Source: Xiphias gladius
Taxonomy: Eukaryota > Chordata > Actinopteri > Istiophoriformes > Xiphiidae
DNA: 64,000 nt
Direction: 5' to 3'
Assembly: GCF_016859285.1 (NCBI RefSeq)
Contig: NC_053402.1
Span: 7,032,031 to 7,096,030, forward strand
Part shown: positions 1 to 64,000 of the stretch, in pieces
Numbering within the stretch: the first letter of the stretch is position 1
Layout: each line of letters begins with the position of its first letter
The notes under the pieces: model-generated
Told to the model about the DNA's origin: nothing
What the model saw: the letters and a program-made list of their open reading frames with translations, nothing else
The model's database searches: none
Made by a program: the position numbers and the translations under genes

Positions 1-608
1 GGGCGTGGAGTGGTGAATCTACTGTATGTAAAACCAGGACACATTTTGGACACAGACCCACCATTCCCCTTTTAATCATCCAATCTAACTTTGGTGAGGA
101 GCTGCGGGTGGAGGCTGGGCTGTCATCCTTCATGCATAGACAGAGAGTTAATTTAGGGAGGAAAACAGTTTCTGAGACAAAGTAACATACATATTTACTA
201 AACCAAGGGGCCTTTTATGGGTCAGGTAATTGTGTACTATTTCCTGACTGACACTCACTGACAGCAGCACTTCCCCCTAAACTCTCTTCTCCCTCCTAAA
301 CAAAATACAGTTCATACATTGTGCACAATACCATGAAGATCTATAAAGTGAGTTTGTTACTCTGTTGAACACATAACATCAGAATTTGACTTGAGGTTGG
401 TGACAAATATGAGGCTAATAATACAATGAGTTGTGTTTTTCGTTTCAAAGGCTAGAAACGTTTCTTGAGCCAAATAAGCACTTATTACTTTTTTTTTTCC
501 TACTGGACCCAAAGGTCACATTACAGATACAAAAAATTCAATCATATCAGCCGATAAATCTTGTGACTAAACCTGTTAAACTGCGCGAAACTTGAATCAC
601 ATGGCATC
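1..608. other. 3' flank of the TOM1-like gene; no gene seen
   Basis: This stretch lies downstream (minus-strand sense) of the TOM1-like stop codon at 609-611. It probably holds 3' UTR and flank. I see no convincing coding exon and no clear AATAAA signal for the minus strand close to the stop, so the transcript end may lie here or beyond the window edge. Confidence 0.5.
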
Positions 609-3600
609 TTATCTTACTGTTCCAGTGTTGTGTAGTCTGTTGTCCTGAGCTTGGGCCAGGCCATCCACTGCAACTTCACTCTGCTCACTGAAACAGAGGA
701 TTTGTACATTGATTAGACGGAATAAGTCAGAATTAAACTCCAAAACAAAAGACCAACATCTCTGCAAATGCCATACCTGAGAATTTACCCCGGGAAAGAG
801 CTACATGACTACTCTGTAAGATTATAACTGCAACACTGTGATATAGCAAATCAACAAAATTTACTCTGTTATTCATACAGCATTCCTTTTAGTTCAGTGG
901 TTCCCAACCTTTTCTGTCTGATGTACTGCCACAGCCCTATCTGATTACCTAAATGTTGTTAATCATGTTTTCATTATTTTTAGCTAACTATTTCAACCAT
1001 TTATCCACTACTTGTAACTTGTCACCTCTTCTCCATTATTATTAGCCAACTATAATTCAGCCATATTCATTACGTTAAGCTTTTCCACCATATTTTCATT
1101 ACTTCTTATGAGCTAACTTTAACCTCTTTATGCACTACTTTTACCAAATTAAACCATTGTCTACTCCTTTTAGTTTTTTCACTTTTTATCCAATTCTTTA
1201 GCTAAATATCTTAACTGTTTATCAAATACCTTTAGCGAACTATTTCAGCTGTTTATCTATTACTTTTAGCTAACTGTTAACACTGCTTCAACTCTGCTCA
1301 GCTGCTAGTTTTCATGTACTCTCATTCGGATAACGTAATGTTCAGTATGTGAATTTTTCTTTTCAATCTTAATTTCTATTTTTTAAAATTATTCGAGCTA
1401 CTCCACAATCGTTGCACGTATCCCCCAGACACTATACAAGTATAGTTAATGTCTAATACTACTCTCTTTGCAACTTGTGTTTACTGTGTATGTCTTCAGT
1501 CTTTCCATACCTTGGTGTTTGTTGAGTTGAGCAATCTATTTTCTGTGATAATGTGTCATCTGAATCACGTGTACCTGCAAGAAGAGCGGCAACAGGGAAC
1601 AGAGAGTGAATTTTACAGTGCATAGAATGAGTAGAAGCATACATACACTCTACATGTACAGTACTTACTGTATGTATGAAGGCTTGCGCACCACAATAAA
1701 ACAATTTGTGTATTAATAACTACACATAAATAATAATAAAAAAATTTTTTTTTAAAAATTAAAAAAAAAGAAAAAAACACTGTCAGAAGGAGCATCAGAT
1801 TGGTGCGCTTACTAAGTTTTGCCAACTGACTGGACAAACTATTGCTGGTAACTGATGCAACTCCTGACTCCTGAGACTCAGCTGTGACATTGAGGTCCGT
1901 TAGGTTGACATACGAGTGGCTCTGAGAAAGAAAGAGCAATACATTGAAAATCAACAACGCAACCATTTCATAAAATTATGAGTGTTGAGCTTTTAAGAAT
2001 AACAACTAATTCATTCATTTGTGCCTTGTTCTTTACCTTCTGTTTTGTATTTTGACCATTTGTTATCCGTCTTTCAAACCTGTAAATGGAAAAACAATAG
2101 TATATCATCATCAATACGGGAAATACAATTCTCTTATTTTGTTAATAATAAGGCATAATAATAATAATATTAATAATAATAATGCAGCCAACCTGTGGTA
2201 GCGAGTGAAGGCGGTGTTCATTTCATCATTTGTTGCCAGTAACTCTTCAATCAGCCTCTCTTCACTGAGTCTGGGGACGATCTTCACTATCCTCTCTTGC
2301 ATTTCCTTACATACAGTGTATAACTGCTAATGACACAATCAAACAAAGAATGTGTGGGTGGGGGGTTGAGGGGGCAGATGCAACACAGAAATGTATATAG
2401 TCCGAGATCAGTTAAGGGTAACGCAGTGTTACTCATCATGAATAGATGGAAATTGTTTTCTTGTAACAGAAAGGGCAGAGAATACTACACATTACTATAA
2501 AAAAAAAAAAAACCCACAAGTATGTTTTTTTATTTTCATTTTTTTACCTCCAGCAGCTCCATTTCTGCTTGTTTAACGGTAACAGGATCGAGCTGACGCA
2601 TCATGTCCGACATCATGGTTAGGTTGCTACGCACCACTCCCAGCTCTGTCTTCAGCATTTTTACCTGGAATATCAATAGTATTTCCTAAATAAACACAGC
2701 TATAATAGCTCCTTGCAAAGACAAATATTGATTTCATAAATGTTGGAGTAACAGGCCAGAATGAATTGTAGACATTAAGAGGATTTTGACCCGAGTTGCG
2801 AGACAGCATTTCAGCCAATGTCTGCGATTAATAGGAATACAGTGCAATTTAAATACTAAAATATCCCACTGAAATTCAGCAAGGCCCATCACCTGGCTTG
2901 GAGTGAAGACATTTGTTCCCTCTAGGGCCAGTTTTAGTTCAGAGGTTCGGGATGGGATGAGCGGAGGTTTGGAAGAAAGGAGCACAGCAGGCAGAGTAGT
3001 GACAGCAGGCCCATTCCCAGGCAAAGTCTGGTAGGCAAAGGCATAGAAATGACCCAAAATAAAAATGACCAAAGGCGATAGGTAAGCACCTAGCTATCAG
3101 CAGTAACAACAAAATGCACCCAGTCATGTTTGCACCTTTTGGGCGGCTTGCACAGGTGAGTAACCATCCAGTTCTGTCATGGGGAACTCAAGCCCTTTCC
3201 TTCGCAGGTCTTCGTACACTGACACCACACCCGTCAGGTCGGGTGAGCTACGGAATGCATCAGCCCACGCCTTGACAAGATAAAACCACAAATTACTACC
3301 AGGCAGCTGAGCAAGGCAATAACAGGAAAACTCAAATACAGCAACAACAACAACCTAATTTTATGTTACATGCAACCACACCTCATGCCTCACCTGTATA
3401 ATGCTGAGCACTCTGTCATGCAGAACTAGTGGAGGGTTGTTCCTTGGGATGATGGACCGGACCAGAACCCCTTCTATAAAATCCCGTGTTGTCACCAGGA
3501 TGTGAAACCTGTACCCACAGTTCTTCACACAGGTCTCCAGGAGCTGACATCAGAAGAACACAACAAATCAAACCATGTCTGATATCTGATTACACTTGAC

Positions 3601-5523
3601 TAGAACAAGAACCAAGTCAGCAGGATGGTGGCAAAGCATGAGGATAGCTGTGATCAACACTCACAGTAAGGGCCAGCATAACTTCTTTGAAGTTCTTATT
3701 CCCCACAATCCTTTTCTTTATGGCTCTGACAGCATCTTTGGGTCTGTAATGAGAACATTTTCAATGGTCAGAGGCATGTAACCTTCAGAGGACGAGCTTG
3801 TTCCAGATGCGGACAGATAACACTCACCCACACACGCATGCATACACACCCTTCCTCTGAGCTGTTGATCATGTCGCAGATATCCATGTTGAGGGCCCAG
3901 TCTTCTGATGGCAGGCTGGAGCTGGTCGCGTGCTCTGTGAAAAATAATAAGGACAAATATAACACTTCCAACAAATATGAGACTGCTGACTTATGATATA
4001 ACAATTTCTTCATACATTTAACAAACATAATACCTCACAGTCATTACAGTACATTGTATTTTTGAAAACAACAACAACAACAAAACAATAACAATGATAA
4101 TAATAATAATAGTAATTAAATGATTAGTCCAAAATTAAGTTTGTGGTCACATGTGGCATTCCACGGGGTTCAATTCTAGGTCCCTTATGCATCCTAATAT
4201 ATGTAAATGATATGAAATTTGAAGTTTTAATGTTTTTCTCTATGCTGAAGCTAGCTGGGCTTTGTTAGTGAGTTCAAAATGTGTCTTTGACATAGAAAGC
4301 TTGCTTAGTCAAGAAATGTCTGAATTAGGTACATGGCTAGTGGACAATAAACTTTTACTACATTTGGGTAAGACGGAATCTGTTTTTATTTGCCTCAAAT
4401 AGTAAACTTTCTCATTTCTTAATGTCACCTACACTGGAGTTGCAACAACATGTATGTGGTAACTCCATGGTTAAAAGTTAATTATTCTAAATGCCTATTT
4501 AATTTTTCTAAAAAAGTTTCCTAATGTTAATTGCAAGAAGTTGCTATGTATGATTTTTATACAATCAAGAACTGACTATGCGTGTAATTTCTGTTACCAT
4601 TGTCTTTCTGAGCATCATGGGCCAGCTTACAGATTGTACAAAGATGATATGTTGTATTTTGGATTACAATAAAAAAAAAAAACTTATGTAAGTATAGGAC
4701 GTTTTAAATCACTAAAATAGTTAAACATGACTAACAGGTTTCAGTATTAGCAGCAAGTTATAAAATGTATAATGTATAAATGCCTAAATGACCAGACACC
4801 AGACTATTTACAGCTGTTTGAGTGTACTTGAGACAAACATAAGGATAATACTAGGCAAAGTCAAAATTCTGCCAAAATTATTGATATTGCTCTTTTGGAT
4901 CACTTCCAAATGTGGGGGTTAAAATTTGAAAAAGCAATTAAACATTTTATTAAAAATGTACAGTTTATATAATGAGTGATACTGTATCTACAATAATTAA
5001 ATATGATTATCTACTTAATTTAATGACTAACTCTCAATTTCCATCAGTCAAACACGTGCAATCATTAGGCAACTGCCATTTATAAATCAAATTTGGGTCA
5101 AGAGGATGTCACTTGTCCCGCCCAGCTATTGGCAGGTTAAAAAGACACAATAACAACCAATAAATTGCAGCATCCCAGCCTCTCACTCCCGCCTCTGCGA
5201 AGTCATTGTTTAGTGGAGGCGTCAGTCACACCGTAAGCCGTTGCTATTCTGTCAGGTTTAAGAAATTTAACTTGAATACACCATTTTTTAACGTATTGCT
5301 ATTATAAATGCATTAGCACATACGATAAAATTCCTTTCATATAAAAGGAGGAATCATCTCGAAAGAAATGTGAATGACGGAAGCGTAAACGTCTACGGCA
5401 AAAATGACAGAGCCCGACTGAAGCATTTGGTCGTCACAATGAAACGATGTGGCGCCTATAAAACAACTCACCGATCCGCTGTCCCACCGACGTGCTGAAT
5501 GGATTCCCCATTAAAAACTCCAT
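609..5523 (-). CDS. TOM1-family VHS-GAT adaptor protein (TOM1-like), short C-terminus, 11 exons
   Basis: This is a predicted endosomal adaptor that binds ubiquitinated cargo; TOM1, TOM1L1 and TOM1L2 act this way with Tollip and clathrin. Coding exons on the minus strand are 5523-5472, 3934-3850, 3743-3665, 3543-3394, 3270-3136, 3027-2893, 2664-2548, 2326-2193, 1919-1813, 1574-1511 and 687-609. Every junction is in phase and the sum is 1137 nt, or 378 aa. It starts [17 protein letters not shown], as in TOM1/TOM1L2. The VHS domain (about residues 15-155) shows [40 protein letters not shown] and [16 protein letters not shown]. The GAT region is about 205-300 ([24 protein letters not shown]). After SLSSQLAKL the protein becomes short and divergent: the [11 protein letters not shown] segment aligns with TOM1L2, then translation stops about 110 residues earlier than TOM1 (about 490 aa). 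VHS residues look most like TOM1 and the GAT partly like TOM1L1, so I give no symbol. Confidence 0.88.
896..1430 (+). repeat. Copy 1 of a dispersed element with internal minisatellite
   Basis: It lies in the last intron (688-1510) of the TOM1-like gene. It opens with AGTGGTTCCCAACC, a near-inverted match to the right end of the copy at 36.9-38.2 kb. Its body is a degenerate tandem repeat of about 33 bp built on TTTAGCTAACTATTTCAACC and ATTTATCCATTAC. Related copies are at 36869-38180, 49370-49634 and, inverted, 58303-58800. I infer a non-autonomous DNA transposon whose interior has expanded as a minisatellite. Confidence 0.65.
4130..4680 (+). mobile_element. Degenerate non-LTR retrotransposon (LINE) reverse-transcriptase fragment
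   Basis: It sits in intron 1 (3935-5471) of the TOM1-like gene, opposite to that gene. From 4143 the plus strand reads [12 protein letters not shown] and then IYVNDM, the conserved G-[VI]-P-[QR]-GS-x-LGPL block of LINE reverse transcriptases. After a frameshift it reads [10 protein letters not shown] where active enzymes have Y-A-D-D, then [19 protein letters not shown]. Loss of the catalytic aspartates, frameshifts and stops show it is dead. An A-rich run at about 4669-4681 may mark its 3' tail. I cannot place the clade. Confidence 0.75.
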
Positions 5524-5640
5524 GTTGAGAGCGGTGAGGGCCAAGGAAAGCACCGACGTCCCCGGGCCGAGCCGTACGTAACAACGCGCCCCGCTCGCTC
5601 CTGCAGACCGCTGCTGCTCACACAACAAAGTAGGGCACTA
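5100..5640 (-). promoter_or_regulatory. Probable promoter and 5' region of the TOM1-like gene
   Basis: Local GC and CpG rise sharply around the first coding exon (for example 5545-5600) compared with the AT-rich flanks. An inverted CCAAT box (ATTGG) lies at about 5127-5131. There is no clear TATA box. It is inferred from composition and position only. Confidence 0.4.
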
Positions 5641-8600
5641 GTTGAACTGCGTCATGCTTTAAAGGGAAAGCAGCCTGCAGTTTTCAATAGACATTTACAG
5701 TGTACTAGCATGATTGCACCCATGCTAGTACACTTTAATTGTACCCCATACAGCCATTGTCCGTTTCTGCACTCATCGTCGAAAAAGTAGTCTTAACAGG
5801 TCATTTCTTTCTTTATCTATTCTGAGATAATAATAAAATAAAAAAATTCTGCTGCATTCCTGGATAATGTAGTTAGAAGATATTCATAAAGTAAAGAAAA
5901 ATTGACAGAAAATCTACCGACTTGTACGTGACATTTATTTATTAAATTAGGTAAACTCACAAAAAACAGAATTTTAAAAAAATTCAGAATTGAAGCAGCA
6001 GTATGTGGCAAGCTCCAGAAAAGCTGGGTGCTAGAGTTCCCATAATGCAACTCAGTGTCCTTCATAAGATGCTATGAATCTTATGAAAGACCTATAACTT
6101 TTTTTAGGAGGCTTTGCAGAGCCCTTTAAATGTCTACTTTTTCCAAACCTCAGACCTCCAATTTGTACTCCAGGCTTTCTATCAAAAAAGTCTCAAGCCT
6201 GATCTGAGATATTGATTTTTACAAACTTTTAAAAGCCCCCTCCAGAAGACAGACAGACAGACAACACTGTTCAACTGTTTTCATATATAAAATCAGTGGA
6301 GTGCCCCTCTAATACTGAAGGCAACATTTATATATGCTGTTGAAAAACAGAAAATCTCATCAGAAAGTCTCAACTCAAGGTCTACTTACTTAGCTGTTCT
6401 GAAACTCTTGACCATATCACACAGTCTTCATCAACAGATAGAGTATGGTCAGTTAAAACCGCCAACCTTTCATTGTCATCCTTGAACGAACTGTTTCTTG
6501 ACAGTTTGTTCCTGACCCTGCTGTTGACAAAACAATCTCAACTCAAGGTCGAACTATTTGCTTGCTCTGGCGCTCTTGACTGTATCACACCACATTGTTG
6601 AGCTCAACTTTAGATATATACCATGTGATATGGTTAAAAGCTCCAGAAAAAGTGAGTAAGTGGACCTTAAGTTGAGGTTGTTTTGTCAACTGCTGTTTCA
6701 AGTGTGAAGAATGAGCTTTCAAGCTTGAAAGAAAAATCTGCTTTTTTGAAAATCATTCACATTCATTTTGTGGTGTGAATGACTAGGTATTTGTGCCAAA
6801 AAATGGCAAAATGAATATGGATAGAACTGATAGGCCGGGACCAGGATAGTAAAGTCGGTACCGATCACATTTTCCACAGATCTCCATGCTTTTGTAGTGT
6901 GATTTTCTGCCACATGGGTGCACTGTTTGAAATTGGATCTCATTGTATCAGGTTATATTGCCCATGCTTTCTGCTAAACTCTGGTCAATGCTCACCTGTC
7001 AACAGGGCAAAGAGGGAAACTGCCCTCTGGGCCCCTGGCCTATTGTGTGTCAACTGGTTTGTGCTTATTTAATTGAAAGTTTGATTGGGAATATACCACA
7101 TTAAAGCACAACACCAACTGACTTGATAAGGGCCTTAAGTCCTGATTCATTACCTGATATTGAGGCCTCACCTTTCAGAGGATCACTGTGTAAATATGTT
7201 TTAAGACCTTAATGTGTTAATTACCTCAGAGTTAAACTTTGGGTCAGGTAATATTCCTGCATAGAAAAACTGTAACCACTGCACAGAGATAGAAGGACAA
7301 ACAAAAACAAGGGGCTTATAGGGGCCCAGCAGCTCATTTTTTCCCTGGACAGGTTATTGTAGTGTTACTTATAGTAAACAAACATTCCCTTTCTGAATTT
7401 AAAGACCTCTGAATACTTTATTTCCATGTCACACATTAATTGTAACCTTCCAGACCATCTATGCAAGGAACAAAATACAGGGATGAGTTTGAGCTTTTCC
7501 AAGAAATAACACACTGGTTACACACAGAAATGTTACTCTCACTGACACTGGGGAGGCACATTAGTTGTGTTTGATCATGGCCATGATGTGCGTGTGTGAC
7601 TCATACACAGTGACTCACTGCCCTGGAAGCAACAGAGATTATAGCTTTTACTCTCAATGCCGATGAACAGCCCACTCCTCTGTTTACATCAGCAGAGATG
7701 GTACAGTTCTGGCCATTATAAAGAACCATATGTGGCTTATGTGGGTGCTCATAGAAAACATAAAAATGCAGAAAGTTCCTCATCATACATTTCCATCAAG
7801 AAAAGAGGTGTCCATTATTTTTCCTCCTTCACTGTATTAAAACTCCTTTAGTTGTTTGTTTTCTTTGTCTGAGGTAACTTCAATTAAATCTCTTAAATTA
7901 TCCTCTGGGTGATGCTTTAATTTTTTTTTTGCATGGGTAAATGTACCTATACTGTCTGTGCAGTAATGCTGCAGTATGGTTGCAACCACTGTGCCCAACA
8001 GTTTTGTTTGATCACAGTGGTTGCTTTGCTACTGTGGGAAGACAAATGTATGTAATGACGAATTGCTGTAACATTTTAGTGGGAATAATACATATATCTA
8101 AATGTATTATTATTTGTATTCTTTAGCGTTATTACTAAGGGTATTCATAGTCATGGTAGTACTGGTGGTAATGTTAATACATCTTGTTATCAAACAGTAG
8201 AAGAACTCTTTATGAATGTTTTTGGTGGTCGACATAATAAAAGAAAGTTTTCTATTTTTAGACTGGAACTGCAACAAGCTGGTATTCTCATCAAGACAAC
8301 AAATACAACAACTCCCAGCTGCAGCCATCTCATATGTGGCAGAGCTGCTCTTCAGAACAGGTCATACACTATAAAGTCTTGGTTGCTACACGTTTATGGT
8401 GACAGTTTGTCAGCACAGCCTTTTCTTCATAACACTCAGATGTGTCTGAATTGTACTTGTATGTTAATGCGTCGCAGTGGGAGAGAGAAGATGGGGTGTG
8501 TATTTAGTGAGTTTAAGAAAAGAAGCTATTTAATAAGATTTTTTGCAAAACTAAATGCACTGTGTGCCTGTGTTTTAGTTTTTAGTTTATTCCCTTAGAT

Positions 8601-9186
8601 GCATAGGTTGGTCAAAAAAGACACAGGTAGTCTGTTTCTCTTGATAAAAAGTATCTACTGTTAGTCATATTAGCCTACTTTATAGCTAACATTAGCTTAG
8701 CTACTTTGCTCAATAGCTAATAGCATGTTGTATTCTAGTTTAATAATTTGAGGATAGCTATGCATAATAAAAGTATTTATTGATAGGCTACTGTTAATAA
8801 TTTTACAGTCATTTATATGTGTATAATGACATGCATTTCAAATGTTCTCTTGGATTTACTACAGGAATGAAGCAAACAGGGTCAAGTGCAAAGAATGTCA
8901 GATCTGTCCAAATAAAAGTGACATAAAGTAAACAGTTTTGTAAAATGCAATATACCAGAGTGAGATGATCAAAGCTGGAAACAGGTAGTTTATCTGAAAT
9001 GAAATGGTTTCTTGCTGTTTTCTTTTTAAATGTGTTAAGATGACATACAGAATATTTATTACTAACAGAAACTAATGATTCTACTACAACCTAAATAAAG
9101 AAGAGTGTAGGTTCCAGTGATTTAAACATCTAATTGTTAAGACAAAAATGCTAAGTGCCATGAGAAACAGAAGAGCATTAACAGTC
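5641..9186. other. Intergenic, repeat-bearing DNA without a recognised gene
   Basis: This lies between the TOM1-like start and the 3' end of the bMERB gene. It contains the foldback element at 6524-6689, a related partial sequence at about 6357-6460, and AT-rich unique sequence. Open frames here, such as 8212-8598 plus (128 codons), have no recognisable domain and no splice support. I see no RNA gene. Confidence 0.6.
6524..6689. mobile_element. Short foldback (MITE-like) element with terminal inverted repeats of about 27 bp
   Basis: The left end TTGACAAAACAATCTCAACT is matched by the reverse complement of the right end, TTGACAAAACAACCTCAACT, and both continue with an AAGGTC-type block. The total length of about 166 bp and lack of coding are typical of a non-autonomous DNA transposon. 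A diverged partial copy (CTCAACTCAAGGTC then CTCTTGACCATATCACAC) lies just upstream at about 6370-6423, suggesting nested or tandem insertion. Confidence 0.7.
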
Positions 9187-9192
9187 TTTATT
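9187..9192 (-). terminator. Candidate polyadenylation signal of the bMERB gene
   Basis: TTTATT on the plus strand is AATAAA on the minus strand. It lies 1.2 kb beyond the stop codon at 10391, giving a 3' UTR of plausible length that includes the repeat at 9643-9974. It could be a chance match. Confidence 0.45.
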
Positions 9193-9642
9193 GTAATAGC
9201 ATTGCAAAGATGACAAGTTTACAGTCATAGTCACATAAAATACTAGATCAAAGAAACATAATGGAGAAGGTTTTTTGTTTTTAATCATATATGTGAAAAT
9301 GCCTTTTACAAAACACAGACTGTAAGGAATAATACGTAATGACTAATTACATCCCGCACAGACGAAGACTTACGTTCAAGTTGTGGACTTCTGAGTAACT
9401 GATATCCACAGTAAAAAAGCCTTCTGAAAAATTCTGGATCACATTTGTTCAACTGTGTCTACATCTAATGACCAATAGAATGTACGAGGATTTCTGACTT
9501 TTTATTTAAGTCATAAAATTATCATCTTATATTTCCTCAATATACTCCATCTGCTCTCTATTTTGAGGCTCCTTTTAACTGAACCATGTCTCAAGACTGA
9601 CTGTAACTCTAGAAATCCCACATGTAAAAATTGAAATAATCA

Positions 9643-9974
9643 TGTCTAGTGTTGAAATGATTACTAGCAGTAAATTAGTCAATTAATTGATTTAATTTGA
9701 ACAACAATTGTAATTATTGATTAGCTGTTGAAGTCATTCATTGAGCAAAAATGCCAAACATTTTCTAGCTTCTCAAATGTTATGATTTGTTGCTATTTTC
9801 TGGTTTATATTGTGAACTGAATTATCTGTATTTTTTTGTAGTTGCCACTTTGGACTTGTGAGCTTTGAGCACATTTTACAGACCATACAATTAATAAATG
9901 AGTCAAAAATGAACATGAAAAAAAAAGAACTGTTTAATCAATAATAAAAATAATAACTAGCTACAGCCCTAACA
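9643..9974. repeat. Dispersed repeat of the 'ATTGATTAATC ... GCAGCCCTAAC' type, copy A
   Basis: An AT-rich block with repeated ATTGATTA motifs and an end reading CTACAGCCCTAAC. I recognise it as one of the very common short repeats of teleost genomes. This copy sits in the predicted 3' UTR of the bMERB gene. Copies B (16171-16490) and C (21663-21901) share the layout: ATTGATTA-rich end, TTCTAGCTT/TTTCTTGCTT middle and paired GTCAAAGAA-like segments. Confidence 0.6.
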
Positions 9975-10390
9975 ATGTTGTTACAGTACTCAGCTACTGC
10001 AGAAAGATGCAGAGGGAGATTAGCAAGTGTAGTTTGTTCCCTGAGGGACGTCTACACTTATGCTGTCTAATACATCAGAAATGCATAATTACACTGTCAG
10101 AGCAGCTGTAATAATATCTTTCCAGTTAAGTTATTAACTGGAAAGAAGACATGAATATATCCATAAGCCGGTCAGCTTCTCCGTTACATAACATGTAAAC
10201 ACAGTATTTCACAGTAGCAAATCAAATAAAATAGTAAATTACATGTCCCCTTACATCATATGTGTATGAGCATATATCAGGATTAATGTAGATAATCTTT
10301 CTTAATAGGTCAGACATACAATACACACATGAATGTGCACACTTTTCCATTGTGGCAGGTAGAGTTGTCTGTTTTCTTCTGGACAATGTG

Positions 10391-13300
10391 TTACATGATG
10401 GAGCAGGTAAAGCCGCAGCAGTCTTTCAGCAGTGTAAGTCCAGTTTTAGTGATAAATGGCGTTGCGGAGGTCTGCTGCGATTTGGACGCCACCGTTTGAT
10501 CTTGCAAAGCACCTGATTGAAAAGGAGATGTGACAGAAAACTCTTATTCACCAGAGCATGTACACACCCTTATCATCTACATCTTCACTTATATTCCTTA
10601 AATGAAATGCTTCTTTGCTCTGTTGCCGAGATTTAGATACAACTGTAATATCTGTACATTAAATATGATGAACCACCAGCAGCTGGTTACCTTATTTCAG
10701 CATAACGACTGGAAAGAGGGGGAAAACAGCTAGCCTGGCTCTGTCCAGAGGTAATAAAATCCACCAACACTAGTGTTACCAAATACACCAGGACTGAAAT
10801 CTCAAGGATTACTATTTAAAAATGTCATTAGTGGAGGGAAGCGGTGCGAACAAAGATAACTGCAACCTAAGATTCCTTTTCAATTGGAAGAGAGCGCATA
10901 ACAACCTCATGATTAGACTCACCTTTTGCAGCCAATGCCTTTGGTAATTTGGACTGTAAAAATGCTGCCATTTCTCTGTCTTCCTCTCTCTCCCTGTGGA
11001 GGAAAACATATCATTGTTATGTATTTCTTTAGTACTGGGTTTTAAGACTTAATTATCATCATTATCTTTTATCATCTTGCTAAATGTCATTAGGCTATAT
11101 TTGAGAGAAACGTAGATTACAGGCTGGACTGACAATTCAATTCTACATTTTAATCTACATGGTGTGAATTCACTCATGCATCCACACAAAGTCATCTCCT
11201 CATTTCATTTTCACATCAACACTGAATAATGGAGGAAGTTGGCCTCTATCCCATCAATCTCTCTGGGAACAGTCAAAATGTCATTCAAAGATATCCCCTC
11301 ACAACTGCCTGCTTATCAGTGGTGACTGCTAACCTAGCACCAAAAACAAATAATCTGAGTGATGGTGGACTTGCTATTTGTTATTCAGTGTAAACATAAA
11401 GAGAGCATGCAGAGAACAAAGAGAGACAGAGGTCAGAGCTAAGGAGATCAGACAACACCTTTAAAAAACTCATTGGATGAATAGTCTAACATCAAATAAA
11501 CATATGTCTTTGTTTTTTAGTGATAGGTATTGTGGAAGGCCCTTTCATCAGTGGAAACATTATCTGCAGGATCCGTTTAATCATACTGGTACATGAGATT
11601 CAGTCAAGTGTCAGAGGTATTAAACAATTGTGGTCCAGGAGAATCTTCAGACTGATAACCATGCCAACAGCTGATTGTTAAATTCAATCTTTACAAAGAT
11701 AAATCACCAATCTAAAGAATTACACATCTTTGTCTTAATGAAAACATCTTTCTTCGCTGAAATCCTTTTGAAAAAGTGACAGCACTGTAATCTCTGCAGT
11801 GCCTTTTCGTCAGAAGAACACCCCCAAGTCAAAGTCATTTTCCAACATTGGATTTATTAACTGCACCTCAGCCTTTCAAACTCCACATCGTCCACGAGGA
11901 AGTCTCTGGTCTCCACCAGCTTGTTGATCTGCAGCAGCAGCTCCTCCTCCCTCTCTATGTCCTCCTTGGACTTGTCTCTGTCTGTTCAACAGTCACATGA
12001 CAAGCCATACATACAATATAACCATCACTGAGTTCTAAATTATAAACAATTGTATTTTAGGAATGTAAAACAGCATATATGCCATGAGTTCTTTCAGCAG
12101 CTATTTAATAGAAAATCGATTTCAGACATCATGCCTTTCATGAAGAACCATAATTGTGAACCTCATGGAGGAGCAAGAGGAAAAGTCAGGGGATTACTAA
12201 ATTCAGCAGGATTCATCTCCTGGGAACTATGAATGTCTGTAGAAAATCATATGCCAATCTATCTAATTGTTGTTGAGATATTTCAGTTTGGAACAAGTGG
12301 TGTACTGACAGAAGGAGTTTGCCATCCACAGAGCATGGCTTAAAATCCTACATGTAAAGCAGTTTATAAAATTTTATAATCAACCGAACATTCCCGTCAT
12401 TTTACTGAGAGAAGAAGCAATACATAACCAAAATTCAATGAGAATTAGGGAAACCTTGAAAGGCACATTATTATTTGAAATCTATGCGTGTTTGAGGTGA
12501 CAACATGTGAGGTCGTTTGACATAAAAAGCATTATTCATAACAACTTTCTTCTGAAGCTGTGTTTAAATCCTTCCACTTCTTGTCAAAGAGATAAATGCT
12601 GGTCTGAAGAACATACTACCATGGTTGGCTATTATCATTTCAGCGGTAAAGCAAATTTAAAAAAAAAACAATGTCTAAATGTCTGCAGCTTAAACAAAAG
12701 GTGACCAACAACAGACGAAAAGGTGGTTACTGCTTTTTAATTTACCTGGGATTGAGACATGTTTTTGCAGCTCCTTCTTCAGCCTTGTGATTTCTTTGCA
12801 GAGCTGGATGTCATCCATCCTGAGAGGAAAACAAACAGGGAAAAATATTCCCCCAAATACCATGAATTGATATTTTGCAGGAATCCAGCTCATCCCTATA
12901 TAAAAAAGTATAGTTAAATTAGACCTCCAAATCAACTTAATTAAAGAATACATTGACTGAAATGCCTATATCTGCCTATAAGGGGCTTTGAAAACATAGA
13001 ATGGATTTTATAAATGGCAGCAACGCGACTTCCTTCCTAACTTTGCATACAGCAGCCTGAATGTGAAATTGTACGAGCTTATCAAACAGAAAAACACTGG
13101 ACTCAGATTTTGTCCTCAGATGGCTGTGAGGTCCCTGAGTTTATTAGCTGAAATAACACAGCCACGCTGCCCACATCTGACAGTATCAGATCTCATTTCG
13201 CCACCTGGCTCTGATATGGTTTTCATAACATCAGGGGCCGGTCACATAAGTGTTTGTATGTGTCTGTGTGTGTGTGTGGGCTGCTATTACAGTGATGGCA

Positions 13301-16300
13301 AAAAAAGGAAAATGACTGTGATAGAAATACATACTCTGAGCTATTGATTTAATAAAATGGGTTTCACTTCAGTGTACTTCAACAGTATATATTTCAGGAT
13401 GACTCATATGCTGCCACCCTGTAATGTCTATTCCAAATGTATTTGAATGAAGGTAGTCTTGCTCACGTCGCAGTCAGCAGGATTTGCGTAGTAAAAAAAC
13501 ATTTCAAAAGAATTCTTAAACACAAGCACATAAATGTGAATGCAAATATGAAATGTTGAAGACTAACAACTCTTTAGCTGTCTGATCTCACAAAGGTAAG
13601 TGTAAATGCATCCAAGCAGTGAGACGGATTGAAATTGGATTAGTGTAAATGCATCTGTCTCTCCAAGATGCATATAAAATCTCTACTCCTGCTAAGTGTG
13701 ACTAGATCAGTAACTAGAAATAGCCACTCACAGGGTCTGTCCCTCCTGATAATGACACACCAATCTGTTGCAGCATCTATTGAGTGGGATTGTGCATCAC
13801 TTTTCACCCTCTGGAAACTGATATGTGGTATCATGAACCAAGACACTGATCAGACTAGTAAATCTGAAGGTTTGCACAAAAAAAAACCCCAAGAAAAAGT
13901 CATTAATATCTGCTTCTCTGATTCATCATATGGTCACATTATGCAGCGCTGGTCTCTGTTCTTTGTCTCTGCCTTCCCACCTCCATCCTCGTCTGTCAAA
14001 ATAATGAGGAAGGTCTCGACAGAAAAAGAGTGAAATAATTAAAAGCAAGGATGAGAGAGAGGAGAGAAGAGGGGCATCTTTCTCGAGATCTGAAAAAAAA
14101 AAATGTGTTGGATGTGTGTGTGCTGGTAGCCTGTTGAGACCTTAAATAGTACTGCTGTTTTGTTCATACACTTTTTGTCATCATGCACATGGCTGCTCCC
14201 AGTGTCGGTGGCTGACAGTTTTGGTGCATCACCTCTTATTCCTGAGAGACTCCTAACAGTATCTTGGTGTATTCAGATCCCTGTACACCAGAATGTCACT
14301 GTATGTGTGGGTGCAGGGGACCAAATAGTAGAACAGCACATGACAGATGAAAAGCATGTATTATCCTCTTGGGTCTAGTGTAATAAAACCCCTAGTCAAA
14401 TATTATACGTTGAAACAAAACACTATTTTTGAGAACCATAAATCATTTTGAAAAAGATACAGACAGACATGGTCTGTAGCAATTAGACTAAAATTAAGGT
14501 TTCTTTGTGTCTGTTTTTGACATGTATTTAAGTTCGCTACACAGGAGTAGTCGTGAAGTTGTAAAGAAGCAGACCTTACATGTATCTGAGCTCTGACTCT
14601 CTCCGTATGAGGATGTCTCGTATCCGCTCAAGTCTGAACAGCTCTCCTTCAATGTCCTCAACTGTAATTTCGGAATCAGCCATCGAAATGACATCTTCTG
14701 CTGAAAGACAAACAAAATAAAAAATAAACACGTTTATTTGGGTATGATGAGAAAAGTTTCTACACATACTTTTTTTTTTTGGTTTCAGAGACTTTATGTG
14801 GGACTACCTTCTGCATCAAAGAAAGGTAGCATCATTTCTTTACTTTTTAAAGAAATACAATACAACTGGTGCAACTAACAACCTTGTTAACAACAGCCTT
14901 CTATTTAAATGGTCCAGTTCCAGGGCTTTGGTGTTGTTCATGCTGAGCTCACATCATGCTAGATATGAAGCTGCAGCCTGCAGCTGGTTAGCTTAGGTTA
15001 GTATAAAAACAACTAGCCTGTCAAACTATAATACTTTAAATTGTTTTTACTATATAAAATCTGCTTTTTTTCACATTATGAAGAATTTATGAACACAGCA
15101 AATCGGCAGTTCTGACTAATTCTGAGCAAAGTGATAAGTGCTTAAGTTTTCAAACATTCTGAAACTGGATTTAAGTGAATCAAATTAAAAACAGTTGAAT
15201 TCTCTGGTGATCTTTGTTCAGTTCTGAACATTAACATCATCCTGGATCAAATTTTCCATCCCACTGTGATCTCATCAGAGCTCTGTGGACAACCCCCCCA
15301 AAACCCCCCACCCTATACTTCTTAAAGCTATTCAGCATCACTGAATAACCCCCCCCCGCAGCCTCCCACTCCTCACCAGAAGTGATGAGTCATCCAATAG
15401 AGCCTGGATGGGCTGAACCACTGGTGAACAAAGCTACACAAACACACAACCCCGCAAACCCAGACATGTTGGTGTTTTAGCGTTAAAACAGCCTGCATGT
15501 GTTCCTTCTTGTTTCCATTATTTTGCTAAGAGCCCTCCCATAGGCTTCCAGAATGTTGTCAATATTGTTCTTGGCTTTATTTTCACACTGTCACTTTAAT
15601 GATACTTCTTATACAGCAGGTTTGTGTAGATATACAGTTTGTGTTGTCAACTGGCTATATGTTCTTTTAACTTCTCAAATGCCTGAATATCATTTTGGTA
15701 GAATACAGTTGTAGTAATACTGAAAATAATAAAATAAAATTAATGTATGGTGGTGTATATTCTTTCAATAAAATCTTGCACACATGATATGAGAGAAAAA
15801 TAGCTTGTACAGTAGGAATAAAAGGGAACCGAGAACGGAACCTTGAGGAGTGCCAAGAATAAAAGGTCACAATCAAAGTAATATGGTGTCACCATTAACT
15901 GTAATTTGCTGATAGTTTCCTAGGAATATTCCTGAAAAACTATGTAATTCGGTACTAATTATAGAGAAAATATGTGCATCTTTGGAAAAAAAAAAATACA
16001 AACAAGCAAATTTTCATTTTTTTTCTCCACTTATTACTGGAAGCTTTTTTCCCTCTATATATATCGAATTGTTTGTTTGCCTTTGAACAAATTTCACATT
16101 TTCAGATATTAAGCTGACCTGCTGTGAAGTAACTAAAAGACTCTAGATTAAGCAGTTAAGTGGAATTAGATCTGAAACGATTAGTTACTTAATCAGTTAG
16201 TTGATCAACAAAAAAATAACTGGTAACTATTGATAATTGATTAATGCTTTAATAATTTTTCAAGCAACATCCCAAATATTCTCTAAATTTGCTGCTTTTC

Positions 16301-17158
16301 GTTGTCTTATGCGACAGTAAACTCAACAGCTGTTTGGACTGTTCAGACAAAACAATCTGATGACATCACCCTGGGCACTGAGAAATTGTGACATACATTT
16401 TTAACAATTTTTTGCCAAACAGTTAATTGGCAAAAATAACTGTCTTTTTAATCAATCATTAAAGAAAAATAATTATTTACAGCTCTAACTGGAATTATTT
16501 TACCTGGACCAATTGGACACTACAATTAGTACCAAGTTATATGATTCCTTTGGAGGAAACATTTTGTAAACTGTGCAGATTAACTACCAGGATACATTTT
16601 TGACTCAGTATCTTTAAATTTGATCATTTTAAGGCAACAAAAATAAGTAAGGGAAATAAAAGGGTGCTCTTAGAAAACAAAATTTAAACCATCGATATAT
16701 GTAGGATATATGTAGCAAAAGTCTAGTCTTAAATGAATTTTAAAAATATATTTTAACTGTTAAATTAAGAAATTAAACAAAAGAGTTCTCCTTAGGAAAA
16801 AAAATTCTCCCCCAAATCATATCAGAAATACTAAGGTTTACAAGTGGAAGTTACCACATGGAGATTTTACAAAACCCTGGCTACAGGGAACTTTAACAGG
16901 ATGCTTGGTGATGCAGGTGTGAGCATCTGCAGGAGCCCGAGGCTTTCATTCTCTCTACTGAAGTTGGTGCTGTTACAAATCTCCTTTCGCTCATCACTCC
17001 ACACAGTTACACTATCCAAGCATGCATCCCATTAAGTTTAAACACAAATCGCCTGTAGTGACCTCCAATCAAAACTCACTTGATTTCTCCGTCGTTCCCT
17101 CCACTTGCGTTCTTCCCAAAGCGCTGTACTGTTGATAGGATTCTCCCTCTTTTTCCAT
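10391..17158 (-). CDS. bmerb1-like: bMERB-domain protein, BMERB1 (C16orf45)-like, six exons
   Basis: Coding exons (minus) are 17158-17080, 14697-14580, 12819-12746, 11981-11867, 10993-10923 and 10512-10391; all phases agree and the sum is 579 nt (192 aa; human BMERB1 is 204). Exon 1 encodes MEKEGESYQQYSALGRTQVE. Then come ISMADSEITVEDIEGELF, RIRDILIRRESELRYM and MDDIQLCKEITRLKKELQ, next LVETRDFLVDDVEFERL, then EEDREMAAFLQSKL. The C-terminus is KTGLTLLKDCCGFTCSIM, matching the distinctive BMERB1 tail LALIKDCCGATQCNIM. The bMERB helices span about residues 30-150; such domains bind Rab GTPases, and BMERB1 has been linked to microtubule dynamics (family knowledge). The start has no in-frame competitor inside the exon. 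The exon 2 acceptor is tandem (CAGCAG), allowing a one-residue isoform (to 14700). The gene's position near mfsd6l/pik3r5 suggests a duplicate of BMERB1 rather than BMERB1 itself. Confidence 0.88.
10690..10790. repeat. Fragment of the 'AGCATAAAGACTGGAA ... GCTAGCCTGGCTC' dispersed repeat
   Basis: It reads CAGCATAACGACTGGAAAGA, then AACAGCTAGCCTGGCTCTGT. The same core is at 29346-29402 (AGCATAAAGACTGGAAACGG, then CTGCTAGCCTGGCTC), and a likely other end of the family is at 31835-32106. It lies in intron 5 of the bMERB gene. I recognise it as a widespread teleost repeat; its class is uncertain. Confidence 0.55.
16171..16490. repeat. Dispersed 'ATTGATTAATC' repeat, copy B
   Basis: It starts TCTGAAACGATTAGTTACTT and ends TTACAGCTCTAACT, with ATTGATTAAT and TTAATTGGCAAAAATAACTG inside. 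It has the same family layout as the 9643 and 21663 copies. It lies in intron 1 (14698-17079) of the bMERB gene. Confidence 0.55.
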
Positions 17159-18519
17159 ATTTTTTTTTTTACAAATGGTTCCCTTTTCAAACTCTTCGCA
17201 CGGAAATTTTAAAACAAATATTTGTTCTGCTTGAAAATAACTTTCCGACTGACTCCATGCACCATTGCCACATTCGCCTGAGGGAATATACGAGGAGGCG
17301 AAGTGCCAACAGATGCTGAGTCCAGTCTTACAGTGGTGGATTTCTGGGCTTGGAGAAGCTGATGCAGCTGATGTCCGCTCCGAGGCGCCACCTACTGACA
17401 GAGACAGACTATCACAGAATGCACAGCCCAATGATTACTCCATAAACAGCAAGGAACATGTGAAAAATTATATTTGAATCCATTAAGAGAAAAATGCTGA
17501 CTACTCATAAATGAATTTATTGCCCATGGAGTGTAAATGCGTGGAATCAAAGTCTGTAGTTGAAAATCAAAAACACTGAGATAAAGTTTTGTGTAGAAAT
17601 GATTTGTAATTGTAGAAAAAAAACTGACAATGTTTGACAAAGTGCAAATAAAAAATTGTGCACAAATGATATCAATGATGAGTTAACACAAAGACTGAGA
17701 AAAAAAGGGCTTTATGTGATTATGAGTACAGATTCAAAGCAGATGCTGCCCATAAATTCAGAAATCAATCACCTTAAAGTGAACTCTTTCTATATGCTAT
17801 TTCACAAACAAGATTAAAGGACACAAGGATTAAAATGATCCTCCTTCTTAAGAGTTTGCTGTGCTCTAACCATTACAACACTCTCCACAGGAGAGTCGAG
17901 CCGTCTTTCATCATGAACTTTTCATTGCGCCTGATTGAGCTCAGTTGTTAAAGACAACCTGGTGATGACTTGATTTCATGCAGCTAGGCCCTCCAGGGGC
18001 CCATCAGATGTTTGGGGAGTGCAGCGTGCATCTGTCTGCATGCAGGAGCTGCCCTTGCGCAACAGGTAGCAACGTCCTACACCCGGCAGTGGACGGCAGA
18101 CGACTGTGTTTATTCATACGTTCAGTCCTCAGCTGTGTGTCCTCAGATACAGCCAGATGGTTCACACTACTGCGTTTGTCATTCAGATTACATGACAGAA
18201 AAAGATGAATACTGAAAGACATACAGAGTCAATATTGTTCCCAAAGGTTATACTCTGGAATTAAATGACTTTGATCTACTGCAAACATTTATTTAGGCTG
18301 CTCATTGCACTTCATATGAAGTTAGTGACAGCAGGAGTATTTATTTACTGCAGACACCAATGAGGAGCTAATGTTGGAGCCACACACCAAATGACTCCGC
18401 TATAAAAAGGGGATGATTCTTTAAGCATGATTAATTTATTCGTCACAGTACTTTGGTCGGCAACAGGTTAAAGACTTGCCAATACAAATTAGACATACAG
18501 ACACTGGAGTTAAAGAAAC
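17159..18519. other. Upstream region of the bMERB gene and intergenic DNA
   Basis: The first 250 bases upstream of the bMERB start are moderately GC-rich and hold a CTCF-like motif (17385-17398), so a promoter is likely there. The rest up to the mfsd6l polyadenylation signal shows no recognisable gene; overlapping open frames at 17978-18222 on both strands have no domain. Confidence 0.5.
17385..17398 (-). promoter_or_regulatory. CTCF-like motif upstream of the bMERB gene
   Basis: The minus strand reads TCAGTAGGTGGCGC, matching the core consensus CCASYAGRKGGCRS at all but the first base. It lies about 230 bp upstream of the start codon. This is sequence match only; occupancy is not shown. Confidence 0.5.
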
Positions 18520-18525
18520 TTTATT
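18520..18525 (-). terminator. Candidate polyadenylation signal of mfsd6l
   Basis: TTTATT on plus (AATAAA on minus) lies 1.06 kb downstream of the mfsd6l stop and is followed by an A-rich stretch on the plus strand. Plausible, not proven. Confidence 0.45.
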
Positions 18526-19584
18526 GACAAAAAGAAATTACATTAAGGAGCCTTTTACATCAATAAAAGTATGACCTAATTGCACAGAATTGCAGACTAT
18601 ATAATCCAAATTAAACCTTTGTAGTTTCATACAAATCCAGACACTTTTTTAAGTATCCTTAAAATATGTTACCTATCAGGTCAAGATTGACCATTTGACA
18701 TGAGGTATACTTAGCACTAACACATTAAAATACAGGTTAGACAAACATTTTCTGACACAAATTTAGCAAACACAGGTGCCCTCTACATGTTCCGCACACA
18801 TCTGCACAAACCAGCATAATACAAAAATCTTACAGCTCAAATAATTTTTGCAGAGCTCAGTTTTATTGTTTTGAAGTCACTGCAGCTTACAATCATTTGT
18901 AACCATCATCATTTTATGATTTCACAGTTTCAAAGAAAAGGCACATATATAATGACTAACAGCAGTCAGCCCTGACTTTTCCAGAAGATAAAGAGAGACT
19001 TAGGGTGTGGTGAAACAGGATGCCAGTCTAGTTTAGCCTCACCTTGTGTACACATCTCGTGTTTAGACTCCTTTTAAGAGGCTTCAGTGTTTTATTGTCA
19101 TGATGCCTACACTGATTAACTTTCCTGGTGGGGTCTTGAGTCCTCCTTCTGCCCACACATAATCATTCTACCTTCTTTGCTTTGTAACAGAAGGACTGCT
19201 TATGCAAATGTGAATTTGTATTGGCTTGAGTGGCCTAGAGTCCAATTCTCAAGGTCATCAGTACAGCCAACACTTGCAGACTGATAAAATGACAAGTAAG
19301 ATGGGATGCCACAAAAATTTAATTCTGTTGAAAAAAGTTCCAGTAATGAGAGTTAAAAGTTAAAACTTAGATTTTAATTAAACCTGTCTGAGTAGGAAAT
19401 CAATTATTTTGGTAATGCTACTTGATGATAAAGACTGCCATGTCTGTATAAGATAGTGCTAACCTGGTGGGGTATGATAATTACTATTTTCATAGGAAAT
19501 TATTCTTTGATTTGATTTAGTGGTAAATCCTCTCTATCCATTGTTCGCTTTTATGCGTCCTATTGTATTCTTACACGGTGGAAT

Positions 19585-21414
19585 TCAGTGGTTTATCCTC
19601 CTTCCATAGTTATTATTGCTTTTGTCGGCTTCCATCGCTTTATCAAGCCAGTCTCTTTCCTGTTCAGACTCTGAGTCACTGGCTTCACTTGCATTAGCCG
19701 CCAAAAGGCGAGAGTAGTTAATCCTGCGCTGGCGAGGGGCCTTGCACCGGAGCAGAAGCAGACACACACACCACACCATCAGACCCACTGCCACTCCTCT
19801 GAACAGCCACGTCAGCCCAAACCACTGCACCACGAACCCTCCAGAAAAGCTACCCAGCCCACTTCCTAGATGTAGAGAAAGCACACTGTAGACCCTCCTC
19901 ACACTCCTCTCTGCCCCCGGCGTGGCAACATCCTCACTCTGGACCTTCACAGCCCACCAGAGCGCTCCGCTGCTGAAACAACTCAATATCTGAGCAGGCA
20001 GTACAGCCCATGGTCCCCAGAGGAAGGAGTAATAAAAGCACTGTAGGCCGAGACTTGCAGTCCCCACTGCGAGCAACCTTCCTGGGCTGAGGAGTTTGGA
20101 CACTCGTCCAGCCAGCAATGGGAAGGAGGCCTGTGAGAGCAGACCGAGGGCTAGAGACAATCCCATGTGCAGCTCATTGCCCCCATGATCCTGCATCTGC
20201 CACAGGAGGAAGTTATCCATGGCCGAGCCCGCCACCCCAACCAGCAGGGTGGTGACAGCACAGAGCAGAGCGCGGGAGGAGCCACGCACCAGCTGCATGG
20301 CTTTCAGGAGCCTGTTAGCCCTGTCTCGCTTTTTGTTCAGGTAAAGAGGGAGGTAGGTAGCTACGGGCAGGGCCAGAGCAGCAGAAACAGCGTAGCAGTA
20401 GAAATGTACCGCGCTCCTGGGAGTCTGACCAGCTATAAGACAGCTCAACTGGCTGACCAGCAACCCTGCTCCTCCAACCCCACATGCTGCTCCCAGTAGA
20501 CCCCACAGCCCGGCGCTGCTGTAGTGGTCTGAAGCATCCGCAAAATCTAGATATTCGTACAATCCGTCGTCTGCTGTCCACTCCAGAGGGGCTGACACAG
20601 ACTCCAACACCGAGACAATGATGAGTATCAAGAAGAAGAGTTGGTGTTCAGTGTCCATGACCTTAAGGTTGTCCAGAAAGTAAAAACTGCTCTCCTCTGT
20701 CTTCTTTTCTCCTTGCAGTTCTTCAGACACTGAATTGAAGTTTGACCTCTTATTCCTCACAGCAGTTGTCAAAGATCTGGTGGCATGATACACAACAGAG
20801 CTGTTGATCATTGGTTCTCGAAGACTGTTGTCGACCACAACAGAAAGACTTTCTTGTGACAGTTGAGGATGAGATTTATCATTACCATGCTGATAAAGTG
20901 ATGTTTTGCTCATCATAACAGGAACAGAATTAGTATCTGAAAGTGTCTTTGCAGGAAACGTGACACTAGGCTGGGAAACAAAATCTTTCGGGCGATTTCT
21001 AGTTGACAATGTTTCAGGTCCAATGCTACTCATTAGCAGGTTATCACCAAGACTTTGGACTGGACCGCTGCTCAGATCAGACATGTTACAGTTGCTGCTC
21101 TGTGTGTGCACATCTGAAGGAGGGATAATCAGCAAAACCAGAGCGACTGCTGCTGAACACACAAGAGAGCCATTTATCACCACTCGCCTCTTGTTGTAGT
21201 GCTTAGAGAGTAGGCTTGCAACAGGGCTCCAGACTAGCGATATCAGGTGTTTAGTACCCATGATGATGCCTGTCATTGCAGGAGTCAGGCCCAGCTGTCT
21301 GAAGTACAGGGTGAGGAAGGGGAGCAGGCAGGCTTTGGCACAGGAGCACAAGAAGTTAAATGTGCCAGCCAGGACGAGGGCACGCTTGATATCAATCTGT
21401 TTATTCCTCTTCAT
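19585..21414 (-). CDS. mfsd6l: Major facilitator superfamily domain-containing protein 6-like
   Basis: An intronless ORF encoding an orphan MFS membrane protein of about 609 aa (human MFSD6L is 586). I chose the ATG at 21414-21412 (MKRNKQIDIKRALVLAG). It aligns with the human start, and an in-frame extension of 39 codons upstream (to 21531) looks like a chance hydrophobic leader. Early segments FLTLYFRQLGLTPAMTGIIM and MGTKHLISLVWSPVASLLSK match the family. A long polar loop (about residues 105-255) separates the first helices from APLEWTADDGLYEYLDFADA, the conserved MFSD6-type signature. Later helices include HFYCYAVSAALALPVATYL and FGLTWLFRGVAVGLMVW. The tail INYSRLLAANASEASDSESE followed by DWLDKAM matches human. 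Substrate unknown. It lies on the same strand as pik3r6/pik3r5, as in human. Confidence 0.93.
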   Translation of the reverse strand: MKRNKQIDIKRALVLAGTFNFLCSCAKACLLPFLTLYFRQLGLTPAMTGIIMGTKHLISLVWSPVASLLSKHYNKRRVVINGSLVCSAAVALVLLIIPPSDVHTQSSNCNMSDLSSGPVQSLGDNLLMSSIGPETLSTRNRPKDFVSQPSVTFPAKTLSDTNSVPVMMSKTSLYQHGNDKSHPQLSQESLSVVVDNSLREPMINSSVVYHATRSLTTAVRNKRSNFNSVSEELQGEKKTEESSFYFLDNLKVMDTEHQLFFLILIIVSVLESVSAPLEWTADDGLYEYLDFADASDHYSSAGLWGLLGAACGVGGAGLLVSQLSCLIAGQTPRSAVHFYCYAVSAALALPVATYLPLYLNKKRDRANRLLKAMQLVRGSSRALLCAVTTLLVGVAGSAMDNFLLWQMQDHGGNELHMGLSLALGLLSQASFPLLAGRVSKLLSPGRLLAVGTASLGLQCFYYSFLWGPWAVLPAQILSCFSSGALWWAVKVQSEDVATPGAERSVRRVYSVLSLHLGSGLGSFSGGFVVQWFGLTWLFRGVAVGLMVWCVCLLLLRCKAPRQRRINYSRLLAANASEASDSESEQERDWLDKAMEADKSNNNYGRRINH

Positions 21415-21662
21415 GATTGTCCTCCTGGGCAGCTCACAGTCTCTTCTAATAGGTTTCACATGGAGCGACTGGTTGGATTCAAACAGAGAGACACAGCTGA
21501 ACAGAAAGATGGAAAATAATAAAGTTAACACAAAAAATATTAGAGTAATTAGTGCTTATGTCGTCCAGTACTACTCATTTGGAATCAGTACCTATTTGAA
21601 AGGTATCAGTGCTTTTCATTTGCAGTTGCAAGGTTCTTACAAAGGCTATGATTACTTTCGTT

Positions 21663-21901
21663 AACAATTAACCGGCCTATTATTTTTTTATTGATTGATT
21701 AGTCCAGAAAATAATAGTGAAAAAATGTCATCACATCTTCCCAGAGCCAAGGGTGATGTCTTTAAATTTCTTGCTTTGTTTGACCAAAAGCTTAAAAAAA
21801 AAAAGATATTCAATTATCAATGATATATGTCAAAGAAAAGCAGTAAAAACATTTTATTTCAGAAGTGAAAACTAGAGGATGTTTGGCATTTTTTTTTCTC
21901 A
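21663..21901. repeat. Dispersed 'ATTGATTGATTAG' repeat, copy C (partial)
   Basis: It contains TTATTGATTGATTAGTCCAG, then TTAAATTTCTTGCTTTGTTT and ATATTCAATTATCAATGATA. This is the same family as 9643-9974 and 16171-16490. It lies just upstream of mfsd6l. Confidence 0.55.
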
Positions 21902-22751
21902 CTGTTTTTGCTTTAAAAGTGCCAATGCACAGACCATAGTGATACAGCAATTTCCAAAGCCCACATCACTGTTCTTTTTGTTCTGTCTATTTGAATTATA
22001 TTATCATATTATAAAGATGAATAAATCTTTAATTAAACGTATACATTCATTTTGACTTCAAATCATTAGTGAGTCATTTATGTACAATACAGTTGTTATG
22101 GTGGTAAAGTAAGAATAAAATAAATAAAGGCATCCAGGCAACTGACTCCTTTTTTTTGTTTGACTCATACTGCATTCTGTTTTCAGTGCTCTTTTGATTT
22201 TGTGGTGCACTCAATGCAAGATTTTACTTAACTGTAACTACTATAGAAACAAAGCATCTGGCTTTATATGAGCTTATTGGCACAGATAAAAGAAACATCT
22301 TAACAGAAAGGCACATCACATATGTCGCAAACACGGAAATTAAGTGCACGCCTACAACAACTGCAACTTTAAAATGAGCGTTGTAAGAAGTAAGCCCAGT
22401 GTAGTTTTCTTAGCAGAAAGAAGCAGATAAACAAGGGACCTGAAGTACACCAATACCTGCCAGGCTGAATACACCTGCCCCTGCAGGATATCAAGGTGTG
22501 GAGTACTAGTCCCCGTCACGTCAACTTTTAACGTCACGTCACGAAAACTTTTAACATTTACCTTTTAACTTCTTCCCGCAAAAAAATTCCTTACACTCTC
22601 CTACCGATTATTTTCCATCTCTGGTTTCTGCATTACATCGACGATCCGGTCTCTTTGAGGGTTAAAGCGGAGGACACCTGTTGCGGACGTAAAGTTAAAC
22701 GCATTCAACTGTACGACTAAGTTTACACCTGCAGCAGTTTCCATGACAACA

Positions 22752-22765
22752 GCGCCCCCTAACGG
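22752..22765 (-). promoter_or_regulatory. CTCF-like motif upstream of mfsd6l
   Basis: The minus strand reads CCGTTAGGGGGCGC; the AGGGGGCGC half is perfect, with two mismatches in the left half. It sits at the edge of a CpG-richer patch (22600-22770) that may be the mfsd6l promoter with an untranslated first exon. Match only. Confidence 0.4.
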
Positions 22766-23384
22766 TGTGGATGCCTATGTGCGCCAAAGAGATGGTAGCA
22801 GGTAAAATCCTTCCTAAACAGAAACTGAAACACAATGAATTAAGTAAAACTATTCTGGCTTGATCTGAATAAAAAGATAATTGGGACTGAGCTCGCCCAG
22901 CGAATCAAAGATATATTTGTGTGGTTGAAAGTGCACCTAGGTGTTGCTGACAAAGAGCACGTTCACTTCCCTAATTCCGAAAGAGATTTATTCTTTGACA
23001 AGGTAGGCGAAAACCTTCCTATTCAAGGAAGGTTAGTTTATTTACCAAATTTTCAAATTTAAGTTAATACAATTCATGAATTCAGGTCACATGGTTTTGA
23101 TGCTTATATTTGTCGTCTGAGTGCAAACAGAGCATTTTCTGTAAATTTGCCAATATAATAAACTGAACATCTTACTGAATACATTCCTCTATGAGCACCA
23201 CTACAAGAAGAATGTGTAACTATTACTAATAAGCTTTATAATAAGGGTACAAACACATACTTAAATATTTTAGTTTAAAACATCAAAAATTAACTAAAAA
23301 TTATCAACAGAATGTGAAGAAATTACACTTTTGGTGTTATGTCTAAAACGCCTATGTATTGCATTGGTAGAGACACCGAAGTTA

Positions 23385-23750
23385 AAATACTAACCAGCTA
23401 GCTCCACCCTGACCTCTCTCAGAATACCACTTTGCACCACTTTGTAGATGAAAGTGAGTCACTGTAGCATCCAATCTACCCTCAGTCCAACATGAGAATG
23501 AAGAAGTAGCGCTGCCCAGAGGGCAAAAAACCACGTTCAGCGGCAAAGAAAAGAAGTGACAGAAATACGTACAAGCAAAACAAGAGTTAACAGTGCCCTG
23601 GCATTCCACAGCTGGAAACAGTTCTTGGTAAGGAAAAGTAAAGGAATGAAGTTTGATGCTGAACCTGTAACGTTTCTTGTAGGCTGGTAAGCAAACAGCT
23701 GTTGATAGCAAAATAGCAAAAACTTACATATAGCACCTTTAAGCACACTT
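23385..23750. repeat. Dispersed repeat ending in ACATATAGCACCTTTAA
   Basis: The end AAACTTACATATAGCACCTT is the kind of terminus found on abundant short teleost elements. The interior has no coding sense. Boundaries are approximate and only one copy is in the window. Confidence 0.4.
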
Positions 23751-23754
23751 TTAA

Positions 23755-24355
23755 GGTACTTGCAGTGTCTCCAGTTTATGCTGCTTTATATCCTACTCCA
23801 CTTCATTTCGGAGGGAAATATTGTAATTTATACTCCACTAGATTCATTTCAAAGTTACTAGTTATTATTATTTTACATACATAAACGTATCATTGACTTA
23901 TAAAAAATGATGCATTGTTATACATTAAAGACCCTGCTTGCGCACGCAGGTGCTATCAGTTACGTAGCTGATGAGACCTACTCAGGTTGCAGTTGTGCAA
24001 AGCTCTGTTGGGATTTACATGAAGTCACCATGTCACCATGTACTAACAAGAATGATAAAGTATTTGTAACCTCCCCTGTAACAAAATTAATAGGGAAACC
24101 AAATCCGAGACATGTTTTATTTACTATCGTGCTGTACAAGATAATTAACTTGTGCATAAATTATGACCTTGAGGACCCCATAATTTAAGACTCTGAAAGA
24201 GACCGTTCTGTATAATGAATACTTTTACTTATCAAACTTTAAGTACATTTTGCTGGTAAATCTTATGTACTTTTGCAGGACTTTACTTGTATTTTTAAAT
24301 TGTGGTATTCCTACTTTTACTTAAGTGAAGGATCTGAGCATGTCTTCCACCACTG
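23755..24355. repeat. Dispersed repeat of the 'ACTCCACTTCATTTC ... CTTCCACCACTG' type
   Basis: It contains CTCCACTTCATTTCGGAGGG and ATATTGTAATTTATACTCCA near the left and ACTTTTACTTAAGTGAAGGA with TCTTCCACCACTGATTG at the right. A fragment of the same family is at 31424-31570 (CTTTACTCAAGTATTTTGCT, TTACTTTCCAGATTAAGATT). It is a common teleost repeat by recognition. About 300 bp of unrelated sequence separates its two recognisable parts. Confidence 0.5.
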
Positions 24356-24982
24356 ATTGTTAATTCATACTTACTTCATTTTTACATTATTTATATACCA
24401 CCAAAGTAGCTGGAATCATGTTAGACAGAAAAGGGCATTTTGAACCCATATTATCAAGTCTTACCAAACTAAGAGGCCCCTAAGGGCCTAACATTACAAT
24501 AATAATTGCATTAAATTAAATTCAATAGAATAGAACAACACTGTATTCTAACACTGAACACCATGTAACACACAATGAAGTGCTGACAGAATATTATGTA
24601 CAGCGGTATGCATGATCGGTACAGATGAAAAAGACAGCTCATGTCCCTCACAGGGTCACACCAGTGAAGGTGTTGATTGGCAGTGACAGGACTTTGACAA
24701 TACTTGCTCAGTGGCAGTTCTCACTCATTACTGATACTGAACCTGGAGCAGATGCTGCATCCTGGGTCCAAGCATGGAGAAAGTTCTATCCTGTAAAGCA
24801 ATGACATGACATTTTAGTACAGTTTCAATTGGCTCAAGGTGAAATTGAAAAAAAAAAAAGTGTAAAAGACAGACAGACAGATAGAGAGCGTTTGATGGTC
24901 CATTGTCCTGATGCTGATGTTTTGGGTTTGGAAACGGAAAAGCTTTAGACAACTTAACAGTTTCTATTGAAGGTTCAATTAC

Positions 24983-25387
24983 TATGGAAGTCGAGAAGGG
25001 CCGTACTTGCAATTATTTTTTAAGATGCCGTTATCTCGAGATTACAAGTTAATTATTTGGTTATCTTGAGATAACAAAGCTGGTTTTCTCATGACAATGA
25101 GTTAATTCATCTCGTTGTCTCAAGAAAACGAGCTTCGTTATCTTAATATAAAGAAATAATTAACCCAGGGTTTAATTTGTTTTATATCCCAGATAGGTAC
25201 TGGCACCTATTTGATTGGATCGGACACCTCCTTTGTTACTATCAAAATCTGTAAATTAATATTGTGTAATATTTAATGCTATTTGTTCTGTCATTCTTTT
25301 ATTTCCGTTTGAAGTTACTCATAAATCGCTCGTTTGCCTATTTTGGATGCATTTTAAATCAGATTTTTTTTTTAAATGCGAGAGAGG

Positions 25388-25425
<38 letters not shown>

Positions 25426-26197
25426 GCTGAGGGATCGAGAGTTGGTTGTGATTGGCCAATGAGCCCAGTCCCGGACGCCAGGAACGCCCATGCTCTCATG
25501 CACAGTGCGAATGACAGCAGACACACAGAGAGGGCTGGAATAAACTGAATTTTCTGACAGTCCACCGGTTTCCCGATACGGCAGGCCACCCGGATTTGTC
25601 TGCGAATGCTCATTGGCCAATCCAACTATACACAGAACGCATCAGAAAATCCACAGTGCCTTGCGCGCACTGTACAACGCCTAAGTGCTGGCTGTCAAAA
25701 CTAAATAACCATGTCATCACAAAGAAAGCACGATTTATTTACGGACAATAATCAGAGCATTTAAATTAATCACTCAAAATCAGCAGGGGAAGGAGCGTTG
25801 AAATAGCTGTTTGCCTCTTACAGCTCTCTCTCTCTCTCATTGCCTGTCCCTTCACTTCCCTGTCATTTCCCTTCTCTCTGTGGATTGCCTCAAAGGAGGG
25901 GAAAAGGAATTTATTAATATAATTTACAAAATTTATTCACAAATTTTGTGACAAAGAAGACCAATCAAATAGGTGCCGGTCCCAATCTGGGAGGTCCCGG
26001 ATCCTGTTCCGGCAGGATGCGGCACAGATCAAGGCCTGGATTAATTATTTCGTTAGATACCAGAGCCTCGTTTTCTTGAGATAACTAGATAAATCAACCT
26101 GTTATCATGAGAAAGATAACAAAATACTTAACTCGTTATTTCGAGATAACGTCATTCAAAAAAATAATTGCAAGTATGGCTGTTGTGGGCTTCCATA
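24983..26197. mobile_element. 1.2-kb non-autonomous DNA transposon with long inverted repeats and a 6-bp target duplication
   Basis: The left end TATGGAAGTCGAGAAGGGCC and the reverse complement of the right end TATGGAAGCCCACAACAGCC continue in parallel (both with TACTTGCAATTATTTTTT). The inverted repeats run to roughly 240 bp: inner pair CACCTATTTGATTGG at about 25205-25219 and its complement at about 25963-25977. Both ends are flanked by AATTAC (24977-24982 and 26198-26203), a perfect duplication. Subterminal copies of GTTATCTCGAGATAAC-like palindromes occur on both sides. There is no transposase; the core has a GA microsatellite. It lies in an inferred pik3r6 intron. Confidence 0.85.
25380..25426 (+). 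repeat. (GA)n microsatellite
   Basis: A nearly pure GA run inside the transposon core. It produces spurious serine/leucine or arginine/glutamate open frames on both strands. Confidence 0.9.
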
Positions 26198-27081
26198 AAT
26201 TACAGCAGTACAACTACCATAAATATAACTTCAAATTATAATAGTAATAATAATTTCATAAATCATCTAATTAGCCTATATTCCTAAATAGATGTAAATA
26301 ACTTCTTACGGTTTTGCATCCTGGGTTCACACTGTCAAAAGTGACAGTAAGGTAATCCTCACCTAGACAAAGTGAAAAGAAACTACTCATATTTTATAAA
26401 GGAAATCCTCTTGTGTTATCCTAAAGCTGTCAACTAAATGTAAACACAAATCCATACGAAACGTCAAACTATTTTTACAGCGGCCAGCTCTGATGTAATC
26501 ACCATGCCACATGTCTGGGTGCTTCTCCCATTACAACTTTTCATTTGCTTAAATAGGTCTGTTAAAGATATAAAAGAAAGTTGGCCTTAGTTAGCCCAAA
26601 TGCCACTGTTAATGTTAATACTTAGTAGGAAACATTACAATATGACTATTTAAATTAAGACCTTTTAAGCAGATTTAAGTACCTTTGTATAACTGGCTGT
26701 GATGGTTGCCCCAAAGACTTCCACTGCTGACTTCTTTCTGCGTGCAGAAGGTTCCTCTGTCATAGACAACAACTTTATGTAACTATTCAGTTAAGGAACT
26801 CTGGTCAGTATCCACACACATACATACAGAGAGAGAAGGAGATTAAGGAACATACTTGAAACCCTTTCTTTAAGGTGTCTGAACTCTAGGATGTCTGCCT
26901 CCAGATTGGACACAGAGACCTCCTCCACCACAGAACTCACATCATAGCTGGAGCAGGTCATCTAAATACATGCTGTATTTAGTCAAAGCAAGGAGTACAT
27001 GTGTAAATCATTGACAGCATCTACCAGAGTGTGCAATGCACTGTGTACTGTATTTCAATCAGAAAATGTATTAAAATTCTT

Positions 27082-27660
27082 TACTTAAAGCTGCATAACT
27101 ACATGATTGGCCACTAGGGGGCAGCACTAGAAGATCAAAACAACATTTACATACAGTTTGGGTATCACCTTATATAGTTGTTAGGATGAATGTCTTAGCA
27201 AAAAGTTGCCTTTATACACATTCATTAGACACGATACTACTTGAGCATTCATTACGAGTCATTTTGTGCCCTCCATGTTCACTCTCCTATTAGCTGTTTT
27301 GGTCTCCATTAAAGCAAAATATCTGGCTCTTTACCTGCTAATTGTTCAATTGTCTTTACCAGCTATTTGCTAACTTTGTCTGCTGTTTGCTGCTGACCAG
27401 GTAATACATTTATCAGTTTTTTATTGTAATCTGTGGCCCTAATGCAGCTGGACACGAGGGTGATGAGAGCAGAGTTTGCGGGCCAGAAAATCAAAACAGT
27501 GAGCTGTAGGAGGGTGAGGAAAAACTCTAGAGAGCTGAGAGAAACTTCAGAGTTGGGCATTTTTTCTCTGTGGGTTCACCACAGTGGGAAAACCATTTCA
27601 GACTACTATGGTAAATCCATTGTTAATTTAAAGGATTATTAATAAATGCAGCTTTAAGTA
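27082..27660. mobile_element. MITE-like element with exact 15-bp terminal inverted repeats
   Basis: The left end TACTTAAAGCTGCAT is the exact reverse complement of the right end ATGCAGCTTTAAGTA (27646-27660). The match extends to 17 bp with the flanking TT/AA. TA at each end could be a TA target duplication, as in Tc1/mariner-type elements. No transposase. It lies in an inferred pik3r6 intron and carries the CTCF-like motif at 27111. Confidence 0.7.
27111..27124 (+). promoter_or_regulatory. CTCF-consensus motif carried by the MITE
   Basis: CCACTAGGGGGCAG fits the CTCF core CCASYAGRKGGCRS at every position. It lies 29 bp inside the left end of the element at 27082-27660. Match only; binding is not shown. 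Confidence 0.55.
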
Positions 27661-29289
27661 AAAGTAGCAATTCCACAATAAATACTCCATTATTCTGTTT
27701 TAACAAAATATACAGTACTCTTATTAATGTGATAATATTGTATTTCTGGAACTTCTGTCGACATATGAAAACCAAACCTTGCTCTTTGACAATTTGCATG
27801 CATGTAAATTAATATCTATACACACAACTGGCTGCATCTCACAGTGAAGGTAGTAACACAGGGTGTCCAGTAGGAAGAGGTTTTGCTCTGATGGCTTGCT
27901 GAAATTAGAGTGCTGCAGTAGACAGACATCACAGAAGGAAGGCGGTATCAGATGAACACTCCTTCTGCTGCTCTTGTCATCATAAGCTTGCTTACCACCA
28001 GAGCCTGAGCCTGTCTACAACTTTGGTATGCTGTCCCCAGCCCCTTCTGCAGAACACGTATCATTTGATTTTTCTTCACGGTTGATGTATCCCTGGATAA
28101 GCTGGATACTTCCAAATATGCTCTTACTGTTGCTTCCAGTGGAGCAGAAAACACAGCTGGTTCTGCGAGCACGAACACCATGAAAGAACCGAGAAAAGGA
28201 GAAGCAGGAGCCAGTATGGTTGTGATAAAATAGTTTATTTAGTGTTACTCCGATTTATTAACACAATACATGCTGAAAGTCATTACTCACCTTTCCTGCA
28301 AGATGAAATGCTTATTCTTCAAATTCTGCTCTGCAATGACTCTCCTCTGATATAAAGAGCATGTTGAGGGAAGGATTTGTCTGTAAAGAGTGTTTATTTT
28401 ACGGCATTATGCCAGTGTTGGATAGGATGTGTGGTATTGTGTATAGCTGATTTCAGCTTTTTGAAAATGTGTCCATTGATGCATTATACTTGGTGTGGTC
28501 ATTTCCATCTTAATGCTCAGGGCCACGGCAGAGTAAGGCAATGGTAATGGTACACTCTCTGGTAAAGTCTGGTAGGAATCATGGAACCTGACTGGAAAGT
28601 TAAAATATTGCAATAGCAAATCAATGAGACAGAAAATACTACTAATAATGCATATTCAATTAATTCATCTATACACTATTCACAACTATAAAAAGCTCCA
28701 GACTTTATATATTTATATCATATTGCCAACTCTGTATAACACAGATGTGTTTTACCTGAATAACGTCATCTACACAGAGAGAAACACACAAGCTTTTGCC
28801 AATCTACAAAACATTTGATGACTAGACTTTCATTTTGAAATCTTGAAGTAGAGTTGAGGGACAAATCTTACCAACCTGCTTTAGCTTCTTCTCCAGCTCT
28901 TTGGCCAGCACACTGATCAAGGGAACGCTGCAGGATGGATCAGTCTCCACCTTCTTCTCAAGATTCTATCTTCACAATCCTGCAGAGCAGACGGACAGTT
29001 GTTTGCTTTATATCTGACTATGAACATTACACAGTGGGTTAGCTGAGACAACATGTAGTCCAGTGTTGATAATACATTACAAATAAAAAACAATCTTATC
29101 ATTTAAATTAATAGTCTAGATATTATGGAGAGATCCACCTTATTATAAGAGCTCCAAACAGGTTATGAAGCCACAAAAGTAAGGAAATGGAAAAGATAGC
29201 TAGTTTTACATTTTGCTATATGATCCTTTCTTTATGTTTTATTCTATCAAATCTTACAAAGAATTGTTCGACATGGTTAGACTTTCATT

Positions 29290-29645
29290 TTTTTCACTTT
29301 CTTGCCAAGAGTAAGATGAGAAGACTGATACCTTTTTCATGCCTGGTTATCTTAGCTGAGCATAAAGACTGGAAACGGGGAAACTGCTAGCCTGGCTCAG
29401 GCTGAAAGGTAACAGACAAAGTTCACTAACTGTGGTTATACCGTGTCACATCTCCTGTTATATAACCAGCTTATGTAAGCAGTTAGGCAGCTTTTGTTAC
29501 CTTCAGACCTTGCCAAATTATCTGTTCCCCCAATTTCTGGTCATTATACTAAGCTAAAGTAACTGGAAGTTGCCTTATATTTACAGCAAAGACATGAGAG
29601 TGATATCAATCTTTTTATTTTTTCGAAACTATGTTGGCTTTTAAA
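29290..29645. repeat. Dispersed repeat of the 'AGCATAAAGACTGGAA' family
   Basis: It contains AGCATAAAGACTGGAAACGG and CTGCTAGCCTGGCTC, and near the other end AAAGACATGAGAGTGATATC. It is the longest copy in the window. Related pieces are at 10690-10790 and 31835-32106. Confidence 0.55.
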
Positions 29646-30431
29646 AAAATAATTAAAACTATAAACTATAAAACTATATTGTTGGTTGTATTAAAAACTA
29701 TTTGCCTTTAAGTGCCTTGTACTCCCTCAGTTAAAGCCACTTTTCTGGGAAGTTTGAAAAGAGCCTGGATGTCATTGGCTAGGCTTGACTCCACAGCTGA
29801 GAGAGCCATGAAGATCATACTGTCAGGTTTACATCCTACTGCTTTAAGCTTTATCTAGCAAAACAAGTTTGTGTACTATAGTAATTCCAAACAGCTGAAG
29901 AGGAATTGAAAGCATTTACCTGTGAGATCAACCATCTTTCCCAATATCTTAGGAAAGTCTCTGCTTCTACTGATTTCAGGCCGTCAGGTATCTCCTGACA
30001 GCAAAAGATCAACAGTGACTTTGTTGCACTTGTTCCTGAAAACTCAGCACTGAAATGAATTTAAAGTTTCTTTTCTGCAGCCCACAACTGATAAAACTGG
30101 AACTGATGACACTTGATGTGAAAGATTACTAGCAAACATCTGCACAAATTTAATAATTAAGATAATAAAAACATTATCTGATGCATCACTGTGAAAAATA
30201 ATTGTATAATCCTATCTGCTATGAGGTCTGAAAACTTACTGTACTATAAATGCACCATATAAAATAATGTTACTTTGAAAAACCAAACAAATGTAACACA
30301 TTCACCCTGTGTGTAAACAAAAACTAAGTCACACTGTCTGCTTTAATCTAAAATTTACCATTGTAATTTCTATCTTTTTAAATGTCTGAAAAGAAATATG
30401 AAAAGACTTTCCCTCTGGAGATTCTCCACTG

Positions 30432-30445
30432 CTGCCCCCTATGAG
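30432..30445 (-). promoter_or_regulatory. CTCF-like motif downstream of pik3r5
   Basis: The minus strand reads CTCATAGGGGGCAG, with mismatches at positions 2 and 3 of the core consensus. It points toward the plus-oriented motif at 27111, so the two would be convergent. Weak evidence. Confidence 0.3.
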
Positions 30446-30583
30446 TGAAATAATATAATAATGGCAGGTAGTGCTTATTGTTTGAGTGAGAAGGGTGCGA
30501 TTAACTCTTAAGAGAAAGTTCAGGAGAGGCAGTTATTGTCTTAAGTGACAACCAGTAATAAACAGAGCTCACTGAAATGTGAT

Positions 30584-30589
30584 TTTATT
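30584..30589 (-). terminator. Candidate polyadenylation signal of pik3r5
   Basis: TTTATT on plus (AATAAA on minus) lies about 610 bp beyond the pik3r5 stop. Other TTTATT hits nearby (for example around 30690) make the exact site uncertain. Confidence 0.4.
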
Positions 30590-31195
30590 TCAATTGTGTG
30601 ACATATGAAAAAACATAAGTAAATGCAATTTTAAAAATATATATAAAAAAATGTATTTTCATTGCTATCACTTTAAAATAAATAGCTTATTTTATTACAC
30701 ATTTCTTTAAAAAAAAAGTGTTTTACTCTGTCATGGATCAACAGAACGTACACAATAGTAATCAAGTAATCAGTTTTATGCTCCAGACAGCAGATAATTG
30801 ACATATCTGACCAGTGATCTCTCTCAAAGCCTTGCAGAGACCTTGAGACCCTGTGATATTCTCCATACAAGAAAACCAACATGAATTAATGTACACTAAC
30901 CTTCTTCTGTGATAAGGAACAGTGGAAAGCTGGAAAACAATCCTCTAAACAAGCCCACCCTCCTCCTTCTAATAACAGTGTAACACTTTTTCAGCTACAG
31001 AACAAACCTGAAATATACAGTATATGGGGTATTAAATGTCAACCTTATTATTAGTACTGTTCAGCATTTTCTCTGCTTTCATTTTCAGTATCTATTTAGT
31101 AGCTATATTCTGCATCTTGTGTTGATTTGGTTTAAACACCCCTGTGTAATTAATATACAATTTCCCTTATTTCGTTCAGTTCAGGATAAAGTGTG

Positions 31196-40034
<8,839 letters not shown>

Positions 40035-41127
40035 CACAACATCCACAGACAAATACAGAAGATAAACCACCGGGAATTCCCAAAATAAAAACAAGAATTA
40101 CACCCTATTATTATGCTCCGGGAAACCAATATATCGTGTCTCTTCAATAGCCCAAACTTCCTGTTACTGCTGTTGCCAATACTTTATAATAATTGTTTTC
40201 CCTGTCCAGAGACAATCAAATACAATTCAGAGTAAAAGGCTCACTCGCACAAACAGAGATGAAAACACAAATGTCCATGGATGTCAAAGATATCGGGGCA
40301 GAGAATACAGCCTGCCACTTCCTACCAGAACCAGCGAGTCATAGGCTGTGTGAGTCGACCGGAGGTGAGCTGGTCAAAAACAGCCGCCACAACTTCTACT
40401 TTTTCATTCTTAAAATCAGCTGCGGACATCAGATTTCATATGACTCAAAACTGGGATGGAAATGAAAAGTACAACTTCCTATTTGATCCTTATTAGTTGT
40501 CTTTAGTTATTCTAAGTCCTAAATCCTTTATAGTTATTACATTAAATTTCAAAGTAAATACATCATTCAACTGTGTTAAAGCAATAAAAAGAGATAAAGT
40601 ACAACAATTGTGAGGAAAACAGAGATTTTCTGGAATTTGCATACCACAGATCACATGCCACCTGTGGTTAGGGTGCATGCGCATTTAGTGACAAATAACT
40701 AAAACCACAGTGACCATACAAACAAATAGACAGTTTTAGAATATTTAATTTGGGTAATTAAAGGCTTAAAACATAAGCAGATTTTACATGGCATTCCTTT
40801 TATGCCTATTTTTATTAACAATAATAATAATAAAAAAAATTAAATCAGACTGCCATGAGACATCCCTCTTGATGAAAACAAATATCTCCCCTGGGAGTCC
40901 GCAGTATGATCGGTCTCCAGGATGTCAATGTGTATACGGAAGCGGCAATTGTGCCCAGCTGTGGCAGACATATCGCTGCCAGTGTGAATAATGTTTGTAG
41001 TGATACAGCTGGAACAGGAAAAGGCCTTCCGGGAAGCACGAAATGTAAATTAATACTCTTTAAAATTCTTTAACTGATTTGTTTAGACAGGAGATGGGTA
41101 GAAACTACATCTTAACTAGTTACATAC

Positions 41128-41192
41128 ATTCCACAATCTTTCCACTTCCTGGCACCTGCAGAAGTACCCCTGCGGTACAAATCACTATAACA
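41128..41192 (+). repeat. Right-end fragment of the minisatellite-bearing element
   Basis: It reads CCACAATCTTTCCACTTCCT and GGCACCTGCAGAAGTACCCC, close to 38096-38140 in copy 2. Only the end is present. Confidence 0.55.
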
Positions 41193-43379
41193 GAGGATAC
41201 AAAATGCAGGAATTAACTGATAATGTGAGATGAATAATTATATTCAGCCAAGGTTGGCTAACACTGGTGAAACACTAAAATAAATTTAAACTCCTAAACT
41301 ACAAAGCACAAAATGAAAACATGTACCCATGGCATATTAAACCTTGAAGACAGGGATATCTAGGATATGTATCTTATTTGCAGCAGGGCAATGAATGCAG
41401 GCAGTAGCTCTGCTCTTAGCAGTACCTGGAATATCCCGCTTCAGCAAACAAGCCCATCAATTGTACACTGAGGAAGCAGGTGTTATTCCATTGTACTGTT
41501 TGGAATCAGGCTATATTGTCCAGCCTGGCCATGCAAACTTGACTGTTGCTGCCACAATGCAATAATACCGATCTCTGCTGGGGCTTCTTTAAACATTAGG
41601 ATTATTTAAAAGCAGATGCTGTTTAAATTGCACATGGTAAAGTGAAGGAAAGCCAAGAGAGAGGAATAGGCTAAGCCATGATGCTCAAGTGGATGATATG
41701 AAGTTTCCCGTGAGACAATAAAGACACCTTGACCATACTCATTAGCTTGACTTTCAATAAAGCACCAACTATAATGAGACTCTTTTACAGAACATCAATA
41801 ACCTATCAAATACTTCACCAAACATATTTGGCGTAATCCTGATTGCATTGACATAACCTTTGTGCAGCTTTTAAAAGAAGGGGAACAGGAAATCTGCAGA
41901 GCTTGAATAACACTTTGCAGTTAGATCTGATGAAAATTGTGTAGCTGAGGCTTCTTCCTACCAGAGAAAGGATATATGAAATTGTAGAATTATGTGTCTC
42001 CAACCTGAGGCAGACTGATGACATATGATACAGATATATGGAACATACTGCAAATATGTTGAGACATAAAAGAGAAAAAAACAAAGAATTGCTTAGCAGA
42101 GGGAGACGCAGAGAGAGAGACATAACTCTTACCTATAACTGCAGTTAACAGTGTCCTAGATTATCCCAGATCGACCACAGCTGAGACAAACCAGTAGAGG
42201 GAAACAATACAGAGACCACATCCTCCTGTGTTTGTGCTTTTCAAAAATAGACTGTCCAACTGCACAGTCAAGAGAGCGTGTGCTGCAAAACAGGAACTGA
42301 ATGACTCTTTATGCTGAGGTGGTTTACGTGACATTGTGCTGATGATCAGTACAGGAGGAGTCTTTTATATGACAGACCTCATTGGACACAAGAACTTGTT
42401 TAGAACATCACTGCTTTGCTGAAATTATTTGTTTCATTATCTTCTTAGTATCATTTGTAAAAGGAAAAAAAAACATTTACTTCTATCTAATGATCTACTT
42501 AAATATCAGGTGGAATGTTTTTTGTACCCTGGTGTCGGTTTGAGTGGAAAACATTAATTGGGTAGCAGGCTCAAGTATATGTGCTCACCTCTCTGACAGA
42601 AATGTAGTAAGGAGCCAGGACCAGAACAGACCCACTCATCCTGGCTACATGCTCTTCCAGCGCTTCCACTCTCAGTAGAGTGAGAGCCCTAACAAGACTA
42701 GGTGAAAACCCTTGTATACGGCTGGACCGCCTTATTTCTGTTTGCTTTTCTCCCACTGTCTGTGCTCAGATATACAGTATTTTCCCAATAAAGCTGTTCT
42801 TATTTTTTAATTTTTTTCTGTTTCTGTTGTCGGACAACAGAACAAGTATGAAATAGTGACTGAAACTTGGCCCATTAAGACTACATGTTAACCAGCAGTC
42901 TCTTCCAAGCACCTTCCAGGTTGCTGCTCTGCTCTGCTAAAATCCTTATTTTATAACTGCAATGTCGTCTGACAAAATCACCACACACATAAGTTAAAGA
43001 CAATGACAGTGCTGTTATTTTGGCTATATTTACTTGTGAAATGATCACTCAGAGAGAAAGTTAGAAACTCATTCATGTCTGTGTCAGCTGCTTTGTGGTC
43101 AACTTCATAGAGAGGTGTGCCTGCAGAGGGAAAGCCTGACCTCACACTCGCAGGTAATACTCACGACTCTCTTCTACAGGAAGTAGATAAGGTTTGTCCA
43201 AAAAGTCGCTAGATTTGTCACTGGGTGCTTTTGTGAAGAAAAGTCACTGAAGGGGTGTAAAAAGTCAGTACAACTGGAGACAAAGGAGCTAACAACCCCA
43301 TGATGCAATAGAAACTGTTTGCGGGAATTCATTTTGAAAGAGCAACCGCAAATGAAGAAACTCCAACACGGTCAGCTGA

Positions 43380-43480
43380 CCAATGGTTCAATGTCAGCAC
43401 TCAGTCTCGCTGCATTCAGCTGACCAATGGTGTAACTTTATCAGGCTCTCAATCAGTCACTCGCCATTCGACTGACCAAT
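43380..43480 (+). promoter_or_regulatory. Cluster of three CCAAT boxes in short direct repeats
   Basis: CTGACCAATGGTT/TGACCAATGGTGTAACTT occurs three times, with CCAAT at 43380-43384, 43424-43428 and 43476-43480 (spacing 44 and 52 bp). The second and third copies share TGACCAATGGTGTAACTTT. Spaced CCAAT boxes are typical NF-Y targets. It lies 1.65 kb upstream of the ntn1 start. The function is inferred. Confidence 0.4.
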
Positions 43481-43582
43481 GGTGTAACTTTGTCTCTCAC
43501 TCACTACCTATCACTTTGTATCTGATTGCACTTACCTTATCTGACCACATTACCCGTGTCTTCGCACACACATATTCATATG

Positions 43583-43880
43583 AGAATTTCTATGTTCTTT
43601 CCCAGTTAAGGGTTAAGATAGTGTATGCATTAGTGATTTTTAAAATCCTCTCCCCATGTTTGAAACTACAGTTTGCCATTCAGGAAATGAATGGCTAACT
43701 GTATCACTTGTGTGATAAATTTGCTTCTTCTTGCAAATGCTGCAAAAATTGTATCTTAATTGCTGCAACATGACAAAAAGAAAATGAATAGTCACATATA
43801 GGAGAAGATACAGTTGTGTGAGGCAGATGTCATGTGTTATATGCCATTTACCAGCAGCCTACTGATAGCCTCTACAAGTC
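43583..43880 (+). repeat. Direct duplication, left copy
   Basis: Shares ATTTCTATGT, then TTGCAAATGCTGCAAAA, then GTGTGAGGCAGATGTCATGT and GTTATATGCCATTT, in the same order and spacing as 44022-44310. The copies are diverged but clearly homologous. Confidence 0.75.
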
Positions 43881-44021
43881 ATCCCACATATATATCTGAT
43901 CTTTGGACGTCCACAACCCATATCCTCACTGTTGGCTATAAATGTAAATTTGTAAATGTGTAAATGCAAAGTGAGATACAAACTCTAAAATGAGATATAA
44001 ATGCCATATTTAATATATATA

Positions 44022-44195
44022 AGGATTTCTATGTACTTCCCCATTAAAGGGTTAGTCTAGTGTATACTGTATGAATTAGTGAAATCTAAATGCTTAGAGG
44101 TACAGTTTACCTGTCAGGAAATGGTACATACAAATGTTTATGCAACATATATACTTCCACTTGCAAATACTGCAAAATTTGTGTATTAAATTCTG

Positions 44196-44241
<46 letters not shown>

Positions 44242-44310
44242 CATAGGAGTGGTGTGAGGCAGATGTCACGTGTTATATGCCATTTCCTAGAAGCTTCCTG
44301 ATAACTGCAA
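44022..44310 (+). repeat. Direct duplication, right copy
   Basis: Contains GATTTCTATGTACTTCCCCA, TTGCAAATACTGCAAAA, GTGTGAGGCAGATGTCACGT and GTTATATGCCATTTCC, matching the left copy. It has gained a (TA)n run at 44201-44238. Confidence 0.75.
44201..44238 (+). repeat. (TA)n microsatellite
   Basis: A pure TA run of about 38 bp inside the right duplication copy and absent from the left one. Confidence 0.95.
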
Positions 44311-45128
44311 GACAAGGGATGATTTCCTTTGAACACATCAGTTGATAGCAAAGATGTGGATTGGTGGTTTATGGTAACATCAGCATTCAAACCCCATTCT
44401 GTAATTGCTAACGTAACCAAAACATATCCTGATGATTGAAGATGTAGATAAATGTGTAACTCTAGCTTTTTTTATCTTCAAATTACAAGAGCTTTCTACT
44501 GGCCTGGTCATTAGGACTAGAGGAGTGTATTTTTTTTAAATGTAGTTCAGATATTCTACCAGAAGATGTCTCCCTCCACAGAGACACCCAAAAGGCTCCC
44601 ACTCCTTTCCTCTGAATGAGTGGACCCCCTTTTTTCTATTACAACAGCGAGGAAATGGGACGGTAGAGATAGAGGTGGGCAGAGGTGTGACTGAGTGGAC
44701 AGGCAGAGGCAGAAGCAGACTCAGAGCCAGCTGGGCATTTGCCATATCTCATTTTTATTTAGGAATTTCATAGAACGGGGGAAAAGCTGAAGTATTCTAG
44801 CAGTAGTGTTTTTTTTGTGCGTAAACGGGATAGGTTATTCAAATTCTTAGGAGTTCTGCTACACTTTCAGACTGAGGAGTTTATTTGGAAGTAGTGTCCT
44901 GGGTGGAGTTTTCTTTGCCTCGTAAGAATATTTCATACACATTTAGTGTTACATGCTTCACTAGTGCGTCCAAGTTTTTTTTCCAAAGATCTCTCTGAGC
45001 ATCGTTTAAGTGTTTTATTGTTTTATACTTGCATTGACTTTGTGTGTATCGTAATTTATTCTAGTGTTATTAATTTTGATTATTTTGTCTTCATTACATT
45101 TCAGCGCAAGAGTCCCGCAAGGATTATA

Positions 45129-46143
45129 ATGCGAAGGATTTTGGAGGTTTGGGTCACCTTGGTGACAGTTTCTGCGCTGACCAAGGGGGTCTTTGCAGGA
45201 TACGGGCTGAGCATGTTTGCTGCGCAGTCTTCCCCTCCAGACCCGTGCTATGATGAGAACGGGAACCCGCGGAGATGCATCCCCGATTTCGTCAACTCCG
45301 CTTTTGGGAAGGACGTTCGCGTATCCAGCACCTGCGGCAGCCCGGCCGCCAGGTACTGTGTGGTGACCGAGAAGGGAGAGGAGAGGACGAGGGACTGTCA
45401 CACGTGCGACGCCGGGGATCCCAAGAAGTCCCGTCCTCCTGCGTATTTAACAGACCTCAACAACCCTCACAACCTCACCTGCTGGCAGTCTGAAAACTAC
45501 GTGCAGTATCCGCAAAACGTCACCCTCACCCTGTCACTGGGTAAAAAGTTTGAGGTCACCTATGTGAGCCTGCAGTTCTGCTCACCTAGACCCGAGTCCA
45601 TTGCCATCTACAAGTCTATGGACTATGGCAAATCATGGGTGCCGTTTCAGTTTTATTCCACTCAGTGCAAGAAAATGTACAACAGGCAGAATAAGGCAAC
45701 AATTACCAAGCAGAACGAGCAAGAGGCCATCTGCACGGACTCCCACACAGACATGCACCCTCTGACAGGTGGACTCATCGCCTTCAGCACTCTGGACGGC
45801 AGACCGTCGGCGCACGACTTCGACAACTCCCCGGTGCTACAGGACTGGGTGACGGCCACCGACATAAAGGTGATCTTCAGCCGGCTTCACACTTTCGGAG
45901 ACGAGAACGAGGACGACTCGGAGCTGGCCCGCGACTCTTACTTTTACGCCGTGTCGGACCTGCAGGTCGGAGGTCGGTGCAAGTGCAACGGACACGCTTC
46001 AAAGTGCGTTAAGGACAGAGAAGGGAATCTGGTTTGTGAGTGCAAACACAACACGGCGGGACCCGAGTGCGACAGGTGCAAACCTTTCCACTATGACCGA
46101 CCCTGGCAGCGAGCCACGGCCAGAGAAGCCAATGAGTGTATAG
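45129..46143 (+). CDS. ntn1: Netrin-1, first coding exon (partial gene)
   Basis: Secreted laminin-related guidance cue for DCC/UNC5/neogenin receptors. The exon encodes 338 residues plus one base. Start: [20 protein letters not shown] is a signal peptide, probably cleaved near GVFA/GYG. The ATG at 45129 lies 24 bp after a splice acceptor (TTACATTTCAG, 45094-45104), so a 5' UTR intron is likely; the in-frame codons further upstream would then be intronic. The laminin N-terminal (domain VI) shows [58 protein letters not shown] and [20 protein letters not shown]; then the first laminin EGF-like repeat starts at [13 protein letters not shown] and runs to [20 protein letters not shown]. The donor is TATAG|GTAAGT after ANECI. 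High GC compared with its flanks. Other exons are outside the window. Teleosts have two ntn1 copies; I cannot say which. Confidence 0.96.
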
Positions 46144-49100
46144 GTAAGTCATTCACTATGTTGGCCTTTACTTAGGAATTGTTTTAGCGATTAAAATAAT
46201 TCGATAGTAAATTATATTACCCCATTCATTTAATAGATGCTGTTAACATTAACCATTTTTACTATCCAGCCTTCACGCACAAAAATTACACTCCGACTAG
46301 TTGGTAATTCGTTAATGTGAATTGTATATTTGCTTTTTGTCTTACTGGGAATGGAATACAGATACAACTCTCTCCTGAAAGGATGATGTTTTTGAATTTG
46401 TTTTTGTCTGTAATATAGAGAGATACTTGTGCTATAGGCACAAATTAATCGATGGCGATTTGACTTTAAATTAGGGTATAGTTATTTTTATTCCGGCCAA
46501 ATAAATCCTAGCTGAGGCAAAGAGAGAGGGAGGCCTCCACGACCTAAACGGCAATCGACCCATTCTGATTTTTAAATTCAAGAGACGGTTTCATCGAATT
46601 AAATGAAATCTTTTATGAAATTGCTCATTCTAAAATTAATACATCTTCTTGCTGGTAAATGTAGATGAATTTAGTACAATTTAAGCCTAAATAATAGCAG
46701 CTCGTTTAAAGAAATTGTTAAATTTAGTCCTTCAATTTCGGCAGAGAAATTGACATTGTATTTATCAAAACAGGACCCGCCTTCAATGCACACATTTTAG
46801 CTGACTTACTATGCATTTTGTTGACCCTTGATTTTTATCGCCCTCCAGGAGAAATTCCTGAATAGGAACGAAAAGGCAGGAAGTCGTTTCAATAAACAAA
46901 GTGCGCCTGTCCGAATGCGTGATTGAGTTTTTAACCCGTGTTTCCGACTGTAGTAGAGGTTTAATAGGACTGAAACATTGCAGCTGCAGAGATAGACTGC
47001 AGGGGCGTGTTGTGTTTCCATAAGCAGGTGCTATTACAGATTGGATGGGCGATTAGGGCGGTTTTATTGACATTTTTGGCACGTCGAGTATAAACTGCCG
47101 CTTTCGAGCCAGTATACTATTCAGAGAGGTGGACAAAGCGCGGGGTAATTTGAAGCCAGATCTGAGTTTTTATTGTAGCAGCAGCGAGCGAGTGTATTTG
47201 CTGTGATGCTTATTTTCGACAGAGCTGGGGGCTTATATCAACAGCTCAAGCCCCCGGAGCTACAGCGAAGCAAACCTGGAAAAGTAACAAGTTCCAACAC
47301 TGCCATGGTTTGCTCAACCAAACGGAACAAGTGAACAAGTTGTTCCCCTTGGCCTCCGCCTTTCGCCTGTACAAAGCTAGCATGTGAGTGTATTTTACTA
47401 AAACAAAAGCTTGTCACTTGTGGCATCCATCTCGCTGTCAGTGGGAGGCCCCCCGTTCACCATCTCGCTTTTTGTGTGAGCGATGTCATCAGATAAAACC
47501 ACAGAAAAGCCAGACTGAGCATGTCTTCCAAAGAGGAAATAATAAGGGTGGCCTGACACCTTAGCATGAAAGAAGAAGACCCAGGGGAGGGGCTGTTTCC
47601 ATTGAGCAGTGGGTCTATATGGTCTGGCAGTGGGGATTCAGAGTGGTTGATGCTATTGATCTCTCTGGATTTCTCCTCCCTGCTGTAGGGCATTAGGATA
47701 TTAAGAGAAGAGTGGGAAAAAGAGGTGTGGTTATGGCAGAGTAGTTGGTTTCACTCACTGGTGGCAGGCATCAAGGAAGTAAGAAAGTCAGTTTCCCATG
47801 ACTTTGCATGGAGGGTTGCCGTCATGTTGTCAAGAAGCATTTATGTTGGCAGCAGCTGCTTTCACATTCCTGTCAAGTGGAGCTGCATGACTTACAAGTA
47901 TGTCCATAACACCAGGGCCAGAGGGGTGGCCAGGAGTGGCACAGGTCCCCCTCGTATCTGATTGGTCACCAAAGACATTGGATCTACAAATACATTTGTA
48001 GTCATGTTGTGTCTCTTTAGGTCGGGGTGTCTGGTTTTTAAATAGGAGGGACCGGGGGGGGGGCTTTTACATGTCCAGTTTCGTCCGTTGTCTCATAATC
48101 TGCCCAAGGCTGTAGGCTATTTGGAGTTACAAATACTAGCTATTAATTGATATTATTTTATATTAGAATATTTCAAGTTATTTATTTGGCAAACTTGGCA
48201 ATCACACTGAACAAACAATGTAACTATTGATAATGTATCGTTTATTACTGCCAAGAAGCACAGCTTTAAATGTGATTCTAATCACATTTTTACTACTTAC
48301 AAATGTGCCACTCTTCTTCTGTGCCCCAGTCTGCCTCCCCAGTCATGAGTTTCTAAAACATGCAAACGAATAGCTTTAATACATTAAACCACGATAACGT
48401 TCGACCATGAGCCGTAATAATTTCTGTAAAGCAATGAAGAAGGTCTAGAAACACACACATACACACACACACATATGGTGACACGTCAGGCTCTCCTGTC
48501 CCCGGCAGCTGCTTCATATTCTCTCCATGTTCAGCATAGCACTGACCCCTGACTGTCAGCTCCCCGCTCCTCTCCGGCCTGACTGATGGGCTGTGAAGCA
48601 AACTGTGGGAAACTTCTCCTTGCCAAGTGGGTTTTGAGGCAAGTTGAAAATGGTAGCCTCCGTCACTCATATGTGTAATTTTGCACTTGTTCAATTTCAA
48701 CTTTGTTTATGCTGTCACCCTGCCATGCGATGTTCTGTTTTATAATGGCTAAGAGTCAGCTGGAGGTTCAATCCATCCTGTTTCCTTGTAGTTGTGATGT
48801 GCTTTCAGAGTACACTTTCGTGCACAGAACCACTACATGTCTGTTCTTACACTCGGCAGGCTTTTTTTCTGGCTTCAGATGTATTTGATATGAAAGAAAA
48901 TTTTAAAGAGAGACTTGGAATTTCATCAAGTCAGGTACCATCTGTCCTGGTAGAAAGCACTTTGTTTTTGCGCTCTGCTCGAAGTATTTGGTATTTATCA
49001 TACCTACACAGAAATCTTTATGAGGAAAAGCTGACAAGTTTGCCACCCACAAGGTAGCTGAATTAGGATATGATTGTCTCAATTGCCTGCTGGCTCTGCA

Positions 49101-49369
49101 CCCAGTCTGAGCAGCACATACTGGTTCTCGCTGCAACAGCTCTAAAAAAAGAGAGAACACAGAATATAAATGTAAAGAACCCCAGTGGGTTTTATGATAA
49201 ACACGATGGAAGAGTTTTGAATTTGAGTACAAACACAGGTGGGTGTTTGTATGTTAAAATCAATGCTATAGCTGCCTTGAAGTCATGTAATGAGTCTCGA
49301 TCAATCGTTTCCAAGCTTTTTTGTCAAACTGAAGCTGGAAGTTTTATCCATTTACCAGATACTATTAGG

Positions 49370-49634
49370 CTACCTACAGTAACTGCTTTAACCACTTAGC
49401 TAACTGTTTTAACAGTTTATTACTTTTAGCTGGTTCAATCATTTGTCTACTACTTTAACCTTAAACTATTCTGCTAGTTTTCCAATTACTTTCACGCCCT
49501 CCCAGTTGCAACCTGTGGTATTCATGTGTCATAGCTGGCTCAATATGTGGATATGTATTTTAGTTTTTTTTAAATCAGTTGAGTGACTCTACAATCTTTT
49601 CACATTCCCGCCAGTCGGGAATCACTGTTCTACA
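49370..49634 (+). repeat. Copy 3 (truncated) of the minisatellite-bearing element
   Basis: It contains TTAGCTAACTGTTTTAACAG, TACTTTTAGCTGGTTCAATC, ACAATCTTTTCACATTCCCG and the end AGTCGGGAATCACTG. The left end is missing. Confidence 0.6.
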
Positions 49635-50202
49635 CACATCAAATCAGTCAAGACAAGACTGCCTTTACAAAACAGTTGATTTTCTGTTTGAAGTACAACC
49701 CACTTGCATGAGCTGCTCAGAGAGAGGGAGGAAACACTGGTACAGGCAAAAGGAAACCAGATCCTTAAATTACAAGGACACCACATTTACCATGGTCTGT
49801 TTTACAGAAACACTCCACATCTAAGATCAGCTTTCCTGAATGGTTTACAATTGAGCCACAATTGATTTAAATCTCAAGATGCATTTAGGGATGCAGGCTG
49901 AGGGTACGGATAAGTCTGTGTCCATGTGGCTGACTGGGACCATCGATACTGTTTCTGCTAATGATGACTGTGCCGCCAGCCTCCTTGGTGTTGCCAGGTT
50001 GGGCCAGGCCCGCTCACCATCTGGGTCTCATTTCAGCTCCTCAGCAGCAACTCATGTGACAGGAGAGAGGAATTTCTGTAAAGCATGATGTCATAGATTA
50101 TCTTGTAATAGAAGTTGCAGTCTCTTGCTTGTTCTCTGTTATTTTGGTTCCTTCATTACACCTCTCTCTCTCCGTCAACCTCTGGCTCATCACTGTGTGC
50201 CA

Positions 50203-50216
50203 ATGCTAGGGGGCAG
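50203..50216 (+). promoter_or_regulatory. CTCF-like motif in ntn1 intron 1
   Basis: ATGCTAGGGGGCAG: the right ten bases fit the CTCF core and the first three do not. Match only. Confidence 0.3.
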
Positions 50217-53200
50217 AGTCAGCCATTTCAATTTAAGTTGTAAACTGAAACATATTTGAGGGTTTTGTATTTAGTCAACAATAGCCAGAGGACACAGCTA
50301 TGTTTCGGGTTCTTTTTGTGTTGTTGACTTCTGTTTTGATGGGTTTCATGTTTAAATACATTACCTAAATATATTGTATAATACAGTAATGAAAACAGGC
50401 TGTGTTTGCAAAGTTAATGTGTCATAACCCTTATTTATAATTTGTAATAGTTAATATAAAGATGAGGTAAGGTGGTTTGGTGATAAGACAAGGGGTGTTT
50501 CCATAAACCTATTTTTATGTGCATTTGCAGATAAAAAAAACAGAGCGGAAACGCAGGAAATTAGAAAAAAATCTTGAAATATTGTAAAAAAGTTTTTACC
50601 CTTGGCTGAGGTGGAAAAGTTAATGTAGCGACAAAAGAAAAATGTGACAAGGTGCCCACTTAAAGAGATTTAGCAACTAAATTATGATGTACATGAAGCA
50701 TGAGACCTAAACATTCACTGAAGCTTCTGCTCAACTGAAGACACTGAAAATAGCAGCAAACAAAAACATCATACCTGTCGGGAGGGATAATGATACTGTT
50801 CCTTAAATTAATCTTTTAACTGCATTATCTTGTTGCACCTTCTTCATCTGCAATGGTTTTAATGGCAACTTACTGAAGAATTAGCACCACCAGCTCTTCA
50901 TCTTGACCAACCAACTCCTAAAATTCGCATAACAGCAGTGGATGGAAATGTTCATTAATTTCTTTGCTGAATTACTTGAAATTCAGTACAAATATATGCT
51001 TCATTTGGATGGAAACCCACCTAAAGATTTGGTGACAGCCTTGGTTCAATCCCCTTGACAGCAAGTGAAGTACGCATACGAGGCACGGAGTCCTCACCAG
51101 CTACACAGATCTTTAACCTCACTCTGGTAGGCAAAGAGAAATTTATCATTTGGGGATGAAGAAAGCATGATATACCCTAATTCACCAACATCCAGTAGTA
51201 AACATTTAAAGGAGGCTTTGGTCATGCAGGAAAAAACCTGCCTGAAACAAAATGAAAACAAATAAATGTGACTGTGAGCGTATTGTTCTTGTTGCGGTTG
51301 TTTGGATTCCCATTAGTGATTACAGGGGTCATTTACCCTCGGGTCCACAGCAACCGTAACAGCATTATAATCTTCAGATGGGTTGTGCAAATAGTCTAAA
51401 TAAGACTAAGAACCGAACATAACCCTAAAAAATGGCATTTCATAAAAGCATGGAAATAGTGGTTGAAGTATGTAAAAAATAGATACTAGGGTGAAAATCT
51501 GGAGTGGTTAATAGGAACCAGGTGTGCTGCAGGTTGGGAAAGATTTTTTGGCATTACAGCAGCATGGAAAGTCAGACACCCTTGAAAATCCCACCAGGAG
51601 CAGAGTGCCAGTTAGATGGACTGATGAATCTCAGTCATCTAGAACATACTGACGCTTGAGTACCACTCAGGGGCACTTGGTAGGAAAATTCAAATGGTTT
51701 GACCAATGGGAGTTTAGAGAAAGTAATCACAGGTGGTACAGACCCTGAAGCAAAGGTTTGTAATGAACCAATCAGTTTCAACTGGCTAAATCAAATATAG
51801 AGCGGACTCATACGTGCTTTTCTTATGAGCATAAAAGAGTTTCTGACTTTATCAACTCAACTGGTGTGACAGAATCCTCTGGAGACAAACACACCTAAAC
51901 CCGCAACAGAAAGCAGGAGATGGACTTTGTGGAAACTGTGGTAGGAACCACTGTCACTCGTAGGGATTGAGGCAACTTTTCTTGCCATTAACTATTCTGA
52001 AAATCTGTCACAGTTAAAATTGCTCAAGATTTTGCTTGTGTGTGACATCACAGCATTGAGGTGAGTTCCCTGTTAGTTCATGTTTACAAGGATGAAATGA
52101 AATGTGTCAGAAAAGATTTTGTTCGAATTTTGCACGGCTTGACCGTGCAATGCTTAGGGACTGCAGAAAAATTATAGGGGTGGTTAGGGGGCCTTAAACT
52201 TATGTTAAAAAAAAATTAAGGCCATCCCCAGAGTTAATATTCTCTTTGGACACTTATATTATATTATTGGATAACTAATTCTGACACTTTTTAAATTTTT
52301 TTGAGAAGTTGGGAACCACTGTTGGTAGAGATGTAGATGTAGTTTAATCACCTACTGTTGTCCAAAAAAATAAGAAAAAAATCCAGTCTATTCTGTGTTT
52401 CTTAAAACTGACATACTGTGTTGGCCCTACGAGCTACCAGATTGTGACTAAACATAAGAAACAGGATTGTTGTCCACTGCATATGGCAGTGTGCACCTTT
52501 ACGACCCATTGCACACAATAAAGCCATCATTTATAACTACATTTTTATTTTTACAATAAAAACCTGGAATTAGAAAAAAAAACCCTTCAGCAAAAACTAA
52601 AAAAGATCAAAAATAAAAAAACCCTCCCCTTTTCTGACCCCCCCCCTTCCCTAGTAATAATTTGCATACAGTCTTTACGGAAAAGTGATGTATGATGACT
52701 CTGTCTAAATTGCTTCAAGTTTTGCAATTGCCGCTCTCTACTTGCTCTATGCTTTTGTAGGTCTCTACTTCTTCTTTTGGAAAATGGTCTTAAATAATAT
52801 TTGCAGGTAATGTGTTTCAGGCATGCATAAAATATTGTGCAATAGGACTAAAAGCTACATTTCTGTCCAGGTTAGGTCCTGCTTAATGATGTTCACACTC
52901 TAAAAGTGATAACAGGAGTCGTCGCATTTCCAGAAACATGCTTTAACTGTCACAACTACCAATGGAGAACAATAGTTCTGAAACTGGCCTTTACTCTGTC
53001 GAATCCAGTCTTTCTTGCAACATAAGCCTAAGTGACTTTGGTAAGAGGTTTCTCTGTATACAGCCAGACCATAAAAAAAAGAGATGTATTTGGGGGATCT
53101 CAAAAAATCCATGCTCTGCTACAATCTAGTGTCCTCTGGGTAAAGGCTGCATGTTTTGAGGATTTTGTTTTGTTGAGCTCATAATTCAAGACAGACACAA

Positions 53201-54139
53201 TGTTTCGAGCCAGAAAGGTTTCACTCAGGCTTTTAAGAGCGTACTGAAAAATCTTGTCCTGCTGTGTTGTGGATGGTGGTTTGGAGAGGTGACTCAGTGT
53301 TTTGAGAGGAGTATGTTGGTTTTGATTTCATGCTCGTATCCTTCATGCATGGGCTGTTGGACATCATGGCATGAATGTTGATCAAAATGAAGATATGCAG
53401 AACACAGGGGGTTTATTCAACACATACGGATCGTCGTATTTAACATTTAAATCAAAGGTGATAACTCTCTGCTGGCTTGAGACACGTAATTTATGACACA
53501 TTTGGTGTGAAAACGCACGCTAGTACTGATAGTTTAGGTTCAAAAAGCAGACATTCAGGGAGGTTCATCCTGACCAACTTTTCATCAGTCTTCACCAGAC
53601 TAGTTGTTCAGTGCAATGAACTGTTAAAACCTAATTTGTTAATTTCCTCCCAGGCCATTAACAGTTTAACAATTTTTATTTAGACTGAGTTTAGTATCGC
53701 TTTTTTATTTTTTTGAGGTACATGATTCAAATGTTAATTTACAAGTATATATTTATGAGCAGCTAAACTTACACACGTACACATATGGGGAGTATAAATG
53801 GCAGTTGAAAAAAATTTAACACATACATTTAGCAATCTAAATGATCTTTAACCATTTTTTGTGTAGCACTGCCCACCTCCAGTAGAAATCCAAATACATG
53901 TATGAGTACAGATTTTTTTGTTACACTAACTTATAGATACAGATACAGATATGAGACATAAAATGAAATGCTATTATTTGGTCATCATTTTCTGTTTGTC
54001 AGTGCAAAGCACATACACACAAGAGACAACACTGTACAACATAGTAAGTGGATCCTGGAAGGCTGGGACAGTTCATATTGTTTTTTTTCGTGGCTGTTTA
54101 TTTTTTTTTTGTTCATGGCTTGCCTTAATGTTCACTGAG

Positions 54140-54640
54140 CCCAGATGAAAAGAGATGCACATGTTTGTGCGTATGTGTGGATCCTCAATTCTTTGTGTCC
54201 ACCATCTGTCTACAAGGAGCTGACTGGAGCTGGGACTTCCAGGGTGGCATCAGGACCACCTAGTGCGTGCACATCAAGACCCTTTGAGGCTCTGAAGAAG
54301 GGGAGGCTGGGAATGACTAATGGGCCAGTGGAGTGACACGCTCCGGAGCTCAGCTTCAGACCCCCAGCCAGCTCCCCTGCTGCGCTGCCACCCGACAAAA
54401 CCAGCTCAGTGACAGCGCCGTTTATACGCCTAAACACAACACACTTCCTCAGTGTCACTTACTCGACTTACCCCTGTGCCACTTCCCTCTCTCCTCCCAA
54501 AAAGCATTAAAGAACTCTGGAGTGGAGGCATAAGCTTCTTTGGCTGGTACCATCCTCCCTGCTGCGCTATCGACACGGGGGTCTTTTTACTAGACGACAA
54601 AGAGGACAACTGACAACTGGATCAGTAATAGTTGAATAAA
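54140..54640. other. GC-richer, low-repeat patch in ntn1 intron 1
   Basis: Its composition (for example CCAGCCAGCTCCCCTGCTGC near 54364) stands out from the AT-rich surroundings. There is no repeat and no credible exon. It is a candidate conserved non-coding element, from composition only. Confidence 0.25.
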
Positions 54641-57600
54641 GTCTTGATCCTTATTGGAACCACACTCAGTGTTTTGTGGAGTTTTTTAAAGGTTTGGAGC
54701 ATTGTGTTTACCATTTTAAAAAAAATTAAATCCTATGAACTTAATAAAGTTTTTGTAAATTAAATGTGACTAGTCCACCAAGCATCTGTAATGTCAGCTG
54801 CTAATCACCCACTCCTCTTTTCATTAACAGCCACTTATCTCTTGAACACTTATAATAAGCCTGCCTTGAAAAGGAAATTGAGTTGTTGGTCCCTGTTTCA
54901 TATTTATATTTCCATATAAATTTTACGTGGGCCTCTGTGAAAGGTCTCCACTGCCCTGTAATGGATTTCTACGTCCTCCTGTCTCCATCTTTCACTAACC
55001 CTAGTAACCAATTCCTGTCTCAGAGAGAATGAGGAACCACTTATTGTATCTGAGGGGATATCCAGCAGGATTGATAGGGGAGAGGAGAACACTGGCTACC
55101 AGACACCAGGCCCTACATGACTATAAATATCCCAGGGTTCCATATCTGCTCAGAGGAGAGAAAACCTGGGGATTCATCAGTTGCAATCCTCCCTCTGCAC
55201 ACTATGTTTATGATTGAGGCAGATCTCCTGGTGAGACTGGGAGCACGAAACCATAGATATGGGATTAAGCCGCCTCTCAATCTTCTTTAACTCCTCCGGT
55301 CTCCGTGGGCATGTAGACAGAGTAGATGGGCGGTTTCCATCCTCTTCTCATCTCTTGTCCAGGTCACCACAGCTACTGTGGAGCAGATGGCTCACTACTC
55401 CTTCACACACTCACACCAAACAGTAGAATGTGACTTCCTTCCTTTCCTGATTGGCTGAGCTCTGAGACGAACATCAGATGTTTTCTTCCCTTCTCTGCTT
55501 GCAGGAAAACCTCAGGAGCTCAGTGTGTGATGTAAACTCACACAGCTCGTAACATGAACACATGTGTACGTGTGTTTATGTGCCATGTGGTTTATTTACA
55601 CAGATAACGAGGCTCAATTTCTAATGACAGTGAGTCAGAGATAACGCGCTGTATCTGGTTCCCACTTAGACAGGCAGCTGGGAAAAACAATGACCTCACA
55701 GCAGTGAGCCCAAAGACCATGCTAGATTACACCGTGAGGTTCAACAAGCCCGGAGTGCCTGGGCTCTGTTACAGCAGGTTTTTATGTTCTGAAATGACAA
55801 GAACAGTTCTGAAAATACCTAAACAAAGGATCTTTCACACTGAACAGGGGCAGTATAAGATAGAGAGGTGGCTGCAAGGTTTGGCTAGGATTTCATTTGA
55901 CTTGTGCAAATATATATATTAAACACATTGCGTTTTGCACATTGTCTTCCTTTACTTTTAATCCGTAGGGCCTCAATCCTGATTGATTTGGTGACACTGG
56001 TGGTTACTGGTTGGTTTAATAGTACAGAAAACACTCATTAAGCAGCTACTTTGTCAGATATACAACAGAAGAGCAACTGGTTTACCTGTCTACAGGGCAA
56101 CCAATCAAACAGTTGATGTAAGTAGTTTTCTACACAACAGCAGAGCAGTAGCAGGAGTTGCTTTCATTGCTTAGAAGTTGCAACCTGTTGCCTGCAGCTC
56201 TTCATCTAACAGCTCACTGTGGCCGCTCCTTCTTAATCCATTAATCCCTGGAGCATAAAAAAAAATGGATCCACTGACTAAAAATGCCTAATATGACAGT
56301 TTTCGTATTTTGCAGACACATTTTTTATGAACTACTGCAGTCGGTGCTAACCTCTGTGACAAATACATTGTGTTTCCTATGAGTTCTTCATACCAAACTG
56401 TTTTGCCAGTTGAATGTTTGTAAAGCAGCAATTAGGAAATATTTGTAGTTTTAATTCGGGGCAACTTAATGTAGCTCTGATACAGCTGTAGGAGAGTGAA
56501 CAGAAAACAATGAGGAGGATATGTATGAAATAAAATTAGAAACAGTATCACTGGATTACATGGTGTATTTTTTCCTTTGAATCTCCTCAGCATGTGAAGA
56601 CATTTGGATCCAGTACAGGAATGGTAGACTACACTACTATCAGTAAAAAATACTGAGTAATTAGTAATTACTAAATGTAAATACATTGAATGGATATTGC
56701 AAAAAGAATGCACGCCATAAATAGAATCAAAAACTGGGCCTGATTTCATGAAAATCAAAAGGATTATAATTTTAAAGGGGTCCTATACTGCCCATGATGA
56801 ATAAACTGATCTTGATGTATAGTGGAGTGCTCCTTTATAATAGTGGTACATATAAAAAATGCAGATGCTGTTGAGGTCTATTGAGAGAGCTAAATGAATT
56901 ACATGCAACAGTCAAAGCAGTAGAGTCACATGAATTTAAATGACAGAGGTAGAGGCTCCAAATACTTGATGTCGTCATTAATCTGAGGGATTTTTTTTTT
57001 CATTAATACTGTTGGCAAGGTTCACTGGGTTCCTGCTAAGATTGCCAGTGGGTGGCATGCTTCAGGAAGAACCAAGCCTTTTCCTCTTCAACTCAATATC
57101 ATGTCCTGGAAGCCACCTAGCAACCAGAACAAACTTTGGGATAAAAATCAACGCAGTAGTAAGAACACTAGTACAATGACCTCTCCATGTTTCCATTTAA
57201 ACAATTATTAACCATTAATTCCCTAACTTTTTCCCTCCCCTCTGGAAAAAATGTGACCATAGTGGCTCAGTCTGTACCCTTTTTCCCTAGGTGGTGTTCT
57301 TTAGATTTCCTTCATTAGGTCACTTTATGAGTTGGACATTTGCTTGTGTAGAGAGCATGCAACATTGTAATGTAAGGGCTTAGTGAATGTCTCCATGAAC
57401 GGAATAAAAACTGGAAAACAACTGCACTTAAAATGGATTTTTGATCATTGAACTACAGGGTTAAATATTTTAAGCAACCTAAAAACACACGGGAGAGATA
57501 TTTTTGACACGAGGATGTGGCTGGTTATAAATAGACCCTTGGAGAAAAGTGTAAAAAAGCACAATAAACATGCCACAAGAACGATGGATTGTCAATTCAA

Positions 57601-58302
57601 CTTTATGATTTACAGTTTAGTGGCTCCTTGCCCCCGTCTCCCTTATTCCCTCTGCACAGGAGAACACAGTGGAGGAGCTGCGTGCCAGAATGGTAAAATA
57701 ACTTCCCTGCTCTGTGGGGAAGCTTTGGACCTCTGCCTAACACAGACCAGTATAGTCCCGCAGCAACCTGGCCCTGTTTAGATGTTTATTACAGGTTTAG
57801 TCTGGAAAACGCTCCTTCTGACCTCAACTGGGAAAACTCTTCAGGTCAGCCTCAAGTTGATGAATACAGTCAGGATAGGTAGGTTATTTTACGATGTCTC
57901 CCTACTGTATCAACATTCAAACCAAAATCCCTATTATCCCAAACCTTCTCATAAGACACAAGGAGTAAGAAATATACAGTATTTGAGACTATTTGGTTCA
58001 ATGGGTAGAATAGTTACAGAAAAAAATACTCACAAATTTGATGCTATATCTGTCATAGCATCCTTTCCACCCACTAAACTCCTGTCACTTGTATAAAAAG
58101 CTCCTGAATCCCATTTTAACAGCATGAAGGTTTGTAAATGTCCAGCCAGGCCTCTAAATGTTGAAGTGATTTTTAGGATCTTGGCAGTGATCTCTGTAGA
58201 GGAAGTTTTGCAGACAATAGAATAGGAATATATAGTGAACCCCTTATTAGATAAATGTCAATTTATGTAAAGAAATTGGTAGATTGGTAGATACTTTAAA
58301 AC

Positions 58303-58800
58303 AATGACTCCCAACAAGAGGTACTTGTTCCCCAGGGGTAACAGCTAGCTAAAGGTAGCCTAATGTAGTTCAAAGCTAAATATGATTGATAAATAGTTAA
58401 AATAATTAATGGGATAAATTGTGAAACAACTAAAAGTGATTTTAAATGGATAAATTGGAGAGCTAAATAATGAATACAAACCTGAATTTGTAAAGAGCTT
58501 AAATAGTTAGCTAAGAAAACAGTTGAAATAGTTAGCTAAAATTAATTAATAAACGATGAAAGTAACGGATAAACAGTTGAAATAGAAGTAACAGATGACT
58601 AGTTGAAATATCCAAGTAAACAGCTGAAATATTGTAGTTAGCTATCTAAAGGTAACGGATAAACTGTTGGAAATTGATAGCTAAATTAAACAGTTCAAAT
58701 ATATAGTTAAAAACAGGAGCTTTCAAAGTCTAACATTGTCGGCACTCCTTCAGATAAAATTGAGACAATTATGTTCATCTGATAAGGCTGTGGGGGTAAA
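58303..58800 (-). repeat. Copy 4 of the minisatellite-bearing element, inverted
   Basis: It starts with TGACTCCCAACAAGAGGTAC and ends with CATCTGATAAGGCTGTGGGG, the complements of the right and left ends of the other copies. Between them are tandem units such as GTTGAAATAGTTAGCTAAAA and GGATAAACAGTTGAAATA. The inverted orientation supports mobility rather than local duplication. Confidence 0.65.
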
Positions 58801-59218
58801 TCTAAAAAAAAAGAAAAAGGTTAAACCACATCTTTAAAACATGTTTATACCCATTCAGTGCACCTTTCCATGTCCAGTAAAAACTTCCTGTAGAAACAGA
58901 ACAGAGGGAACAGAATTTGCTTATCGAGCTGACCGTGGACCTTTTCATCACCTCTCCCATAAGCTTGAGGAAATAAAGTTGAGGAAGGAAAGGAGCAGCA
59001 TGCCTGTCAGCCTGTTACCACACCTACACTGAGAGCACTCCAGTTCATAAATGAAAATATACAAGGCATCAAACACAAAAACACACATTCATCAGAAATT
59101 AATAAGCTTTTTATGAGATTATTACTCAAGAGAATATTTTGGCAATAGCTACAGCAGGCATGTTTAATTGCTGATGCAGTTGCATGTCTGTTTTTGTGTA
59201 CACACATCTACATACATG

Positions 59219-59237
59219 CACACACACACACACACAC

Positions 59238-59268
<31 letters not shown>
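59219..59268 (+). repeat. (CA)n microsatellite
   Basis: A CA run of about 50 bp with two CATACA interruptions. Confidence 0.95.
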
Positions 59269-60439
59269 AAGGAAAAAGGAAGTAATGCCCTAGTCCTGCC
59301 GGCTAGTGACAGCAGGATGCTCCTCCACCAATCCATTAGCTTTATGCTTTAATTAGTTATTTTAAGTCGAGTCTTGTTCCCTCCAGTTATCGCAGGAACC
59401 AAACGTTGCATTTGATAAAATGACTCAATTCACGATTTGGCTAAATGTTATGTTTTAAACACATGACCTTTGATGTAATGAGAATCAGGTGTAAGAGAGT
59501 TCCTGAGAACAGACATCTGAGGAAAAGCTAAATTAAAAAGATAAAATACACTAAAATACATTCTCTCCTTTCCTCCTCTTCATTTTTCCCATTTGCTGCC
59601 ATTTCTGCCCATTTTTTCATGGCACTGCTGCTTTAATTAACAAGGTAGCAGTACAGAAAAGACAAGACAAATGGGTGATAAAACGGGTGACACGCAACAA
59701 AGATCCCAGGCGAGATTGTTGCAATTACATGGCATACGTTCCAACGAACTGAACCAGCAGTACACCCACTCCCGCCTCCCCAGGACCACTTCCAATCCTG
59801 CAACAAGAGGATAAATGGACTGAGATATGCGGGCCATTATGCATTATTATTCATAAGAGAGGGTGTGTTATCATTGGCACCACCTAGCAACGGCTGTTGA
59901 GAAAGGGAGAGAGAATACCTTCACTAATTACTGATTACACAATTACAAAATGTTGCTGCTAGAAAATGTCAAGTCTTTTTTAGTATATGTGAGAGGGCTT
60001 ATGGTTCAGCTCAAACAGGGCTCACGTAGATGTATAGGGTATGTGGTATGTTTCACTGTACCTCCTACACATGCACTACATTGTGAGGGCTTAACAATAT
60101 ATATACAATACAGTATAATTTTGAGAGCAAATACATATTATAGTATGGAGTATTTAGCCCATACACTCTATCTAGATTAACCTGGCGTAATTAAAGCACA
60201 TTATAAAGAACTACTGTTTTTGTCAGAGTCACCTCTAACAGGTCATTACTATGACCCACACACATTATTACCAGCTAATCTCAAATTACATTGGCTAATG
60301 GTGCAGTGTGTGAGCTTATGTCACATTGCACTACCTAATGAAATACACTGTACTGAGAAGGAGCCTGGAGTGCTACCAGGGCCAGGCTGACTTGGGTGGC
60401 TGTTTATGTTGAGGCAGTACATTCCCTGTTCGCCAGGCA

Positions 60440-60660
60440 ACCAAACGGTTTACGAGCAGTTACTCACACAAAAGTGCGGGGCGGGCTGATTGCTCAGCTA
60501 ATTGATCTCCACCAGAGATCACAGAGCTGAGCTCGTAAAGAAAGAGAACGCCTCCCATGACATCACCACATGCTGCATGGTCAGCGGGGAGACTTATTCA
60601 CACATTTAGAGAGGCAGTCTGCAGAGAGAGGAGAGACAAAGTATCAGGGGGAAAGCGCAC
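60440..60660. other. GC-richer patch in ntn1 intron 1
   Basis: It contains AAAGTGCGGGGCGGGCTGAT and balanced-composition sequence with E-box-like CATCTG/CAGCTG-type words nearby. No open frame and no repeat. It is a candidate regulatory element on composition alone. Confidence 0.25.
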
Positions 60661-61985
60661 ATGAACAGACACAAACACACACATATATGCAACTATTAAT
60701 CAAGAGTTAAAAAAAACAAATGGATCCTATTAAGCAGAGTATTCTGTAACTAGACCAGAGGGCTTGGTGGCATAATGACCATCTTGTTAGACCTCAGAAA
60801 AATAAAATAACAGAAATTTGAGCTGTGTAGCCTGGGAAAAATTTGTAATGCCATATTCTCTACAGTAAAAACAGTAAAAAAAATCCTCCCTTTTGTGCAG
60901 ATGGGTATTTAGTATCTTTTAAGGACGCGAGGGTGGTGCAACCCAGAGCTTGAACTCAGGCTGTCCACTTAAAGAGGTCTCGCAAAACACTATTGCACCT
61001 TGATGCTACATGTGGTGGAATAGTAATATCTATCCTTTGAGTAGAGTGCCATCATTTTCATATCATTTTATTTCATCTACATTTTATATTGTATTGGAGC
61101 TGCCATATCCTTGTCATGGTTACAGGGTTTTAAAAGAACAGACAAAGGTTTTGGTTGAAATCTTTGCACACAAATTAGGAACTTTAACCTTGAATTAACT
61201 GTTTAATTACCATATAATTTTATTATATGGTAATTAATTGAATTAGGGTAATAAAGTCACGTAATGTAGCAAAATTTTGAAACTCATAGCTGTCAGGCTT
61301 TGAACAGCTTTGTGAACATCTACAGTAAGGTTTAATTTCATGTAATCCAGATCTCTTTTATGCTTCTACTCAGCCTGGACTCCTGCATCTGACATATGGG
61401 TTAACAATGACAGGATCCGTTTATACCTCCACTAAGGCTAAAAGTGGATGAACACAGTGACCAGCAGATTCTTACAGAGGACACAGGAACGTGCTCAGGC
61501 CAGGTTGAAGTGGAAGAGGGAGATGGCTCGTGATAGCCTTTCATCCTGAGGATAACTCAATTCATTAGCTCAGCTTATACCTTTTCATCTCTTATCTGCT
61601 CTCAGTGCACAAAGTGCAATCTTGTGTTGTTTGGCAGCTACTCAGAGGTGAAAGGTGAGCTGAGTGATGGGTCATTATGTTTCTGTGTGTGCTGTTTTCG
61701 TAGAAGAGCAGACATGCCAACTCCCCACAGGGAACGCAGGTGCTGCAGCCAAATCGGCCATGATGGCATCATTAGACTGATAGCATCTCTCCCAATACAA
61801 CCAGGCAGATGCAGCTCAACTGCTCTGTTGGCCTCTGCCCTTGATATCAATTCTAAAGTGGATAGTGTTAATGGTTCATGTTAACTTTGCTTTGCTGTCA
61901 CTGACTGTAGAAAAACAATGAAATGTCACCTTCAGGTTTCCAAAGGATGTTGTGAAGTCTGTCTAGATGCTTGCTGCATCTAGTC

Positions 61986-62003
61986 AAAAAAAAAAAAAAA
62001 AAA
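61986..62003 (+). repeat. Poly(A) tract
   Basis: Eighteen A in a row. I could not identify a retroposed sequence attached to it. Confidence 0.9.
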
Positions 62004-64000
62004 TGCAAATAGGCCCCGGTTGACAAAATTGCATCATGCTTGCTTAATTGCCAGACACATTCAAGACTTATGATGACCATTGTGCAACAATGGCATGACG
62101 ATGAATCGACCCTAACTCTAAACTAGCTGCAGTAATGCTAAGGAGAGCTTATTCTCGGCCCTAGTGTGCACTCCCAATACTTGGCCAAATCTGGCAACTA
62201 TATTTGGTTGTTTCAATGTTTGGTTCTTCAGTGCTAGAACACAACTGACTGAGCTGATAGTCAACCGCAATCAACCTGAGTTGGCAGGCCACCTGGGTGG
62301 GCAATGTGGTGGAGGTGGCAGAAGAATGAAAGCGATAACCTCAGCGACCAGTCAGTCAAGCATACGTGTACATGCCCGCATGAACCTCTTTTTAAAGTTG
62401 ATCTGAAATCAAAATTCTTTTTGCTAACAAATAAACATATATATCCTTGGTATTTTTTTTTTTGACTTGTGTACTTATTTGGTCAAACTTGTAATTACCA
62501 AAAAGAAAAAAATTAAGTTTTTTTAAAAAAATTCTTCTTAACTGAATAATAATTTGTAGCATCACCGTCGTCTCAGACACACATTATTTGTGTCTTGAGA
62601 CCCAAACTTCTAGTGGAAAAAAATGATTGACTGTGCATTTCAGTATAGAAGTTGGTGGTTTTTCTGTCACTTTCATACAGTCTAAGGTTTATTTTGAAGC
62701 AACCATCTAGTGGACATTAAAGGAACTGCATCTTTTACGGCACTTGTAGATTTTCTTTGACCTTCATTTATGACAGACCTTAGAGTAAAAGCTGTTTAGA
62801 CAACTACTATCTGTCCCGCTTTCTGCTTTGGGAGAAATGCAGTAAAGTGCATATTTCATTCTGCTCTTGTCCTTGGTAAAAACTATTGACTCTATCTGTG
62901 AACTACTGGCCAATTTTTCTTAAAGCATGAACAGGCAACTATGTCAGCCACATACCACTGTGGGCTTCAAATTTGCAGGTTTTCATTCCAACGAAACACT
63001 ATAGCAGTTGATTGTCATGATTATTTTCAAACAGAAAAGATTAACTATTATTTGATGCTGTCCTTGGTTGGCACATTGTTGCCTATTACTGTTCTAGAGG
63101 GACAAAAGAAGAAATATGACGTAAATAGATGGAATGACTTGATTATAAATGTCTATGTCCACAAAGCTCTCACAGAGCCCTGCTCAGCACAGAGACAGGT
63201 GCAGCAAAGCGTATTCCCATTTTTTAAACATTCTCCTGCCTCTAATATGTGTCTTATCAAAACCATGTTACATACACTATACTAACTCCTTATGTTCCAA
63301 CTCAGTTGTTTGTCTCAGCTATGCCAATTCTCTTTTGAAAGAACAAAGTCTTTAAATTATTCTCATATTCAGACACTGATTTGCTACTTTATTTGTTTAT
63401 GTGACACTAAGGTGACAGGGTTGCCATTGATGAAGCAGTCCCCAGAGGTCTTTGCATAAACCTGCTCCACTGTGTGTGAGATAAAAATCTCCCTGTAACA
63501 GATCCCGTTGTTTTTCTTTCACTATTTACATTTTTTTTGCCTTGAGTGAAATCATCAAAAGCCGTCCAGAAACTTGTAAAAAGATTCATCATCTGGAGAG
63601 CTTGCTGCAGAAGTCTTTTGTTCTTGTCGTCCTTGCCCTCATCAAAAACACAGCTGCTGCAGTGATGTGTGATTGAAATTTTTATTATGGGAAATGTGCG
63701 TCTAGTGGAGGTAGGCCTGGAACCAGCTAAGGGTGATGGATCATGGCACTTGCTTTTTATGTTTGTGCAATACCGAGTCAAACGTGCTTCATCAGAGAAA
63801 GTCCACGAATGCTGTATGAAAGAAAAGTGTGTTTGAGAGTATTGGCTTTAATAAAGATAAGTCTCTGTGCACACTTTTAGAGCCATGGCAGCTGATACCA
63901 ATCCTCTATAAAATTGTATTTATGACAATGATTTATTGAACCTTCACAGCAAAAATCATTTATGATTTATTTTCAGCCTCATGGCATTATAATGTTGCCA

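Follow-up and report, generated by a model that had tools for sequence, protein, structure and literature searches.

In the human genome, NTN1 lies near the PIK3R5/PIK3R6 pair. Human PIK3R6 is located close to PIK3R5 on chromosome 17, according to the accessible part of one report (PMC6770443), and the accessible part of another describes pik3r6b of the marbled rockfish, Sebastiscus marmoratus, as transcribed in gill, with a reported qPCR product of 140 (PMC9913653). Among the matches listed, the titles and the beginnings of the abstracts made no mention of a fish that has lost pik3r6. Here, we examined a window of 64,000 nucleotides from the swordfish, Xiphias gladius (contig NC_053402.1, positions 7,032,031 to 7,096,030), in which exon-by-exon comparison with p84 revealed a remnant of pik3r6 (p84) on the minus strand at about 28979–24648. 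The remnant is in tandem with pik3r5 (p101) and near a netrin-type exon, which we take to be ntn1 by its position and domains. The window also contains an MFS-type transporter gene, presumably mfsd6l by position.

31196..40034, minus strand: pik3r5 (p101), readable, 17 exons, 853 residues, without stop or frameshift
19585..21555, minus strand: single-exon MFS-type transporter, open (Pfam MFS_1_like, 2.6e-39)
44895..46175, plus strand: netrin-type exon (Laminin_N, 2e-84)

All 16 introns of pik3r5 are GT-AG, a clean count that is partly built in because the aligner accepts no donors other than GT or GC and no acceptors other than AG. The remnant resembles mouse and human PIK3R6 in its sequence blocks, in their order, and in its place beside PIK3R5 (mouse p84 was taken from PDB 8aj8), and its intron phases are those of the window's own pik3r5. 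Unlike mouse p84, however, the window copy has stops, frameshifts, and lost splice sites, and lacks residues 216–506.

Exons and lesions of the window copy

The p84 blocks listed in a first-pass annotation of this DNA are indeed present on the minus strand in p84 order: when they were joined with short extensions, the single PDB match at E ≤ 10 was mouse p84 (E = 7.9e-9). Because p84 alone was matched, the joined pieces are nearer to p84 than to p101. Exon segments were scored against 100 dinucleotide shuffles over the region, and narrower tests between anchors used 500 shuffles. Seven of the 19 segments (E2, E4, E5, E11, E13, E17a, and E17b) were never equaled in 100 shuffles, whereas E1, E3, E7, E9a, E9b, E10, and E15 were not above chance in the remnant region in this profile search, and E12 and E14 were not detectable there by profile alone. 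In the plus-strand control, segment E9a reached 34.7, higher than any of the 100 shuffles, perhaps, we would guess, because of a GA repeat in the region; a low-count match of E8 (1/100) was set aside, since it falls inside E4 and out of order. Single-segment scores near that level therefore mean little. Ten pieces are nevertheless colinear on one strand, namely E2, E4 (two parts), E5, E6, E11, E13, E16, and E17 (two parts). The exons and lesions are as follows, from 5' to 3' on the minus strand.

28876..28979, minus strand: E2, remnant exon, acceptor and phase as in pik3r5 (0/100 shuffles as good)
28974–28972 and 28968–28966, minus strand: TGA and TAG stops in E2, at mouse p84 positions 35 and 37
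28490..28591, minus strand: E4, remnant exon with a frameshifting deletion and a weak donor, CAA/GTATAA (homology, shuffles)
28361..28362, minus strand: E5 acceptor, AT in place of AG (phase and homology with pik3r5 and mouse p84)
28291..28360, minus strand: E5, remnant exon (SLYQRRVIAEQNLKNKHFILQE), good donor, AAG/GTGAGT (0/100 shuffles)
28180..28181, minus strand: E6 acceptor, AT in place of AG (phase and homology)
27996..28179, minus strand: E6, remnant exon (VFVLAEPAVFSAP...), good donor, GTG/GTAAGC (homology, shuffles)
27913..27995, minus strand: intron between E6 and E11, 83 nt, phase 0 on both sides, at the place of E7–E10 (splice-site reading)
27826..27912, minus strand: E11, remnant exon (NLFLLDTLCYYLHCEMQPV), 3' end shortened (0/100 shuffles)
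26856..26961, minus strand: E12, remnant exon, open (rockfish pik3r6b forward primer match; not significant by profile alone)
26683..26756, minus strand: E13, remnant exon, open (EPSARRKKSAVEVFGATITASYTK), GT and AG sites present (0/100 shuffles)
26525..26558, minus strand: E14, 5' part of remnant exon, with TGA at 26543–26541 (rockfish reverse primer match)
24983..26197, no strand assigned: 1.2-kb element with 85-nt terminal inverted repeats (82% complementary), between E14 and E16
24875..24963, minus strand: E16, probable remnant (FRFQTQNISIRTMDHQTLSICL), running into a TCTG repeat (shuffles)
24648..24790, minus strand: E17, remnant last exon (0/100 shuffles for each half)

Nine separate disabling lesions were found: the two stops in E2, the frameshift in E4, the two lost acceptors, the loss of E7–E10, the stop in E14, and a stop and a frameshift in E17. 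By tblastn, GL*R*NLEKKVE of E2 pairs with GMWRWSLHKKVE. In E4, LYQRVYHYH is read in one frame and PYSAVALSIKMEM in another, and between anchors the 5' part was equaled in 1/500 shuffles and the 3' part in 0/500. Compared with mouse p84 and with a second swordfish copy on contig C15, the frameshifting deletion has removed approximately 8 codons plus an out-of-frame amount, and 4 further codons are missing downstream of it. The first-pass annotation had read LTLP and PYSAVAL here in two frames; the change of frame is present, but LTLP and PYSA share their bases, so one of these readings arose by chance. Its statement that the VFVLAEP piece (E6) has no AG acceptor agrees with the AT found there; both acceptor losses, in E5 and E6, were called by homology and phase against pik3r5 and mouse p84 rather than against the genomic DNA of an intact orthologue. 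E6 itself was equaled in 4/500 shuffles within the interval and in 7/100 over the region. The central loss was likewise confirmed, although it is larger than the 230 or so residues first proposed: with pik3r5-type exon borders, E7–E10 correspond to mouse p84 residues 216–506 (291 residues). When these residues were sought in 28030–27900, there was no match above chance (316/500 shuffles as good).

Further downstream, the reading frames of E12 and E13 are open, and the splice sites of these exons join in frame. The TGA of E14 corresponds to CGA in the rockfish primer and, in an alignment by hand, to Arg604 of mouse p84. E16 was equaled in 0/500 shuffles within the interval, in 13/500 when E14–E16 were treated as one piece, and in 1/100 over the region. 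E17 reads IELSPCLDPG, a TGA at 24723–24721, LSKYC still in frame, a frameshift, and LSLPINTFTGVTL; the C-terminal motif LPINTFTGV runs to the stop at 24650–24648. The remnant thus extends beyond the limits first given (24721..28965), from 28979 in E2, whose two stops lay outside them, to this C-terminal stop. E12, E13, E14, E16, and the 1.2-kb inverted-repeat element were absent from that account. Several candidates were discarded: early spliced alignments of the remnant were set aside, as the exons that they proposed at a distance from the anchors were spurious; EDYLTVTFDS at approximately 26365 was dropped as E16, the place at 24.9 kb scoring better; and another frame for E14 was dropped because the rockfish primer fixed the frame.

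Given the stops, the frameshifts, and the losses of acceptors and of E7–E10, the remnant has no open reading frame carrying the p110-gamma-binding and G-beta-gamma-binding parts, and the window copy presumably yields no protein product. The proposal that pik3r6 is dying beside an intact pik3r5 therefore stands as regards the lost copy and its clean neighbor, but the evidence strongly supports a pseudogene that is already dead rather than dying.

Rockfish pik3r6b and the second swordfish copy

The published rockfish pik3r6b qPCR primers match the window copy at 36 of 40 bases, the forward primer at 26890–26871 in E12 (1 mismatch) and the reverse primer at 26525–26544 in E14 (3 mismatches), which suggests, from two 20-base primers, a transcribed orthologue in rockfish. 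On the window copy, the pair predicts a spliced product of 143 nt, against the reported 140; at the homologous places of the C15 copy, the same primers have 7 and 8 mismatches. Within the available part of the rockfish report, the gene that is transcribed in gill has CGA in the primer, whereas the window copy has TGA at the same codon.

Contig C15 of the same assembly carries a second ntn1-pik3r5-pik3r6-bmerb block (the last gene we take to be bmerb1) with the same gene order and relative orientation. The first-pass annotation had suggested looking for pik3r6 in the other ntn1 paralogous region, and a readable copy was found there (C15:20265728-20277261 as aligned), with 740 of the 756 mouse p84 residues covered and no stop or frameshift. 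When stops and frameshifts were forbidden, the C15 copy scored 1149.7 with these 740 residues paired, compared with 148.1 and 192 residues for the window copy, and both splice sites scored above 0 at 15 of 19 junctions. At the E14/E15 junction, the in-phase donors are weak only, and a permissive alignment placed a frameshift there, followed by 7 stops in the translation of that path. A first coding exon with ATG was not found in the C15 copy. Compared with the window remnant, the C15 copy has the same neighbors in the same order, but its frame is readable and its central exons are present. In eight blocks aligned and gapped by hand, 77 of 139 residues are identical between the remnant and the C15 copy, against 66 between the remnant and mouse and 80 between C15 and mouse. 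Judging from its sequence, the C15 pik3r6 apparently still looks able to make p84 protein.

A Pfam search (PF10486) of the joined remnant and two single pieces returned 0 families at E ≤ 1, and all 31 genome-wide matches of PF10486 fell within the two pik3r5 genes. Because PF10486 is blind to p84 pieces, it is unable to exclude a third p84 copy. The genome was found to hold two p101 genes and one p84 gene that are readable, a further p84 gene that is dead, and an exon of a p110-gamma-type gene.

Origin and meaning of the remnant

We regard the window locus as a decayed pik3r6 pseudogene, one of two copies that stem from a large duplication (probability about 0.93). This was most likely the genome duplication of the teleosts, to which the duplication of the whole block points. 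A large duplication would have produced two ntn1-pik3r5-pik3r6-bmerb blocks, each with a pik3r6. The C15 copy would have stayed readable, and the window copy would have escaped selection, probably once the rockfish lineage, where the orthologue appears still to be transcribed, had split off. The window copy would then have gained its stops, frameshifts, splice-site losses, central-exon loss, and mobile-element insertion.

A true loss of p84, with the C15 copy disrupted as well (at E14/E15) and PI3K-gamma left with p101 only, is quite unlikely: the weak donors and the permissive frameshift at that junction and the lack of a first exon with ATG are in its favor, but a weak donor suffices to account for the doubtful junction, and the path free of stops and frameshifts covers nearly all of mouse p84. 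It is very improbable that the window copy still codes for a protein, such as a short E11–E13 product, by way of an alternative start or unusual splicing; E12 and E13 are open and join in frame, but an in-frame TGA follows shortly after E13 in E14, two stops interrupt E2, the frame is shifted in both E4 and E17, and the acceptors of E5 and E6 are lost. That the gene is intact and the lesions are errors of assembly or sequencing is hardly credible. Such errors could account for a few single-base differences taken by themselves, and no other support was found; the lesions are of several kinds over 4.3 kb, pik3r5 on one side is clean and the MFS gene on the other is open, and approximately 290 codons were lost with tidy intron flanks.

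Since the C15 duplicate still looks able to make p84, a subunit in immune signaling, the decay of its partner in the window is most likely an ordinary post-duplication event. PI3K-gamma in Xiphias gladius is thus probably not left with p101 alone, and the earlier proposal to that effect is contradicted by the second, apparently readable pik3r6. Rather speculatively, related percomorphs may long have kept two p84 and two p101 genes, whereas the swordfish lineage may have lost one p84 recently and retained both p101 genes, which would shift the PI3K-gamma balance toward p101. The analysis corrects the tempting claim of a fish with p101-only PI3K-gamma in what is otherwise a routine duplicate loss. 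At this locus, automated annotation may report a fragment gene, and studies that measure the expression of "pik3r6b" in fish should say which duplicate they mean.

Gene neighborhood and p84 homology of the remnant

The window (C3:7032031-7096030; the assembly totals 690.8 Mb and comprises 1298 contigs) carries a decayed pik3r6 (p84) copy on the minus strand, located downstream of pik3r5 and ahead of an MFS-type gene. Its gene content points to a teleost fish.

Features of the window
44895-46175, plus: netrin-type exon
40034 to 31196, minus: pik3r5 (p101), spliced alignment, 17 exons, 853 residues
24983-26197: 1.2-kb inverted-repeat element, 85-nt terminal inverted repeats, 82% complementary
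21555-19585: MFS-type single-exon gene, beyond the pik3r6 remnant interval

The first-pass annotation had described pik3r5 as intact, and the spliced alignment agreed, with zero stops, zero frameshifts, and GT-AG at 16/16 introns (the aligner accepts no donor other than GT or GC and no acceptor other than AG). Intron 4 of pik3r5 contains a diverged tandem array of ~34-nt units (37665-37880), and a 34-nt unit at 1181-1273 is similar to it by eye. On the minus strand, exons at ~14699-10920 encode a bMERB-domain protein (joined pieces, Pfam 5.5e-23; paralogue on contig C15), which we take to be bmerb1-like, and the GAT domain exons (8.5e-12) at 3354-2111, accompanied by a weak VHS match (E 0.0028, under the curated cut-off), are presumably TOM1-like. 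The inverted-repeat element is foldback-like, with nested inverted repeats besides the terminal ones; blastn against the window returned its own arms only.

When the p84 blocks recognized earlier were joined, with short extensions, and searched against the PDB, mouse p84 (8aj8) was the sole match at E up to 10 (E 7.9e-9). Mouse p84 was also split into 19 segments at pik3r5-type exon borders, and each was scored against the minus strand of 31190-21600 and 100 dinucleotide shuffles. Seven segments were matched by no shuffle (E2, E4, E5, E11, E13, E17a, and E17b; 0/100), and the scores of E16 and E6 were equalled by 1/100 and 7/100, respectively. An E8 candidate (1/100) was dropped because its position falls inside E4. 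Eleven further tests, confined to intervals between anchors and using 500 shuffles, gave 1/500 and 0/500 for the 5' and 3' parts of E4, 4/500 for E6, and 0/500 for E16 alone (13/500 with E14-E16 as a single piece); E1, E3, E7-E10, E12, E14, and E15 did not rise above the shuffles in these tests. Single marginal scores were not relied upon because, in the plus-strand control, the E9a segment beat all shuffles. The ten accepted pieces follow the p84 order and, together with the mouse p84 match, confirm that the p84 homology of the remnant is real.

Lesions in the window copy

The first base of E2 is 28979; it is preceded by a normal acceptor, and the phase is that of pik3r5. The exon reads G-L-stop-R-stop-N-L-E-K-K-V-E, compared with G-M-W-R-W-S-L-H-K-K-V-E in mouse. 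These stops fall at p84 position 35 (Trp in mouse, Leu in the C15 copy) and position 37 (Trp in both). The frame break proposed at PYSAVAL was found in E4, where the frame differs from that of LYQRVYHYH and ~8 codons are missing, with another 4 missing farther on. Where E5 and E6 should each have an AG acceptor, the sequence is AT (28362-28361 and 28181-28180), the phase being otherwise as in pik3r5; E6 is the VFVLAEP exon, for which a missing acceptor had already been noted. The E6 donor and E11 acceptor are good, both in phase 0, with just 83 nt between them; therefore, E7-E10 (mouse 216-506) are gone, so that the claimed absence of a central segment holds, but its size is 291 residues rather than ~230. 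E14 contains a TGA at 26543-26541. In E17, a TGA at 24723-24721 is followed by LSKYC with the frame kept, then by a frameshift, and then by LSLPINTFTGVTL.

A second pik3r6 on C15

A genome-wide search with profile PF10486 located a second pik3r5 on C15, another contig of the assembly. It aligned to pig p101 without a frameshift, with one poorly scoring junction, and this fish thus seems to have two p101 genes. The surrounding 90 kb were examined by tblastn.

Matches on C15 (tblastn)
20227258-20226224: netrin exon
~20241009-20254467: pik3r5
20266785 to 20277264: p84 matches
20286269-20291137: bmerb-like gene

The order and relative orientation of these four genes are identical to those in the window; the MFS gene had no match in the 90 kb at E up to 1. 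The check for a second pik3r6 in the other ntn1 region, suggested earlier, was positive: an alignment of mouse p84 to the C15 locus that allowed neither stops nor frameshifts scored 1149.7 (20 exons, 804 residues) and paired 740/756 mouse residues, the first coding exon not being placed. The window copy scored 148.1 under identical settings, with 192 residues paired. By rough site weights, both splice sites were above zero at 15/19 C15 junctions. The strict path includes two poor donors, at E14/E15 and E15/E16 (GC). At E14/E15 (20276113-20276414), all in-phase donors are weak and the permissive alignment placed a frameshift; this junction may have a non-standard splice site or else a lesion of recent origin. 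C18 contains one exon from a gene of p110-gamma type, whose top PDB hit is p110-gamma (E 6.7e-80).

Timing and meaning of the loss

PMC9913653 gives a qPCR primer pair for pik3r6b of the marbled rockfish (Sebastiscus marmoratus). Each primer has a single match in the 64-kb window at ≤3 mismatches (0.01 expected by chance), the forward at 26890-26871 (1 mismatch) and the reverse at 26525-26544 (3 mismatches), and the predicted amplicon across spliced E12-E13-E14 is 143 nt, versus 140 published. In the E12-E14 frame, the reverse primer reads REVVKG, with rockfish CGA corresponding to TGA in the window. Because the primers fit the window and not the homologous places in the C15 copy (7 and 8 mismatches), the window copy most likely has rockfish pik3r6b as its orthologue. 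The same source reports its transcription in gill (FPKM 6.25 in control, 26.64 in high salt, and 11.71 in low salt). Transcriptome papers on medaka and on protogynous fishes name pik3r6 or pik3r6b, a name that alone leaves the duplicate unspecified. Most likely, the teleost genome duplication produced two copies, of which the window copy was then lost; a date later than the rockfish split is likewise the most likely, based on one relative and two primers.

According to PMC11720314, p84 has a helical p110-gamma-binding part (22-94) and a G-beta-gamma-binding part (520-613). As read, the window copy cannot yield either, because its first stop sits at position 35. Since the C15 copy, judged from its sequence, looks able to supply p84 (the copy count covers the window and the C15 block), the proposal of the first-pass annotation that PI3K-gamma would rely on p101 only is unwarranted. 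For the same reason, we do not infer any change in what p84 and p101 do in neutrophils, functions that are described in PMC6770443.
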